DNA of 64,000 bases, taken from Dongia rigui (GTDB lineage: Bacteria > Pseudomonadota > Alphaproteobacteria > Dongiales > Dongiaceae). The stretch spans positions 124,001 to 188,000 of the forward strand of contig NZ_JAXCLX010000001.1 in assembly GCF_034044635.1 (NCBI RefSeq), read 5' to 3'. Below, in pieces: positions 1 through 64,000 of this stretch (position 1 is the first letter of the stretch; every line of letters starts with the position of its first letter). The position numbers were made by a program, and so were the translations under genes. The notes beneath the pieces are model-generated. The model was not told the origin of the DNA and searched no databases. It saw nothing but the letters and a program-made list of their open reading frames with translations.

Positions 1-721
1 TGCTGAGGAAGCGGAACCACGCGCTTTCGCGCGTAATAACCACATCGCGCAGATCGTCGTCGTCGAACACCTTGTTGCCGACAAAATCAATGCGCTCGAT
101 GTCGGTGGTGTCGCCCTCGTTGATCTCGAACACCAGGTCGACGCGGTTCTGGTCGAGCTTGATGACCTTGGGGTCGACGGTGGCGGCGAAACGGCCGTTG
201 CGGCGGTAGAGGTCGAGGAGGCGCTTCACATCCGACTGGACGCGCTGCTGGGTGTAGACGACGCGCGGGCGCAGCTGGATTTCGGTCTGCAACTGGTCAT
301 CGTCGAGCTTGTCGTTACCCTCGAAGGCGATGCGGTTGATGATCGGGTTTTCCGTCACCTGGACGATCAGCGAACCGCCCTCGCGGCGGAAATTGACGTC
401 GGCAAAGAGCCCGGTCGCGAACAGGTTCTTCAACGCCCTGTCGATCGCCTTGGCGTCGAACGGGTCGCCGGGATTGATCGCCATATAGCTGCGCACGGTA
501 TCGGGCTCGATACGCTGGCTGCCCTCGATGCGAATCTCCTGAATCGGATCGCCGGCGCTGATCGACTGCGCCAGGGCGATGCGCGGCAAGCCGCCGAGTT
601 CGGCGACCAGCAGAAGGCCAACCAGGAAGACGCGAAAAAGGCTGCCAGAAGCCCTAGCTGTTGAGGCCCTCCCCCCGGAGGCGCAAAGCAGCGTACGCAA
701 AAAAGCCATTTTACGCATCAT
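1..721 (-). CDS. bamA: Outer membrane assembly factor BamA, N-terminal part (cut by window edge)
   Basis: BamA is the outer-membrane barrel that inserts other beta-barrel proteins. Only the first 240 codons are here; the rest lies beyond base 1. The reading frame begins ATG-ATG (721 and 718), has a long hydrophobic leader ending near IALAQ, then POTRA-type repeats: a first unit with IRIEGSQRIEPDTV and a second with NPIINRIAFEGNDKLDD. It starts 5 bases after the stop of rseP, so the two are probably co-transcribed, the usual alphaproteobacterial arrangement. The long leader (about 50 residues) makes the exact start uncertain; an internal ATG at 709 is an alternative. The family identity is well supported by the POTRA motifs plus the position next to rseP. 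Confidence 0.9.
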   Translation of the reverse strand, partial: MMRKMAFLRTLLCASGGRASTARASGSLFRVFLVGLLLVAELGGLPRIALAQSISAGDPIQEIRIEGSQRIEPDTVRSYMAINPGDPFDAKAIDRALKNLFATGLFADVNFRREGGSLIVQVTENPIINRIAFEGNDKLDDDQLQTEIQLRPRVVYTQQRVQSDVKRLLDLYRRNGRFAATVDPKVIKLDQNRVDLVFEINEGDTTDIERIDFVGNKVFDDDDLRDVVITRESAWFRFLS

Positions 722-725
722 CCGA

Positions 726-1862
726 TCAGGTGAAAAGCCAACGGAAATAATCAACGACTTTCAGATAAACCAAGTCATTCCAAGTGGCAAATAACATGAG
801 GCTAAGTACCATGGCGAGGCCGATTTTTAGCCCCCACTCCTGGGCGCCCTCGCTCAAGGGCCGCCCCCGCGCCGCCTCGAGCGCATAATAGGCCAGATGG
901 CCGCCGTCCAGCATGGGGACGGGGAAGAGATTGATGAGGCCAAGATTGATCGACAGCAGCACGGCCAGCATGGTCAGCTCGTAAAAGCCGATGCCCGCGA
1001 CCGCGCCGGAGACGCTGGCGATCCGCAGCACGCCGCCGATTTCGCTGGCCGGACGCACGCCAGACACCATCTGCCACAGGCCTTTGAGCATGTCCGCTGC
1101 CTTGAGATAGGTATAGCTCGTCGCCTCACCCACCGCCTCGATCGGGCCCAGGCGCTGGACCGGGCCGCGGTGGTTGCTGCCCACACCGAGCAGGGCCGAA
1201 CGCACGTCCTTGCCCAGAATATCCTTGCGCACCACGATCTTGGGGACCGCTGTCACGGTCAATTGCTGGGCGCCGCGCTCGACGGTGAGCTGCAGCGGCT
1301 GGTCGAGGTTGAGCGGGATGAATTCGGCCACTTCCTCGAAGGTCGAGATGGCGCGCCCGTTGAGGGCCACGATCTTGTCGCCTGGCAGCAAGCCGGCCTC
1401 GGCAGCGGCCGAGCCCACCTTCACCTCGTCGATGACCGTCGAGGTGAAAACCTTGCCGAAGGCCGCAAACAGGATCGCCAAGACAATGATCGCAAAGAGG
1501 AAATTGGCCGCCGGACCCGCTGCAACGATGGCGGCGCGGCGGCCGACATTCTTGTGCATGAAGGAGACGGCCTTGTCGGCAGGCGACATAGCGACCGGCT
1601 TTTCGCCACCTTCCAGTTCATTGGGTGCCTGGCCGAACATGCGGACATAGCCGCCCAAGGGCAGCAGACTGAACTTCCAGCGGGTGCCGTGCTTGTCGGT
1701 GAAGCCGAACAGCTCGCGGCCGAAGCCGATCGAAAAAACCTCGACCCGCACGCCGCACCAGCGGGCGACCAGGAAGTGGCCGAGTTCATGAACGAAGACC
1801 AGGGGGGTCAAAAGAACAAGGAACCAGAAGCCGTTGCGCGCGATTTCCGCGACGATGTCCAT
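726..1862 (-). CDS. rseP: RseP site-2 zinc metalloprotease
   Basis: Inner-membrane S2P-family protease of 378 residues that cleaves anti-sigma factors and leftover signal peptides within the membrane. The zinc site HELGHF is at residues 25-30 within the first membrane segment, and the second catalytic motif MLDGGHLAYY lies near residue 320. Between them is one clear PDZ domain (about residues 130-215), as is common outside gammaproteobacteria, where two are usual. An AAGG ribosome site precedes the ATG at 1862. It sits between dxr and bamA, consistent with envelope biogenesis. Nothing looks truncated. Confidence 0.96.
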   Translation of the reverse strand: MDIVAEIARNGFWFLVLLTPLVFVHELGHFLVARWCGVRVEVFSIGFGRELFGFTDKHGTRWKFSLLPLGGYVRMFGQAPNELEGGEKPVAMSPADKAVSFMHKNVGRRAAIVAAGPAANFLFAIIVLAILFAAFGKVFTSTVIDEVKVGSAAAEAGLLPGDKIVALNGRAISTFEEVAEFIPLNLDQPLQLTVERGAQQLTVTAVPKIVVRKDILGKDVRSALLGVGSNHRGPVQRLGPIEAVGEATSYTYLKAADMLKGLWQMVSGVRPASEIGGVLRIASVSGAVAGIGFYELTMLAVLLSINLGLINLFPVPMLDGGHLAYYALEAARGRPLSEGAQEWGLKIGLAMVLSLMLFATWNDLVYLKVVDYFRWLFT

Positions 1863-1897
1863 ACCAGCCTTGCTCCCTCGTTACCCTAACCCGTTAT

Positions 1898-1926
1898 CCG
1901 ACAGCTTTCTGACAAGCACCTGTCGG
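1898..1926 (-). other. Hairpin between dxr and rseP
   Basis: A 7-bp perfect inverted repeat (CCGACAG / CTGTCGG, loop 15 bases) lies in the 101-base gap between dxr and rseP. There is no T run on either side, so it is not a typical intrinsic terminator; it could be an RNA processing or stability element. Confidence 0.3.
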
Positions 1927-1963
1927 GACATTGGCTTTAGCCACGCAACCTGACGGCTGGGGC

Positions 1964-3175
1964 TTAGCTGTTTTTACGCCGTGCCGCCACCTCGGCCCTG
2001 GCCACATCACGGGCCTCGCCATCGGTTGCCAGCACATCGTCGATGCTGTCGAGCCTGCCCACAGGCAGCTTCGAGAGCACGCTTTCCACCACGGCGGCGA
2101 TATCCGTGAAGCGGATCTCGTTGCCGAGGAACGCTGCCACAGCGATCTCGTTGGCGGCGTTGAGGATGGTCGGCGCCCGACCACCCGCCTTCAAGGCCTC
2201 GCGCGCCAGGCGCAACGCCGGAAATCTTTCAGGATCAGGCGCTTCGAAGGTGAACTGTGCAATCTTGGCGAAGTCGAGCTTGGCCGATGGCGCCTCGATG
2301 CGGTTGGGCCAGCCAAGCGCAAAGGCGATCGGCGTGCGCATGTCTGGGGTACCGAGCTGCGCCAGCACCGAGCCGTCGCGATAGGCGACCATGGAATGGA
2401 TCACCGATTGCGGATGCACCAGGATCTCGATCTGGTCTTCGGGCAGGCCGAAGAGGTGATGCGCCTCGATGAGTTCGAGGCCCTTGTTCATCATGGAAGC
2501 TGAATCGACCGAAATCTTGGCGCCCATCGACCAGTTGGGATGGGCCACTGCCTGGGCCGGCGTCATCTCGGTCATTTCGGCAAAGGTCTTGGTGCGGAAT
2601 GGGCCGCCCGAGGCCGTGAGGATGATCTTCTCGATCGCCGCGACACGCTCGAAATCGAACACCTGGAAAATGGCGGAATGCTCGGAATCGACGGGGAGCA
2701 TGGTGGCCTTGTGCTTGGCCACCTCCTTCATCATCAGCGACCCAGCGCAGACCAGCGTTTCCTTGTTGGCAAGGCCGATCAAGGCGCCACGGCGGACGGC
2801 GGCCAAGGTGGGTTCGAGACCGGCGGCACCGACGATCGATGCCATGACCCAATCGGCCGGACGCTCGGCCGCTTCTATCACCGCCTTGCGGCCAGCAGCC
2901 ACTTCGATGCCGGTCCCGGCGAGGCCGGCTTTGAGCTTGTCGTAGTTCTCGGCCTTGCCGGTGACGGCAAGGCGGGGTTTGAGGCGGAGCGATTGCTCGA
3001 TGAGGAGATCGACATTGCCATGGGCGGTCAGCGCCTCGACCCGGTAGGCGCCGGGATTGCGGTCGATCATGTCGATGGTGTTGGCCCCGACCGAACCGGT
3101 CGAGCCCAGGACCGTGACGCTACGCGGTTCTGCAGCGGGAGCCCGAAGCTCCGTCACCGATCCGGTCATAACCAT
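1964..3175 (-). CDS. dxr: 1-deoxy-D-xylulose 5-phosphate reductoisomerase
   Basis: Cytosolic NADPH-dependent enzyme of 403 residues that turns DXP into 2-C-methyl-D-erythritol 4-phosphate, the committed step of the non-mevalonate isoprenoid pathway. The N-terminal nucleotide-binding motif GSTGSVG is near residue 25, VDSEHSAIFQ and ILTASGGPFR are in the middle, and HPNWSMGAKISVDSASMMNK carries the substrate-binding and metal residues. Its start (ATG 3175) overlaps the end of cdsA by 10 bases; a second in-frame ATG at 3169 is possible. Located beside uppS, which uses the products of this pathway. Confidence 0.97.
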   Translation of the reverse strand: MVMTGSVTELRAPAAEPRSVTVLGSTGSVGANTIDMIDRNPGAYRVEALTAHGNVDLLIEQSLRLKPRLAVTGKAENYDKLKAGLAGTGIEVAAGRKAVIEAAERPADWVMASIVGAAGLEPTLAAVRRGALIGLANKETLVCAGSLMMKEVAKHKATMLPVDSEHSAIFQVFDFERVAAIEKIILTASGGPFRTKTFAEMTEMTPAQAVAHPNWSMGAKISVDSASMMNKGLELIEAHHLFGLPEDQIEILVHPQSVIHSMVAYRDGSVLAQLGTPDMRTPIAFALGWPNRIEAPSAKLDFAKIAQFTFEAPDPERFPALRLAREALKAGGRAPTILNAANEIAVAAFLGNEIRFTDIAAVVESVLSKLPVGRLDSIDDVLATDGEARDVARAEVAARRKNS

Positions 3176-4053
3176 GAGAGCACGCTACCTTCGCCAAAAT
3201 AGTCCAACGCCGCGACCGCGACGGATACCGCCAGCAGCCCATCCACCCGGTCCAGGACGCCCCCATGGCCCGGGATTATATGGCTGCTGTCCTTCATTCC
3301 AAAGCGCCGTTTGAAAGCCGATTCAGCCAAATCGCCGATCTGCTCTATCACAGCCAATCCGCCGCTCAAAATCATTAATTTCCAAGTATTTGGGAGATCC
3401 AGGACCAGCCCGGCAATAAGCCCGACAATGGCCGCCGCGACAACGCCACCCAAGAGCCCCGCCCAGGTCTTGTTGGGCGAGATGCGGGGGGCGAGCTTGG
3501 GCCCGCCGATAGAGCGGCCGGCGGCATAGGCGCCGGTATCGGTGGCGATGACGAGGGCTAGGATCCAGGCCAAGAGCTCGATCCCCTGCCCCGTTACCGG
3601 ATCATCGCGCACCCAGAGGATGGCCATGGCGGGGACCGCCACATAGAGGATGCCGAGGCCGAACCAAAGCGAGCGGTGACGATGCCGCGGCCAAGTGACC
3701 AAGATGGCGACGACGGTGCCGGCTGCGATCAGAACCCAGCTTGGAATGCCGAGCGGAATGTAGTCGGGAAAGCGATCGAACAGCAGCGCCGCGAGGACGA
3801 TCAAGATCGTCAGCAGGCCAGCCGGCGTCCAATTGCCCGCCGCTAGCCGTGCGGCCGGGCTGGGGTCTGCTGGGTTGCGCCGCCTACCGGCAATGCGGGC
3901 CCACTCCCAGGCCATGATGGCGGCAAAGAGGATGACCAGGGCATCGAACCAGGGGCGGCCGACATAGGCGGCCGCCACGACGACCGGGATCAGCACCAGC
4001 GCCGACGCAATGCGTACGGTGAGGTTGCTGGGCTTTTTATTCGGAGGCGCCAT
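3166..4053 (-). CDS. cdsA: Phosphatidate cytidylyltransferase (CDP-diglyceride synthase)
   Basis: Integral membrane enzyme of 295 residues that makes CDP-diacylglycerol from phosphatidate and CTP for phospholipid synthesis. It has about seven or eight hydrophobic segments and ends with the family signature: ESAFKRRFGMKD followed by PGHGGVLDRVDG. The frame stays open far upstream through uppS, but the start was set at ATG 4053 (MAPPNKKP) because residues before it have no family-like character and lie inside uppS. The 17-base overlap with uppS suggests translational coupling. Confidence 0.95.
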   Translation of the reverse strand: MAPPNKKPSNLTVRIASALVLIPVVVAAAYVGRPWFDALVILFAAIMAWEWARIAGRRRNPADPSPAARLAAGNWTPAGLLTILIVLAALLFDRFPDYIPLGIPSWVLIAAGTVVAILVTWPRHRHRSLWFGLGILYVAVPAMAILWVRDDPVTGQGIELLAWILALVIATDTGAYAAGRSIGGPKLAPRISPNKTWAGLLGGVVAAAIVGLIAGLVLDLPNTWKLMILSGGLAVIEQIGDLAESAFKRRFGMKDSSHIIPGHGGVLDRVDGLLAVSVAVAALDYFGEGSVLSWL

Positions 4054-4828
4054 AGCGCCGGTTCCGGCTGGAATATTCAGCGATCGCCGCCCGGAGATCC
4101 TCCTGACCAAAATCCGGCCAGTGCTTGTCGAGGAAGACGAACTCGGCATAGGCGCATTGCCACAGCAGGAAGTTGCTGATGCGCTTCTCGCCGCTGGTGC
4201 GGATGAGGAGATCGGGGTCGGGCATGTCGGCGGTGAAGAGGAAGCGCTCGAAGCTCGCCTCGTCGACCTCATCCGGCGCCAGTTCGCCGCGCTGCACGGC
4301 TTCCGCCAGGCGCTTGGCCGCCAGCACGATCTCGGCCCGAGACCCATAGGAGAGGGCGATGGTGAGGGTGAGCTTCTTGTTGGCGGCGGTCTTTGCCTCG
4401 GCCGCTTCGATCAGCTTCACCACGTCGGGCCCGAGGCGCGAACGGTCGCCGATCACCTGCATGCGGACGCCGTTCTGGTGCAATTCGTCGATCTCGCGGC
4501 GGAGATAGAGCTTCAGGAGGCCCATGAGATCGTCGATCTCGGCCGTGGGGCGCTTCCAGTTCTCCGACGAGAAACCGAACAGGGTCAGATACTCGACGCC
4601 GCAGGCAACGGCCCCCTTGACCGCCTGGCGGACGGCTTCGGCGCCACTGTTATGCCCGACCGTGCGCGGCAGCCCGCGCGCCCGCGCCCAGCGCCCGTTG
4701 CCATCCATGATGATGGCCACATGGCGCGGCGGCTGCACGGCACCGCCCAGCGCCGGATTGTCATCCGACGCGGCAACCTTTTCGGCAATGAGGCGCGGCT
4801 GGTTCACGGCAAGACCTTTAGGCGTCAA
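4037..4828 (-). CDS. uppS: Isoprenyl transferase (undecaprenyl diphosphate synthase)
   Basis: Soluble cis-prenyltransferase of 263 residues that extends farnesyl diphosphate with isopentenyl units to build the C55 lipid carrier for peptidoglycan. The signature [13 protein letters not shown] is near residue 37, with the catalytic Asp in [21 protein letters not shown] and [20 protein letters not shown] follow in the expected order. A non-conserved leader of about 35 residues precedes the core. It overlaps frr by 4 bases (ATGA) and cdsA by 17. Confidence 0.96.
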
Positions 4829-5382
4829 ACCTGGAGAATTTCCTTTTCCTTCAGCGCCAGGACTTCGTCGACCTTTTTCACATGCTCGTCTGTGAGCTTC
4901 TGCATCAGATCGGCGAGCTTCTTGTGCTCGTCCTCGGTGATCTTGTGGTCCTTTTCCTGCTTCTTCAGGAAATCCATGCCGTCGCGACGGACGTTACGAA
5001 CCGCAACGCGCCCCTGCTCGGCATATTTATGCGCGACCTTGGTCAGTTCCTGGCGGCGTTCCTGCGAGAGTTCCGGGAGCGGCACGCGGACGGTGGTACC
5101 GTCGCTGGCCGGGTTAAGGCCGAGGCCGGCATCGCGAATGGCCTTCTCGACGGCGCCCACCATGCTTTTGTCCCAGACCTGGACTGTGATCATGCGCGGC
5201 TCCGGCACGCTGACCGTGCCGACCTGGTTCAAGGGCATGTTGTTGCCATAGGCACTGACCTGGACGGGATCGAGCAGGTTGGCTGACGCGCGGCCCGTTC
5301 TGAGACCGGCAAATTCCTTGCGCAGGGCATCGAGGGCGCCGTCCATACGGCGCTTGTAGTCTTCGAGACGCGGATCGCTCAT
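4825..5382 (-). CDS. frr: Ribosome recycling factor
   Basis: A 185-residue protein that, with EF-G, splits post-termination ribosomes. Length and the landmarks match the family: the N-terminal [44 protein letters not shown] in the middle, and a highly charged helical C-terminus ([14 protein letters not shown]). A good GGAGAGGA ribosome site precedes the ATG at 5382. It lies 31 bases after pyrH and overlaps uppS by 4 bases. Confidence 0.97.
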
Positions 5383-5413
5383 GGAGTCCTCTCCTAAACT
5401 TCAGCTCTGAAAT

Positions 5414-6226
5414 TCAGCTGGCAACTTGTTCTTTGCGATGACCAATGACCGTGAAACGGCCGCGATCCTGCAGCACCTCGGCCATCATGCCGGGGGTGTG
5501 GACCGAAAAGACGATGATCGGAATGGCGTTGTCGCGGGCCAGGGCAATCGCCGTCGCGTCCATGACCTTGAGGTCGCGCGCCAGGACATCCTGGTGGCTG
5601 AGCTGTTGGTAGCGCTCGGCATCCTTATGCACCTTGGGGTCGGCACTGTAGACGCCGTCGACCTTGGTCCCCTTGAGGAGCGCTTCGCAGCCCATTTCCG
5701 AGGCACGCAAGGCGGCCGCGGTATCGGTGGTGAAATACGGGTTGCCGGTGCCGGCAGCGAAGATCACGACGCGGCCCTTCTCCAGATGCCGCACGGCGCG
5801 GCGGCGAATATAGGGTTCGCACACCGTCTGCATCGGGATGGCGGAAAGCACGCGGGTATCGACACCGAGCTGCTCCAGCGCGTTCTGCATGGCGAGCGCG
5901 TTCATCACGGTCGCCAGCATGCCCATGTAATCGGCCGAGGCGCGCTGCATCCCTTCCGAGGCACCGGCGATGCCGCGGAAGATGTTGCCGCCGCCGATGA
6001 CGAGGCAGCATTCGACGCCGAGTTCGTGGACGGTTTTGACTTCCTTGGCGACGCGGTTGACCGTCGCCGGCTCCAGGCCGTAATCGCGCTGGCCCATGAG
6101 GGCCTCGCCAGAGATTTTCAGCAGCACCCGCTTGTAAAGCAGACCGGGCGGCGGTGCGGATGGGGCATGGGCGACAGTCGTATCTTCGTCGTCAGCGACC
6201 GTCGACGATGCACCAGCCTTGGACAT
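5414..6226 (-). CDS. pyrH: UMP kinase
   Basis: Amino-acid-kinase-fold enzyme of 270 residues that phosphorylates UMP to UDP in pyrimidine nucleotide synthesis. Motifs: [11 protein letters not shown] near residue 37, [10 protein letters not shown], the nucleotide-specificity region [20 protein letters not shown] and [13 protein letters not shown]. The protein carries an extra hydrophilic leader of about 30 residues ([16 protein letters not shown] region) compared with most PyrH proteins. The start was set at ATG 6226 because an AGGGAG ribosome site sits 8 bases upstream; in-frame ATGs at 6232 and 6247 are less well placed. A 170-base gap with two hairpins separates it from tsf. Confidence 0.94.
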
Positions 6227-6286
6227 ACGCATATCTCCCTGCGTCATTTCTCGTTCTTGGACCCGGTTCGGGGTGGCAACCAGGTG

Positions 6287-6344
6287 AGCCGCCAGGGTTT
6301 CGGGCGGCTGGCGGGCAACGGCCGATTTCCGACCGTTGCCCGCC
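6287..6344 (-). other. Two tandem hairpins between tsf and pyrH
   Basis: First on the transcript is a 12-bp perfect stem (GGCGGGCAACGG at 6310-6321 with its complement at 6333-6344, loop 11 bases). It is directly followed by a second 7-bp stem (AGCCGCC 6287-6293 with 6303-6309). Neither is followed by a T run on the minus strand. They could be a partial terminator, an RNase processing site or a stabiliser that sets the tsf:pyrH ratio; the function is inferred. Confidence 0.5.
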
Positions 6345-6395
6345 GAACTATACCCCGATTCGGCGGCGCAGGAAGCACCCGCCGAAGCGCGACTT

Positions 6396-7316
6396 TTAGG
6401 CGCGGAGCTGAGCCGCGACTTCGGACGCGAAGTCCTTTTCTTCCTTCTCGATGCCCTCGCCCAAGGCCATGCGGGCAAAGCCAACCAGCTTCACCGGGGC
6501 GCCGATTTCCTTGGCGGCCTTTTCCACCACCTGCTTCACGCGGCTTTCGCCGTCGATGACGTAGACCTGCTCGAGGAGGACGACTTCCTCGTAGAACTTG
6601 CGGACGCGGCCTTCGACCATCTTGCCGATGATCTCTTCCGGCTTGCCGGAGGCGCGGGCCTGCTCGGTCAAAACCGCGCGCTCGCGCTCAAGGGCGGCCG
6701 GGTCGACGCTGCTGATGTCGAGCGATTGGGGGTTGGCAGCGGCCACATGCATGGCGATCTGCTTGCCCAGCGCCTGGAGCTTTGCGACGTCGCCGGTGGA
6801 CTCAAGAGCCACCAGCACGCCGATCTTGCCCATGCCCGGGGCGGCGGCATTGTGAACGTAGGACGCCACCACGCCGTTCTCGACCGAGAGGCGCTTCGAG
6901 CGGCGCAGATTCATGTTTTCGCCGATGGTTGCCACCAGATTGGTGACCTTCTCGGCAACGGTTCCGCCTTCCGGGTGCTTGGCGTTGGCAAGCGCTTCGA
7001 CCGTGTCGTGATTGAGCGCCAGACGCGACACCGCCGAGACGAGGCCCTGGAACTGCTCGTTGCGGGCGACGAAGTCGGTTTCGGAATTTACTTCGACGAG
7101 GGCGCCGACCTTGCCTTCGGCGGCAGCGCCGACGAGGCCTTCGGCAGCGACGCGGCCGGCCTTCTTGGCGGCGGCGGCGAGGCCCTTCTTGCGCAGCCAG
7201 TCAACCGCCTGTTCGATGTTGCCGTTGTTCTCAGCAAGCGCCTTCTTGCAATCCATCATGCCGGCGCCAGAGGTTTCGCGCAGCTCCTTCACGAGCGCAG
7301 CAGTAATCTCGGCCAT
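6396..7316 (-). CDS. tsf: Translation elongation factor Ts
   Basis: Guanine-nucleotide exchange factor for EF-Tu, 306 residues. The N-terminal UBA-like region ([18 protein letters not shown]) is followed by the signature [15 protein letters not shown] and a C-terminal dimerisation part. An AAGGAT ribosome site lies 7 bases before the ATG at 7316. It follows rpsB, as in most bacteria, separated by a 108-base gap containing a strong hairpin. Confidence 0.97.
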
Positions 7317-7369
7317 GGTTCTATCCTTCCGTCTTAATTCGGTAACGTAATCGGGTGCTTAGATGTGGC

Positions 7370-7408
7370 AATGGGGTTCGGGGCAATCAAGCCGCCCCGA
7401 ACCCCATT
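7370..7408 (-). other. 15-bp perfect hairpin between rpsB and tsf
   Basis: AATGGGGTTCGGGGC (7370-7384) pairs perfectly with 7394-7408 across a 9-base loop. On the minus strand it starts 17 bases after the rpsB stop. No T run follows, so it is more likely an attenuator, pausing or 3'-stabilising element than a full terminator; tsf could then be expressed by read-through. Confidence 0.55.
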
Positions 7409-7424
7409 TGATGCCAGAACGACT

Positions 7425-8207
7425 TTACGCCGAAGCCGTGTTCTCGGCGCCGTCGGCGACCGGGAGCTGTTCAGCCGGCAGTTCTTCGGATTCGCCGATA
7501 TCGGCGCCCGAGGAGATCGCTTCCTGCTGCAGACCGTCGAGCACGGCGCCCGAGAAGAGATCGCAATAGAGCGAGATGGCGCGGATCGCATCGTCATTGC
7601 CCGGAACCGGGAAATTGATGCCTTCCGGCGAGGAGTTCGAATCAAGGATGGCGACGATCGGAATGCCAAGCTTGTTGGCTTCCTTGACTGCCAGCGATTC
7701 CTTGTTGGTGTCGATGATGACGAGGATGTCGGGCTGGCCGCCCATGTCCTTGATGCCGCCCAGCGCGCGCTCGAGCTTGTCGCGGTCGCGGGTCATCATG
7801 AGGAGCTCTTTCTTGGTGAGACCCACCGTGTTGGTCGAGAGCTTCTCTTCGATTTCCCGGAGGCGCTTAATCGACTGCGAAATGGTCTTCCAGTTGGAGA
7901 GCATGCCGCCCAGCCAACGATGGTTGACGTAATACTGGCCGCAACGCTTGGCAGCTTCCGCGACCTTGTCGGCGGCAGCGCGCTTGGTGCCGACGAACAG
8001 GACACGACCGCCGGCCGCGGCGATGTCGCGCACGGTCTTGATCGCCTGCTCGAGCATCGGGGCGGTGTATTCGAGATTGATGATATGCACGCCGTTGCGC
8101 ACGCCGAACAGATAGGGGGCCATCTGCGGGTTCCAACGACGGGTGTGGTGACCAAAGTGAACGCCAGCTTCCAAGAGCTGGCGCATGCTGAATTCTGGCA
8201 GCGCCAT
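7425..8207 (-). CDS. rpsB: 30S ribosomal protein S2
   Basis: Small-subunit ribosomal protein of 260 residues. Start ATG 8207 gives [27 protein letters not shown], the standard S2 N-terminus, with an AAGGAC ribosome site upstream; the frame is open 16 codons further but without family sequence. Other landmarks are [22 protein letters not shown] and [16 protein letters not shown]. The C-terminus has an acidic, alanine-rich tail ([19 protein letters not shown]) often seen in alphaproteobacteria. It heads the rpsB-to-bamA gene string. Confidence 0.97.
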
Positions 8208-8342
8208 TATCTTAAGTCCTTTTCCGGTTAAGCCTCTGCGGATTTTGCGTCCCAAATCAATGACTTAGGACACCGGAGCGAAGTCTGCCGGGATGTCTCC
8301 CCGAGCAGCGCGCGAACCCGCATGCGGTTTGTTAGCGGCGGT

Positions 8343-8371
8343 GGAATACTAGGTTCTTACCCGATTGGCAA
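8343..8371 (-). promoter_or_regulatory. Candidate rpsB promoter
   Basis: On the minus strand TTGCCA (8371-8366) is followed after 17 bases by TATTCC (8348-8343), giving a predicted start about 130 bases before rpsB. The resulting leader contains a CCGCATGCGG palindrome and a CTGC...GCAG stem, so a structured S2-responsive leader is possible. The -10 match is weak; this is a candidate only. Confidence 0.35.
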
Positions 8372-8472
8372 GGACCCCTCCCCAGCGCGGCGCGGAGAAT
8401 AGCCCAGTTTCTTGTTTTAACGGTGCTTTTTAACCTTCCGCCGGGAGCCACGCCGCTAAACGCTGACCGGGC

Positions 8473-8502
8473 TTGACGCCAGAGCGAGCACACCCATATA
8501 TA
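8473..8502 (+). promoter_or_regulatory. Promoter of the cytochrome P460-type gene
   Basis: TTGACG (8473-8478) and TATATA (8497-8502) are separated by 18 bases, close to the sigma-70 consensus. The predicted transcript start is about 40 bases before the ATG at 8548. The flanking ATATCG/CGATAT inverted repeat begins inside the -10 box. Confidence 0.6.
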
Positions 8503-8547
8503 TCGCTTACGATTGTAGCGGATACGATATTCATTCAGGAGCCAGCA

Positions 8548-9075
8548 ATGAAACGGGTTGTCGGGTTGGTGGCCGTTCTCGGTCTTGCCGCAGCAATGCT
8601 CGCTTGTTTCTCGCCCGCCTTCAGTGAGGCCGAGGATGCGGCCGCAGCGCCGATATTTGGCATCAGCATCCCCGAGGGCTATCGCGACTGGCGATTGATC
8701 TCCGTGGCGCATGAGGAGGGGAAGCTCAACGACCTCAGGGCCATTCTTGGTAACGACACGGCGATCGAAGCTTTCCGTGCCGGCAAAGAGTCTTATCCCG
8801 ATGGCACGATCATCGCGCGGCTCGCCTGGGATTACGAACCATTGCCCGAGAGCAAGGCCGCCTTCGGCCAGGCGCAATCCTACGTCGCCGTGCATCCGAA
8901 GAACGGCGTGCAGTTCATGGTGAAGGATTCGAAGAAATACGCCGCCACCGGCGGCTGGGGCTTTGCTCATTTCAACGACGGCAAGCCGGCAGACGCCAAG
9001 ATTCACGAAACCTGCTTTGCGTGCCATCAAGCGGCGGCGTCGCGCGACTTCGTTTTCACGCGTTATGCGCCGTGA
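8548..9075 (+). CDS. Cytochrome P460-family c-type haem protein
   Basis: A 175-residue exported protein. An N-terminal signal peptide (MKRVVGLVAVLGLAAAML, ending around residue 26) leads to a single domain with SIPEGYRDWRLISVAHEEGKLNDLRAILGN-type start, SYPDGTIIARLAW, and a C-terminal c-type haem site CFACH at residues 156-160. This layout matches the cytochrome P460 / c'-beta family, whose members oxidise hydroxylamine or bind nitric oxide in the periplasm; which activity applies here cannot be told from sequence. AGGAG lies 6 bases before the ATG at 8548. The gene stands alone, between rpsB and dnaE, with its own promoter and a small peptide gene 12 bases downstream. Confidence 0.85.
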   Translation: MKRVVGLVAVLGLAAAMLACFSPAFSEAEDAAAAPIFGISIPEGYRDWRLISVAHEEGKLNDLRAILGNDTAIEAFRAGKESYPDGTIIARLAWDYEPLPESKAAFGQAQSYVAVHPKNGVQFMVKDSKKYAATGGWGFAHFNDGKPADAKIHETCFACHQAAASRDFVFTRYAP

Positions 9076-9087
9076 GAGGAGATTGCC

Positions 9088-9192
9088 ATGAGTAGAGGCC
9101 TGAAACTGTCGGGCGTCATGTTGGTGGGATTGGTCCTGGCCGTGACGGCGTTCGCCGAGGGTGCGGCACTGCTGACGTGCGTGTTGAGGTAG
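9088..9192 (+). CDS. 34-residue membrane or secreted peptide downstream of P460
   Basis: The frame MSRGLKLSGVMLVGLVLAVT then AFAEGAALLTCVLR is preceded by a strong AGAGGAG ribosome site about 6 bases before the ATG, and starts 12 bases after the P460 stop. It has a basic N-terminus, a hydrophobic run (residues 8-22) and AFA-E, which reads like a signal-peptidase site, plus one Cys near the end. It could be a small membrane subunit or a secreted Cys peptide. I do not recognise a family; support comes from the ribosome site, spacing and composition only. Confidence 0.5.
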   Translation: MSRGLKLSGVMLVGLVLAVTAFAEGAALLTCVLR

Positions 9193-9200
9193 ATGGAGCC

Positions 9201-9330
9201 GTCACTTGGCGCCCCCCTCCTGCCTCCCCCCCTGAAGGTGGGAGGTTCTAAAGCGAGGTTGGTCGACTGGTTTGAGTAAAAGCCCTCCCACCTTCAGGGG
9301 GGAGGGTTGGGAGGGGGGCCGCCACTGACG
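9201..9330 (+). repeat. Long palindromic intergenic repeat, copy 1 (3' side of dnaE)
   Basis: The element begins GTCACTTGGCGCCCCCCTCC and contains arms of about 40 bases: CCTGAAGGTGGGAGG (9231-9245) matches the reverse complement of CCTCCCACCTTCAGG (9284-9298), and the outer C-rich and G-rich arms also pair. It carries the internal sequence TTCTAAAGCGAGGTTG. A second, clearly related copy in the same orientation lies at 12859-12985, on the other side of dnaE. Such repeats typically act as transcription-end or mRNA-stability elements; here it ends 8 bases before the dnaE stop codon region. Confidence 0.75.
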
Positions 9331-9337
9331 AGAACCG

Positions 9338-12300
9338 CTACGTATCCAACACCTCGTTCACGCCCTGCATGGCGCGGATGGCGCCGCGGACGGCTGGGGT
9401 CACGGCGAAGTGGTCGCGCAGCACGATGTCGACTTCGCGTTTTTGTTCGGGAAGATCGACGACGAGTTCGATGCGGCCCTTGCCCCTGCCCGCCTTGCCA
9501 AGGATCTGCTTGATCGTCTCGACGGGGCTGGCGTCTTTCAGGAATATCTTGAGGCCTGCGGCTGTTGCCGCGGCCGCCTGGTCGAGACTCGAGACCTCGT
9601 TCACCATGAGGCGCAGGCCGCCCTCCTCCTCTTGCCGGCAATCGACATTGAGCAGCAGGGCGCGGCCGGGCTCCAGCATTTCCCGCGCGGCCGTGAGGCG
9701 TTCGGAGAAGATCGTCGCTTCATACATGCCGCTGGCATCGGTCAGCTGGATGAAGGCAAAGCGGTTGCCCTTCTGCGAGGTCCGCTCCTGCTTGCCGACG
9801 ACGAGGCCGGCCACGCGGGCGCGGCTCGCCCCTTTGGCCTTCAACCACTGCGGCAGATCGGCAAAGGCCACCACGTCGAGGCGCTTCAGGCTGGCGCCGT
9901 AGGAATCCAGCGGGTGCGCCGAGAGGTAGAAGCCGATGGCACCGAATTCCTGCTGCAGCCGCTCCATTGGCAGCCAGTCTGGCAACGGCGACAAGGTGAG
10001 GCGCACCTGGGTCGTTTCGGCAAACATGCTGGACTGGTTGCTGCCCCGCGCCTCATGTGCCGCCTGCGCCTGGCGCAGCATCTGCTCCACCGCATCGTGG
10101 ACCTGGCGGCGATTGTTGTTGAGGCTGTCGAAGGCGCCAGCGAGGACCAGGTTTTCCATCTGGCGCTTGTTGAGGCCCTTGGGGTCGACGCGCTCGGAGA
10201 AATCCTCGAGGCTCTTGAACGGCCCACCTTGCTCACGCGCGCGGACGATGGCCTCGACCGGGCCCATGCCGACATTCTTCACCGCCCCCAGCGCATAGCG
10301 GACAGCGAGCGTGCCATCGGCTTGCTGTTCCACCGAGAAGGTGGGTTCCGATTTGTTGACGTCGGGCTGCAGCAGCTTGATGCCGATGCGGTTCAGTTCC
10401 TGGCGGAAGACATTGAGCTTGTCGGTGTTGCCCATGTCGTAGGTCATCGAGGCGGCGAAGAATTCGACCGGATAATTCGCCTTCAGCCAGGCGGTCTGGT
10501 AGGAGACGAAGGCATAGGCGGCGGCATGGCTCTTGTTGAAACCGTAGCCGGCGAATTTGTTGACCTGGTCGAAGATCTCGGCGGCCTTGTCGGCTTTCAC
10601 CTTGCGCTCAACGGCGCCGTCGACGAACAGCTTGCGCTGGGCTTCCATCTCCTCCTTGATCTTCTTGCCCATGGCGCGGCGCAAGAGATCGGCGCCACCG
10701 AGGCTGTAGCCTGACAGCACCTGGGCAATCTGCATGACCTGTTCCTGATAGATCATGATGCCAAAGGTTTCCTTCAGGATTCCTTCTAGCGAGGGGTGGA
10801 GATAGTCAGGCTCCTCGCGGCCGTGCTTGCAGTTGATGTATTTCGGGATGTTGTCCATCGGGCCGGGGCGATAGAGCGCCACGACGGCGATGATGTCTTC
10901 GAAGCGGTCGGGCTTCAGCTTGCGCAGAACATCACGCATGCCGGAACTTTCCAGCTGGAACACGCCGGTCGCATCGCCCTTGCCCAGCATGGTGAACGTG
11001 TTCTCGTCATCCAACGGCAAATGGTCGATGTCGAGCTCAATGCCGCGCTTCCGGAGCAGCTTGTCGGCTGTGCGCAGAACCGAAAGCGTCTTCAAACCCA
11101 GGAAGTCGAACTTCACCAGACCAGCTTTTTCGACGTCCTTCATGTTGAACTGGGTGACCGGCATGTCCGAGCGCGGGTCTCGGTACATGGGCACCAATTG
11201 ATCGAGCGGCCGGTCGCCGATGACGACGCCGGCGGCATGGGTCGAGGCGTGCCGGTAGAGGCCTTCGAGTTTCTGCGCGACTTCCATCAGGCGCTTGACG
11301 CTGGGATCCTCGTCCATCGCGTCGCGCAGTTGCCGCTCGCCCTCGATCGCCTCTTTCAAGGTGATGGGATTGGCCGGATTGTTGGGGATGAGTTTCGAGA
11401 GCCGGTCGATCTGGCCATAGGGCATCTGCAGCACGCGGCCGACATCGCGCACGGCCGCGCGCGCCTGCAGCTTACCGAAGGTGATGATCTGCCCCACCTT
11501 GTCGCGGCCATAGCGTTCCTGCACATGGCGGATCACTTCTTCGCGCCGGTCCTGGCAGAAATCGATGTCGAAGTCGGGCATCGAGACGCGTTCTGGATTG
11601 AGGAAGCGCTCGAACAGCAGGCCCCAGCGCAGGGGATCGAGATCGGTGATGGTGAGCGCCCAGGCGACGACCGAGCCGGCGCCGGAGCCGCGGCCGGGCC
11701 CCACCGGAATGCTCTCCTTCTTCGCCCATTGGATGAATTCGGCAACGATGAGGAAGTAGCCGGGAAAACCCATTTGGATGATGACGCCGAGCTCGAATTC
11801 GAGGCGGTCGCGATAGGCCTGGCGCGCATCCTCGGCAATCTTATCGGTCTCGAAGCGCCGCGCGAGGCCGGCATGTGCCATCTCCTTCAGCGCCTCGTCT
11901 TCGCTCTTGCCATCGGAGAAAGCCGGCAGGATGGGCTTCCGGGCCGGCGGCATGTAGGCGCAGCGTTGGGCGATGATCAGCGTGTTCCGGATGGCTTCGG
12001 GTATATCGGCGAAGAGCTGCGCCATCTCGGCACCGGATTTGAACCGATGCTCGCGCGTCACCTTGCGGCGGTTGCCTTCGGCGACATAGGTGCCGCCAGC
12101 GATGCAGAGCAGCGCGTCATGGGCGAGGTACATGCCCTCGTCACTGAAATAGACGTCGTTGGTGGCGACCAGCGGCAGGTCGAGGGCGTAGGCAAGATTG
12201 ATCAGGCTTTCCTCGATGCGCGTCTCCTCCTCCACACCGTGGCGCATGAGTTCGATATAGAGGCGCCCCGGGAAAATCTCGGCGAGGCGCTTCAGCGCGG

Positions 12301-12772
12301 CTTCGGCGGCGGCGTCCTGGCCTTCCAGCAGCAGACGGCCGACGAGCCCCTTTGGCCCGCCGGTCAGCGCGATCAGCCCCTCGTGGTGGTCTTTGAGCGC
12401 CTCCAACGAGACCTGCGGCGGAGTGCCGGGTTCGCCCAGCAGATAGGCGTCGCTGGAGAGCTTGGTAAGGTTGGCATAGCCGGCGTCGTTCTGCACCAGC
12501 AAGACGATCTGATCCGGTGCCGGGATCTGCATCTGATGCGGGTCGCGTTCACGCGCCAGACCCAGCTGGCAGCCGATGATCGGCTGCACGCCGGCATCCT
12601 TGGCGAGGCCGGAAAACTCCATGGCGCCGAAGAGATTGCCGGTATCGGTGACGGCCACGGCCGGCATCGAATTGCGTTTGCACAGATCGACCAGTTGCTT
12701 GTTCTTGATCGCCCCTTCCGAGAGGGAATAGGCGGAATGAACACGCAAATGGACAAAATCGGCATGCGCCAT
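9338..12772 (-). CDS. dnaE: DNA polymerase III alpha subunit
   Basis: Replicative DNA polymerase catalytic subunit of 1144 residues, close to the usual length of about 1150. In order: PHP domain (VHLRVHSAYSLSEGAI at the start), palm with GPGRGSGAGSVVAWAL near 360 and the catalytic PDFDIDF near 400, the thumb/fingers region with GFNKSHAAAYA, tandem helix-hairpin-helix, and a C-terminal OB fold (RARVAGLVVGKQERTSQKGN). The start was set at ATG 12772 (MAHADFVHLRVH); the upstream in-frame stretch lies in the repeat-rich gap. It stands alone between two copies of the same palindromic repeat. Confidence 0.97.
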   Translation of the reverse strand: MAHADFVHLRVHSAYSLSEGAIKNKQLVDLCKRNSMPAVAVTDTGNLFGAMEFSGLAKDAGVQPIIGCQLGLARERDPHQMQIPAPDQIVLLVQNDAGYANLTKLSSDAYLLGEPGTPPQVSLEALKDHHEGLIALTGGPKGLVGRLLLEGQDAAAEAALKRLAEIFPGRLYIELMRHGVEEETRIEESLINLAYALDLPLVATNDVYFSDEGMYLAHDALLCIAGGTYVAEGNRRKVTREHRFKSGAEMAQLFADIPEAIRNTLIIAQRCAYMPPARKPILPAFSDGKSEDEALKEMAHAGLARRFETDKIAEDARQAYRDRLEFELGVIIQMGFPGYFLIVAEFIQWAKKESIPVGPGRGSGAGSVVAWALTITDLDPLRWGLLFERFLNPERVSMPDFDIDFCQDRREEVIRHVQERYGRDKVGQIITFGKLQARAAVRDVGRVLQMPYGQIDRLSKLIPNNPANPITLKEAIEGERQLRDAMDEDPSVKRLMEVAQKLEGLYRHASTHAAGVVIGDRPLDQLVPMYRDPRSDMPVTQFNMKDVEKAGLVKFDFLGLKTLSVLRTADKLLRKRGIELDIDHLPLDDENTFTMLGKGDATGVFQLESSGMRDVLRKLKPDRFEDIIAVVALYRPGPMDNIPKYINCKHGREEPDYLHPSLEGILKETFGIMIYQEQVMQIAQVLSGYSLGGADLLRRAMGKKIKEEMEAQRKLFVDGAVERKVKADKAAEIFDQVNKFAGYGFNKSHAAAYAFVSYQTAWLKANYPVEFFAASMTYDMGNTDKLNVFRQELNRIGIKLLQPDVNKSEPTFSVEQQADGTLAVRYALGAVKNVGMGPVEAIVRAREQGGPFKSLEDFSERVDPKGLNKRQMENLVLAGAFDSLNNNRRQVHDAVEQMLRQAQAAHEARGSNQSSMFAETTQVRLTLSPLPDWLPMERLQQEFGAIGFYLSAHPLDSYGASLKRLDVVAFADLPQWLKAKGASRARVAGLVVGKQERTSQKGNRFAFIQLTDASGMYEATIFSERLTAAREMLEPGRALLLNVDCRQEEEGGLRLMVNEVSSLDQAAAATAAGLKIFLKDASPVETIKQILGKAGRGKGRIELVVDLPEQKREVDIVLRDHFAVTPAVRGAIRAMQGVNEVLDT

Positions 12773-12858
12773 GGGGATATCAGGCTGTGAGTCGCGGGGA
12801 TGGCGGAGTCTAGTGGGATTTGGCGGGCGATGGAAGGATCGCAAGTCCGCGGAAACCT

Positions 12859-12985
12859 GTCACTTGCGCCCCCCACCCTACCCTCCCCCTGAAGGGAGAG
12901 GGTTTTAGAGCGAGGTATCGGTGCGAGCCCGGCGATGAGCCCCTCTCCCTTCAGGGGGAGGGGTTGGGGGGGGCTAAGCGCACTG
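12859..12985 (+). repeat. Long palindromic intergenic repeat, copy 2 (5' side of dnaE)
   Basis: Starts GTCACTTGCGCCCCCCACCC, close to copy 1, then CCCTCCCCCTGAAGGGAGAG (12881-12900) pairs with the complementary CTCTCCCTTCAGGGGGAGGG at 12943-12962. The inner segment GGTTTTAGAGCGAGGTATCG corresponds to TTCTAAAGCGAGGTTG in copy 1. Orientation is the same as copy 1, so the pair forms direct repeats around dnaE. Confidence 0.75.
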
Positions 12986-13012
12986 CTCTCTCGGAACATT
13001 CAACGCCAAACG

Positions 13013-13050
13013 GAAAAAGAAAAAGCCCTCCGTGGACAGGACGGAGGGCT
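13013..13050 (-). terminator. Intrinsic terminator of the 13156-13866 gene
   Basis: A 10-bp perfect stem (AGCCCTCCGT 13024-13033 with 13041-13050, 7-base loop) is followed on the minus strand by TTTTTCTTTTT (complement of 13014-13024). Confidence 0.85.
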
Positions 13051-13155
13051 CTAGTGAGGCCGAGATCCATCGTTCGGGGGACGATCTCGGCTTGACCCGG
13101 GCAAAGTGAGCCGGGACGGGAAAGGGCAAAGAGGACTTAGAACTAAAGCGCGGAT

Positions 13156-13866
13156 TTACCAGGGTTGCGAAAAGAGTGCTGCGAGACCCGTCGGCATCTG
13201 TTCGGCGGCGGGCGCGCCAAAGCCATAGCTCATCGGTGCGTCCTGCTCGGTCCAGGCGAAACGACGGGCCTGCGGATAGCGATGCTGGCCGATATTGGGC
13301 GGCGTCAGATCGAGGGTCAGCGGCTCGGCGCCACCAGCCGAAATCATGCGCAGGCCACCCACGGTATTGAGCGGCGAGAGTGCGAAGATGCGGCGTAAAG
13401 GCGTGGCGCCCAGGCGCAGCGCCGTCTCACGCACATGGATCACGTCACGGGCGGCGGCGATGGGGATCCATTCGAGAATGCCATTGGCGACGAAACGCGC
13501 GGCGGCAACCTCGCCACTCTCGATCAAGACGGCCAAGCTCAGCTGCCGATCCAAGGCGCGCGATGACAGAACGCGGTAGAGGAAAATCTCGCTGCCGACA
13601 TCGACGGCATAAGCGAGGCCATTGGCGACGTCGACCAGGGCGGTACCGATGCCCAGGCGCTGGCGCGCCAGGCGCTCCCAGGCGAGGTCGGTATCGCGTT
13701 CGGTCCAATTGCGCTGAAGATCGACGCCGATTTGCGCATCTCCGTCCGGGCCGTCAAGCCAACGGTCGCGGCGCAAGGCAACGATTTCGGCAAGGTCAGG
13801 CGAAAGACCGATGGCAGGAGAGGCCGATTTGCTGTCGATACCGACGATGCTGGAATGGACGGTCAT
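13156..13866 (-). CDS. Uncharacterised 236-residue protein
   Basis: I do not recognise a family. The protein has no signal peptide or membrane segment. It contains an acidic/arginine-rich N-terminal half (LAEIVALRRDRWLDGPDGDAQ), a central LVDVANGLAYAVDVGSEIFLYRVL segment, and a C-terminal part rich in proline and aromatic residues (FAWTEQDAPMSYGFGAPAAEQ). It has its own strong terminator 100 bases downstream. Upstream, a 10-bp inverted repeat lies 35-75 bases before the start. It follows the first PhoX-type gene but is separated from it by that gene's terminator, so a phosphate link is not supported. Confidence 0.7.
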   Translation of the reverse strand: MTVHSSIVGIDSKSASPAIGLSPDLAEIVALRRDRWLDGPDGDAQIGVDLQRNWTERDTDLAWERLARQRLGIGTALVDVANGLAYAVDVGSEIFLYRVLSSRALDRQLSLAVLIESGEVAAARFVANGILEWIPIAAARDVIHVRETALRLGATPLRRIFALSPLNTVGGLRMISAGGAEPLTLDLTPPNIGQHRYPQARRFAWTEQDAPMSYGFGAPAAEQMPTGLAALFSQPW

Positions 13867-13901
13867 GGCGGCACCTCACTTTGGGTCCTGCGATGCCCTG
13901 G

Positions 13902-13940
13902 CCCCGGCAAGACATCTCCAACAGAGATCTCTTGCCGGGG
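13902..13940. other. Inverted repeat upstream of the uncharacterised gene
   Basis: CCCCGGCAAG (13902-13911) and CTTGCCGGGG (13931-13940) form a 10-bp perfect inverted repeat with a 19-base loop, between the phoX1 terminator and the start of the 13156-13866 gene. It could be a leader hairpin or an operator; no promoter hexamers are clear. Confidence 0.35.
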
Positions 13941-14002
13941 CTAGGCACCCTCTCTGGGAGGGATACTGGCCGATTCTGATTGCTGGCCTCTTGCAACGAG
14001 AT

Positions 14003-14043
14003 GACAAAAGAATGACGCCCGGCGGTGGATGCCGCCGGGCGTC
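14003..14043 (-). terminator. Terminator of the first PhoX-type gene
   Basis: A 12-bp perfect stem (GACGCCCGGCGG 14014-14025 with 14032-14043, 6-base loop) begins 27 bases after the gene's stop. On the minus strand it is followed by ATTCTTTTGTC, an imperfect T run. Confidence 0.8.
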
Positions 14044-14069
14044 AGGTCGTTCAGCAGGCGATAAACCGA

Positions 14070-15965
14070 TCAGCCGCCGATTTCGCCGCCATCCTGCTTG
14101 GTGATGGCAACGACGCTGGGACGCGGCAGGCTGTCACCGAAATCGGGCCAGCGCGTGGTCAGCTTGTCGGTGTTCTCCGAATCCTCCGCCGGATGCTGGA
14201 CCGAGACGAAGAGCGTCTTTCCATCCGGCGTGAAGGCCGGGCCGCACATTTCCGCACCCGTCGGGCAGGCGAAGAAGAAGCGCGGCAAGGCGCGGCCGTC
14301 ACCCAGCGTGTCGGCACCATAGAGGCCGTCGGCGATGTCGAAATCGGTGGCACCGTCGCTGGCGATCCAGATGCGGCCCTTGGGGTCGAAGGCGATGTTG
14401 TCGGGTGCTGCAAACCAACCGTTGGGGCTGATGCCGGGATTGTATTTCGCCCCCTCCTCCGGCTTGGCGGGATTGCCGGCGAGGAGGAACACGTCCCATT
14501 TGTAGCTGTCGGCGGCGTGGTCGGCATCCTTGCCCTCGCCCGGCGGCAGCATTTCGAGGATGTGACCATAGAGATTCTCGGCGCGCGGGTTGGCGGCGTC
14601 GATCTCATCGGCCTTGCGCTTCTTGTTCTTGGTCATGACAGCATAGACGCGGCCGGTCACCGGATTGGGCTCCATGTCTTCCGGTCGGTCCATCTTCGTG
14701 GCGCCCACCTGGTCGCCGGCAAGGCGCGCCTTGATGAAGACTTCCGCCTGGTCGGCAAAGCCGTTTTCGGGCGTCAGGCCATTTGTCCCGTGGATCAGCG
14801 GGATCCAGGTCAGTGTGCCATCGTCGTTGAACTTCGCTGCCGACAGCGTGCCCTCGTCGAGCAGCTTCTTGTTGGCGGCGCGGTCGTCCGGGTTGAATTT
14901 CCCGGCGCTGACGAAGCGATAGATATGTTCGAAGTAATCGTCGTCACCGGTATAGACGACGACACGGCCGTCCTTGTTGACGATCGACGTCGCGGCCTCG
15001 TGGCCCATGCGGCCCAAGGCCGTGCGTTTCACCGGCAGTTCGTCCGGGGCGTAGGGATCGATCTCGACCACCCAGTCGAAGCGGTTTGGCTCGTTGGGCG
15101 TCTTCTCGAGAATGAAGCGGTCGTCGATGCGCGAGAAGCCGTAGAGGTCGGTGCCGTCATAGAGATAGCGCTCAAGCAGCTTCGGATCGCCGCCCTTGGC
15201 GGGATCGCCGCCGAAGGTATCCGAAAGGCCTTCCTCGCAGGTGAGGATCGTGCCCCAGGGGGTGACACCGCCCGAGCAATTGTAGCCGGTGCCGAACACG
15301 CGGGTGCCCGTCGGATCGGCCGCCGTCTGCAGCAGCTTGTGGCCGGCGGCGGGGCCGGAGATCGCGATTTCGGTCGTGCCGGTGATGCGGCGGTTATACT
15401 TGCTGTCCTTCACCACCTGCCATTTGCCGTTCTCTTTCTTGATCTCGACGATGGAGTGGCCCCAGGCCTGCTGCACCGTCTTGATCTGTTCCGGCGTCAT
15501 CATCTTGCCGGCATCGTCTTCGGTAAGGCCAGGGAACATGATGTGCGGATCGGGATATTCGTTGTTGACGCAAAGGAGGCCATGCTCGCTGTTGGTCGAG
15601 CCCAGCGGCAGCGGCAGATAGCCGATGAAATCGCAGTTGTAGCCGAACTGTTTCGCCTGCGCGTCAGCGCTTTGGCCGGCCGCATCAAGCTCGGTGCCGC
15701 CGGGCAAGATCGCCTCGCCCCAGCGCACCAGAATGTCGGCGTCATAGCCTTCGGCGACGTGATGGGTCTGGTCGTAGATCTTGGTGAGCTCCGGGAAGGT
15801 CAGCGTCGAGGCGCTGGCCGCCGCTTGTGCGCCCGGCAGCCGGAAAGACATGGCCGAAACGGCCGCGGCGCCGGCCGCGCCCAGAAGCATGGAGCGGCGT
15901 GAAAAGCGCGCGGAAACCAATTGCGCGTAAGTGGGTGTCGATGCGTTCTGCGGATGATCCGCCAT
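14070..15965 (-). CDS. PhoX-family alkaline phosphatase, Tat-exported (copy 1)
   Basis: A 631-residue protein of the PhoX (DUF839) family: periplasmic, metal (calcium/iron) dependent phosphomonoesterases exported folded by Tat. The twin-arginine motif SRRSML is at residues 22-27, followed by a hydrophobic run ending at AQA. Family landmarks: LLCVNNEYPD, YNCSGGVTPWGTILTCEEG (with the Cys and Glu of the metal site), GRMGHEAA, KMDRPEDMEPNP and CGPAFTPDGKTLFVSVQHP. ATG 15965 was chosen because CAGGAGGC lies just upstream. A Pho box lies about 75-95 bases before the start. It is a tandem paralogue of the next gene upstream; each has its own terminator. Confidence 0.88.
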   Translation of the reverse strand: MADHPQNASTPTYAQLVSARFSRRSMLLGAAGAAAVSAMSFRLPGAQAAASASTLTFPELTKIYDQTHHVAEGYDADILVRWGEAILPGGTELDAAGQSADAQAKQFGYNCDFIGYLPLPLGSTNSEHGLLCVNNEYPDPHIMFPGLTEDDAGKMMTPEQIKTVQQAWGHSIVEIKKENGKWQVVKDSKYNRRITGTTEIAISGPAAGHKLLQTAADPTGTRVFGTGYNCSGGVTPWGTILTCEEGLSDTFGGDPAKGGDPKLLERYLYDGTDLYGFSRIDDRFILEKTPNEPNRFDWVVEIDPYAPDELPVKRTALGRMGHEAATSIVNKDGRVVVYTGDDDYFEHIYRFVSAGKFNPDDRAANKKLLDEGTLSAAKFNDDGTLTWIPLIHGTNGLTPENGFADQAEVFIKARLAGDQVGATKMDRPEDMEPNPVTGRVYAVMTKNKKRKADEIDAANPRAENLYGHILEMLPPGEGKDADHAADSYKWDVFLLAGNPAKPEEGAKYNPGISPNGWFAAPDNIAFDPKGRIWIASDGATDFDIADGLYGADTLGDGRALPRFFFACPTGAEMCGPAFTPDGKTLFVSVQHPAEDSENTDKLTTRWPDFGDSLPRPSVVAITKQDGGEIGG

Positions 15966-16040
15966 CGGTGCCTCCTGATCCTTTTGCGTGGGAAGGCGCC
16001 CTGCGTAGACCTCGCAAATGACGGATAACGCGCCCGAATC

Positions 16041-16058
16041 ATGAAGGATATGTGACAG
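16041..16058 (-). promoter_or_regulatory. Pho box of the first PhoX-type gene
   Basis: On the minus strand CTGTCAC-ATAT-CCTTCAT matches the PhoB consensus of two 7-bp CTGTCAT-like repeats spaced 4 bp (first repeat 6/7, second 5/7). Eleven bases further on is GTTATC as a weak -10. The box lies directly beside the terminator of the upstream paralogue. Confidence 0.65.
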
Positions 16059-16059
16059 C

Positions 16060-16092
16060 AAAAAGCCCGGCCGGAAGTGCCCGGCCGGGCTT
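16060..16092 (-). terminator. Terminator of the second PhoX-type gene
   Basis: GCCCGGCCGG (16065-16074) pairs with 16081-16090, extended by AA/TT to 12 bp, loop 6 bases, followed on the minus strand by TTTTTGCTG. It starts 26 bases after the stop of the 16118-18073 gene. Confidence 0.88.
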
Positions 16093-16117
16093 CTCTTTTA
16101 CGCAATCGGTCAGGAGA

Positions 16118-18073
16118 TCAGGCGCCGATTTCGCCGCCGTCATCCTTGGTCACCGCCACGACCGACGGACGCGCCGGCACGCCGTCCTTGAAATCCGGCC
16201 AGCGAGTCGAGGGGTTGGCGAAATTGGCGCCCTTCTCCTCGCCCGGATGCTGGATGGAGACGAAGAGCGTCTTTCCATCCGGCGTGAAGGCCGGGCCGCA
16301 CAGCTCGGCACCGCGCGGGCAACCGAGGAAGTGGCGCGTAACGGCACGGTTCTCACCTTCCGTTTCGGTCACCCAGAGGCCGTCATGGACACCGAAATCC
16401 GGGAAACCGTCGGTGGCGATCCACAAGCGACCCGACGCGTCGAAGGCGACGTTGTCCGGATTGGCGAACCAGCCGGCATCGGTCACCTGGCCACCATAGG
16501 CGGCACCTTCCGCCGCATCGCCCGGATTGCCGGCCTTAATGAAGGCGCTCCAGGTGAAGGTGGTGGCGGCGTGATCGGCTTTGCCGTCGGTCATCGGCGG
16601 CACCATCTCGATGATGTGGCCCCATTTGTTTTCGGCGCGGTCATTCACGGGGTTGAGATCGTCGGCCTTGCGCTTGTCGTTCTTGGTGAGAACGACATAG
16701 ACCTTGCCGGTCTTGTCGCTGGTTTCGATATCCTCGGGACGATCCATCTTGGTAGCGCCCAGCAGATCGCCGGCGCGGCGCGCTTCGATCAGCACGTCAG
16801 CTTGGCTTTTGAAACCATTGGCCTCGGTGAGCTCGCCTTGCCCGTGCACCAGCGGCATCCAGGTGACGTTGCCTTCGGCATCGAACTTGGCGACATGGAG
16901 CGTGCCGTCATTGAGCAGATCGGAATTGCTGCGGCCCTTGCCGGGATCGAAAGTGCCGTTGCTGACGTATTTGTAGACATATTCGAAACGCTCATCATCG
17001 CCGGTATAGACGACGAGGCGGCCGTCGCTGTTGATGACGGTGGTGGCGGCTTCGTGCTTGAAGCGGCCGAGGGCCGTGTGCTTCACCGGCTTTGCGTCCG
17101 GATTATAAGGATCGACCTCGATGATCCAGCCGAAGCGGTTGGGCTCGTTGGGCTCCTTGGTGACGTCGAAGCGGGCGTCGAACTTGCCCCACGCATAGGA
17201 CGGCTCGCCCTTGATGCCGATGCGCTTGGCATTGGCCGCTTCCGCGGTGCCGGCCGGATCGCCACCGAAATACTGGTGGATGTTCTCTTCCGCCGACAGA
17301 ATGGTGCCCCAGGGCGTCCAGCCGCCGGCGCAGTTGTTCATCGTACCGAAGACTTTCTTGCCGCTGGCATCGGCCGAAGTCTTGAGGCGATCGTGACCCG
17401 CAGCCGGACCAACGATTTCCATTTCAGTCGCCAGCGTGATGCGGCGATTGTATTTCGAGCCCGGGACCATGGCCCAGCTGTTGCCCTCTTTCTTGATCTC
17501 GACGACCGAGAGGCCGTGCGCTGCCTGTTCGTAGGCCGCCATCTCGGCCGTGGCACCGGCCAGCGCTTCCTTGGCGTCCTTGAAGCCCGGGAAGATCATA
17601 TGCGTATCGGTGTATTCGTGATTGACCACGAGCAGGCCGTGATCGCTGGCGGCTGAGCCTTCCGGCAGCGGACAGAAATGGATGAAGTCGTTGTTGTAGC
17701 CGAACTGCTGGGCCTGCGCCGCCGCATCGCGCGTCTCGGCATCGAAATCCGGCGCGCCGGCGACGATCGGATCGCCCCAACGCAGGATCGCCTTGCCGGT
17801 ATAGCCGGCGGGAATGTGGAGATTCTCGTCAAGGGCGTGGGGAATTTCGCCGAAGGAGAGGCTCATCGCCGCACTTGCCGGGCGAGCGATGAAGCCGGTG
17901 CCCACACCGATAGCGCTCACCGCAGCACTCGCCAACAGACCTTTCAAGGCCGTGCGGCGCGACATGCGCTGCACGATCAGGTCCGTCATCACCGGACCGG
18001 CGCTGGGATTGGAAGGGTTGTTGTCGTCTTCGTTATTGATGGTTACCGGCATGCGGTAATGACTGTCAGTCAT
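16118..18073 (-). CDS. PhoX-family alkaline phosphatase, Tat-exported (copy 2)
   Basis: A 651-residue PhoX (DUF839) paralogue of the 14070-15965 gene. The Tat motif SRRTALK is at residues 38-44, after an acidic, Asn-rich leader that copy 1 lacks, followed by a hydrophobic stretch ending RPASA. Shared family landmarks include LLVVNHEYTD, NNCAGGWTPWGTILSAEEN, GRFKHEAATTV, KMDRPEDIETS and CGPAFTPDGKTLFVSIQHPG. Where copy 1 has LTCEEG, this copy has LSAEEN, so one Cys is absent here. ATG 18073 has AGGAGG 8 bases upstream. A near-ideal PhoB promoter lies about 75-110 bases upstream. A phosphate-starvation phosphatase is the best inference. Confidence 0.88.
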   Translation of the reverse strand: MTDSHYRMPVTINNEDDNNPSNPSAGPVMTDLIVQRMSRRTALKGLLASAAVSAIGVGTGFIARPASAAMSLSFGEIPHALDENLHIPAGYTGKAILRWGDPIVAGAPDFDAETRDAAAQAQQFGYNNDFIHFCPLPEGSAASDHGLLVVNHEYTDTHMIFPGFKDAKEALAGATAEMAAYEQAAHGLSVVEIKKEGNSWAMVPGSKYNRRITLATEMEIVGPAAGHDRLKTSADASGKKVFGTMNNCAGGWTPWGTILSAEENIHQYFGGDPAGTAEAANAKRIGIKGEPSYAWGKFDARFDVTKEPNEPNRFGWIIEVDPYNPDAKPVKHTALGRFKHEAATTVINSDGRLVVYTGDDERFEYVYKYVSNGTFDPGKGRSNSDLLNDGTLHVAKFDAEGNVTWMPLVHGQGELTEANGFKSQADVLIEARRAGDLLGATKMDRPEDIETSDKTGKVYVVLTKNDKRKADDLNPVNDRAENKWGHIIEMVPPMTDGKADHAATTFTWSAFIKAGNPGDAAEGAAYGGQVTDAGWFANPDNVAFDASGRLWIATDGFPDFGVHDGLWVTETEGENRAVTRHFLGCPRGAELCGPAFTPDGKTLFVSIQHPGEEKGANFANPSTRWPDFKDGVPARPSVVAVTKDDGGEIGA

Positions 18074-18146
18074 CGCGGGAGCCTCCTGATCTCTAAAGCG
18101 ATCCGATGTCAAAAATGACTACGGCGCTATAAAGGCGGCGCATGAC

Positions 18147-18181
18147 ATTATAGGGTCGGTCATATGACGACCCCATGACGA
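18147..18181 (-). promoter_or_regulatory. PhoB-dependent promoter of the second PhoX-type gene
   Basis: On the minus strand an exact direct repeat TCGTCAT-GGGG-TCGTCAT (18181-18164) has the 7+4+7 layout of a Pho box. After 11 bases comes a perfect -10, TATAAT (18152-18147). There is no -35 hexamer, as expected for PhoB-activated promoters, where the box replaces it. Confidence 0.8.
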
Positions 18182-18203
18182 CAAGCCTGCCACGACCAAA
18201 GTC

Positions 18204-18905
18204 TTAGGCCGCGACCAATTCTCCGTCACGCAGCGTGACGATGCGGTCCATGCGCTGGGCGATTTCCAGATTGTGCGTGGCAATGAGCGCCGCGACGCCA
18301 AAATCATGCACCAGATGGCGCAACATGCCGAAGACTTCTTCCGACGTGTGGTGATCGAGATTGCCCGTCGGCTCATCCGCCAGAAGAATTTTCGGGTCAT
18401 TTGCCAGGGCACGCGCGATGGCGACGCGCTGCTGCTCGCCGCCCGAAAGCTTGCCCGGGCGATGGTCGAGGCGCTTCCCAAGTCCCACCCGCGTCAGCAG
18501 ATCGACCGCACGCGGCGTAGCTTCTTTGCGCGACTTCCCGGCGATCATCTGCGGGATGATGACGTTCTCGAGGGCCGAGAACTCGGGCAGCAGATGGTGA
18601 TGCTGGTAGACGAAGCCCATGGTCTGGCGCCGTGCCGCCGTCTTGGCATCGTCGCCCAGTGCGGTCATGGTCTTGCCCGCGATGGCGATCTCGCCGGCCA
18701 CGGCCTTTTCCAGCATGCCCGTGATGTGGAGGAGCGTCGACTTGCCGGAACCTGACGGGCCGATAAGGGCCACCATCTCGCCACGATGCAAAGTAAGATC
18801 GGCACGGCGGATGACCTCAAGCCGACCTTCGGCTTGGGCGAAGCTCTGCTGGATGCCTTTCAGCTCCAGGACGACATCGCCATTGTTGGCGTGACCCTTA
18901 CTCAT
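18204..18905 (-). CDS. lolD: LolD lipoprotein-releasing ABC transporter ATPase
   Basis: Cytoplasmic ATPase of 233 residues that powers release of outer-membrane lipoproteins from the inner membrane. Walker [10 protein letters not shown] near residue 52, the family-typical [23 protein letters not shown] signature [15 protein letters not shown] and Walker [13 protein letters not shown] are all intact. Its start overlaps the end of lolC by 8 bases; it is last in the proS-lolC-lolD unit. Confidence 0.95.
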
Positions 18906-20145
18906 AGCGGAGGGCCTCCACCGGATCGAGACGGGCCGCGCGCCAGGCGGGATAGATCGAGGCCAGCAAGGTAAGGACCAGCGACATGGCGGAGATCAGC
19001 GCCACTTCAAGTGGATCGACGATCGCCGGCAGCTTGGAAAGGAAATAGATCGTCTCGTTGAAGAGATCCGTACCGGTAATGCTTTCTAGCCCGCGACGGA
19101 TGGTTTCGATATTGGCCGCGAAAGCCACACCCAGCAGGCAACCGAAAACCGTGCCGACGATGCCGATGCTGGCACCCGAGAGCAGGAAGATGCGCAGAAT
19201 CATGCCCTGAGTCGCCCCCATGGTGCGCATGATGGCGATGTTCCGCGCCTTGTCCTTCACCATCATGATCTGCCCGCTGATGATGTTGAAGGCGGCGACG
19301 ACGATGATGAGGGTCAGGATCAGGAACATGACGTTGCGTTCGACCTCGACGGCGGTGAAGAAGTCGCGGTTCGCTTCCTGCCAGTCGCCGATGTGATAGC
19401 CAGGTCCGATCGCGTTCACGACCTGATCTTTCACTTGGGGCACGCGATTGATGTTCTTGGCCATCACTTCGATGTTCGTGGCGCCTTGCTTGACCTTGAA
19501 ATAGATCTGCGCCATTTCAAGATTCGCGAAAGCAATCGTGTTGTCATACTGGTACATGCCGACATTGAAGATGCCGACCACCTTGAACGTCTTCATGCGC
19601 GGTATGGCGCCGCCGATGGTGACATTGATGTCGGGCGAGATCGCGGTCACCTCGGCGCCGATACCGGCGCGCAAGGCCCGGGCCATCGCTTGACCGATGA
19701 TGATCCCGTCGCGGTCGCGCAGTCCGTCGATGGTGCCAGCGACCAGGCTATCAGCAATCAGGGCCTTGGCCTTGAGGTCATCCAGCCGCACACCACGCAA
19801 AATGGCACCGACGCCGCCGTCGGTGCCGGTCAGAAAGACTTGGCCTTCGACGATCGGCGTCGCCGAAGCGACATCGGGAAGTGCGCGCAGGATATTGGTG
19901 ATCTTGTCGTAATCCGCCAGCGGGCCGCCATTGGCGCTGATGGAGAGATGGGCGTTGAAGCCAAGGATGCGATCGAGCAGCTCCGCCCGGAATCCGTTCA
20001 TCACCGACATGACGACGATGAGCGTCGCCACACCAAGTCCAATGCCAAGCAGCGAGAACAAGGCGATGACGGAAACGAAGCTCTCCTGGCGGCGGGCGCG
20101 CAAATAGCGCATCGCCACCAGGCGCTCGAAGGCGGAAAAGATCAT
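18898..20145 (-). CDS. lolC: LolC/LolE lipoprotein-releasing membrane subunit
   Basis: Inner-membrane permease of 415 residues. One N-terminal membrane segment ([21 protein letters not shown]) is followed by a large periplasmic domain and three C-terminal segments, the MacB/FtsX layout. The N-terminal [21 protein letters not shown] and the [19 protein letters not shown] loop are typical of Lol permeases. Only one permease gene is present, so the complex is probably a LolC homodimer-type (LolF-like) arrangement with LolD. It overlaps proS by 4 bases and lolD by 8. Confidence 0.93.
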
Positions 20146-21458
20146 GCGCCGAGCTTCTTCAGTGCCGCGTCGGCAGAGATTTCCTCGACCGCACCGGTCT
20201 TGCGCAGTTTGAACTCGACCTCGCCTTTCGCGGCACCGCGCGGACCCACCACAACCTGGTACGGCAGGCCGATCAGATCCATCTGCGCGAATTTCTCGCC
20301 GGCACGGACATCGCGGTCGTCATAGAGGACCTCGATACCGGCACGGCGCAGCTTGGCATAGAGTTCGTCCGCCATCGGCGTGGTCACCGCGTCGCCGGCT
20401 TTGAGATTGATGAGGCCGACCTTGAACGGCGCGACACTCTCCGGCCAGATGATGCCCTTGTCGTCATGGCTGGCCTCGATGATGCCACCCACGAGGCGCG
20501 AGACACCGATGCCGTAGGACCCCATATGGACCGGAACGGTCTGGCCTTCCGGGTTCTGCACCTGGGCGCGCAGTGGTTCCGAATACTTGGTGCCGAAATA
20601 GAAGATATGGCCGACTTCGATGCCGCGGGCTTCGACCTGGCGATCCTTCGGCAAGGCGCCGAACTTGGCCGTGTCGTGCTTCTCATCGGTCGCCGCGTAA
20701 TCGGTGGTCCATTGCTTCACCAACGGCTCGAGATCGCTGTCGTAATCGATGTCGAGCGACAGTACGTCACGCTCGATGAAGCTCTTGTCGCAGAAAACCG
20801 CACTCTCGCCGGTGTCGGCGAGAATGATGAATTCGTGGCTGAGGTCGCCGCCGATCGGCCCGGTATCCGCCGCCATCGGGATGGCGCGCAGGCCCATCCG
20901 TGCGAAGGTGCGCAGGTACGAGACGAACATCTTGTTATAGGCACGCTTGGCGCCGGCCTGATCGAGATCGAAGCTGTAGGCGTCCTTCATCAGGAATTCG
21001 CGGCCGCGCATCACGCCGAAACGGGGACGCACCTCGTCGCGGAACTTCCACTGGATGTGATAGAGCATTTTCGGCACGTCGCGGTAGCTCTTGGCGGCGT
21101 TGCGGAAGATCTCGGTGATCTGCTCTTCATTGGTCGGGCCGTAGAGCATCTCGCGGTCGTGACGGTCGGTGATGCGCAGCATCTCCTTGCCGTAATCGTC
21201 ATAGCGGCCGCTTTCGCGCCACAGATCGGCGGACTGGATGGTCGGCATCAGGACTTCCTGGCAGCCGGCCCGGTCCTGCTCCTCGCGAACGATGCGCTCG
21301 ATATTCTTCAGCACCTTGAAGCCGAGCGGCAACCAGGAATAAATACCTGCGCTGGCCTGGCGTACCATGCCGGCGCGCAGCATCAGGCGGTGCGAGACGA
21401 TCTGGGCTTCCGAGGGGTTTTCGCGGAGGGTCGGCATGAAGAACTGGCTGGAACGCAT
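20142..21458 (-). CDS. proS: Prolyl-tRNA synthetase (short form)
   Basis: Class II aminoacyl-tRNA synthetase of 438 residues that charges tRNA-Pro. Motif 2 is visible as [21 protein letters not shown] and motif 3 as [16 protein letters not shown], followed by an anticodon-binding domain. At 438 residues it lacks the roughly 180-residue cis-editing insert of the long bacterial form; this short form is usual in Alphaproteobacteria. It leads the proS-lolC-lolD unit, joined by a 4-base overlap. Confidence 0.96.
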
Positions 21459-21540
21459 GGGATAAGGCCTTGGCTTGGAAGGGTCATTGATTGGCGGGGG
21501 ACTTTAGGCAAAGGGCCTGTGGCTGTCCACAGGCGCCGCT

Positions 21541-22008
21541 TTACTGCGCCGGCATTTGCTCGCGGCAAAGCTGTTCGAGGGCCGCGGTCTCCTGCTCCCC
21601 AAGAAGCTGGCCTTCGTAATAAACTTGGTCGCCCTTTACCGTGACCACACCCACCTGTGCCTTGGCGTTCCACAAGGCGGAATTGCTGGGAATGTGGAAG
21701 CGGTCCTGAATCAGGACTTCGATCGGAATGATGATGGTTTCCGGCGGTTTGATATTGTAGCCGCCGCCAAGATCCGCCGGCGCCACCGGGCGGCCATGGG
21801 CATCGACACCCGCCTGATATTCGACCCCGGGTGCCTGCTGGTATTTGACCAGCCGGTCGCAATCGCGCCGGGAGACACTTACATCCGCATGTGCTGGCAA
21901 TACACCCCCGAAGTAGGTAAGAATGACCAACAGCGCGTTAACAACCGCGACTCGGCGTTGGGCGATCACAGGGATGGGATCAGCCCGGGGCTGAAAAATG
22001 GTTAGCAT
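21541..22008 (-). CDS. Uncharacterised exported protein (155 residues)
   Basis: I do not recognise the family. A likely signal peptide (VVNALLVILTYFGGVLPAHA, ending near residue 41) precedes a short mature domain of about 114 residues with YNIKPPETIIIPIEVLIQDR and a C-terminal LGEQETAALEQLCREQ; one Cys near each end of the mature part could form a disulphide. The signal sequence is preceded by about 20 extra residues, so a later start (a GTG near 21945) is possible. It is 82 bases downstream of nothing obvious on its strand and divergent from the membrane protein at 22137. Confidence 0.65.
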   Translation of the reverse strand: MLTIFQPRADPIPVIAQRRVAVVNALLVILTYFGGVLPAHADVSVSRRDCDRLVKYQQAPGVEYQAGVDAHGRPVAPADLGGGYNIKPPETIIIPIEVLIQDRFHIPSNSALWNAKAQVGVVTVKGDQVYYEGQLLGEQETAALEQLCREQMPAQ

Positions 22009-22136
22009 GGCCTCAGTTTAGCAGTTTGCGGACCGGATCGCGAATAACGCCGTGGTGATGCGTAGATTTGAAGGCCTTGCCGCACGGGATCACGTGCGGA
22101 TTGGGTGCTGGTGCAGGGGAAGCTGGAGATAGCTGG

Positions 22137-23498
22137 ATGGCAGGGGCCTTTTCAGAGGAGCCAGCGGCTGACACGATGACACGGCTGCGCCAGATCGGCC
22201 TGGCGACGGTCGCCCTTGGCGTGATGATCGCCGATTGCCTGCCCATTTTTCGTCCTGAATTGGGTCCCCAGCCCTGGCCCGTGGCGATCGCCTGGCTCGC
22301 GCTCGCCTTTCCCGTGCTGGTGCCAGCAACCATCATCGACCGACTGCCGGCATTGAAAGCGATTGCGCGCCGCGACCTGCTCGTTGGGCCAGCCGTCATC
22401 GGGGCGCTGATCACCTTCCCGCTGCTGACATTATTGGGCTGGGTCGGCGTCGGCATCGCAGCCGTCGCGACGGCTGTGGCACTGGTTGACCATGTCGTCG
22501 CCTGCATCGACCGCTATGGCATCGACCTGTTGTGGCTGTGGGTGCCGGTGATCGCGCTGGCCGGCATCGCCATTGCCCTCTTCGCCGCGCCCCCGGAGAT
22601 GGAACATACCTTTGGCCTGTGGGTCGGCACGCTGCACGGCCCGGGTTTCGAGAGCGACCCGCGCATCATCCTGCTGGTGACGGCCCTTCCCTTCCTGGTG
22701 GGTAGCCTCGCCATGGCTGGCACGCTGATCGGCAGGACCTTGCGGGAGCACAGCACGACCTCGATCGTGGCATTGCTCGGGGCATTGTTCTTCGCCGTCA
22801 CCCTGCCCTCGCTCGGCTTCGGGCCGAGTGGACTGACCAATGGCACGATGCTGCTGGCCGCAGCCGTGCTGTCGCTCGGCATCGCGCCGCTGTTCGTATT
22901 GGCAGCGGATGCCAGCGCCGAGCCGCCGGCACCCGAACTGGTGATCTGGGGTTTCGCCCTGGCGCTGTTGTTGGTTCTCTCGGCACTCGACAGCGCCATG
23001 GGCCTGACCTGGGCGGTCGTGTTGCTGGCCTGGATCTATCGCCATTACGGTGCACGGGCACGCTTTTTCCAGATCATGGCGGGCGCTTCGCTGGTCATTT
23101 GGGCTGGCACTGAGACCTTCGCCGGCCACTGGGCGATGCTGGACGGCGCGATCCCGTTCCGCCCGCCCTTCCCCATCACGCTGTGGCAGGAGGGGCGGAC
23201 TGCGGTGCTGGTGGGCAGCCATGTCATCGTCATCGCCACCTTGATGCTGACGGCCCTCGGCTTTCAGCGCGGCGCCAATGACGTGCGCAAATACGCCGTG
23301 CTGACGCTGCTGGTGGCGATGGTGGCCATCGACGTTTTGGTGCTGGTGACGGGCCTCGCGCAAGGCCCCGCCCTGCGCTTCCTGGCAGCATCCGGCTGGC
23401 TTGCCATGCCGTTCCTGCTGGCCGAGATGCTGGCGCTGCTGCCGGCTGGGCCGATCGTCTACCTCTTTGGTCGCAGCACGTCCTTCACACGCGGATGA
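22137..23498 (+). CDS. Uncharacterised polytopic membrane protein
   Basis: About 453 residues with 11 or 12 hydrophobic segments and very short loops, for example AVIGALITFPLLTLLGWVGV, LLWLWVPVIALAGIAIALF and VIVIATLMLTALGF; only a few charged residues (HYGARARFF) lie between them. No transporter motif stands out. ATG 22137 was chosen because GGAG lies 8 bases before it; the frame is open back to 22068, and an ATG at 22176 directly before the first membrane segment is also possible. The gene converges on rnj and overlaps its last 14 bases. Confidence 0.7.
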   Translation: MAGAFSEEPAADTMTRLRQIGLATVALGVMIADCLPIFRPELGPQPWPVAIAWLALAFPVLVPATIIDRLPALKAIARRDLLVGPAVIGALITFPLLTLLGWVGVGIAAVATAVALVDHVVACIDRYGIDLLWLWVPVIALAGIAIALFAAPPEMEHTFGLWVGTLHGPGFESDPRIILLVTALPFLVGSLAMAGTLIGRTLREHSTTSIVALLGALFFAVTLPSLGFGPSGLTNGTMLLAAAVLSLGIAPLFVLAADASAEPPAPELVIWGFALALLLVLSALDSAMGLTWAVVLLAWIYRHYGARARFFQIMAGASLVIWAGTETFAGHWAMLDGAIPFRPPFPITLWQEGRTAVLVGSHVIVIATLMLTALGFQRGANDVRKYAVLTLLVAMVAIDVLVLVTGLAQGPALRFLAASGWLAMPFLLAEMLALLPAGPIVYLFGRSTSFTRG

Positions 23499-25152
23499 CG
23501 TGGATCTTGGTGATCGGCTTCTTATCGTAGGTCTTGTTGAACCAGCGGCGGGCGGCAAGGCGTGCTGCTTCCGAAAACTCGGCGTCGTCGGCGCGCTTGG
23601 CCTTGGGCAGTTCGCCCAGGGCACTGACAATGGCGGCACCGATGTCGGCAATCGCCGCCGTGGCCGCGTCGCCATCCAGCAGGCCTTCCAGCGACACCTG
23701 CGGCGGTGCCAGCAGCTTGCCCGATTTATCGGCAACGACCGAGGCGATGATGACACCGTTGAAGCCCAAGCGATGGCGGTGGCGGATCGCCTCGCTGTCG
23801 GCCGATACCAGCATCTTGCCATCAAGGGCGAGGCGACCGGCAGGCACACGGGCGATGATCTCGGCAGGTCCGGGGGCCAAGCGAATGAGCGTGCCGTTTT
23901 CCGGCGCCAGGGCCTCGGGCACCTGGCAGGCGCGCGCAAAGGCCACATGTTCCTGGATGTGCCGCGCCTCGCCATGCACCGGCAGGGCAATGCGCGGTCG
24001 CACCATCTGGTACATCTCGGCCAATTCGTCGCGCGCCGGGTGGCCGGAGACATGCACGTTCTCATCACGGTCGGTGATGATCTCGACACCGCGCCTGGTG
24101 AGATCATTGAAGAGGCGGCCGATCGACATCTCGTTGCCGGGAATGACGCGCGAGGAGAAGATGGCGGCGTCGCCGGGTTCGAGCGACACCTGCGGATGCT
24201 CGCCCCTGGCGATGCGCGTCAGCGCTGAACGCGGCTCGCCCTGGCTGCCGGTGCAGATCATGACGATGTTCTCACGCGGGAAATAGCCGACGTCATGTTC
24301 CGTGATGAATTTGGGCAGGTCAGTGAGGTAGCCGTTTTCCTGTGCCGCCTCCAGCATCCGCCACAGCGACCGGCCGACCAGTGCGCAATGCCGGCCATGT
24401 GCTTCCGCCACACGGGCAATCGTCTCGACGCGCGCGAGGTTGCTGGCGAAACAGCCGATGGCGACGCGGTTCTTGAGGCGCCCCACCACATCCATCAGGG
24501 AATCGCGGACATCGGCCTCTGAGCCGGATGTGCCGGAGACAAAGACGTTGGTGGAATCGCAGACCATGGCGAGGACGCCTTCGTCGCCCAGCTTACGCAA
24601 GGCGGCGAGATCGGTCGTTTCACCAACCAGCGGCTCGGGGTCAAGCTTCCAATCACCGGTATGAAGTACGGCGCCGTGCCGCGTGCGTATGACCACCGCG
24701 TTGGGCTCGGGGATCGAATGCGTCAGCGTGATCAGTTCGACCGTGAAGGGGCCGATCTGGCGGCTGCCCGACATCGGGATAATCGTGATCTTGGCCTCTT
24801 TTTCGAGACCCACTTCCGCCAGCTTGCGGCGCAGGACCGAGGCGGTAAAGGGTGTCGCATAAAGCGGGCAGCGGAAACGGTCCCACAGATAAGGCACGGC
24901 ACCGATGTGATCTTCATGCGCGTGGGTGAGGACGATGCCGACCAGATCGGCTGCGCGCTCGGCGATGAATTCAGGGTTCGGCATGACGACGTCGATGCTT
25001 GGCGTGCTGTCATCGCCAAAAGTGATGCCGAGATCGAGCATCAGCCATTTGCCGTCATGGCCGTAGAGATTGAGGTTCATGCCGATTTCGCCGGACCCGC
25101 CCAAGGGCAGGAACAGCAACTCGTCTTTGCCGGGTTTGAAGGGATCGGTCAT
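23485..25152 (-). CDS. rnj: Ribonuclease J
   Basis: Metallo-beta-lactamase / beta-CASP ribonuclease of 555 residues, acting as 5'-3' exonuclease and endonuclease in mRNA decay and rRNA maturation. The zinc motif HAHEDH is at residues 77-82; LHTGDWKLDPEP, the beta-CASP segment MICTGSQGEP, and VHVSGHPARDELAEM with HGEARH follow. The C-terminal domain is shorter than in Bacillus RNase J. It overlaps coaX by 4 bases and is the last gene of the nuo-birA-coaX-rnj unit. Confidence 0.95.
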   Translation of the reverse strand: MTDPFKPGKDELLFLPLGGSGEIGMNLNLYGHDGKWLMLDLGITFGDDSTPSIDVVMPNPEFIAERAADLVGIVLTHAHEDHIGAVPYLWDRFRCPLYATPFTASVLRRKLAEVGLEKEAKITIIPMSGSRQIGPFTVELITLTHSIPEPNAVVIRTRHGAVLHTGDWKLDPEPLVGETTDLAALRKLGDEGVLAMVCDSTNVFVSGTSGSEADVRDSLMDVVGRLKNRVAIGCFASNLARVETIARVAEAHGRHCALVGRSLWRMLEAAQENGYLTDLPKFITEHDVGYFPRENIVMICTGSQGEPRSALTRIARGEHPQVSLEPGDAAIFSSRVIPGNEMSIGRLFNDLTRRGVEIITDRDENVHVSGHPARDELAEMYQMVRPRIALPVHGEARHIQEHVAFARACQVPEALAPENGTLIRLAPGPAEIIARVPAGRLALDGKMLVSADSEAIRHRHRLGFNGVIIASVVADKSGKLLAPPQVSLEGLLDGDAATAAIADIGAAIVSALGELPKAKRADDAEFSEAARLAARRWFNKTYDKKPITKIHVIRV

Positions 25153-25922
25153 GAACGGTTACGGCGATAGATTTCAACGAGGCCGCGCATGGTGATGTCG
25201 GGATCAAGATGCGTGATGACAGGGGTGTTGCCGTGGAAGAGCGGCGCCAGGCCACCGGTTGCCACGACATCGAGCGGGCCACCGAATTCCTCGGCGATGC
25301 GCTTCACCATGCCTTCGACCAGGCCGACATAGCCCCAGAAGATGCCGGACTGCATTGCCTCGGTTGTGCTCTTGCCGATGACGCGGCCAGGGCGTTCCAC
25401 GACGATACGCGGCAGCATGGCGGTGGCACTGTGCAGGATCTCGACCGAGAGGACGATGCCGGGAGCGATTGCGCCACCGATGTAATTGCCGCCCTGGTCG
25501 ACGACATCGAATGTGGTGGCCGTGCCGAAATCGACCACGATGAGCGGCCGCTTGTAGGTGAGATGCCCGCCCACCGCATTGGCGAGGCGATCGGCGCCGA
25601 CCGTGGACATGGGAATGTCCATCTTCACCTCGATGCCGAGCTTTACCGCCGGATCGCCCACCACCATCGGCTTGGTGCCAAGATGGTTCTCGCACAGGAG
25701 GTTGAGGTGGAACAGCGATTGCGGCACGACCGTCGCAATAATGGCGGCATCGATGGCCTTGAGCGTCAGCCCCTTCATGGCGAGAAGCTGGTTGAGCCAG
25801 ACGACATATTGATCGGCGGTGCGGCCGGCCTCGGTCTTGATGCGCCAGTCACCAACGGCCTTGTCGCCGTCATAGAGCGCGAACTTCACATTGGTGTTGT
25901 TGGCATTGATCGCGAGAAGCAT
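25149..25922 (-). CDS. coaX: Type III pantothenate kinase, with altered N-terminal motif
   Basis: CoaX phosphorylates pantothenate, the first step of coenzyme A synthesis; 257 residues, normal for the family. GADRLANAVGG (with the catalytic Asp) and VDFGTATTFDVVD are intact, as are GGAIAPGI and the C-terminal VATGGLA. In the first phosphate-binding motif, normally DxGNT, this protein reads INANNTN at residues 5-11: Asp is replaced by Asn and Gly by Asn. Whether this lowers activity is unknown. It overlaps rnj by 4 bases and follows birA by 17 bases, a typical alphaproteobacterial order. Confidence 0.92.
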   Translation of the reverse strand: MLLAINANNTNVKFALYDGDKAVGDWRIKTEAGRTADQYVVWLNQLLAMKGLTLKAIDAAIIATVVPQSLFHLNLLCENHLGTKPMVVGDPAVKLGIEVKMDIPMSTVGADRLANAVGGHLTYKRPLIVVDFGTATTFDVVDQGGNYIGGAIAPGIVLSVEILHSATAMLPRIVVERPGRVIGKSTTEAMQSGIFWGYVGLVEGMVKRIAEEFGGPLDVVATGGLAPLFHGNTPVITHLDPDITMRGLVEIYRRNRS

Positions 25923-25939
25923 CTTCTCATTTCCTCTGG

Positions 25940-26686
25940 TCAGGCAGCTGGCCGCGCCACCAGGAAGATGTCCCCGGCCGCGATGCGCTTCAGCGCGCCG
26001 TCATCCATCCTTAATAGCAGCGTACCATCGGCATCGATATCCTCGAAACGGCCGGAAACCTCCCCCCGTTCCAGGCGTGCCATGATCGGATCGCCAAGAC
26101 CCCGGCAATGCGCCAGCCAATCGGCCCGCAGGGCGGCAAAACCACCAGCCACCCATGCCGCGTAAAGCGGACGGAATTCGGCCAACAGCAGATCGAGCGC
26201 CTGGTCTGGCGTCAGCGGCGGGCCGCCAGAGGCCAGCAGATCGGTTGTCGGGTAAAGCGTTTCGGCCGGGTGATGGCGCAGATTGACGCCAATCCCCAGC
26301 ACCAGCCAGTCGACCTTGCCACCGGTGATGCCGCCGGATTCGAGCAGAATGCCGGAGATCTTGGCACCATCCACCAGGACATCGTTGGGCCATTTGTGTT
26401 CAACCGGCACATTGAGCACTGCCCGCAGCAGACGGCCGAGCGCGATGGCCATGACGAAGCCCAGCGTAGCCGCCTCGGCCGGGGTCTTCGTCGGCCGCAG
26501 CAGCAGCGAGGTATAGAGATTGCCGGCTTCGGACACCCAGAAGCGACCCCGCCTGCCCTTCCCCGCCGTCTGTACGTCGGCGCGCAGCACGATGCCTTCC
26601 TCGGCGCCAAGCATGGCCCGCGCCTTCAGCGCGTCATTGGTGCTGTCGATTTCCGCTAAGGTCTCGACGCGGAAGATCAAACTCAT
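25940..26686 (-). CDS. birA: Biotin--[acetyl-CoA-carboxylase] ligase
   Basis: Enzyme of 248 residues that attaches biotin to carboxylase carrier domains through biotinyl-AMP. The core motifs are [15 protein letters not shown] near residue 37 and [20 protein letters not shown]. There is no N-terminal helix-turn-helix, so unlike E. coli BirA it cannot be a DNA-binding repressor (group I ligase). The ATG overlaps the nuoN stop by 4 bases. A biotin transporter gene, bioY, lies elsewhere in the window at 58.3 kb. Confidence 0.94.
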
Positions 26687-28119
26687 TCGGCGAAGAGCAC
26701 ACTCGCCGCATCAGCCGTCATGTCGAAGAAGGGCGACCCGGCCAGGAAGCCGAAGGTGATGATCAAGACCGTGACCGCGAGCACCACGCGCAAGGTCGGC
26801 GTCACCCGGTCGAAGCCCTCGGTCGGCTGGTCGAAGAACATCACCTTGATGATGCGGATGTAATAGAAGGCCGACACCACGCTGGCCAGCACGCCGATGA
26901 CCGCCGTGACATTGAGCCCTGCCTGGATCGCCGCCATGAAGACGAAGAGCTTGCCGAAGAAGCCGGCGAAGGGCGGAATGCCGGCCATCGAAAACATGAA
27001 GATGGCCAGCGCATAGGCGAGGCCTGGCTGCGAGCGCGAGAGCCCGGCGAGGTCGCTGATCTCCTCAACAGCCCGACCCTTGCGGCGCATGGCGAGGATG
27101 ACCGCAAAGGCACCGATCGTCATGACGATGTAGATCGCCATGTAGGTGAGGAGGCCAGAGACGCCCTCCTGCGTGCCCGTCGCGAGGCCGACCAGGGCGT
27201 AGCCGACATTGCCGATCGACGAATAGGCCATCAGGCGTTTGATGTTGGTCTGATAGATCGCGGCGATGGCACCCAACACCATCGAGGCGATGGAAATGAG
27301 GATGATGATCTGCTGCCACTGGCCCGCCATATCGCCGAACGGACCGACCAGGACGCGGGTGAAGAGCGTGATGGCCGCGACCTTCGGGGCGGCGGCGAAG
27401 AAGGCTGTGATCGGTGTGGGTGCCCCTTCGTAGACGTCCGGCGTCCACATGTGGAACGGTACGGCCGAGACCTTGAAGGCAAGCCCCGCACACAGGAAGA
27501 CGATGCCAACGATGAGTCCGAGGCCCGCCTCGCCCGAGAGCGCGCTGGCGAGAACCGAGAAATTGGTCGAGCCGGTAAACCCATAGATCAGCGACGAGCC
27601 ATAGAGCAGCATGCCCGAGGACAGTGCGCCGAGGACGAAGTATTTGAGGCCGGCTTCGGTCGACTTCACCGTGTCGCGGCGGATGGCGGCAACGACATAG
27701 AGGGCCAGCGACTGCAGTTCCAGGCCGACATAGAGCGAGATGAGGTCATTGGCCGAGATCATCAGGGCCATGCCAAGGCTTGCGAGCAGCATGAGGAGTG
27801 GCAACTCGAAGCGCGCCATGTTCTCGCGTTCGGCATAGTCCAGCGACATGATGATGGCGACCGCCGCGGCACCGAAGGACAGCACCTTGGCAAAGCGCGC
27901 GAAACCGTCCGCGACGAACAGACCCTGGAATGCAAGGCCGCTATCGGCGCTGGTGATGGTCAGGCAGATCGCCACGGCAAGCGCCGCGGCACTGGCCCAG
28001 GCGATGAGACGCATGTGCTTGTCGCCCAGCGAGACGCCGATGACGAGGAGCACGAGGCTGGCGGCGGCCAGGAAGATTTCCGGCGTGGCGAGACCAAGAT
28101 TGAGGTCGGTGAACGTCAT
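26683..28119 (-). CDS. nuoN: NADH-quinone oxidoreductase subunit N
   Basis: Antiporter-like membrane subunit of complex I, 478 residues with about 14 membrane segments. The core segment includes [20 protein letters not shown] with the conserved Glu, SALLYGSS-like helices, and [21 protein letters not shown], the proton-channel Lys/His region. It is the last nuo gene and overlaps birA by 4 bases. Confidence 0.96.
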
Positions 28120-28138
28120 GACGGGACTGCCCTCGCCT

Positions 28139-29671
28139 TTACTGCGTTGCTTCAGCAGGAGCGGCTGCCGCCGGGGCCATCTGGGCCTCCATGCGCGGCG
28201 CGTAATCCTGGATGAAATCGGTGACCGTCGGGCCGAAGATCGAGGTGAAGCTGATGGGGTAGATGCCCATCCAGAAAACCAGGACCAGGAGCGGCGCGAA
28301 GATGACCTTCTCGCGCAGCGACAGATCCAGCATGGTCTTCAGATCTTCCTTCACCAATTCGCCGAAGATGATGCGGCGATAGAGCCACAGCATATAGGCG
28401 GCGCCGAGGATAACGCCGGTCGCGATCAGCAGCGCCACCCAGGTGCTGGACTGGAAGACGCCGACCATGACCAGGAATTCGCCGATGAAGCCGCTGGTGC
28501 CGGGCAGGCCGACCGATGCCATGGTGAAGATCATGAACACGACGGCATATTTCGGCATGCGGTGCACAAGACCGCCGTAACGCGCGATCTCGCGGGTGTG
28601 CAGGCGGTCGTAGATGACACCGACGCACAGGAAGAGCGCGCCGGAGACGACACCGTGCGAGAGCATCTGGAACAACGCACCTTCGAGACCCTGCTGGGTC
28701 ATCGAGAAGATACCGGCCGTGACAAAGCCCATATGCGCCACCGATGAATAAGCGATGAGCTTCTTCATGTCCTCCTGCGCCAGCGCGATCAGCGAGGTGT
28801 AGATCACGGCGACGACGCTCATGAAATAGACCAGCGGCGTGAAGAAGGCCGAGGCCTCGGGCAGCATCGGAATCGAGAAGCGCAGGAAACCGTAGGCGCC
28901 CATCTTCAAGAGCACGCCGGCCAGGATGACCGAACCCGCGGTCGGCGCTTCGACGTGGGCGTCCGGCAACCAGGTATGGACCGGCCACATCGGCACCTTC
29001 ACGGCGAAGGAGGCAAAGAGCGCCAGCCATAGCCATTTCTGCACATCGAGATCGAAGCCAAAGGTCATCAGCGTCGGGATGTCGGACGTGCCGGCGAGGT
29101 TGTACATGGCGAGGATCGCCAGCAGCATCAAGACCGAACCGGCGAGCGTGAAGAGGAAGAACTTGATCGAGGCATAGACGCGGCGCGGGCCGCCCCAGAT
29201 ACCGATGATGAGGTACATCGGGATAAGGACGCCTTCGAAGAAGATGTAGAAGGTGATGAAGTCGAGGGCGCAGAAGGTGCCGACCATCAGCGTCTCGAGG
29301 CCAAGGAAGGCGATCATGTATTCCTTGACGCGCTTTTCGATCGCTTCCCAGCTGGCCAGGATGCAGATCGGCGTCAGCAGGGTCGAGAGCAGCACGAAGG
29401 TCATCGAGATGCCGTCGATGCCCATGTGATAGTTGATGCCGAGCGCCGGCAACCAATCGGCCTTTTCCTCGAACTGAAAGCCGACGACCGAGCGGTCGAA
29501 ATCGAACCAGATCACCAGCGAGATGGCGAAGACGATGAGCGAGGTCCACAGCGCGATATAGCGGGCGTTGCGCGCGACTGCCTTCTCCTCACCCCTAAGG
29601 ATGAGAATGAGCGCCGCGCCCACGAGCGGCAGGAACGTTGTCAGGCTGAGGATGGGCATGCTGGCACTCAT
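28139..29671 (-). CDS. nuoM: NADH-quinone oxidoreductase subunit M
   Basis: Antiporter-like membrane subunit of complex I, about 510 residues and 14 membrane segments. Visible landmarks are [36 protein letters not shown] and [13 protein letters not shown]. The start was set at ATG 29671, which has GAGAG upstream; a GTG at 29683 that overlaps the nuoL stop by 4 bases is the alternative. A short Ala/Pro-rich C-terminal tail ([11 protein letters not shown]) extends past the last helix. Confidence 0.95.
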
Positions 29672-29679
29672 CACGTCTC

Positions 29680-31632
29680 TCACTTAAAGGCGAAAATGTA
29701 CCAGCTGACCATGGCGACAATGCCGATCAGCATGACGAAAGCATAGTGGTAGACATAGCCCGATTGGAGCGCGCTGGCGCGCTTGGCCGCCCAGGTGCCG
29801 GTCAGCCAGGCGAAGCCGTCGACCGCACCGTCGACCACGGCGCCATCGCCCTTCTTCCACAGGAAGCGACCGAGGGCCTTCACCGGGTTGACGAAGATGG
29901 CGTCATAGAGCTCGTCGAAATACCACTTGTTGTAGGACATCAAATAGAGCGGCCGGAACGCGCTGGCAAAGAAGCCAGGCAGGCCACGCTGCACGAGATA
30001 GGCGTAGCTGGCAAAGGCGATGCCGAAGAGGCCGGCAGCCAGCGGCAGCAGCTTCACCCAGAGCGGAACCTCGTGAGCGTGATGCGGCACTTCGTTGGTC
30101 GCAGCGAAATGAATCGCCTCGCCCCAGAAATGCTCCATCTCGGCACCGACGAAGCCTTCATGCCAGATGAAGCCGGCGAAGATCGCGCCCGCCGCCAGCA
30201 CGAAGAGCGGCACCAGCATCACCTTCGGGCTTTCATGGACGTGGTGCATCACGTCATGGGAGGCACGTGGCTCGTTGTGGAAGGTCATGTAAATGAGGCG
30301 CCAGGAATAGAAGGCGGTCATGACGGCACCGATGATGCCGAGCCAGAAGGCATACATGCCAACGCCCGAATGCGCCGCGAAGGCGGATTCGAGGATGCTG
30401 TCCTTCGAATAGAAGCCCGCGAAGCCGAACACGCCCGGAATACCAACACCGGCGAGGGCGATATTGCCGATCCACATCAAGGTGTAGGTGGTGGGGATCA
30501 GCTTGTAGATTCCGCCCATCTTGCGCATGTCCTGTTCACCCGACATGGCGTGGATGACCGAACCGGCGCAAAGGAACAGCAGCGCCTTGAAGAAAGCGTG
30601 CGTGAAGAGGTGGAACATGGCGGCGCCATAGGCGCCGACACCGGCCGCAAAGAACATGTAGCCGAGCTGCGAACAGGTCGAATAGGCGATGACGCGCTTG
30701 ATGTCGTTCTGTGTCAGGCCCACGGTCGCTGCGAAGAAGGCAGTCGAGGCGCCGACAACTGTCACGACTTCCTTGGCATAGGGCGCGTATTCGAACATCG
30801 GTGACAGGCGGCAAACCATGAACACGCCGGCGGTGACCATGGTCGCGGCATGGATGAGGGCCGAGACCGGGGTCGGACCTTCCATGGCGTCCGGCAGCCA
30901 GGTGTGGAGGAAGAGCTGCGCCGACTTGCCCATGGCGCCGATGAACAGCAGCAGGCAGAGGGTGGTCAGCGTGTCGAGCTCATAGCCTAGGAAATTGAAG
31001 GTCGGCGGCGTCTGGCCGGCGATGACAGCCTCGAAGATCGGCTTGAACTCGACCGTGTGGAAGACCAGGAAGCAGCCCATGATGCCAAGGGCGAAGCCGA
31101 AATCGCCGACGCGGTTGACGAGGAAGGCCTTGATGGCGGCGGCGTTGGCCGTCGGGCGGTCGAACCAGAAGCCGATGAGGAGGTAGGAGCTGAGGCCCAC
31201 CCCTTCCCAGCCGAAGAACATCTGGATGAAATTGTCCGCCGTGATCAGCATCAGCATGCAGAAGGTGAACAACGACAGATAGGCCATAAAGCGAGGGACC
31301 GATTTGTCGTGATGCATGTAGCCGATGGAATAGACATGCACCATGGCCGAGACCGTGTTGACGACGATCAGCATGACCGCGGAAAGCTGGTCGATGCGCA
31401 GCGCCCAGGCGGCGCGGAAGTCACCGGTCTCGAACCAGGTGAAGAGTTCCGTGGTGCGGACATTGCCGTTGCCGGTGACGTCGAAGAAGGTGATCCAGGA
31501 GATCACCATGACGACCAGCATCAGGCCGGCTGTGATGTATTGCGCGGCATGATCGCCGATCCGGCGATTGCCGATGCCGGCAATGAGGGCGCCCAGCAGC
31601 GGAAGGGCAACGATGGCGACGTCGAGATTCAT
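29680..31632 (-). CDS. nuoL: NADH-quinone oxidoreductase subunit L
   Basis: Largest antiporter-like subunit of complex I, 650 residues. It has [14 protein letters not shown], the conserved [20 protein letters not shown] and [16 protein letters not shown] core, and [13 protein letters not shown], and it ends with the long amphipathic lateral helix and a final membrane segment ([18 protein letters not shown]). It begins 1 base after the nuoK stop. Confidence 0.96.
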
Positions 31633-31633
31633 G

Positions 31634-31945
31634 TCAGCCCTTCATCACGTTGACGTCCTCGACGGCGATGGAGCCGCGAGTCCGGAAGAAGACCACCAGG
31701 ATGGCAAGACCGATCGCCGCTTCAGCAGCGGCGACGGTGAGGATCAGCATCGCAAAGACCTGACCGACCATGTCGTTGAGGTAATGCGAGAAGGCGACCA
31801 TGTTGACGTTGACCGAGAGCAGCATCAACTCGACCGACATCAGGATGATGATGACGTTCTTGCGGTTGAGGAAGATGCCGAAGATACCGATGGTAAAAAG
31901 GATCGCCGACAGCGTCAGGTAGTGTTCGAGACCGATGGTCATCAT
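31634..31945 (-). CDS. nuoK: NADH-quinone oxidoreductase subunit K
   Basis: Three-helix membrane subunit of complex I, 103 residues. The conserved Glu residues are present in [13 protein letters not shown] and [12 protein letters not shown]. The start ATG-ATG at 31945 overlaps the nuoJ stop by 4 bases. Confidence 0.96.
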
Positions 31946-32559
31946 TTGACACCTCCAGTCGCACCTTGGCCCGACTTGACCTTGGTGAGCTGCACCGAGG
32001 CGCTGGTCCGGTCGACCTGCGCCGCGATGCGCTGGCGACGGACACCTTCACGTTCGCGATGGGTCAGCACGATGGCGCCCATCATGGCGACCAGCAGCAC
32101 GAGGCCGGCAACCTGGAAGAGGTAGAAATACTGCGTGTACATTATGTTGCCGAGTGCTTCGGTGTTGCTCACCTGGTCGATCGGCGGCGTCGGCGACCCG
32201 GCCGTCGCGGTGCCGAGACCCGTGCCAACCATGACAAAGATCAGTTCGGCCGCCAGGATGACGCCAACCACCGCGCCAATCGGCAGATAGCGCACGAAGC
32301 CCTGGCGCAATTCGACGAAGTTGATGTCGAGCATCATGACGACGAAGAGGAACAGCACGGCGACGGCGCCGACATAGACGACGACCAGCATCATCGCCAG
32401 GAATTCGGCACCGATCAGCACAAAGAGCGCTGCGACGTTGAAGAAGGTCAGGATCAGGAACAGCACCGAATAGACCGGATTGCGGTTGCCGACGACCAGC
32501 AGCGCGGCGACCACGGCCACGGCGGCAAAGACATAAAATGCGATGGTCTGGACGATCAT
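31942..32559 (-). CDS. nuoJ: NADH-quinone oxidoreductase subunit J
   Basis: Membrane subunit of complex I, 205 residues and five membrane segments. The TM3 region [20 protein letters not shown], with the conserved Tyr and the pi-bulge region, is clear, followed by VVMMLDIN. The C-terminal 35 residues are charged and poorly conserved ([15 protein letters not shown]). A GGGGGAG ribosome site precedes the ATG. Confidence 0.95.
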
Positions 32560-32589
32560 CTTAAAGTTTCTCCCCCACCCTATCCGGTA

Positions 32590-33078
32590 TCAACGATAGG
32601 GCGCGTCGGCGGCGATATTGCCGGCAATCTCGGCTTCCCAGCGCTCGCCGTTCCGCAGCAGCTTGTCCTTGTTGTAGAACAGCTCCTCGCGGGTTTCGGT
32701 GGCAAACTCGAAATTCGGTCCCTCGACGATGGCATCCACTGGGCAGGCTTCCTGGCAGAAGCCGCAATAGATGCACTTCGTCATGTCGATATCGTAGCGC
32801 GTCGTGCGCCTGCTGCCGTCATCACGCGGCTCGGCCTCGATGGTGATGGCCTGGGCCGGGCAGATCGCTTCACAGAGCTTGCAGGCGATGCAGCGTTCCT
32901 CGCCATTGGCATATCGGCGCAGCGCATGCTCACCACGGAAGCGCGGGCTGATGGGGCCCTTCTCATAAGGATAGTTGATCGTCACCTTTTCCTTGAAGAG
33001 ATAGGAGAAGGTGAGCGCCATGCCCGAGACCAGTTCCTTGAGGAGGAAGCTGTTAAGCGTGCGGCTGATGGCTGACAT
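32590..33078 (-). CDS. nuoI: NADH-quinone oxidoreductase subunit I
   Basis: Peripheral-arm subunit of complex I carrying two [4Fe-4S] clusters (N6a, N6b), 162 residues. Both cluster motifs are complete: [16 protein letters not shown] and [16 protein letters not shown]. The N-terminal part [19 protein letters not shown] and [10 protein letters not shown] are typical. It lies 12 bases after nuoH. Confidence 0.97.
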
Positions 33079-33090
33079 GTTACCAATTCC

Positions 33091-34167
33091 TCAATTGCTG
33101 ACCGGCGCGGTGTCTTCCACCACGGGGGCTGGCATGACGTGACCCTTTTTCGGCAGGCTGTCGGTGACGATGAGCACGCCGGCGGTCAGGATCACCATGA
33201 TCAACGAGAGCGGCAAAAAGACCTTCCAGCCGAGGCGCATCAGCTGGTCATAGCGATAGCGCGGGAAGGTGGCGCGGACCCAGACGAAGCTTGCGGCAAT
33301 GAAGCTGGCCTTGAGGGCGAACCAGACGAAACCCGGGACCCAGGTAAAGGGTGCCACGTTGAACGGCGCCTGCCAGCCACCGAGGAACAGGATCGAGGTC
33401 ATGGCGCTCATCATCCAGATATTGGCGTATTCGCCGAGGAAGAAGAGCGCGAAGGTGAAGGCCGAATATTCCGAGAAGTAGCCGGCGACCAGTTCAGATT
33501 CCGCTTCCGGCAGATCGAAAGGCGGACGGTTGGTTTCGGCAAGGCCGGAGATATAGAAGACCACGAACATCGGCAGCAGCGGGATGCAGAACCAGACATT
33601 GGCCTGCGCCTTTACGATGTCGTTGAGATTGAGCGAACCGACGCAGAGCAGCACCGTCACCAGCACGAAGCCGATCGAGACTTCGTAGGACACCATCTGT
33701 GCAGCGGAGCGGAGGGCGCCCAGGAACGGATATTTCGAGTTCGACGCCCAGCCGGCGAGGACGATGCCATAGACGCCCAGCGACGAGATCGCGAAGAGAT
33801 AGAGGATGCCGACATTGAGGTCGGCCAGTACCACCCCGTCATCGAACGGAATGACCGCCCAGGAGATAAGCGAGAGGATGAAGGTGATCATCGGTGCCAC
33901 GACGAAGGCGACACGGTTGGCGCCCGACGGGATGATCGTTTCCTTGAACAGCAGTTTGACACCGTCGGCGATCGGCTGCAGCAGGCCGAAGGGGCCGACG
34001 ACGTTCGGGCCACGGCGGATCTGCATCGCCGCCATGATCTTGCGTTCGGCCAAGGTGAGATAGGCAACGGCCAGCAGCAACGGCACGATGATCGCAAGGA
34101 TCATCAGTACCGTGAAGATCGTGGTGCCAAGATAGGGACCGAAGGTCGTTGTGAAGAACTCAGCCAT
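33091..34167 (-). CDS. nuoH: NADH-quinone oxidoreductase subunit H
   Basis: Membrane subunit of complex I at the quinone-binding site, 358 residues. [19 protein letters not shown] and [16 protein letters not shown] match the quinone-site region; [19 protein letters not shown] holds the conserved acidic residues. ATG 34167 ([10 protein letters not shown]) was chosen; it overlaps the nuoG stop by 8 bases, and the open frame further upstream is only nuoG in another frame. A Pro/Val-rich tail follows the last helix. Confidence 0.96.
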
Positions 34168-36226
34168 GGGTGCCCGTCTTTCCGCCGGCAGCCGTCGGCA
34201 CGAAGCGTTCCGTGCATTGCGCCATCGTCGCCGAGGCACGGCTGATCGGGTCGGTCATGTAGTAATTGCTGATGGCAGACCGGAAGTGATCGCGGCCGAT
34301 CTCGCCCTGGCCGCCGAAGGCGGTCCAGGCCGCGGGTTCGATCGCCCCTAAGCGCTGGAAGCGCGGGTTCGCCTGATAGAGCTTGCGGCGCAGCTGCTCG
34401 AGACTGTCATAGCCGAGCTTCTTGCCGACCACTTCGGAGAGCGCGCGCAGGATGCTCCAATCCGCCTTGGCATCGCCCGGCGGGAACACGGCGAGACGGC
34501 CGAGCTGGGCGCGCCCCTCAATGTTCATATAGGTGCCGTCTTTTTCGGTATAGGCGGCGCCGGGCAAGATCACGTCGGCGCGATGCGCGCCACGATCGCC
34601 ATGGTGGCCCTGATAGATCACGAAGGCCTTGCCGAGACGGTTGGTGTCGATCTCGTCGGCCGCCAGCAGATAGACCACCTCGATCTCGCCCTTCTGCGCG
34701 CCATCGAGGATGCCGGCGACGTCGCGGCCACCGGATTGCGGCACGAAACCGAGTTCGAGACCGGCGACGCGCGAGGCCGCCGTCTGCAGCACGTTGAAGC
34801 CGTTCCAGCCATCGCGGACCACATTGGCCGCATCGGCCAGTTTTTTGGCGAGCCCCAGCACCGCCGACCCATCGGGGCGGGCCAGCACGCCATTGCCGAC
34901 GATGATCATCGGCGCCTTGGCGTTCTTCAGCGTTTCGGCGAAGGAGTGCCCACCGTTCACGAGTTGGCTCAGCGTTTCGCCGCCGGCGCCCAGCATCTCG
35001 ACCGGATAGGTCAGCTCACCAACGCCGCCGACGCTCGCGACCTTCAAGCCACCTTTCAGGTGCCGCTTGCGGATACGGGCATTGAGGACCGGGGCTTCCC
35101 AGCGCGGATTGGTGCCGATCAGCAGGATGACGTCGGCCTTGTCGATGCCAGCGATGGTGCTGTTGAAGAGATAAGAGGCGCGGACATTGGCGTCCGCCGT
35201 CGAACCGTCCTGGCGGCAATCGAGGTTCGAGGAACCCAACGCCGCCATAAGTTCCTTGAGCGCGAACATGCTTTCGGCATCGCATTGGTCGCCGGCGATG
35301 GCGGCGACACGCTTGCCGTCGATGCCTTTGAGCTTTGCGGCGATGGCGCCGAAGGCCTCGTTCCAGGTAGCCGCGCGCAGCTTGCCGTTCTCGCGGATGA
35401 ACGGACGATCGAGGCGCTGGCGCTTCAGGCCGTCGACCCAGAAGCGGCCCTTATCGGCGAGCCATTCCTCGTTCACGTCTTCATTGAGGCGCGGCAGCAC
35501 GCGCAAGACTTCGCGGCCACGGCTGTCGATGCGGATATTGACGCCAACGGCGTCCGCGACGTCGACCGATTCAGTCTTGGCGAGTTCCCAGGGGCGCGCC
35601 GTGAAGGCATAGGGCTTCGACGTCAGTGCGCCGACCGGGCAGAGGTCGATGAGATTGCCGGAGAGTTCCGAGGCAATGCCCTTCTCGACATAGGTGGTGA
35701 CTTCCATATGTTCGCCGCGCGAGACGGCGCCCAGCACTTCGACGCCGGCCACTTCGGTCGCAAAACGGATGCAGCGGGTGCATTGGATGCAGCGCGTCAT
35801 CTCGGTCTTCACCAGGGGGCCGAAATCCTTGTCGGTGACGGCGCGCTTTTCCTCGTGATAACGCGAGAAGCTTTTGCCGAACGCCATCGCCTGGTCCTGC
35901 AGGTCGCATTCGCCGCCCTGGTCACAAATCGGACAATCGAGCGGGTGGTTGATCAGCAGGAATTCCATGACGCCCTTGCGGGCCTTCTGCACCAGCGGGC
36001 TGTCGGTCTTGATCACCATGCCTTCGGCAACCGGCATCGCGCAGGAGGCGACCGGTTTGGGTGCCTTTTCCTGCTCGACCAGGCACATGCGGCAATTGCC
36101 GGCGACGGAGAGGCGTTCGTGATAGCAGAAGCGCGGGATTTCCTTGCCGGCGAGCTCGCAGGCCTGCAGGACGGTAATCCCCGCCGGCACCTCGATCTCA
36201 ACCCCGTCGATTGTCATCTTCGGCAT
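34160..36226 (-). CDS. nuoG: NADH-quinone oxidoreductase subunit G
   Basis: Largest peripheral subunit of complex I, 688 residues, carrying one [2Fe-2S] and two [4Fe-4S] clusters. The ferredoxin-like part has [18 protein letters not shown], then the [18 protein letters not shown] and [19 protein letters not shown] cluster motifs. A molybdopterin-oxidoreductase-like domain without the cofactor makes up the rest ([11 protein letters not shown]-type segments). Between nuoF and nuoH, with an 8-base overlap with nuoH. Confidence 0.96.
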
Positions 36227-36264
36227 GATCTAATCCCTATTCCCCTGCCCTACCCGGCAGTCTC

Positions 36265-37551
36265 TTATTCAGCAGCTTGGCGGCCACGGAAGTCGCGCAT
36301 GCGCTGCTCGACCACCGGACGGAAATGACGCATCAGACCCTGGATGGGCCACGCCGCCGCGTCGCCCAGCGCGCAGATGGTGTGACCTTCGATCTGCTTG
36401 GAGATCTCCAGCAGCATGTCGATCTCGGAAGGATCGGCATCGCCCTTCACGAAGCGCGTCATGATGCGGAACATCCAGCCGGTGCCTTCGCGGCACGGCG
36501 TGCACTGGCCGCAGCTTTCGTGCATGTAGAAATGCGCAAAGCGCGTGATCGCCTCGATGAGGTCGGTCGACTTGTCCATGACGATGACGGCCGCCGTGCC
36601 GAGGCCCGACTGGACCGCACGCAGGCTGTCGAAATCCATGAGGACGTCGTCGCAGATATGCTTGGGCAGCATCGGCACCGACGAGCCGCCGGGAATGACC
36701 GCCAACAGATTGTCCCAGCCGCCGCGCACGCCGCCGCAATGCTTTTCGATGAGTTCCCGCAGCGGAATGCCCATCTCTTCTTCGACATTGCAGGGCTTGT
36801 TCACATGGCCCGAGACGCAGAAGAGCTTGGTGCCGACATTCTTCGGCCGGCCTAGACCCGCGAACCACGACGCGCCGCGACGCAGGATGGTCGGCGTCAC
36901 GGCGATCGTCTCGACATTGTTGACCGTGGTCGGGCAGCCATAGAGGCCGCAAGCAGCCGGGAACGGGGGCTTGAGGCGTGGCTGGCCCTTCTTGCCTTCG
37001 AGGCTTTCGATGAGGGCGGATTCTTCGCCGCAGATATAGGCGCCGGCACCGCGATGCAGATAGACGTCGAAATCGTAGCCAGAGCCGGACGCGTTCTTGC
37101 CGATGAGGCCGGCGTCATAGGCTTCGTCGATCGCCGCCTGGACGTGCATCGCCTCCTGGTAGAACTCACCACGGATGTAGATATAGGCAGCCTTGCAGCG
37201 CATGGCGAAGCCGGCGATGAGGCAGCCTTCGATCAGCATGTGCGGATCAAAGCGCAGAATCTCGCGGTCCTTGCAGGTGCCGGGTTCGGACTCGTCGGCA
37301 TTGACGACGAGATAGGACGGACGGCCATCCGACTGCTTGGGCATGAAGGACCACTTCATGCCGGTCGGGAAACCGGCGCCGCCGCGGCCACGCAGCTCCG
37401 ACGCCTTGATCTCGTCGACGATCTTGTCGGGGCCCACTTCCAGCAGCGCCTTGGTGTTGTCCCAGATGCCGCGCCGACGGGCGCCGGCAAGGCGCCAATC
37501 GTCCTGGCAGTAGACGTTCTTGAAGATGCGGTCCTTGTCCTGGAGCATCAC
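36265..37551 (-). CDS. nuoF: NADH-quinone oxidoreductase subunit F (NADH and FMN binding)
   Basis: Entry point for electrons in complex I, 428 residues. The FMN-binding [17 protein letters not shown], the NADH-binding [19 protein letters not shown], and the N3 [4Fe-4S] motif [11 protein letters not shown] are intact. It overlaps nuoE by 4 bases. Confidence 0.97.
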
Positions 37552-38189
37552 TTACCTCCCGCCAAATCGGGCGACATGTCGTAGGAGATGGGAATCTCCT
37601 GCAGCGTGGTCGGGCCGCCCTCGGCCATCGAACCGCGGCGGCCGTTTTGCGGGCCGGTTTTGGGCTTGCGCCCGGCAGCCAGTTCGTCGAGCACCTTGCC
37701 GAGCGTTTCCGGCGTCAGGTCTTCGTAGAAGTCGTCATTGATCTGCACCATCGGCGCATTGCAGCAGGCGCCCAGGCATTCGACTTCCATCATCGAGAAG
37801 AGACCGTCCTTGGTCACTTCCTTCATGCCGACGCCGAGCCGCTTCTTCAGGTAATCGGTGAGGCCGTCCGAACCGCGCAGCCAGCACGGCGTCGTGCGGC
37901 AGATCTGGATCAGGTGCTTACCGACCGGCTGCAGATTGTACATGGTGTAGAAGGTTGCGACCTCGTAGACGCGGATCGGCGCCATATCGAGCATGCCGGC
38001 GATGACATCCATCGCGACGCGCGAAATCCAGCCTTCCTGGCGCTGCGCCAAATCAAGGAGCGGCATCACCGCCGAGGGCTGACGGCCTTCCGGATAGCGC
38101 GCGATGATCTTCCGGGCCTTCTCCAGATTCTCCGCGCTGAAGGCGAAGCTGGTCGGTTGGACCACGTCGGTGTTTGCGTTTGCACTCAT
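37548..38189 (-). CDS. nuoE: NADH-quinone oxidoreductase subunit E
   Basis: Thioredoxin-like subunit of complex I with the N1a [2Fe-2S] cluster, 213 residues. Ligand Cys residues appear in [11 protein letters not shown] and [18 protein letters not shown]-terminal tail of about 45 residues ([20 protein letters not shown]) exceeds the E. coli protein but is common in Alphaproteobacteria. It overlaps nuoF and nuoD by 4 bases each. Confidence 0.96.
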
Positions 38190-39364
38190 CTGTCGATCTC
38201 ACCGAACACAATGTCGAGGGAGCCGAGGATCGCCACCGAATCCGCCAGCATGTAGCCCTTGCAGAGGAAATCCATGGCGGCGAGATGCGGGAAACCGGGC
38301 GCCCGGATCTTGCAGCGATGCGGCTTGTTGGTGCCGTCCGAAACCAGATAGACGCCGAACTCGCCCTTGGGCGCTTCGACGGCGGTATAGGTCTCGCCAG
38401 CGGGCACGTGATAGCCCTCGGTATAAAGCTTGAAGTGATGGATCAGCGCTTCCATCGAATGCTTCATCTCGCCGCGCTTGGGCGGCGTCACCTTGTGGTC
38501 GACCGATGTCGCGGGACCACCCGGCATTTCCTTGATGCACTGGCGCACGATCTTGAGGCTTTCGCGCATTTCCGCGACACGCACGAGATAGCGATCATAA
38601 CAATCGCCGTGCTTGCCGACCGGAATGTCGAAATCCATCTTGTCGTAGACGAGATAGGGCTGCGACTTACGCAAATCCCACGGCACGCCGGAGGCGCGCA
38701 GCACGGGGCCGGTAAAGCCCCAGGCGATGGCGTCTTCCGCCGTCACCGGGCAGACATCGACCAGGCGCTGCTTGAAGATGCGGTTGTTGGTAAGCAGGCC
38801 TTCCATGTCGTCGACGACCTTGGGGAACTTCTCGCTCCACGCCCAGAGGTCTTCGAGGAGGCCAGCCGGAAGATCCTGATGCACGCCACCCGGTCGATAA
38901 TAGGCGGCATGGAGGCGCGCCCCGGACACGCGCTCATAGAATTCCATCAGCAATTCGCGCTGCTCGAACACCCACAGGAACGGCGTCACGGCGCCCACAT
39001 CCATGGCATAGGCCGGGATGTTGAGGAGGTGATTGAGGATGCGCGTCACTTCATCGAACATGACGCGGATGTACTGGCCGCGGATCGGCACTTCCAACCC
39101 CAGGAGCTTCTCGACGGCGAGCACGAAAGCATGCTCCTGGCACATCGGGCTCACGTAATCGAGGCGGTCGAAATAGGGAATGGCCTGGGTATAGGTCTTG
39201 TATTCGATCAGCTTCTCGGTGCCGCGATGCAGCAGGCCGACATGCGGATCGACGCGGCGCACAATTTCGCCGTCCATTTCCATGACCATGCGCAACACAC
39301 CGTGGGCCGCGGGATGCTGCGGCCCAAAGTTCATGGTCATCGGTTTGATATGTGTTTCGGCCAT
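38186..39364 (-). CDS. nuoD: NADH-quinone oxidoreductase subunit D
   Basis: Quinone-site subunit of complex I, 392 residues, related to hydrogenase large subunits. The quinone-contacting loop [13 protein letters not shown] is near residue 13; [16 protein letters not shown], and the C-terminal VFGEIDR are family hallmarks. It is separate from nuoC (not fused as in E. coli). Overlaps nuoE by 4 bases and shares base 39364 with the end of the nuoC stop region. Confidence 0.97.
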
Positions 39365-39996
39365 CAGTTTGTCTTCCCAGCCGGGGCTTCCCCGGCTTTC
39401 TCGTCACCCGGCAGAACGGGCCGTGGCTGCAGCATGCCTTCCCACGGTGACAGGAAATCGAACGATCGGAATTCCTGCGTCAGCTTCACCGGTTCATAGA
39501 CGACGCGCTTTTGCGTTTCGTCGTAACGAACCTCGACATAGCCGGTGAGCGGGAAATCCTTGCGGAACGGGTGCCCTTCGAAGCCGTAATCGGTCAGCAG
39601 GCGACGCAGATCCGGGTTGCCATCGAAGAAGATGCCGTAAAGGTCATAGGCTTCGCGCTCGAACCAGGCGGCACTCGGATGAATGTCGACCACGCTGGGG
39701 ATCGCGTCGTCCTCGGCCAGCGCCACTTTCACGCGGCAGCGGCGATTGAGGCTGATGCTGAGCAGATTGTAGACGACGTCGAAGCGATCTTCGCGCTCCG
39801 GGTAATCGACACCGCACAGGTCGATCAGCATCTTGAACTGGCAATTGGCATCGTCGCGCAGGAAACCCAGAACCCGCTCGATGCGACCCGCCGGCACATA
39901 GATCATCAGTTCACCGAGGGCGATTTCGGTGCGCAGCACCGCGTCGCCGAGGGCGGCAGCGATATAGTCGCCGAGCTCGCGATAGACGTCCGTCAT
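39364..39996 (-). CDS. nuoC: NADH-quinone oxidoreductase subunit C
   Basis: Peripheral-arm subunit of complex I, 210 residues. The signature [20 protein letters not shown], and [20 protein letters not shown] are clear. ATG 39996 (MTDVYRELG) was chosen; an in-frame GTG at 40026 would add 10 residues. The C-terminal tail is Pro/Gly/Ala-rich. Confidence 0.95.
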
Positions 39997-40046
39997 GGTG
40001 GTGTTACCCCTACCCTTCCCTAGCACGCTTTTGGACCGGCGCTGAC

Positions 40047-40595
40047 TTAGCGCGCGATCGTCGAGGTACGTCGGATCTTCTTCTGCAGTTGCAGGATGCC
40101 ATAGACCAGCGCCTCAGCCGTCGGCGGGCAGCCCGGGACGTAGACATCGACCGGCACGATGCGGTCGCAGCCGCGAACCACGGAATAGGAATAGTGATAA
40201 TAGCCGCCGCCATTGGCGCAGGAGCCCATCGAGATGACCCAGCGCGGCTCGGCCATCTGGTCATAGACCTTGCGCAAGGCGGGCGCCATCTTGTTGGTGA
40301 GCGTGCCGGCCACGATCATGACGTCGGATTGGCGGGGGCTCCCGCGCGGCACGACGCCGAACCGGTCGAGATCATAGCGGGCCATGTAGGCATGCATCAT
40401 TTCGACGGCACAGCAGGCCAGACCAAAGGTCATCGGCCACAGCGACCCGGTACGCGCCCAGTTCACCAGCTTGTCCATCTGCGCGATGACGAAGCCCTTG
40501 TCCTGCAATTCGTCGGTGACTTGCGTCAAAACCTGGTCCTGCGCCGGACCCGGTCGCAAAATTCCACTGGCTGGCACCGTTTGGGGCTGGCTCAT
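40047..40595 (-). CDS. nuoB: NADH-quinone oxidoreductase subunit B
   Basis: Subunit holding cluster N2, the last iron-sulphur cluster before quinone; 182 residues. All ligand cysteines are present: the tandem pair in [13 protein letters not shown], one in [15 protein letters not shown], and one in [11 protein letters not shown] leader of about 20 residues ([15 protein letters not shown]) precedes the conserved core. Confidence 0.97.
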
Positions 40596-40614
40596 TTACG
40601 TACTCCCACTCCCC

Positions 40615-40980
40615 TTATTCCCACTCAAGGGCGCCCTTTTTCCACTCGTAGATGAACCCTACGGTGAGGACGCCAAGGAAGATGATCATCGACCAGAAGC
40701 CGAACACGCCGATGTTGCCCAGCGAAACCGCCCAGGGAAACAGGAACGCCACTTCAAGGTCGAAGATGATGAAAAGGATCGAGACGAGATAGAAGCGAAC
40801 GTCGAACTGCCGGCGGGCGTCGTCGAACGCCTCGAAACCGCATTCATAGGGCGAAAGCTTCTCGGAATCGGGATTCTGCTTGCCGGCGATCAGGGACGCC
40901 GTGACCATCACCAAGGTCAGCGCCGATGCGATGATCAGGAAGATCAGGATCGGCAGGTATTCTTTGAGTAGGTCGTCCAT
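40615..40980 (-). CDS. nuoA: NADH-quinone oxidoreductase subunit A
   Basis: Three-helix membrane subunit of complex I, 121 residues. The conserved loop [34 protein letters not shown] is essentially complete (shown by its YECG and FDLE motifs). It is the first gene of the fourteen-gene nuo run; the upstream gap of 280 bases should hold the operon promoter. Confidence 0.96.
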
Positions 40981-41261
40981 CCCGTGATGCTTTCCTACGC
41001 TTCACCCCAACAAGCCCTCAACAGCGCGGCCGGGCGGCCGAAGATTGAGAGCGCAATTCACCCCGGATTGCCGCGGTCCTTTACGCCATTTTTTCGCAGC
41101 GCAAAAGACCCTGATCGCGAACAAAGTTACGACTCCGGGCCGGGCTCACTATAAAGACGTTAATGCGGCCAAGAAAGGGCAAAAACCACCCAAAGACAGC
41201 GTGAATTAGCCCTTAAGGGCTTGTTAACACTTTGTATTTTTCGTGATTTCTGAAAGAGAAG
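40981..41261 (-). other. Upstream region of the nuo operon
   Basis: No gene is visible. A good minus-strand -10 (TATAGT, 41153-41148) has only a poor -35 upstream, so the nuoA promoter is not settled. A 14-base perfect palindrome AGCCCTTAAGGGCT (41208-41221) lies about 40 bases after tRNA-Asp and may be its 3' end signal, although no T run follows. Confidence 0.4.
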
Positions 41262-41338
<77 letters not shown>

Positions 41339-41679
41339 GCATGACAGGATCGGGACCGGCTGGCGGCCTCGTCTGTTCGGCGGGGCAGCATGTACTGCAA
41401 CCCCGCATGGGCTGTCAACACAGATGGCAGCAAATTCTGTCCGCGCGGCCAGAAACCCCCAAATCACCCCGGCAGGCCGGCGATTTGCGGCACTGGGCAT
41501 GATGCAACGCAGCACTTTGCCGTTCGGTCCTGACATCATTTCCGGCTATGCTGGGGCCTTGCGCAGGATTTTGGCGCAGCAAGCGTGTAAGGCTCGATGT
41601 CGCGCGGCAAATTCGGCCTTGTCCGCCGCCGTTTCGCGCCGTTACGCCAGCCAACCGATTCGGATGACCGACGCCCCCT
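41339..41679. other. Region between tRNA-Asp and the RND operon
   Basis: It holds the tRNA-Asp promoter on the minus strand. On the plus strand I find no convincing promoter for the efflux genes and no regulator gene. A 90-codon open frame (41424-41696) lacks a ribosome site and protein-like character. Confidence 0.4.
41389..41418 (-). promoter_or_regulatory. Promoter of tRNA-Asp
   Basis: A perfect minus-strand TTGACA (41418-41413) is followed after 18 bases by TACATG (41394-41389), predicting a start about 45 bases before the tRNA. Confidence 0.6.
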
Positions 41680-42792
41680 ATGAACAGACCCCATAAAAGA
41701 TCCCATACCCCGCGCATTCTGGCGCTCATTGCTGTCATCGTGCTGGCGGGTGGTGTGTATTGGGGGCGTGACCATCTGCCGGCGGGTTTGATGCCGGCAA
41801 GCCTCCTGCCCTCCTCGGCCGCCGCACCCATCCCAGGCGCAGCCAAGGCACCACCGGTCACCGTCTATGCCGCCAAGGCTGAAGCCGAGACGCTGGTCCG
41901 CCAGTCGCGGTCGGTGGGCAGCCTCACCGCCTCCGACACGGTCACCATCAGCCCCGAAATCGCCGGCCGAATTGTGTCGATCTCCGACGCCCAGGGTGGC
42001 GAGGTGGCGCGCGGCGACGTGCTGGCGCAACTCGATACCACCATCTATCAGGCCCAGGTTGCCGAGGCCGACGCCAAACGGAAGCTGTGGAAGGCCAATG
42101 CCGAACGCGCCAACAATCTGATGGCCAAAGGCGCCGGCACACCCAAGGCGGTCGACGAAGCCGCCTCGGAACTCGGCATCGCCGAGGCCGCGCTCAATCT
42201 CGCGCAGGCCAATCTCGCCAAAGCCCGCATCACCGCGCCCTTCGGTGGCACGCTGGGCTTGCGCATGGTGTCGGTCGGCGAATATCTGACGCCCGGGCAG
42301 GCGATTTTCACGCTGTCGCGCATCGACCCGCTCTATGTGGACTTCTCGGTGCCGCAGACGGAACTCGCGGTTCTGCGCGAAGGCACGCCCGTCGCCATCA
42401 ATACCGACGCGTTTCCCGGCGAACAATTCGGCGGCAAGATCCTGGCGATCGACCCCAAGCTCGACGCCGCAGCACGCGCCGTCTCCGTTCGCGCCGAAAT
42501 CGCCAATGCCGATGGGCGGCTGAAACCCGGCCTCTTCATCGAGGTCGAGATCAATGCCGGCACCATCGAGAATGCCGTCGTCATCCCCGAGCAGGCGCTG
42601 GTCGCGCGTGGCGACCGCGTCTTTGTCTATGCCATCGAAGACAACAAGGCGGTGATGAAGCCGGTGAAGACCGGGTTGCGGCAGGCCGGCAAGGTCCAGA
42701 TCGTCGAAGGGCTTTCCATCGGCGAAACGGTCGTGACCGACGGGCAGATCAAGCTGCGCCCTGGCGCAGACGTCACCATTGGCCAGCCGTAA
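41680..42792 (+). CDS. RND efflux periplasmic adaptor (membrane fusion protein)
   Basis: A 370-residue HlyD/AcrA-type adaptor that links the inner-membrane pump to an outer-membrane channel. An N-terminal membrane anchor (ILALIAVIVLAGGVYWG) is followed by the lipoyl half-motif GSLTASDTVTISPEIAGRIV, a short alpha-hairpin, the second lipoyl half ARITAPFGGTLGLR, and beta-barrel and membrane-proximal domains (GRLKPGLFIEVEI). The start has a weak ribosome site. The permease gene follows 14 bases later; no outer-membrane factor or local regulator is present. Confidence 0.92.
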   Translation: MNRPHKRSHTPRILALIAVIVLAGGVYWGRDHLPAGLMPASLLPSSAAAPIPGAAKAPPVTVYAAKAEAETLVRQSRSVGSLTASDTVTISPEIAGRIVSISDAQGGEVARGDVLAQLDTTIYQAQVAEADAKRKLWKANAERANNLMAKGAGTPKAVDEAASELGIAEAALNLAQANLAKARITAPFGGTLGLRMVSVGEYLTPGQAIFTLSRIDPLYVDFSVPQTELAVLREGTPVAINTDAFPGEQFGGKILAIDPKLDAAARAVSVRAEIANADGRLKPGLFIEVEINAGTIENAVVIPEQALVARGDRVFVYAIEDNKAVMKPVKTGLRQAGKVQIVEGLSIGETVVTDGQIKLRPGADVTIGQP

Positions 42793-42806
42793 GGGAGGCA
42801 CGTTCC

Positions 42807-45800
42807 ATGCGCCTTCCCGAGCTTTGCATCCGTCGCCCGGTCTTTGCCACCGTCATCAACCTGGTCGTCCTGCTGATCGGCATCATCGCCTATCAGCGCC
42901 TCACGGTACGCGAATATCCGGATATCGACGAGCCGGTGGTCAGCGTCTCGACCACCTTCCGCGGCGCCTCGGCCGAGATCATGGAACTGCAGGTAACGCA
43001 GGAGCTGGAGGAAAGCCTCTCCGGCATCGAGGGTATCGACTTCATCAAATCGGCGAGCCGCGCCGAATCGTCCCGCATCAGCATCACCTTCCGCCCCAGC
43101 CGCGATATCGATTCGGCGGCGGCCGATGTCCGCGACCGTGTCTCCCGCGCCCGCGGCAAGCTGCCGGACGATGTCGAGGAGCCCGTCATCGCCAAGGTCG
43201 AGGCTGACGCCCAGCCCATCATCTGGATGGCCTTCACCAGCGAGGTCGATTCATCGCTGCAGATTTCCGACTATGTCGACCGCTTCGTGAAGAACAAGCT
43301 GCAGACATTGTCCGGCATTTCCGAAGTGCGCATCTTCGGCGAACGCAAGCCGGCGATGCGCATCTGGCTGAAGCCAGAACGGCTCGCCGCCTATCGCTTG
43401 ACGGTCCAGGATATCGAGGACGCGCTGCGGGCGCAGAATGTCGAGATGCCGGCGGGCACCATTGAAAGCCAGGCGCGCGAGTTCTCGGTTCTGTCGGATA
43501 CCGGCATTTCGAGCCCCGAGGAATTCGCCGCCATCATCGTCAAGAAGTCGAGCCAGACCTTGGTGCGCCTCGGCGATGTCGCCGATGTCGAGCTTGGCGC
43601 CTATGACGACACAGTGCGGACGCGCGTCGATGGCAAGACGGGCGTCTCGCTCGGCATCATCAAGCAGTCGACCGCCAACCCGCTCGACGTCTCGGACGAA
43701 ATCCGTGCGGCCTTGCCGACCATCCAAGCGAGCCTGCCCAGCGGCATGAATCTCGCCATCGCCTATGATTCCTCGACCTTCATCCGCACCTCGATCGACA
43801 ACGTCTATCACGCCATCTTCGAGGCCGTGGTGCTGGTGCTGCTGGTCATCATTTTTTTCCTGCGTTCGCTGCGGGCGACGCTCATTCCCCTCGTCACGAT
43901 CCCGTTGTCGCTGGTCGGCGCCTGTGCGCTCATGTATGCGCTGGGCTTCAGCCTCAACACCCTCACCATGCTGTCCTTCGTGCTGGCGATCGGCCTGGTG
44001 GTGGATGACGCCATCGTCATGCTGGAGAACATCCACCGCCATATCGAGGAAGGCGCCAGCCCCTTGCGAGCAGCGCTGGTCGGCAGCCGCGAGATTGCCT
44101 TTGCCGTCCTTGCCATGACCATCACCTTGGCCGCCGTCTACGTGCCGGTCGCCTTGCAGAGCGGCCGCACGGGCAAGCTCTTTACCGAATTCGCGCTGAC
44201 GCTCGCCGGTGCCGTGCTCGTCTCCGGGTTCGTGGCCCTCACCTTGTCGCCGATGATGTGCAGCAAATTCCTGCCCGACCGGGAACATGAAAAGCACGGG
44301 CCGATCTACCGCGTCATCGAGTTCTTCCTAAACAAGCTCAACGACGGTTACGAGGCCGCCTTGCGCTTCTGCATGGCCGTGCGTTGGCTGGTTGTCGTGC
44401 TGGTCCTGGTGGTTGCCGGCGCCGCCTATTGGCTGTTCCTGGGGCTGAAGCAGGAACTGACCCCGGTCGAGGATCGCGGCATTCTCTTTGCCTCGGTCAG
44501 CGGTCCCGAAGGGGCGACGCTCGAATACACATCAAATTACGTGCGGCGCATGGAGGAGATCTTTGCCAAGGTGCCGGAACTCAGTACCTATTTTACTGTG
44601 ACCGGCAATCAGAGCCCATCGCAGGCGATGGCGCCGTTGCGCCTCAAGCCCTGGGAAGAACGGCAGCGCTCGTCGAAGGAGATCTCGGCGGCGTTGCGCA
44701 AGCCCCTTGGAAATCTTCCCGGGGTCAATGTCTTTGCCAATGTGCCGCCGTCGCTGGGACAGAGCCCCAACACCAAGGCGGCCGAATTGGTGGTGCTCAG
44801 CACCGGCACCTATGAAGAACTGGACGAGGTCGTGCAGGCGATCCTCGACACCGCGCGCGACGACCCGCGGCTGCTCAACCCGGATTCCGACTTGAAGCTG
44901 TCGAAGCCCGAAATCCGCCTCACGGTCGATCGCGACAAGGCGGCCGATCTCGGCATTGAGGTCGAGCGCATCGGCACGACGATCGAATCGCTCCTCGCCG
45001 GCCGCGATGTCACCCGCTTCAAGCGCGACGGGCGGCAGTATGACGTGGTGGTCAAGGTCGACGACCGCGCCCGCTCCACCCCCGACCAGGCAAAACTCAT
45101 CTATGTGCGCGCGGCGGGCGGCGCCATGATTCCGCTTTCCAATCTGGTCAGCCTGCGCGAGACCGTGTCGCCCAAGGATCTCAACCGCTGGAACCAGCTG
45201 CGCGCGGCCACGATCTCGGCCAATGCGGCACCCGGCTATACGTCCGGTGACGCCATCAACGCGCTGCAGGAGATTGCCACCAAACTGATGCCGGCGACGA
45301 TGCAGCTCGACTACGCCGGCCAGTCGCGCGAGTTGCGCGCCTCGAGCCAGAGCGGTGTCACCGTCTTCATCCTGGCGCTGGCCTTCATTTATCTCGTGCT
45401 CTCGGCTCAGTTCGAAAGCTTCCGCGACCCCTTCATCATCATGCTGACCGTGCCGCTCGCCATGACCGGCGCGTTGCTGGCCATGCAGCTCACCGGCGGC
45501 ACGCTCAACGTCTATAGCCAGATCGGCCTGGTGACCTTGATCGGCCTTATCACCAAGCACGGCATCCTGATCGTCGAATTCGCCAACCAGCGCCGCGCTG
45601 CGGGCCTCAGCCTCAAGGATGCGGTGATCGGCGCAGCAGTGTTGCGCCTGCGGCCGATCCTGATGACGACCGGCGCCATGGTGCTGGGCACCATTCCGCT
45701 GGCGCTTGCCTCCGGTGCCGGTGCGGAAGCGCGCCAGGCGATCGGCTGGGTGATCGTCGGCGGCCTCACCTTCGGCAGCTTCTTCACCCTGTTCGTGGTG

Positions 45801-45911
45801 CCGGTCGCCTATACGCTGATCGCTGCGAAGTTCAGCGAATCAATTGATCGGCAATTGTCTGATCAAGACCCGACTCCGACAGGTGCGCACGGAAGCGCTC
45901 CAGCCGAGTGA
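42807..45911 (+). CDS. RND multidrug efflux permease (AcrB/MexF-like)
   Basis: A proton-driven inner-membrane pump of 1034 residues, the usual length of the HAE1 group. The N-terminus MRLPELCIRRPVFATVINLV is typical; the proton-relay Asp pair is in LAIGLVVDDAIVMLENIHRH near residue 403. LTLSPMMCSKFL ends the first half; the second half repeats the layout and contains GLITKHGILIVEFANQ. AAGGGAGG precedes the ATG at 42807. The last 25 residues are hydrophilic and overlap the convergent cupin gene by 80 bases. Substrate cannot be inferred. Confidence 0.94.
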   Translation: MRLPELCIRRPVFATVINLVVLLIGIIAYQRLTVREYPDIDEPVVSVSTTFRGASAEIMELQVTQELEESLSGIEGIDFIKSASRAESSRISITFRPSRDIDSAAADVRDRVSRARGKLPDDVEEPVIAKVEADAQPIIWMAFTSEVDSSLQISDYVDRFVKNKLQTLSGISEVRIFGERKPAMRIWLKPERLAAYRLTVQDIEDALRAQNVEMPAGTIESQAREFSVLSDTGISSPEEFAAIIVKKSSQTLVRLGDVADVELGAYDDTVRTRVDGKTGVSLGIIKQSTANPLDVSDEIRAALPTIQASLPSGMNLAIAYDSSTFIRTSIDNVYHAIFEAVVLVLLVIIFFLRSLRATLIPLVTIPLSLVGACALMYALGFSLNTLTMLSFVLAIGLVVDDAIVMLENIHRHIEEGASPLRAALVGSREIAFAVLAMTITLAAVYVPVALQSGRTGKLFTEFALTLAGAVLVSGFVALTLSPMMCSKFLPDREHEKHGPIYRVIEFFLNKLNDGYEAALRFCMAVRWLVVVLVLVVAGAAYWLFLGLKQELTPVEDRGILFASVSGPEGATLEYTSNYVRRMEEIFAKVPELSTYFTVTGNQSPSQAMAPLRLKPWEERQRSSKEISAALRKPLGNLPGVNVFANVPPSLGQSPNTKAAELVVLSTGTYEELDEVVQAILDTARDDPRLLNPDSDLKLSKPEIRLTVDRDKAADLGIEVERIGTTIESLLAGRDVTRFKRDGRQYDVVVKVDDRARSTPDQAKLIYVRAAGGAMIPLSNLVSLRETVSPKDLNRWNQLRAATISANAAPGYTSGDAINALQEIATKLMPATMQLDYAGQSRELRASSQSGVTVFILALAFIYLVLSAQFESFRDPFIIMLTVPLAMTGALLAMQLTGGTLNVYSQIGLVTLIGLITKHGILIVEFANQRRAAGLSLKDAVIGAAVLRLRPILMTTGAMVLGTIPLALASGAGAEARQAIGWVIVGGLTFGSFFTLFVVPVAYTLIAAKFSESIDRQLSDQDPTPTGAHGSAPAE

Positions 45912-46308
45912 ACACATCCTCGAAACCGATCTGTCGCCCATCTGAATCGGTGTAGACCAGCGATCCGCGTGTGACGAAGAAAGTCGTCATGCCGCGCTTT
46001 TCGTCGGCGACCAGGGTATGCACCTCTCCCGGCGGCTCATAGATGAAGCTGCCGGTCTCGGCCACCCAATCGTGTTCCAGATAGCGCCAGGCGCCGTCGA
46101 TGACGAAGGCATGCACCGGCGCCGTGTGGTAGTGGCAGGCCAAGCTGCCGCCCGGCGTCACCCGGAGCAGATTCGACCAAGCGCCGTTGGTGCAATCGAA
46201 CATCAAGGGCCGCAGGCGCACCTGATCGGTCAGTTGCACCCATAGCGGGTCGTCCTCCGACACATGCTGGACGATCTCGGACATGACATTGACGCTGGCG
46301 AATTTCAT
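45832..46308 (-). CDS. Cupin protein of the 2,4'-dihydroxyacetophenone dioxygenase family
   Basis: A 158-residue single-domain cupin. The metal site resembles the family: HYHTAPVHAFVIDGAWRYLEHDW, then EPPGEVHTLV, and the typical C-terminal end DQLIR. Members cleave dihydroxyacetophenone-like carbon-carbon bonds or are uncharacterised relatives; the true substrate is unknown. ATG 46308 (MKFASVNVM) was chosen from family layout. Its last 80 bases overlap the convergent RND permease gene. The EamA transporter gene lies 28 bases upstream, so the two are probably co-transcribed. Confidence 0.8.
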   Translation of the reverse strand: MKFASVNVMSEIVQHVSEDDPLWVQLTDQVRLRPLMFDCTNGAWSNLLRVTPGGSLACHYHTAPVHAFVIDGAWRYLEHDWVAETGSFIYEPPGEVHTLVADEKRGMTTFFVTRGSLVYTDSDGRQIGFEDVFTRLERFRAHLSESGLDQTIADQLIR

Positions 46309-46336
46309 GGCTGGCTCTCGCTTGGCTTGAAGCATT

Positions 46337-47230
46337 CTAGTCGAAGACGGGCGGGATGTCCGCGGCGCGCGGGGACGGCGCCTTGCGGACGGTGACGACG
46401 GCAATGGCACCCAGGATCAGCACGCCGCCCAGGAACACGCTGGAACTTGGCACTTCGCCATGCACCAGCCACACCCAGAACGGGTTGAGAAAGGCATCGG
46501 CGAGCGAGATCAGCACCATCTGCACCGCCGGCACATAGCGCGCACCGCGCATATAGAGCACCAGGGGCAACGCCAGTTGCACCGCGCCCATCGTCGCCAG
46601 CACCAGAAAGTCGTTGAGGCTGATCGGCGCCAGTCCCTGGGTCAGCGCCACGACGATGAAGATGCCGAAACCGCCGACGATCAGCGATGGCGCCATCTCG
46701 ACCTTGTTGTAGCGACGCAGCGTGACGCTTTGCCCGGCAAAGCACAGGGCCACCAGAAGGGCGATGAGCGATCCCTCCAACCCCGTCAGTGAGGCGTCCT
46801 TCTCGCCGAAGGCAACGATGCCGACGCCGCCAAGGGCCACCAGAATGGCCATGAACACCATCAGCCGCGTCTTCTCGCCCAGCCACACCCAGGCGAGGAG
46901 TGCCGCAAAGAGCGGCGATGTGGCGGCGACGCAGGAAACGGCCGCCACACTCGCCTTCTGCATGGCGAGGATATAGAGCGAGGATCCAATGCCGAAGAAG
47001 CCGGCGGTGGCGATGAGGGGAACCAGCGTCGCCTGCCGGAAATGACCGATCGTCTCGCCGCGATAGCGCAGGAGCATCCACAAAAGCAGGGCGATGCTCA
47101 TGCTCGCGCCGCGATAGGCATTGAAGGTCCAGGCATCGATCTCAGGGATGAAACGAATGAAGACGCCGCTCAGACTCCAGCCCACTGTGGCGCCGATGGC
47201 CAGCAGCACGCCCTTCATTTCGTTAGACAT
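46337..47230 (-). CDS. EamA (DMT-family) transporter
   Basis: Inner-membrane transporter of 297 residues with ten hydrophobic segments forming two EamA repeats: the first from LLAIGATVGWSLSGVFIRFI to LVALGGVGIVAF, the second from SLIALLVALCFAGQSVTLRR to GGVLILGAIAVVTV. Charged pattern and length match drug/metabolite exporters; substrate unknown. ATG 47230 follows a purine-rich GGGGGCGAA. It precedes the cupin gene and is divergent from hutU. Confidence 0.88.
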   Translation of the reverse strand: MSNEMKGVLLAIGATVGWSLSGVFIRFIPEIDAWTFNAYRGASMSIALLLWMLLRYRGETIGHFRQATLVPLIATAGFFGIGSSLYILAMQKASVAAVSCVAATSPLFAALLAWVWLGEKTRLMVFMAILVALGGVGIVAFGEKDASLTGLEGSLIALLVALCFAGQSVTLRRYNKVEMAPSLIVGGFGIFIVVALTQGLAPISLNDFLVLATMGAVQLALPLVLYMRGARYVPAVQMVLISLADAFLNPFWVWLVHGEVPSSSVFLGGVLILGAIAVVTVRKAPSPRAADIPPVFD

Positions 47231-47307
47231 TTCGCCCCCGCGCGTCCCCGTTAACAATTGAGCTTATAGAGGCTTTGGGTTGCACGCCAGCGCCCGCGTT
47301 AAGGATG

Positions 47308-47353
47308 TTGTCGACCTCAGAGCAGCATGCTATTGTCCATACATGTATATACA
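47308..47353 (+). promoter_or_regulatory. hutU promoter with HutC operator
   Basis: TTGTCG (47308-47313) and TATTGT (47331-47336), 17 bases apart, form the promoter. Immediately downstream, over the predicted start, are two overlapping palindromes, ATACATGTAT (47339-47348) and TGTATATACA (47344-47353), the core recognised by HutC repressors. A related sequence lies in the hutF-hutC intergenic region. Repression relieved by urocanate is the expected behaviour. Confidence 0.75.
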
Positions 47354-47377
47354 AGTTAACGCCATGAGGTGCCGATC

Positions 47378-49045
47378 ATGACTGCCACCACCAACCAGCG
47401 CGTCATCCGCGCCCCGCGCGGGACCGAACTCAACGCCAAATCCTGGGCGACCGAAGCGCCGTTGCGCATGCTCATGAACAATCTCGACCCCGAGGTGGCG
47501 GAGAACCCCGGCGAGTTGGTGGTCTATGGCGGCATCGGCAAAGCCGCGCGCAACTGGGCCTGCTTCGACAAGATCGTCGAGACGCTGAAGAAGATGGAGC
47601 AGGACGAAACCCTCCTCATCCAGTCTGGCAAGCCGGTCGGCGTCTTCCGCACCCATGAGAATGCGCCGCGCGTGCTCCTCGCCAACTCCAACCTCGTGCC
47701 GCATTGGGCGACCTGGGAGCATTTTCGCGAATTGGATGCCAAGGGGCTGATGATGTACGGCCAGATGACGGCCGGTTCCTGGATCTATATCGGCAGCCAG
47801 GGCATCGTTCAGGGCACTTACGAAACCTTCGTCGAGGCCGGGCGCCAGCATTACGGCGGCGACCTCAAGGGCCGTTGGATCCTGACCGGGGGCTTGGGTG
47901 GCATGGGCGGTGCGCAGACGCTGGCCGCCACCATGGCCGGTGCCTCGATGATCGCCGTCGAATGCGAACCCTCGCGCATCGAGAAGCGTCTTGAGACGCG
48001 CTATGTCGACGTCAAGGCGAACTCGCTCGACGAAGCGCTCGCCATTCTCGAGAAGGCGAAGAAGGACGGCAAGGCGATCTCCATCGGCCTCCTCGGCAAC
48101 GCCGCCGAGATCTTCCCCGAACTTGTGAAGCGCGGCATTCGTCCCGACATGGTGACCGACCAGACCAGCGCCCATGACCCGCTGAACGGCTATCTCCCAG
48201 CCGGCTGGAGCCTCGCCAAAGCCGCCGAAATGCGCCAGAAGGACCCCGCCGCGGTCGTGAAGGCCGCCAAAGAGTCGATGGCGATCCAGGTCCGAGCCAT
48301 GCTCGATTTTCAAAAGATGGGTGTCCCCACTTTCGATTACGGCAACAACATCCGCCAAATGGCGAAGGAAGTGGGTGTCGCCAACGCCTTCGACTTCCCA
48401 GGCTTCGTGCCGGCCTATATCCGCCCCCTCTTCTGCCGCGGCGTCGGTCCGTTCCGCTGGGTAGCGCTCTCGGGCGATCCGGAAGACATCTACAAGACTG
48501 ATGCCAAGGTGAAGGAACTGATCCCCGACGATAAACACCTTCACAACTGGCTCGACATGGCCGGCAGCCGCATCAAGTTCCAGGGTCTCCCCGCCCGCAT
48601 CTGCTGGGTGGGCCTCGGGCAACGCATGCGCTTAGGACTTGCCTTCAACGAGATGGTGCGCAAGGGCGAATTGAAGGCGCCCATCGTCATCGGCCGCGAC
48701 CATCTCGATTCCGGCTCCGTCTCTAGCCCAAACCGTGAAACCGAAGGCATGCGCGACGGATCGGATGCCGTTTCCGATTGGCCGCTGCTCAATGCCCTCC
48801 TCAACACCGCCTCGGGTGCCACCTGGGTCAGCCTCCATCATGGTGGTGGCGTGGGTATGGGTTTCTCGCAGCATTCCGGCATGGTCGTGTTGTGCGATGG
48901 GTCGGCCGACGCGGATAAACGGCTACGCAATGTGCTGACCAACGATCCCGGCACCGGCGTCATGCGCCATGCCGATGCGGGCTATGAAACGGCCATTGAA
49001 TGTGCGCGCGAGCAAGGGCTAAATCTTCCGATGCTGAACAAGTAA
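47378..49045 (+). CDS. hutU: Urocanate hydratase
   Basis: Converts urocanate to 4-imidazolone-5-propionate using tightly bound NAD; 555 residues, normal length. Visible are the glycine-rich NAD site [24 protein letters not shown], and the urocanase signature [20 protein letters not shown] with the conserved Cys. ATG 47378 was chosen because GAGGTG lies about 8 bases upstream; a GTG at 47369 is less likely. First gene of hutU-hutI-hutD-hutG. Confidence 0.97.
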
Positions 49046-49058
49046 AACGGCTGCGTTC

Positions 49059-50282
49059 ATGACCTGGGATATCCTGCTGACCGATTGCCGCGCCGCCACC
49101 ATGGCGGAGACCGGCAAGCCCTATGGCGCGATCGAGGACGCCGCGGTGGCACTCAAGGACGGCAGGATCGCCTGGGTTGGCGCACGGGCTGACCTCCCTG
49201 CCGGTGACGCCAAGGATACCGCGCGTCTTGGCGGGCGTTGGGTCAGCCCCGGCCTCATCGATTGCCACACCCATCTCGTCTATGGCGGCGACCGGGCGGC
49301 GGAATTCGAACTGCGCCTCAAAGGGGCGACCTATGAGGAGATCGCCAAGGCCGGCGGCGGCATCGCCTCGACCGTGAAGGCGACACGTGCGGCCGGCATC
49401 GACAGCCTGGCGGCGAGTGCCGCAAAGCGCCTCACCGAGATCGCTGCGGAAGGTGTGACGACGATCGAGATCAAATCGGGCTATGGCCTCGATCTCGAAA
49501 ACGAACGCAAGCAGCTGGCGGCAGCCCGACGGTTGGGCGAGATGCATCCGGTCACCATCCGCACCACCTGCCTTGCGGCCCATGCCCTGCCGCCGGAATT
49601 TGCCGGCAACAGCGACGGCTATATCGACAAGGTCTGCACCGAGATCCTGCCCGCGATCGCGCACGAGAAACTCGCCGATGCCGTCGATGCCTTCTGCGAG
49701 AAGATTGCGTTCACGACAGCGCAGACGCGGAAAGTATTCGAGACCGCCAGGCGCCTCGGCCTGCCGGTGAAGCTCCATGCCGAACAATTGTCCGATCAGG
49801 GTGGGACGCAGCTGGCCAGCGAATTCGGCGCGCTCTCCTGCGACCATCTGGAATATGTGAGCGATGCCGGTATCACCGCCATGGCCAAGTCAGGCGCGGT
49901 CGCCGTCCTGCTGCCCGGCGCTTTTTATGCCTTGCGAGAAACCAAGCTGCCGCCGATCGATGCCTTCCGCCGCGCCGGCGTGCCCATCGCCATTTCCACC
50001 GACCATAATCCTGGCACCTCGCCCACTCTCTCACTGCTGCTGATGCTCAGCATGGCGACCACGTTCTTCCGCCTGACGCCGGAGGAAGTGTTGGCCGGCG
50101 CCACGCGACATGCAGCCAAGGCGCTGGGCTTGCAGAAGTCACATGGCCAATTGCAGACGGGCATGAACGCAGATATCGCCATCTGGTCCATCGACCGGCC
50201 GGCGGAGCTCAGCTATTGGTTCGGCGGTAATCCTTGCGGCGGCATCATCCAGAACGGTGCCTGGGTAAAAAAATGCGCGTAA
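49059..50282 (+). CDS. hutI: Imidazolonepropionase
   Basis: Amidohydrolase of 407 residues that opens imidazolone propionate to N-formimidoyl-L-glutamate. The metal motif [16 protein letters not shown] is near residue 70, the substrate Tyr/His region [12 protein letters not shown], the third ligand in [12 protein letters not shown], and the Asp ligand in [10 protein letters not shown]. It begins 13 bases after hutU and overlaps hutD by 10. Confidence 0.96.
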
Positions 50283-50851
50283 CCGCCCTCGGCCCCGCCG
50301 ACTACAAACGCATGCCGTGGAAGAATGGCGGTGGCTCGACGCTCGAATTGCTGCAGGACGCGCTCCCCGCAGGTGGCTTCAACTGGCGCCTCTCCATCGC
50401 CGATGTGGCATCGGCTGGCCCCTTCTCGACATTCGAGGGTATCGATCGCCAGATCATGCTGGTCAACGGCAATGGCATGGTCTTGAGCTTCGGCCAGGAA
50501 GCCCCGCCGGTCGTTCTTTCCAAACCGCTCAAACCCCATGGCTTCAAGGGCGAATGGGCGACCGATTGCCGCCTGATCGACGGCGTCATCCAGGATTTCA
50601 ACGTCATGGTGCGCCGTACCTGGGGCAGCGCCGCCGTCAACGGCTTCGATCTGGTGAAGGACCAGCGCTTTACGCTTGCAGTGGCCCCACTCGTCATTCT
50701 CCATCTGTTGAGCGGTGTCGTCGACGCAGCCGGCACCAACATGCGTGACGGCGATACCCTGCGCCTGGACAGCACCGCGCCTGAGCTTGTCACCGTTCAG
50801 CCGCAAAGTCCGAATGCCCGCTTGATCGTCGTTTCCTTGAAGGCGCACTGA
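50273..50851 (+). CDS. hutD: HutD family protein
   Basis: A 192-residue cupin-fold protein of the HutD/Ves family. The N-terminal [33 protein letters not shown], and [13 protein letters not shown] are typical. HutD is found in hut operons of many bacteria and is thought to limit urocanate or formimidoylglutamate accumulation; its biochemical role is not established. ATG 50273 overlaps the hutI stop by 10 bases, and hutG follows after 2 bases, so translation is probably coupled. Confidence 0.92.
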
Positions 50852-50853
50852 CC

Positions 50854-51642
50854 ATGCTGCATGCCTACGACTTCGTGCCCGGCACTTCCCCCTTGCTGAT
50901 TTCCATGCCGCATGTCGGCACCGAATTGTTGCCCGAGATCGAGGCCGGCCTTGCCGAACCCGCCAAAGGCCTGTGCGACACCGACTGGCACCTGCCGACC
51001 CTCTATGATTTTGCGCGCGGCATCGGCGCTACGCTGGTGATCGCCCGCTGGTCGCGCTTCAACATCGACCTCAACCGCCCCTCGGACGACAAGCCGCTCT
51101 ACGCGACGGCGACGACGGGGCTGTACCCGGACGTATTGTTCGACGGCCAGCCGCTGTTTGCCCCCGGCAAGGCACCCAGCGTGGAGACCCGGGATCTGGC
51201 ACTCGGCGAAATCTGGGAGCCCTATCACAACCGTCTCGCCGCCGAACTCGAACGTCTCAAGGCCGAACACGGCCATGCGGTCCTGTTCGACGCGCATTCC
51301 ATCAAAGGCTTCGTGCCGCGTCTCTTCGACGGTGAGTTGCCCGACTTCAACATCGGCACCAATGACGGCAAGAGCTGCGACGCCAGCCTTACCGCGCGCC
51401 TTGCCGAAACATGCGATGCGCCCGGCTATACCCATGTGGTGAACGGCCGCTTCAAGGGTGGCTACATCACGCGGCACTATGGCAACCCGCACGACCATGT
51501 GCACGCCGTTCAGCTCGAACTCGCCCAGCGCACTTATATGCGCGAGGCGCCGCCCTTCGATTACCAGCCCGGCCCCGCCGCCCGGGTGCAGGCCGTGCTC
51601 GCCCGGTTCGTCGAAACGCTGGCGACGTGGCGCCCGCTTTGA
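50854..51642 (+). CDS. hutG: N-formylglutamate deformylase
   Basis: A 262-residue member of the N-formylglutamate amidohydrolase family that yields glutamate and formate, the last step after HutF. Landmarks: ISMPHVGTELLP near residue 22, DTDWHLPTLYDFA, RFNIDLNRP, and VLFDAHSIKGFVPRLFDG with the zinc-binding residues. Ends the hutU-I-D-G run. Confidence 0.94.
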   Translation: MLHAYDFVPGTSPLLISMPHVGTELLPEIEAGLAEPAKGLCDTDWHLPTLYDFARGIGATLVIARWSRFNIDLNRPSDDKPLYATATTGLYPDVLFDGQPLFAPGKAPSVETRDLALGEIWEPYHNRLAAELERLKAEHGHAVLFDAHSIKGFVPRLFDGELPDFNIGTNDGKSCDASLTARLAETCDAPGYTHVVNGRFKGGYITRHYGNPHDHVHAVQLELAQRTYMREAPPFDYQPGPAARVQAVLARFVETLATWRPL

Positions 51643-51682
51643 CCCCTTGCCGAAAGGCACCTTCACCGCGTAGATAGGCCGG

Positions 51683-52102
51683 ATGCGCAAGCGCCCACCC
51701 CGTCTCCAACCCCGCCGGAAGCATTTGTGGCCGGTCTTGGTGTTGGCTTATGCCCTGTTGATCCAGTCCATTCTGGGTCCGGCAGTCGCGGGCGCGCACG
51801 CGTTTTCAATGGCGCAGCACGAGGCCCTGGGCCTCACGGCCCTCTGCGCCGATGGCAGCAATACACCCAATGCACCGGCGCCGCAGAAACAGGTGCCGGA
51901 CGGCGATTGCTTTGCTTGCAAGATCGCCTGCACGGCCAGCTTCGGTGTCGCCGCCCTGCCAGCGCCGGAAGCCGCGGCGATCTATGTTGCCTCCACCATC
52001 CCATGGCAGGCACTGCCGCTTGCCACTGACGATACCGCGTCATCCCAGGCACGCTATAAATCTGACCTCGCCTCGCGGGCCCCGCCTGCTGCCCTGATCT
52101 GA
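51683..52102 (+). CDS. DUF2946-like small exported protein
   Basis: A 139-residue protein with a very basic start (MRKRPPRLQPRRKHLW) and one membrane/signal segment (PVLVLAYALLIQSILGPAVAGAHA), then a short domain with the paired-Cys motif CFACKIAC and a C-terminal RAPPAA end, which resembles DUF2946 proteins. Those often sit next to TonB receptors and PepSY proteins and are linked to metal uptake, but their function is unknown. It starts 41 bases after hutG and precedes the PepSY gene. Confidence 0.65.
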   Translation: MRKRPPRLQPRRKHLWPVLVLAYALLIQSILGPAVAGAHAFSMAQHEALGLTALCADGSNTPNAPAPQKQVPDGDCFACKIACTASFGVAALPAPEAAAIYVASTIPWQALPLATDDTASSQARYKSDLASRAPPAALI

Positions 52103-52172
52103 AGATCACTCAACTCGATCAGGTTTGAACGCCGGCGGCATTGCTGCCGGCCGAATGCAAAAGGCTGTCATT

Positions 52173-53540
52173 ATGACTCTGAACCATGCAGCGCCGCCGC
52201 GCGAGATCGCGGCTGCGCCTTCCTATCTCTATCGTGCCGTCTGGCGCTGGCATTTCTATGCCGGCCTGCTGGTGCTGCCCTTCATGATCCTCCTCGCCGT
52301 CACCGGCGGCCTCTATCTGCTGAAGGATGAACTCAACGCCGTCTTCTACAAGGACTATCTCAGCGTCACGGAACAGTCGTCGCCGGTCTTACCTGCGTCG
52401 ACACTTGTAGCCAACGCCACCGAATATCTGCCGGGGACCGTCACCGCCTACATCCCGGCGCCCAGCACGACGTCGAGCGCCACAGTTACAATCAAGACCG
52501 ATGCTGGAAAGCAGCGCGTCTACGTCAATCCTTACGACGGCAAGGTCCTCGGCAAGCTCGATGACAGTGGTGCTGGGGTAACGCCTTTCATGCTGACGAT
52601 CCGCAAGATCCACAGCCTCGACTATTTCGGCTGGATCGCCAACCGCGTCATCGAGATCGTCGCCGGCTGGGCCATGATACTGGTCGTTACCGGCATTTAT
52701 CTGTGGTGGCCGCGCGGTCGCAATCTCGGCACCTTCAAGATTCGAAGCGGTGCCAAGCGGCGCCCCTACTGGCGCGACCTCCACGCCGTCACCGGCCTTT
52801 ATGCCGGCGGGTTCATCTTCTTCCTGGCGCTCAGCGGGTTACCCTGGTCGGGATTCTGGGGTGACAAGGTCAATACCTATGCCAACGAGGCGGGACTTGG
52901 CTATCCGACCGGCTATTGGGACAACGTGCCGGTTTCAAAAGTGCCGATGAAGGACGCCATGACCCAAGTCAACTGGACCATGGAAAACGCGCCGATGCCT
53001 GAATCGACGCCGACCGGGGCGACTGCGTTCGGCCTCGACCAGGCGGTCACAATCTTCGACAAGCTCGGCATCCACAAAGGCTATGCGATCGATCTGCCGC
53101 AGAGTGCCGAAGGCGTCTACACTGCCTCGGTCTATCCTGACGACATCAATTTCGAACGCATCATTCATCTGGACCAATACAGCGGCAAGGTGCTGTTCGA
53201 TGCCGGCTTCAAGGAGCTTGGAATCGCCGGCAAGGCCATTGAGATGGGCGTCAGCATCCACATGGGCCAGCAATTCGGCCGCCTCAATCAGATCGCGTTG
53301 CTGGCCGTCTGCGCCTCGATTGTCCTGATGTCAGTCTCAGCCATTGTGATGTGGTGGCAGCGCCGCCCGAAGGGATCGCTGGGCGCCCCGCGCTATCCGC
53401 GCGATTACCGCGTGGCACGCGGTGCCGTGGCGATCCTGGCGCTGATGGGCGTGCTGTTTCCGCTCACCGGCCTCACCATCCTCATGGCACTGGTGATCGA
53501 TTTCATGACGCCACGCGATTGGGTCAAAAGCGCAGCCTAG
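52173..53540 (+). CDS. PepSY-associated TM protein (iron-uptake/ferric reductase type)
   Basis: A 455-residue inner-membrane protein with PepSY-type layout: WRWHFYAGLLVLPFMILLAVTGGLYLLKDELN at the start (first helix with conserved His), a periplasmic domain, RKIHSLDYFG, a second pair of helices with WRDLHAVTGLYAGGFIF, then ISIHMGQQFG-type and C-terminal helices. Relatives are associated with siderophore-iron reduction or utilisation. ATG 52173 was chosen; an earlier ATG at 52155 is possible. It follows DUF2946, and its end overlaps the next convergent gene by 4 bases. Confidence 0.85.
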   Translation: MTLNHAAPPREIAAAPSYLYRAVWRWHFYAGLLVLPFMILLAVTGGLYLLKDELNAVFYKDYLSVTEQSSPVLPASTLVANATEYLPGTVTAYIPAPSTTSSATVTIKTDAGKQRVYVNPYDGKVLGKLDDSGAGVTPFMLTIRKIHSLDYFGWIANRVIEIVAGWAMILVVTGIYLWWPRGRNLGTFKIRSGAKRRPYWRDLHAVTGLYAGGFIFFLALSGLPWSGFWGDKVNTYANEAGLGYPTGYWDNVPVSKVPMKDAMTQVNWTMENAPMPESTPTGATAFGLDQAVTIFDKLGIHKGYAIDLPQSAEGVYTASVYPDDINFERIIHLDQYSGKVLFDAGFKELGIAGKAIEMGVSIHMGQQFGRLNQIALLAVCASIVLMSVSAIVMWWQRRPKGSLGAPRYPRDYRVARGAVAILALMGVLFPLTGLTILMALVIDFMTPRDWVKSAA

Positions 53541-54952
53541 CGCCACAGGCTCGCGATACTGCGCAAATCGCCGGTGATCTTCGGCCCGACCGCAATCAGC
53601 ACGCGCGCCAGATAGGCAAGCGGCAGGTGCAGCAGGACCAGGATCACCGGCAGCGCGATCTGCACCGGGATATCGTAATCTTCGGCCGCCCAAATGAGGC
53701 TGTCGAGCAGGCCGGGCAAATTGCCCGCGACGGCCGCTACGACCAGCACGGCAACGGCAAGCTTCAGCCAGCCTTCGCCGTTCAGCGTGACGTTCTGCAG
53801 TTTAAGGCGGCGGCGGATCCATTCGATGATTGCCGCCAGCAACGCGGCCGCAACCGCCACGACGAAAGGCCAGAGAGTCTTGATGAGTTCGTCGATGGAA
53901 AAGAGCGCCGGCAGGAACAGGATCACCAGCCAGCCATAGAGATGCCAGCGCCGGCTTGGCCACGATGTCCGCAGGCCCGTCTGTGCATCCTTGAGACGCA
54001 AACCCAGATAGCCGAAGGCGAGGCAAAACAGCAGCTGCTCGAGATCAATCGCCAAGCCGCCTCGAGCTGTCAGAAGCACGGCCAGATTGCCGAGTACGAT
54101 CAGCGCTACGGTGATCAAAAAGCAGTAGCCGATCCCAGCATACCCCAGCAGATATCCGGCCATGAGAGCGGCCAGAGGCAGGGCAGCATATCGGCCACCC
54201 AGACCGATGTATTCAGGGACAGTCTGCCGATCCGGCAGCAGTGCCCAGGTGAATTGCCACAACAAAGCGACGAGGGCGAAGAAGGCAACCATTGCCCAGC
54301 TGTAGCGCCAAGGGTTGCCGGCATCTCCCCCCTCCGTCACGCAGCGCCCGGCGAGGAACCAACCGGCTGCCGTCACCAGCGTCGCCAGATTATCCAGACG
54401 ATACCGAATCTCTCTCGCCTCCGGGAAATGGAGGCCGAGTGCGACGCCGGCCAGCGTCGCTACCATCAATCCGCCGATGATAAGACCGACCTGGCATCGG
54501 GCTGCCCCCAGCAGGAACAGCACAAAGAAAAACAGCGGCAGCAGCGACACATAAAAATCGAGGGCAACATCATTGCCGAGGTCATGGCGTCCAAGCGCGA
54601 AACTGCATGGCAGCAGGATGAGCACGATCGCCAGTACCCAGGGCCGGCGCAGCACACTTCCGCTCCCTATCAGGGCCTGAACCAGTTGCTCCGACAACGC
54701 GGCACGGCAGACCCAAAGTGCGACGATATACTGCGCAGCACCGCCGCCGATATAGCCACCATTCAGATCCAGAGACGGCCCCAGCGCCGCGATCCCGCCC
54801 AATGCCAATGTGACAAATCCTGGCACGCCATGGCGCCGGCCCAGCCATGCGCCGAGCGGGATCAACAGATAGGGAAGCGAGAGCGAGACGCCGTTGAATT
54901 GCGGCGAATTGTACAGCAGCAGCGGCAGAATCGGGACCAGCACCCACGGCAT
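53537..54952 (-). CDS. Uncharacterised polytopic membrane protein
   Basis: A 471-residue protein with about twelve hydrophobic segments, for example YLLIPLGAWLGRR, ALAIVLILLPCSF-type helices and VQIALPVILVLLHLPLAYLA. The first half resembles MASE1-like sensory membrane domains (LPYLLIPLGAWLG, YIVALWVCRAAL), but no signalling output domain follows, so this is only a suggestion. The ATG at 54952 has GGGGAGG upstream; a GTG at 54958 is the alternative. The opposite strand is open over the same span but is antisense noise. It lies between the PepSY gene and hutF. Confidence 0.7.
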   Translation of the reverse strand: MPWVLVPILPLLLYNSPQFNGVSLSLPYLLIPLGAWLGRRHGVPGFVTLALGGIAALGPSLDLNGGYIGGGAAQYIVALWVCRAALSEQLVQALIGSGSVLRRPWVLAIVLILLPCSFALGRHDLGNDVALDFYVSLLPLFFFVLFLLGAARCQVGLIIGGLMVATLAGVALGLHFPEAREIRYRLDNLATLVTAAGWFLAGRCVTEGGDAGNPWRYSWAMVAFFALVALLWQFTWALLPDRQTVPEYIGLGGRYAALPLAALMAGYLLGYAGIGYCFLITVALIVLGNLAVLLTARGGLAIDLEQLLFCLAFGYLGLRLKDAQTGLRTSWPSRRWHLYGWLVILFLPALFSIDELIKTLWPFVVAVAAALLAAIIEWIRRRLKLQNVTLNGEGWLKLAVAVLVVAAVAGNLPGLLDSLIWAAEDYDIPVQIALPVILVLLHLPLAYLARVLIAVGPKITGDLRSIASLWR

Positions 54953-54994
54953 GACCACCCTCCCCAGATGCGCCCGCCGCAGATGGCGGGTAGA

Positions 54995-56356
54995 TCAGAT
55001 CACCGCCTTCACCGCGGCCGCAAAGGCGCGCCCGGCCTCGATCTCGTCACCATGGCGGCCATCCTGCACCACCCAATCGCCGCCGACCATGACATCCTTC
55101 ACCATGCGGTTGAGCCCGGCAAATAGCCAGCGGCCCAGAATGTCATCACCCGTCACATGGGCGAGCAGCGGGTGGCTGCCATCCAGCACCACCAGATCGG
55201 CGCGGTTGCCGACGGCGATGGCGCCCATCTTCTGCCCCAAGGCCTGTGCGCCGCCCGCCGCATTGGCGCGGTAGAGGAAGCCAGCCACGTGCTTATTGGC
55301 ATCATGCAAGCGGTTGCGGCGCTCGTGCTTCAGGCGCTGGCCATATTCCAGCCAGCGTAATTCCTCAACCACGCTCAACGACACATGGCTGTCGGAACCG
55401 ATGCCGATGCGCCCGCCGGCATTGATGAAGTCGACCGCGGGGAACAAGCCATCGCCGAGATTGGCCTCCGTGGTCGGGCAGAGCCCCGCCACCGCCTGGC
55501 TCTTCGCCATCGCCTGTACTTCGTCGGCTTCGGCATGGGTGGCGTGAATGAGGCACCAGCGCCCGTCGACGGCGACATTGTCATAGAGCCATTGTATCGG
55601 CCGCCGCCCGCTCCAGGCCAGGCAATCGTCGACTTCCTTCTGTTGCTCGGCGATGTGGACATGGACCGGCCGGTCATCCTTCGTGCTGCCCATGACGGCC
55701 AGAATCTCGTCCCGCGTCACTGCGCGTAAGGAATGGAAGCAGAAGCCAAGACGCTTGCCCGGCGCCGCGCAATCCTTGGCAAGGCTCTCTTGCATCTTGA
55801 GATAGCTGTCGACTGAATTGATGAAGCGCCGCTGCCCATCGCTGGGCTGCTTGCCGCCGAAGCCGCCATGGGCATAGAGCACTGGCAACAAGGTGATGCC
55901 GATCCCCGCTCGTTCCGCCGCGCGCAAGACCCGGCGCGACATTTCCGAAGGATCCGCATAGCTGCGTCCGTCCAGATCATGGTGCAGATAATGAAACTCG
56001 GCGACGGCGGTATAGCCGCCCTTCAGCATGTCGATATAGAGATAGCGCGCGATGTCCTCGACCTGGTCGGGGCTGAGCTTGCCGACCAGCCGGTACATGA
56101 GGTCGCGCCAGGTCCAGAAGCTGTCTTCGGGATTCAGCGCCACTTCAGCCAGTCCCGCCATCGCACGCTGGAAGGCATGCGAATGCAGGTTCGGCATGCC
56201 GGGCAGGACCGGCCCTTGGCATTGCGTGGCACCCGCTGGTGCGCTAGCACCGCTCTCCACACGGATGACAGTGCCGGTGCGGTCGAACTCGATGACAACC
56301 TGCTCTGCCCAGCCATTCGGCAGCAGGGCGACGGGGGCGAAGACGATTCTCGGCAT
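54995..56356 (-). CDS. hutF: Formimidoylglutamate deiminase
   Basis: Amidohydrolase of 453 residues that converts N-formimidoylglutamate to N-formylglutamate and ammonia, feeding HutG. The metal motif MPNLHSHAFQRAMAG is near residue 55; FHYLHHDLDGRSYADP, HIAEQQKEVDDC, and HATHAEADE and GSDSHVSLS give the remaining ligands. An AGGGAAAG ribosome site precedes ATG 56356. Divergent from hutC across a shared operator. Confidence 0.95.
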   Translation of the reverse strand: MPRIVFAPVALLPNGWAEQVVIEFDRTGTVIRVESGASAPAGATQCQGPVLPGMPNLHSHAFQRAMAGLAEVALNPEDSFWTWRDLMYRLVGKLSPDQVEDIARYLYIDMLKGGYTAVAEFHYLHHDLDGRSYADPSEMSRRVLRAAERAGIGITLLPVLYAHGGFGGKQPSDGQRRFINSVDSYLKMQESLAKDCAAPGKRLGFCFHSLRAVTRDEILAVMGSTKDDRPVHVHIAEQQKEVDDCLAWSGRRPIQWLYDNVAVDGRWCLIHATHAEADEVQAMAKSQAVAGLCPTTEANLGDGLFPAVDFINAGGRIGIGSDSHVSLSVVEELRWLEYGQRLKHERRNRLHDANKHVAGFLYRANAAGGAQALGQKMGAIAVGNRADLVVLDGSHPLLAHVTGDDILGRWLFAGLNRMVKDVMVGGDWVVQDGRHGDEIEAGRAFAAAVKAVI

Positions 56357-56377
56357 GGGTCTTTCCCTGTAGCTGTC

Positions 56378-56393
56378 TATACATGTATATATA
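56378..56393. promoter_or_regulatory. HutC operator in the hutF-hutC intergenic region
   Basis: TATACATGTATA (56378-56389) is a perfect 12-base palindrome continuing into TGTATATATA. It matches the palindromic core found at the hutU promoter. The position between divergent hutF and hutC suggests control of both, with autoregulation of hutC. Confidence 0.7.
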
Positions 56394-56447
56394 TCTTGGA
56401 TTTTGCGGTCTCTGTCGAGTCCGCGCCATGACCTTGCCGGGAAGCGA

Positions 56448-57164
56448 ATGAACCAGGAGATCGTGCCGCATTACCAGCGCGTCAAGCGCATGATCGCCGA
56501 CCGCATCGCGGCCGGCGCCTGGAGCGCGGGCGACCGCATTTCATCGGAAGCCGAACTGGTGAAGGAACTGAGCGTCAGCCGCATGACGATCAACCGCGCC
56601 CTGCGCGAGCTGACGATCGAGGGCGTCCTGACCCGCGTCCAGGGCGTCGGCACCTTCGTTGCCACGGTAAAGCCCCAGGCGGCCCTGTTTGAAGTTCGCA
56701 ACATCGCCGAGGAGATCGCCGAGCGGGGCCACCTACATCGCGCCGAGGTGATCTTGCTGAAGGCGGAGCCGGCACCCGAGGATATCGCCGGGACCTTCGG
56801 CCTGAAGAACGGCGAGCGCGTCTTCCACTCCGTTTTGCTGCACCTTGAGAACGACCTGCCCGTGCAGATCGAGGATAGGTATGTCGATCCGCGTCATGCG
56901 CGCGATTACCTTGATCAGGATTTCACGCGTCAGACACCTTACGTTTACCTCACGGCCATCGCCCCGATCTCGGAAGCCGAGCACATCATCGAGGCGGTGC
57001 TGCCCAGCATCAGCGAGCGCAAGCTGTTGAAGATCGATGCCCACGAGCCATGCCTGCAGCTGACCCGCCGCACCTGGTCGTCAGGCAAGCCGGTCAGCCA
57101 TGTGCGACTGGTCTATCCCGGCAGCCGCTACCGCCTCTCTGGACGGATCGCCCCAAAGACCTGA
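56448..57164 (+). CDS. hutC: HutC transcriptional repressor (GntR family)
   Basis: A 238-residue GntR/HutC regulator. The N-terminal winged helix has ISSEAELVKELSVSRMTINR and LTIEGVLTRVQGVGTFVA; the C-terminal UTRA effector domain follows (VFHSVLLHLENDLPVQIEDRYV). HutC repressors release DNA on binding urocanate. ATG 56448 was chosen because GGGAAG lies just upstream. Its stop is directly next to the convergent methyltransferase stop (57165). Confidence 0.94.
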   Translation: MNQEIVPHYQRVKRMIADRIAAGAWSAGDRISSEAELVKELSVSRMTINRALRELTIEGVLTRVQGVGTFVATVKPQAALFEVRNIAEEIAERGHLHRAEVILLKAEPAPEDIAGTFGLKNGERVFHSVLLHLENDLPVQIEDRYVDPRHARDYLDQDFTRQTPYVYLTAIAPISEAEHIIEAVLPSISERKLLKIDAHEPCLQLTRRTWSSGKPVSHVRLVYPGSRYRLSGRIAPKT

Positions 57165-57899
57165 TCAGGTCCGGATGACCAGCAGGGTCTGGCGGATGCC
57201 GTCGATTTCCGTCTCGGTCAGTGGATCGAAGCTGATCGTCGCGCTGGGCGCGTGGCGAAGTGCGACCGTTTCCAGGAGCGATCGGGGGCTGGCCCAGGCG
57301 AGGCCGGAAAGCTGGCGCCGCTCCGCCGTCTCGGGAAAATGCACCAGGGCGGTGCTGCCCGGTGACATCAACGAGACGATGCTGCCGATGTAAGAATCAA
57401 GACGCGCTTCCGGCACCTTCGAGCAAACGTGCCAGGACGCGATCACGCGCGGCTTGTCGGCGCGGACCTTGGCAAGTGTTGCCGGATTGATGACCCCGAG
57501 ATTGGGCGCCTTGGCGGCAACCCAGGCGGGGTCGAGCCGGTCCAGACCCAGCTTGTAGAACTCGTCGGTGATGTCCACGCCCCAATACTTGCCGGGTTCC
57601 AGGAAGTTCATCACGGCGGTACCCAGCCGCAACGATCCGCAACCATAATCTACCGCAACATCATTGGGTTGCAGCCCGTACTTCCGGAGAAAGTCGAGGA
57701 GTTCCGTGTGCTCACGCACCGGCCGCGCTGCCGAGCCGATGGCGGGATGGCCATCGCCGTGACGGATCTTCTTCATCACCGTGTGGACGTAGTAATCCTC
57801 ATAGGGTGCAAAGGGATTCCGGATGCGCCAGCCGATATAGCGCCTGAAGGTGCGCCACCAGCGCCTTGCGGTGAATTTATGAGCCACTAATAACCCCAC
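57165..57899 (-). CDS. Class I SAM-dependent methyltransferase
   Basis: A 244-residue protein with a Rossmann-like motif I VAVDYGCGSLRLGTAVMNFL near residue 80 and motif II at YWGVDIT; VIASWHVCSKVP resembles a later motif. The first 40 residues are very basic (KFTARRWWRTFRRYIGWRIR), suggesting contact with membrane lipid head groups or nucleic acid. No genomic partner suggests a substrate. It abuts hutC tail to tail. Confidence 0.8.
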   Translation of the reverse strand: MGLLVAHKFTARRWWRTFRRYIGWRIRNPFAPYEDYYVHTVMKKIRHGDGHPAIGSAARPVREHTELLDFLRKYGLQPNDVAVDYGCGSLRLGTAVMNFLEPGKYWGVDITDEFYKLGLDRLDPAWVAAKAPNLGVINPATLAKVRADKPRVIASWHVCSKVPEARLDSYIGSIVSLMSPGSTALVHFPETAERRQLSGLAWASPRSLLETVALRHAPSATISFDPLTETEIDGIRQTLLVIRT

Positions 57900-58007
57900 G
57901 AAGCGACAAGCCGGCTAAGCGGCTCGATTGGGCGGCGAACCTAACCAGATTCCCGCGCGCCGCCAAGCCGCGATTACTGGGCCCGCCGCGACAAACTGCC
58001 AACCCAT

Positions 58008-58050
58008 TGTGACCTCAGTCACAGACGGCCGGCCGGTTCATGCCTAGATT
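58008..58050 (+). promoter_or_regulatory. CRP-type dyad and -10 box (class II promoter)
   Basis: TGTGA-CCTCAG-TCACA (58008-58023) is a perfect CRP/FNR-family TGTGA-N6-TCACA consensus. A -10-like TAGATT lies at 58045-58050 with no -35. The dyad centre (58015.5) is 41.5 bases before an A at 58057, exactly the class II activator position. Confidence 0.6.
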
Positions 58051-58056
58051 CTGGTC

Positions 58057-58142
58057 ATGAAGCGGGGTTCACCCAACCGTCCCCATCTCCGCTTCAGAGT
58101 GCGGGCGTCCGGTGCCATCCCCATCGGGCGCCCGCTTTATTG
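58057..58142 (+). ncRNA. Predicted two-hairpin small RNA
   Basis: The predicted transcript (about 86 bases) begins at the start implied by the CRP-type promoter. A first hairpin pairs TGAAGCGG (58058-58065) with CCGCTTCA (58089-58096) and presents a C-rich loop with CCCCATCTCC. A second, 11-bp stem (58101-58111 with 58125-58135, one G-T pair) is followed by TTTATTG, an intrinsic terminator. A small open frame runs through the same bases but has no ribosome site. No known RNA family is recognised; this is a prediction from promoter, structure and terminator. Confidence 0.5.
58101..58141 (+). terminator. Intrinsic terminator of the predicted small RNA
   Basis: GCGGGCGTCCG (58101-58111) pairs with CGGGCGCCCGC (58125-58135) across a 13-base loop, followed by TTTATT. 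No plus-strand protein gene ends here (hutC ends almost 1 kb upstream), which is why an independent transcript is proposed. Confidence 0.75.
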
Positions 58143-58197
58143 TCCCCTTGCCCTCGACCGCCGCCGGAGGCTAAAGAAGCCCTGCCTTAGAGCTTGG

Positions 58198-58272
58198 GCC
58201 GGCATAGCACAGTGGTAGTGCAGCGGTTTTGTAAACCGAAGGTCGGGGGTTCAAATCCCTCTGCCGGCACCA
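58198..58272 (+). tRNA. tRNA-Thr (TGT)
   Basis: 75 bases including encoded CCA. The sequence has GCCGGCATAGCACAGTGG at the 5' end, an anticodon arm CGGTTTTGTAAACCG with anticodon TGT, T arm GGGGGTTCAAATCCCTC and a fully paired GCCGGCA/TGCCGGC acceptor stem. Confidence 0.97.
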
Positions 58273-58299
58273 TTTCCCCTTGAATTAGAGCTTCCGGCA

Positions 58300-58848
58300 T
58301 TACCGACGGGCGACGCGCCAGAGCGTCGGCAGCAGCGCGCAAGCCAGGGCGATCTTCACACCTTCCGCCGGCAGGAACGGGACCACGCCAAGGCTCAATG
58401 CCTGCGCCAGGCCGACCTTGGTGGCCAGCCAACCCGCACCCATCCCCAGCATGACCGCCTCGCCGATCACAAAGGCGACAAGTGTGGTCACGACCGAGCG
58501 GCCATGGCCGCGATCGGCCAGCCACCCGACAAGTGTGGCGGCCACAAGAAAACCGACCAGATAGCCGGCCGTCGGGCCGGCAAGGCCGGCGGCGCTGGCA
58601 AAGACCGGCAGGCCGATCGTGCCTTCGATCAGATAGGTGATGAGGGTGGCAGCGCCGAGGCGCGCGCCAAACGCCGCACCGATCATCAGCACGACAAAAG
58701 TCTGCATCGTCATCGGCACCGGCCAGAACGGCACCTGAATATGCGCCGAAATCGCCAGGGCCAGCGTCCCCACCAGAACGGCCAGCACCTGCTGCACGCG
58801 GCTGACGGCAAGGCCCGACCAGAAAGTTTCGGCAAGTGTCGCGTTCAT
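58300..58848 (-). CDS. bioY: Biotin transporter BioY
   Basis: Substrate-binding (S) membrane component of an ECF-type biotin transporter, 182 residues with six hydrophobic segments. VPFWPVPMTMQTFVVLMIGAAFG and GPTAGYLVGFLVAATLVGWLAD are the family motifs. No bioM/bioN energising genes are adjacent, so it may work alone or with a distant ECF module, both known for BioY. ATG 58848 was chosen over the in-frame ATG at 58896, which sits in the loop of a leader hairpin. Confidence 0.92.
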   Translation of the reverse strand: MNATLAETFWSGLAVSRVQQVLAVLVGTLALAISAHIQVPFWPVPMTMQTFVVLMIGAAFGARLGAATLITYLIEGTIGLPVFASAAGLAGPTAGYLVGFLVAATLVGWLADRGHGRSVVTTLVAFVIGEAVMLGMGAGWLATKVGLAQALSLGVVPFLPAEGVKIALACALLPTLWRVARR

Positions 58849-58881
58849 GGCGAGAGATCCTATATTGGCAAGATTAAACAA

Positions 58882-58914
58882 GGAGATAGAGGGCATCTAA
58901 GCACCTTTATCTCC
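58882..58914 (-). other. Inverted repeat in the bioY leader
   Basis: GGAGATAGAGG (58882-58892) and CCTTTATCTCC (58904-58914) form an 11-bp inverted repeat with one mismatch and an 11-base loop. A second short palindrome GCCGCTTATAGCGGC lies upstream around 58926-58940. No BioR-type TTATNNATAA site was seen, so the regulator, if any, is unknown. Confidence 0.4.
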
Positions 58915-58990
58915 AGCTTGATCAGCCGCTTATAGCGGCAAACCCAGCCTCATGCCACCCTTGGATCGGAAGGGGTATTGGGACGCCATA

Positions 58991-59021
58991 CCGCACGCCC
59001 GCGCTCAGCGCGAACGTGCGG
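58991..59021 (-). other. Hairpin downstream of the OmpA-domain gene
   Basis: CCGCACG (58991-58997) pairs with CGTGCGG (59015-59021), with an inner CGCGC/GCGCG stem, giving a stable hairpin 8 bases after the stop codon on the minus strand. No T run follows, so terminator function is uncertain. Confidence 0.45.
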
Positions 59022-59028
59022 CTGTCGG

Positions 59029-59967
59029 TCAGAAACGGACGCCAAATGTCGTGTTGATGATGCCCTCGTCGAGATCCCGGTTGAACGGGATGTCGTAGGC
59101 GAGCTTGCCGATGAAGCGACCGGCAGCGAAGCCGACCTCGGGGCCCGCCACGAAATCATCGTCGAAGCCGGAACCGTAGAGGTAGCCGAAATTACCGCCG
59201 GCATGGCCCCGGAACGCATCGTCGCCGAAGGTAAAATCAAGACTGGCGACACTTCGCCCACCAAAGCCGTCATTGGGCGTATCGAAATGATAGAAGCCCG
59301 CCTGCTCGACACCCGCCGACAGCCAAGGCGTAACCGGCACGTCGACCGCGAAATTGAGGCCGCCGAGCTGGCTGTCATGGCCCGCTTCATCTTCGAGATT
59401 GTATCCGTAATAGGGACCGACGCTGAATATCCACTTTGGCATTTGCTTTTCACGCACGGGCTGTGGCGCCGGCTCTGTCACCGGCGCGGGCGTCGGCGCG
59501 GGTGCCATCTCGGCGACCGGGGCCGGTGGCTGCTCAATGGCGATGTCGACACGGCGGTTACCGGCTTCCGGGACACCGTCCCCGGTCGGCACCGCCGGAT
59601 CGGTTTCACCGAGTGCCTCACCCGTGATTGCCGCCTGCGGCACGCCGAGCGCCATCAGTTCATTGGCGACTGCCTGTTCACGGCGTTCGGACAGCGCCTG
59701 GTTGTAACCCGAACTCCCCGATGTGTCGGTATGTCCGCGCACCGAGATGCGGGCTGAACCAGACCGCTGAAACTCCTGGGCGGCCTGGGCGATGACCGAC
59801 CTCGCCTCGGCATTCAAGGTCGACTTGTCGAGTGCGAAGTAGACAACAAACCCGCCAGCGGGGTTCGCTTGTGCACTTTGCGCAGTGGAAAGCCCGGAAT
59901 CCTGGGCGGTCGCGAGGCCCGTCGACGCCAACAGCGTCGTCAGGGATAGGGCGATAACATGTTTCAT
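59029..59967 (-). CDS. OmpA-domain outer-membrane protein with reversed domain order
   Basis: A 312-residue exported protein. Signal peptide residues 1-21 (MKHVIALSLTTLLASTGLAT). An OmpA peptidoglycan-binding domain comes first (about residues 38-147: FVVYFALDKSTL, RGHTDTSGSSGYNQALSERR, GNRRVDIAIE). Then a Pro/Ala linker (about 148-175) and a C-terminal beta-barrel-like half (WIFSVGPYYGYNL to the end) terminating in Phe (TTFGVRF), the usual outer-membrane sorting signal. Classical OmpA has the barrel first. Function is inferred as outer-membrane anchoring to peptidoglycan. Confidence 0.85.
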   Translation of the reverse strand: MKHVIALSLTTLLASTGLATAQDSGLSTAQSAQANPAGGFVVYFALDKSTLNAEARSVIAQAAQEFQRSGSARISVRGHTDTSGSSGYNQALSERREQAVANELMALGVPQAAITGEALGETDPAVPTGDGVPEAGNRRVDIAIEQPPAPVAEMAPAPTPAPVTEPAPQPVREKQMPKWIFSVGPYYGYNLEDEAGHDSQLGGLNFAVDVPVTPWLSAGVEQAGFYHFDTPNDGFGGRSVASLDFTFGDDAFRGHAGGNFGYLYGSGFDDDFVAGPEVGFAAGRFIGKLAYDIPFNRDLDEGIINTTFGVRF

Positions 59968-60319
59968 TGGTTGATCCTCCTGAGGCTGGGGTCAAAGGGA
60001 TCCGCGAATGACAAAGGATGGCTGCATCTCAAGGAAGAACGCTCAGATGCCGTTTCATCGTTGGCCAGGCTTTCGCGGATAACCCCTCAGGTCGACCCCT
60101 AACACTCATGCATGGGTGTTGGCGCATGCTCACCAGCCGACGGCCAGGCATCGCTTCAGCTTCCATAACGGTGAAAAACGCCAATTGTTCCAATGCAGCG
60201 GTCAGGCTGGCGGCGATTTGCGCGACCGGCCTGCCTCGCCAAGATGAAGAGGTAGCCGCGAGATGCCAGCCAGGGTGTTTACCGCGCCACTGGCCGGTGC
60301 AGGCCTCGCGCGGTCGTTT
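59968..60319. other. Gene-free region upstream of the OmpA-domain gene
   Basis: The 352 bases hold a GGAG ribosome site for the OmpA-domain gene and a 20-base near-perfect palindrome at 60101-60120. An open frame on the plus strand (60018-60323) has no ribosome site or recognisable protein character and is not called. No clear sigma-70 promoter is seen. Confidence 0.4.
60101..60120. promoter_or_regulatory. 20-base palindrome, possible operator
   Basis: AACACTCATG/CATGGGTGTT is a 20-base palindrome with a single mismatched pair, about 135 bases before the OmpA-domain gene. No known regulator site is matched. Confidence 0.35.
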
Positions 60320-60565
60320 TTAGTGGTGTCTGCGTAAGATCACTCCGCACGCGAACATAAGCGCCCAGAACGCAGCGCCGAACGCAAACCAGCCTGGGCT
60401 GACTGATTTTGGACTTGGCGCGGACTCGGCGTCTTCCGTTTCTGCCGCAGGCGGTCGCTCGAACAGGCCCCAGATCCAGTAAATCAGTGACAGGACGAGA
60501 AATGCGACAGCCGCCGAGCCAAACAGCCCGGCAATACCAAAATTCTGGTGATCGATTTCGGGCAC
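60320..60565 (-). CDS. Small two-helix membrane protein (81 residues)
   Basis: From GTG 60565 the frame gives VPEIDHQNFG, a first hydrophobic segment (FGSAAVAFLVLSLIYWIWGLF), an acidic/proline-rich loop (PPAAETEDAESAPSPK), and a second segment (WFAFGAAFWALMFACGVIL) ending RRHH. AGG lies 5 bases before the GTG. The open frame continues to 60652 but the added residues look non-coding. No family is recognised. Confidence 0.5.
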   Translation of the reverse strand: MPEIDHQNFGIAGLFGSAAVAFLVLSLIYWIWGLFERPPAAETEDAESAPSPKSVSPGWFAFGAAFWALMFACGVILRRHH

Positions 60566-60677
60566 GCAACCTATCCGCGGTTTGGAAGCAGTGGCTTGTG
60601 AGGGGCAGTTGGGGATCGGCCAGCGGATGGTCTTGAACTGGACACAAATCATGTGGCTGGATCGTTGGCCACAACGT

Positions 60678-60752
60678 TGGTGAGCCGGGCGGGGTTCGAA
60701 CCCGCGACCCTCTGATTAAAAGTCAGATGCTCTACCGCTGAGCTACCGGCCC
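60678..60752 (-). tRNA. tRNA-Lys (TTT)
   Basis: 75 bases including encoded CCA. The minus strand begins GGGCCGGTAGCTCAGCGG, has anticodon arm CTGACTTTTAATCAG with anticodon TTT, T arm GCGGGTTCGAACCCCGC, and an acceptor stem with one G-U pair. Confidence 0.97.
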
Positions 60753-60792
60753 CACCTTCAACTGCGGCGGCGATGAAATCCCATTATCCGGG

Positions 60793-60823
60793 GCAAAAAG
60801 CAAGCATCGCTTCGTGGCGACGC
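60793..60823 (-). terminator. Terminator after coaD
   Basis: GCGTCGC and GCGATGC (minus strand, 60823-60817 and 60810-60804) form a 7-bp stem with one G-T pair and a 6-base loop, followed by TTGCTTTTTG. It ends the gyrA-coaD transcript about 55 bases after the coaD stop. Confidence 0.6.
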
Positions 60824-60878
60824 AGCACACCCCGCAGCGCAGTCCCGTCGCCAAATTTAATGATTTAAAAACAGATGA

Positions 60879-61403
60879 TTACCGGCCGTTGCTAAAAATC
60901 TTCTTCAGATACTCATCGACCTGGGGCGAGACGAATTCGTCGATTCGACCGCCCAGGCGCCCGATCTCCTTGATGAAGCGCGAGGAGATGAATTGCTGTC
61001 GTTCCGAGGCCATGAGGAAGACGGTCTCGACCTCCGGGTCGAGGCGCGCGTTCATGCCGGCCATCTGGAACTCGTATTCGAAATCCGAGACGGCGCGCAG
61101 GCCCCGGATGATGAAATGGGCGCCCATCTGCTCGACGAAATGCATCAGCAAATTGTCGAAGGCGCGGACCTCGATCTTGTTCGGGTCCAGGCCATTGCGC
61201 GGGTCGGCGATCTCCGACTTCATCAGCGACATGCGCTCGTTGATGGTGAGCAGCGGCCCCTTCCCGGCATTGGTCGAAACGGCAATGATCAGCCGATCCG
61301 CCAGCAGGCAGGCCCGCCGGATGATGTCCATGTGACCATTGGTGACGGGGTCGAACGTACCTGGATAGACCCCGATCCGCTTAGCCCCGACCGCCTCAGC
61401 CAT
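60879..61403 (-). CDS. coaD: Phosphopantetheine adenylyltransferase
   Basis: Penultimate enzyme of coenzyme A synthesis, 174 residues. [20 protein letters not shown] is near the N-terminus with the nucleotidyltransferase TxGH-like NGH motif; [19 protein letters not shown] and [21 protein letters not shown] follow. ATG 61403 ([17 protein letters not shown]) has GGAG 9 bases upstream and overlaps the gyrA end by 8 bases. In-frame ATGs further upstream lie inside gyrA. Confidence 0.95.
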
Positions 61404-64000
61404 TGCCCCCATCTCCCCCATCGTCATTGATCGGGCCTTCATCACCTGGGCCGTCACTTTCCTGGCCGTTTACGCCGTCCGGCGCTGCGGCCTCGGCTGC
61501 AGCCGCCTCCGGCGTCCCCTCGGCACCCTCAGCTTCCTCGGCATCCTCGCCGATATCGGGCAGATGGGCTACGGCCACGACCTGCTCGTCACCCGCCACC
61601 TTGAACACCGTGACGCCCTGGGTCTGGCGGCGCGCCACACGGATGTCGTGGATCGGGCAGCGGATGAGCTGCCCACCATCGGTCACCAACATGATCTGGT
61701 CGCGTTCGGTCACGGGGAAGGACGCCGCGACCGAGCCGTTGCGGGCCGAGGTCTCGATATTGGCGATGCCCTGCCCGCCACGACCCGTAACACGGTATTC
61801 ATAGGCCGAAGTACGCTTGCCGAAGCCCTTGGCGGTGATGGTCAGGATCAGTTCGTCCTTGGCCTCAAGTTCCGCCAGGCGCTCAGGTGACAGTTGGACC
61901 GCGTCGCCCGCGGCCGTCTCACCGGCTTCGCTGGCGGTCTCAACCGCCGTCTCGGCCCCCGCATCTTCCGTCTCGGCGCCCTCGCGGCGCTTCTGGGCGG
62001 CGTAGCGCAGATAGGCGTCGCGCTCCTCGGTCTCGACATCGATATGGTTGAGGATCGACATGGAGACGACGGTATCGCCGCTTTCCATCTTGATGCCGCG
62101 GACGCCCACCGAATCGCGGCCGGCAAAGACGCGCACATCGGTGACCGGGAAACGGATCGCCTTGCCGCTGCGGGCGGCGAGCAGGACGTCGTTCTCGTCG
62201 GTGCACACGGCGACGCCGATCAGGCGGTCGCCATCATCCAGCTTCATCGCAATCTTGCCATTGGCCTTCACATCGACGAAATCGCTGAGTTCGTTGCGCC
62301 GGACATAGCCGCTGGCGGTCGCGAACATCACGTGGCTGTTGCGCCAGGTCGCCTCGTCCTCGGGCAGCGGCATCAGGGTCGAGATCGTCTCGCCATCGCC
62401 CAGCGGCAGCATGTTGACCAGCGCCTTGCCGCGCGCCTGCGGGTTGCCGAGCGGCAAACGATAGACCTTGGTCTTGTAGACCATGCCCTTGGTCGAGAAG
62501 AACAGCACCGGCGTATGCGTGTCGGTGACGAAGACCTGGCTGACAAAATCCTCGTCGCGGGTCGACATGCCGGAACGGCCCTTGCCGCCGCGGCGCTGCG
62601 CCCGGTAGGCGGAGAGCGGCACGCGCTTGATATAGCCGCCATGCGTCACGGTAACGACCATGTCCTCGCGCTGGATCAGGTCTTCGATGTCGTGTTCGAA
62701 TTCCGAATCCTCGATCGTCGTCTTGCGCGGCGTCCCGAACTGGCCCCTGATTTCGAGGAGTTCATTGCGCAGGATATTGAGGCGCTTCGGCCGGCTCTCC
62801 AGCGTCTCGAGGTGGTCGAGGATTTCGGTGGAAAGACCCTGCAATTCCTCGGCGATCTTGTCGCGCTCGAGGCCCGTTAGGCGCTGCAGGCGCAGATCGA
62901 GGATGGCCTTGGCCTGTGCCTCAGAGAGGCGATAAGTCTCGGCCGCGCTGATGGGATGTTCCGGATCATCGATGAGGCGGATGAGCGGCGCCACATCGGC
63001 CGCCGGCCAATCGCGCGCCATCAGGCGTTCCTTGGCGGTCACCGGATCGGGTGCCGTCCGGATCAGCTGGATCACCTCGTCGATATTGGCGACGGCGATG
63101 GCAAGGCCCACCAACACATGGGCTCTCTCGCGCGCCTTGCCCAGGTCGAAGATGGTCCGGCGGGTGATCACTTCCTCGCGGAACTCGACAAAGGCAGCGA
63201 TGACCGATTTCAGCGTCAGCATCTCCGGCTTGCCGCCGTTGAGCGCCAGCATGTTGACGCCGAACGAGGACTGCAGCGGCGTGAAGCGGAACAGCTGGTT
63301 GAGGACCACATCCGCCATGGCGTCGCGCTTCAGCTCGACGACGACGCGGACGCCATCGCGGTCGCTCTCGTCGCGCAGATCGGCGATGCCCTCGATGATC
63401 TTCTCGCGCACGCATTCGGCCATGCGCTCGATCATGCGGGCCTTGTTCACCTGGTACGGGACCTCGGTGATGACGATGGCTTCACGGTCCTTGCGGATTT
63501 CCTCGACATGGGTGCGACCGCGCATGACGACCGAGCCACGGCCGAAATGATAGGCCTCACGGATGCCATTGCGGCCGAGGATCATGCCGCCGGTCGGGAA
63601 ATCAGGCCCGGGCACCAGGCGCATCAGCTCGTCGATCGTGATGGCCGGGTCGTCGACATAGGCGCAGCAGGCGTCGATGACTTCGGAAAGATTATGGGTC
63701 GGGATGTTGGTCGCCATGCCGACGGCGATGCCGCCGGCACCGTTGACCAGGAGGTTCGGGAAGCGTGCCGGCAGCACCACCGGCTCCTGGGCGCGGCCGT
63801 CGTAATTGTCCTGGAAGTTGACCGTGTCCTTGTCGATGTCTTCGAGCAGGGCCTCGGCTGCCTTGGAGAGGCGCGATTCCGTGTATCGCATCGCCGCCGG
63901 CGGGTCACCGTCCATCGAGCCGAAATTGCCCTGGCCGTCGACCAGCAGCACGCGGAGCGAGAAATCCTGGGCCATGCGCACCAGGGCGTCGTAGATCGCC
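61396..64000 (-). CDS. gyrA: DNA gyrase subunit A (N-terminus outside the window)
   Basis: GyrA cuts and rejoins DNA during negative supercoiling. The window begins inside the winged-helix domain at [11 protein letters not shown], equivalent to about residue 84 of E. coli GyrA; the resistance-determining Asp (E. coli 87) is retained, while Ser 83 lies outside. The catalytic Tyr is in [11 protein letters not shown] (codon 63883-63885). The GyrA box [12 protein letters not shown] marks the start of the beta-pinwheel C-terminal domain. Two acidic, low-complexity stretches are notable: an insert inside the pinwheel ([19 protein letters not shown]) and a long acidic tail ([12 protein letters not shown] onward). 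Confidence 0.97.

Follow-up and report, generated by a model that had tools for sequence, protein, structure and literature searches.

Organization of the locus

The window analyzed here, a 64,000-nt stretch of the Dongia rigui genome, carries between a methyltransferase-like open reading frame (ORF) and a tRNA-Thr gene a CRP-type dyad, a predicted promoter and two predicted hairpins with C-rich loops (Table 1). The initial annotation had proposed a CRP-activated small RNA in this gap. Its view of the surroundings stands for the tRNA-Thr(TGT), whereas the supposed methyltransferase is less certain, since the ORF matches its Pfam family at only 19.6 bits against a cut-off of 27.

Table 1. Coordinates of the predicted small RNA locus and its neighbours within the window
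Feature	Position	Strand	Remarks
Putative CRP-type operator TGTGACCTCAGTCACA	58008..58023	.	Centre at -41.5 from predicted start; upstream of 15/15 copies
Predicted -10 TAGATT, without -35	58045..58050	+	TANNNT at dyad offset 36-38 in 11/15 copies
Predicted small RNA, ~86 nt	58057..58142	+	Fold z, models R1/R2, covariation
Hairpin 1: 10-bp stem 58058-58067/58087-58096, 19-nt loop	58058..58096	+	
Conserved C-rich loop 1 CACCCAACCGTCCCCA	58070..58085	+	Invariant in the 10 first-found copies
Hairpin 2 / putative intrinsic terminator: 14-bp stem 58101-58114/58122-58135, 7-nt loop, tail TTTATTG	58101..58142	+	
Conserved C-rich loop 2 CATCCCC, last base closes stem	58116..58122	+	CATCCC in 15/15 copies
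Neighbour tRNA-Thr(TGT), outside the element	58198..58272	+	
Neighbour methyltransferase-like ORF, outside the element	57165..57899	-	Sub-threshold Pfam match

The dyad is the only perfect TGTGA-N6-TCACA in the whole window; with up to one mismatch, two such dyads were found against 1.21 expected from shuffled sequences. The TAGATT hexamer sets the predicted start at A58057 and thereby the dyad centre at -41.5, exactly as initially annotated, and the second part of that description, a -10 without a -35, is likewise borne out, no sigma-70 promoter with a -35 being found at the window copy, which the -35 scan covered. A dyad near -41.5, a -10 element and no good -35 are thus combined at the window copy, an arrangement characteristic of class II CRP promoters.

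The predicted RNA folds at -43.7 kcal/mol (z -6.0; 0/200 shuffles were as stable), and the C-rich loops of both hairpins are unpaired in this fold. The first hairpin differs from the 8-bp one that had been described, its stem reaching 10 bp. The second hairpin is terminator-like as supposed, but its stem extends over 14 bp instead of 11. In a simple terminator scan of 501 bases, hairpin 2 was the one found against 0.6 expected from shuffles, so that the terminator alone is unremarkable; what is remarkable is its conservation.

Distribution of the predicted RNA among related genomes

In a BLAST search with the region, six genomes of the genus, that of the window among them, showed a copy close to tRNA-Thr (A copy), and four of these six carried a second one (B copy). 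In the window's own genome (G000), the latter is located at G000:C1:2079414-2079495 on the minus strand. The 10 BLAST-found copies were used to build a covariance model, R1, restricted to the RNA columns (83 columns), the dyad being left out. R1 matched four further genomes (G005 at 50.4 bits; G009, G015 and G013 at 36.1, 34.8 and 33.7 bits, respectively), and a second model, R2, to which these new copies had been added, revealed a 15th copy in G012, of genus g7 (38.4 bits). The window copy, itself included in both models, scores 105.6 bits with R1 and 100.1 bits with R2. With R2 matches kept at E <= 0.01 within the order, BLAST and these RNA-only models together give 15 copies, carried by 11 of the 17 genomes and distributed over the three genera g1, g4 and g7. 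No copy was found in the six other genomes of the order, one of which is only 68% complete.

The 21 R2 matches with E from 0.01 to 5 were left out, and 11 of them were looked into: five are antisense overlaps of copies, and the five viewed carry no dyad. Weak matches in G014, G008 and G011 were discarded, with neither a dyad in the 100 nt upstream nor loop 1. The last of these 11 lies on the minus strand of the window (14010-14081; 24 bits with R2); it is an ordinary-looking terminator-like hairpin followed by TCATTCTTTTG, which overlaps the end of a 663-codon frame, and both the dyad and loop 1 are absent from the 211 bases read. In G014, which lacks the RNA, a terminator hairpin with a CATCCCC loop follows a tRNA-like stretch (L098 1501-1575; G014:C1:194265-194339), either by chance or as a relic.

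In the class as a whole, R1 matched five of 289 genomes, four of them from the window's genus; the fifth match, in G209, was rejected, having neither dyad nor loop 1. The dyad followed by CCGTCCCC was present in five of 385 genomes of the class, all of the window's genus, against one match for the control. An exact two-loop pattern retrieved 12 stretches from a collection of species genomes, apparently all belonging to genomes of the order in which the RNA had already been detected, and viral contigs gave 0 matches, though diverged forms could be missed by such exact or strict searches. The names attached to the 12 stretches are Dongia mobilis, Dongia deserti, strain R-7 and MAGs labelled Dongia, Rhodospirillaceae, Rhodospirillum or Proteobacteria; in the NCBI taxonomy, Dongia belongs to Dongiaceae, Rhodospirillales.

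Conservation of the putative operator, hairpins and loops

Although absent from the models, the TGTGA-N6-TCACA dyad is found upstream of all 15 copies, and the five copies added by the models all have TGTGA-N6-TCACAGA at the right distance. At the -10 place, four copies deviate from TANNNT: the A copy of G004 has TATGTG at dyad offset 37, and three g4 copies have TTTACT or TTAACT at 38. The two main hairpins are formed in 15/15 copies, with fold z values from -2.6 to -7.6, which are modest (-2.6 to -3.6) in four of the five distant copies; G005 has an extra small helix, and hairpin 1 is partly rearranged in the A copy of G004. The conservation in related genomes expected by the initial annotation is therefore complete for the dyad and the hairpins and partial for the -10, kept in 11 of 15 copies. 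Its underlying reading, class II CRP spacing in front of an sRNA with a hairpin-terminator layout, is supported by the same dyads and hairpins.

The stems covary. In an alignment of 14 sequences, which were fitted to R1 and hence lean towards the R1 structure, 98.1% of 324 stem cells are paired, compared with 41-49% in slid controls. Both sides have changed in 10 of 24 pairs, with 28 compensatory cells, and 0/500 shuffles reach any of these values. The signal comes from the four distant copies; inside the 10 closest ones, covariation is small (1/24 pairs).

The loops behave quite differently from the stems. Among six representatives (15 pairs, ungapped), mean identity reaches 0.94 in loop 1 but is 0.36 along the stem arm, 0.41 across the promoter spacer and 0.26 in the upstream sequence; the pattern by which these copies were selected includes the dyad and CCGTCCCCA, and the identity of 1.00 at the half-sites hence arises by construction. 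In the five later copies, loop 1 reads CACCCAACCGTCCCCA, CACCCATCCGTCCCCA or CACCTCACCGTCCCCA. At the RNA level, it is CACCCAACCGUCCCCA in g1, CACCCAUCCGUCCCCA in g4 and CACCUCACCGUCCCCA in G012, and loop 2 is CAUCCCC, replaced by CAUCCCA in G012. Conserved single-stranded C-rich loops are thus carried on variable stems, as in a known functional kind of small RNA. The U-tails are weak in most Dongia copies, e.g. TTTATTG, ATTCATTCC and AACTATTTT.

A probable CRP-type regulator and its sites

The window's genome contains 17 TGTGA-N6-TCACA sites, against 0 for a reversed-pattern control. A tighter pattern, TGTGACN4RTCACAGA, has 16 matches over the 17 genomes, 13 of them at this sRNA, and its control again has 0. 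Among 15 dyads fetched from the window's genome, six lie inside some frame of >=150 codons on either strand, which means that not every site need be an operator. A TANNNT hexamer at the class II offset accompanies three of these 15, namely both RNA copies and L194.

One of these dyads (L196 1501-1516; G000:C1:1125876-1125891) overlaps a CRP-like ORF, L115, at the apparent 5' end of this ORF, whose helix is TREAVNKQL. Its best PDB chain is 3d0s (E 1e-39), which we take to be the CRP of M. tuberculosis. For a second CRP homologue, L119, with the helix TRETVNRAV, the best chains are 9ya0, which belongs to a large multi-domain protein, and again 3d0s. Both proteins have cNMP domains together with RExxxK or RETxxR recognition helices, and HTH_Crp_2 has 17 matches in this genome, six of them over cut-off. 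An RExxxR/K helix reads TGTGA and an ExxSR helix reads FNR sites; a CRP homologue presumably able to read TGTGA is thus encoded in the genome, and either of the two may be the one acting here.

Another dyad precedes, by 78 nt, an unnamed ORF that forms an operon-like pair with the CHASE2-adenylate cyclase gene behind it (PF00211, E 8e-25; L206 318-3109, G000:C2:705400-709500); the pair is divergent from another gene. The position of this dyad suggests that CRP may control the maker of its own signal. A further dyad occurs 430 nt before a periplasmic-binding-protein gene. Also in this genome, a dyad stands ~25 nt before an ORF of the minus strand (L195 894-1475) that matches the DMSP-lyase family PF16867 at 91.5 bits.

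The excess of dyads over the control, with one at the crp homologue and one before the cyclase operon, makes the CRP reading credible. The initial annotation had proposed control by carbon status or a CRP/FNR relative; CRP is favoured over an FNR-type relative by the site counts, by the RExxxK CRP-like gene and by the adenylate-cyclase operon.

Comparison with known small RNAs

As initially presumed, no Rfam family is recognized, either for the window copy or for four other loci. At the window copy, no family reaches the gathering threshold, the top match being sX13 (RF02232; 16.9 bits at E 0.43, the cut-off being 50), with HOTTIP_1 also sub-threshold. At the four relatives' loci, none reaches it either; the best is alpha-r14 (25.8 bits against 58.8), with which the G012 copy (L097) aligns over the full Rfam model, whereas the window copy gives no alpha-r14 match up to E 5. 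Elsewhere in the window, the Rfam rpsB sRNA (RF01815) is found above gathering on the minus strand (8207-8326; 48.3 bits).

The closest analogues are similar in design. The alpha-r14/NfeR1 RNA of Rhizobiales (RF02344) is alphaproteobacterial too, with several hairpins and ultraconserved C-rich loops on divergent stems (PMC10746234), and like the Dongia RNA it has a C-rich loop in the last hairpin (PMC10746234; Rfam consensus). NfeR1/alpha-r14 is described with three aSD loops, each of its three hairpins carrying CCUCCUCCC (PMC10746234); the Dongia RNA has two hairpins, and its loops, CACCCAWCCGUCCCCA and CAUCCCC, differ from CCUCCUCCC. Their control differs as well, by a CRP-type operator in Dongia and by LsrB/NtrC for NfeR1 (PMC10746234). 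The sX13 RNA of Xanthomonas shares with the Dongia RNA stable hairpins, which are three in sX13 compared with two here; its loops are CCCC, and it acts on GGGG motifs near translation starts, Hfq not being needed (PMC3771888). The words "CRP" and "Clp" are absent from the main text of that article (PMC3771888). GsrN of Caulobacter is again alphaproteobacterial, and its strongest conservation falls on a 5' C-rich loop, which pairs with G-rich mRNA; unlike the Dongia RNA, it is sigma-T-driven, it raises katG expression, and its reported BLAST matches are limited to Caulobacteraceae (PMC5869019).

The likeness of the Dongia RNA to alpha-r14/NfeR1 and sX13 is thus limited to design. CyaR of Escherichia coli, presumably RF00112, is a small trans-acting RNA activated by CRP-cAMP; it is gammaproteobacterial, the window copy has no CyaR match in Rfam, and the two are likened by description only. 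In the open-licence literature, no small-RNA work on Dongia was found by title, nothing was found on Dongia and the cyclic AMP receptor protein, and CRP-activated or C-rich-loop sRNAs returned only analogues among the matches listed. We file the RNA as a C-rich-loop sRNA with a CRP-type promoter, a kind already known and new in the Dongia lineage, where we know of no such RNA.

Search for targets

Exact complements, TGGGGACGGNTGG, were found 22 times, 14 of them in the RNA's own antisense and eight within open frames. Pairing was computed for the starts of 51 window ORFs chosen by codon bias. For loop 1, the mean was -11.9, compared with -12.2 (sd 0.8) for shuffled loops, and for loop 2, it was -10.6 in both cases; ORF starts pair slightly better than gene interiors (-10.8 for loop 1 and -9.9 for loop 2). 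The best-pairing starts belong to ORFs at 54952, 47230 and 61403, all on the minus strand (-25.1, -23.6 and -23.4, respectively), the last of which is cytidylyltransferase-like and probably coaD. As shuffled loops give an equal average, these starts are no more than candidates to be tested. Neither exact complements nor pairing energies singled out any target, and the starts of the Entner-Doudoroff operon yielded nothing convincing.

Two further stretches related to loop 1 were observed. In L196, TGGGGAGG, a possible loop 1 partner, stands just downstream of the dyad at the CRP-like ORF; its pairing (-13.9) is not outstanding, but it could place the sRNA and its candidate regulator in a feedback loop. 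In G007, which lacks the RNA, TGTGACAGAGGTCACAGA is present (L130; G007:C4:92954-92971), and downstream of it stands TGGGGACGG, complementary to loop 1.

The absence of an emerging mRNA target in the complement and pairing searches would also suit an RNA whose C-rich loops capture an RNA-binding protein or a G-rich sRNA instead of mRNAs, and the UCCC core present in both loops is compatible with such a role. We know of no protein titrated by such C-rich loops. A carbon-starvation sRNA sponge does exist in Caulobacter (PMC12559287), but in the characterised examples, such C-rich loops have mRNAs as their pairing partners (PMC3771888, PMC5869019, PMC10746234), and titration or sponging is in our view unlikely.

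Genomic neighbourhoods

In the window, the A copy is flanked by the methyltransferase-like ORF, hutC and hutF on one side and by tRNA-Thr and bioY on the other. Six genomes have tRNA-Thr on the same flank of the A copy, in one of these Dongia genomes at ~1.3 kb. Each of the four B copies directly precedes a SelR/msrB ORF of the same orientation, with a LysR-type gene behind it in G000 and G003 and an MlaA-type ORF in G004. In genus g4, the RNA of G009 (L113) lies beside zwf-pgl-edd-glk-eda and is convergent with eda, only 5 nt separating the end of the model match from the eda stop codon. It likewise adjoins eda in G013, whereas a flavin-reductase-like ORF stands between them in G015. In G012 (g7), the RNA is convergent with eda and next to edd, and the G005 copy adjoins a DUF992 gene. 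Such differing settings (tRNA-Thr, msrB, eda, DUF992) are as expected for a free-standing gene.

The same arrangements bear on the idea that the element is a cis-acting 5' leader or attenuator of the downstream gene. It would be consistent with the 55-nt gap between the RNA end and the co-oriented tRNA-Thr in the window, and with the constant position of the B copies before msrB. Yet the downstream genes are unrelated between copies, in two other genera a convergent gene comes next on this side, and tRNA-Thr has moved away in one Dongia genome. Furthermore, the invariant parts are the loops and not a switching alternative helix, all of which makes a leader quite improbable. A short coding gene has virtually no chance of being the explanation: a 53-codon frame does open at the ATG at 58057, and the 10 first-found copies all retain this ATG, but a 1-nt deletion shifts the frame in the B copies of G000 and G001, the ATG is missing in G005, genus g4 and G012, and the pattern of changes is that of base-pair covariation.

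The eda gene, near which the RNA lies in g4 and g7, is over cut-off in 12 of the 17 genomes, including all 11 that have the RNA, a co-occurrence that is confounded by kinship and hence not a proof. The sole genome with eda in which the RNA was not found is G008, where no dyad (<=1 mismatch) occurs near eda. We regard this neighbourhood as a lead to carbon metabolism. One speculative and rather doubtful extension would be that the RNA began as an antisense neighbour of the Entner-Doudoroff operon, as it still is in g4 and g7, and that it was freed, moved and duplicated in Dongia. The RNA and eda converge on each other, as immediate neighbours in G009, G013 and G012 and with one gene between them in G015, so that operon transcripts running on beyond eda would hold a perfect complement and could soak up the sRNA. 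Transcription of the glucose pathway would then directly titrate a CRP-driven sRNA, the two RNAs forming a carbon-flux sensor.

Proposed mode of action

Collectively, these data indicate that the locus very probably makes a small regulatory RNA under a CRP-type sensor. That it is a stand-alone, CRP-activated sRNA gene whose C-rich loops pair with G-rich mRNA starts is the reading that we consider likely. A CRP homologue bound at -41.5 would activate a sigma-70-type promoter devoid of a -35, in class II geometry, and RNA polymerase would produce an RNA of ~86 nt, ending at the second hairpin. The two C-rich loops could pair with GGGGA and UGGGGACGG-like G-rich stretches around the ribosome-binding sites of several mRNAs, a step proposed from the likeness to sX13, GsrN and NfeR1/alpha-r14. 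Such pairing would most likely repress these mRNAs, and the cAMP/carbon state would thereby gain a post-transcriptional arm.

For the Dongia lineage, this provides a clearly delimited family of predicted sRNAs whose candidate regulator can be named. It is also a further case of C-rich-loop sRNAs carried by unrelated stems, with control proposed to come from still another kind of regulator. If the eda link holds, cAMP-CRP would be tied post-transcriptionally to Entner-Doudoroff metabolism in an alphaproteobacterium.
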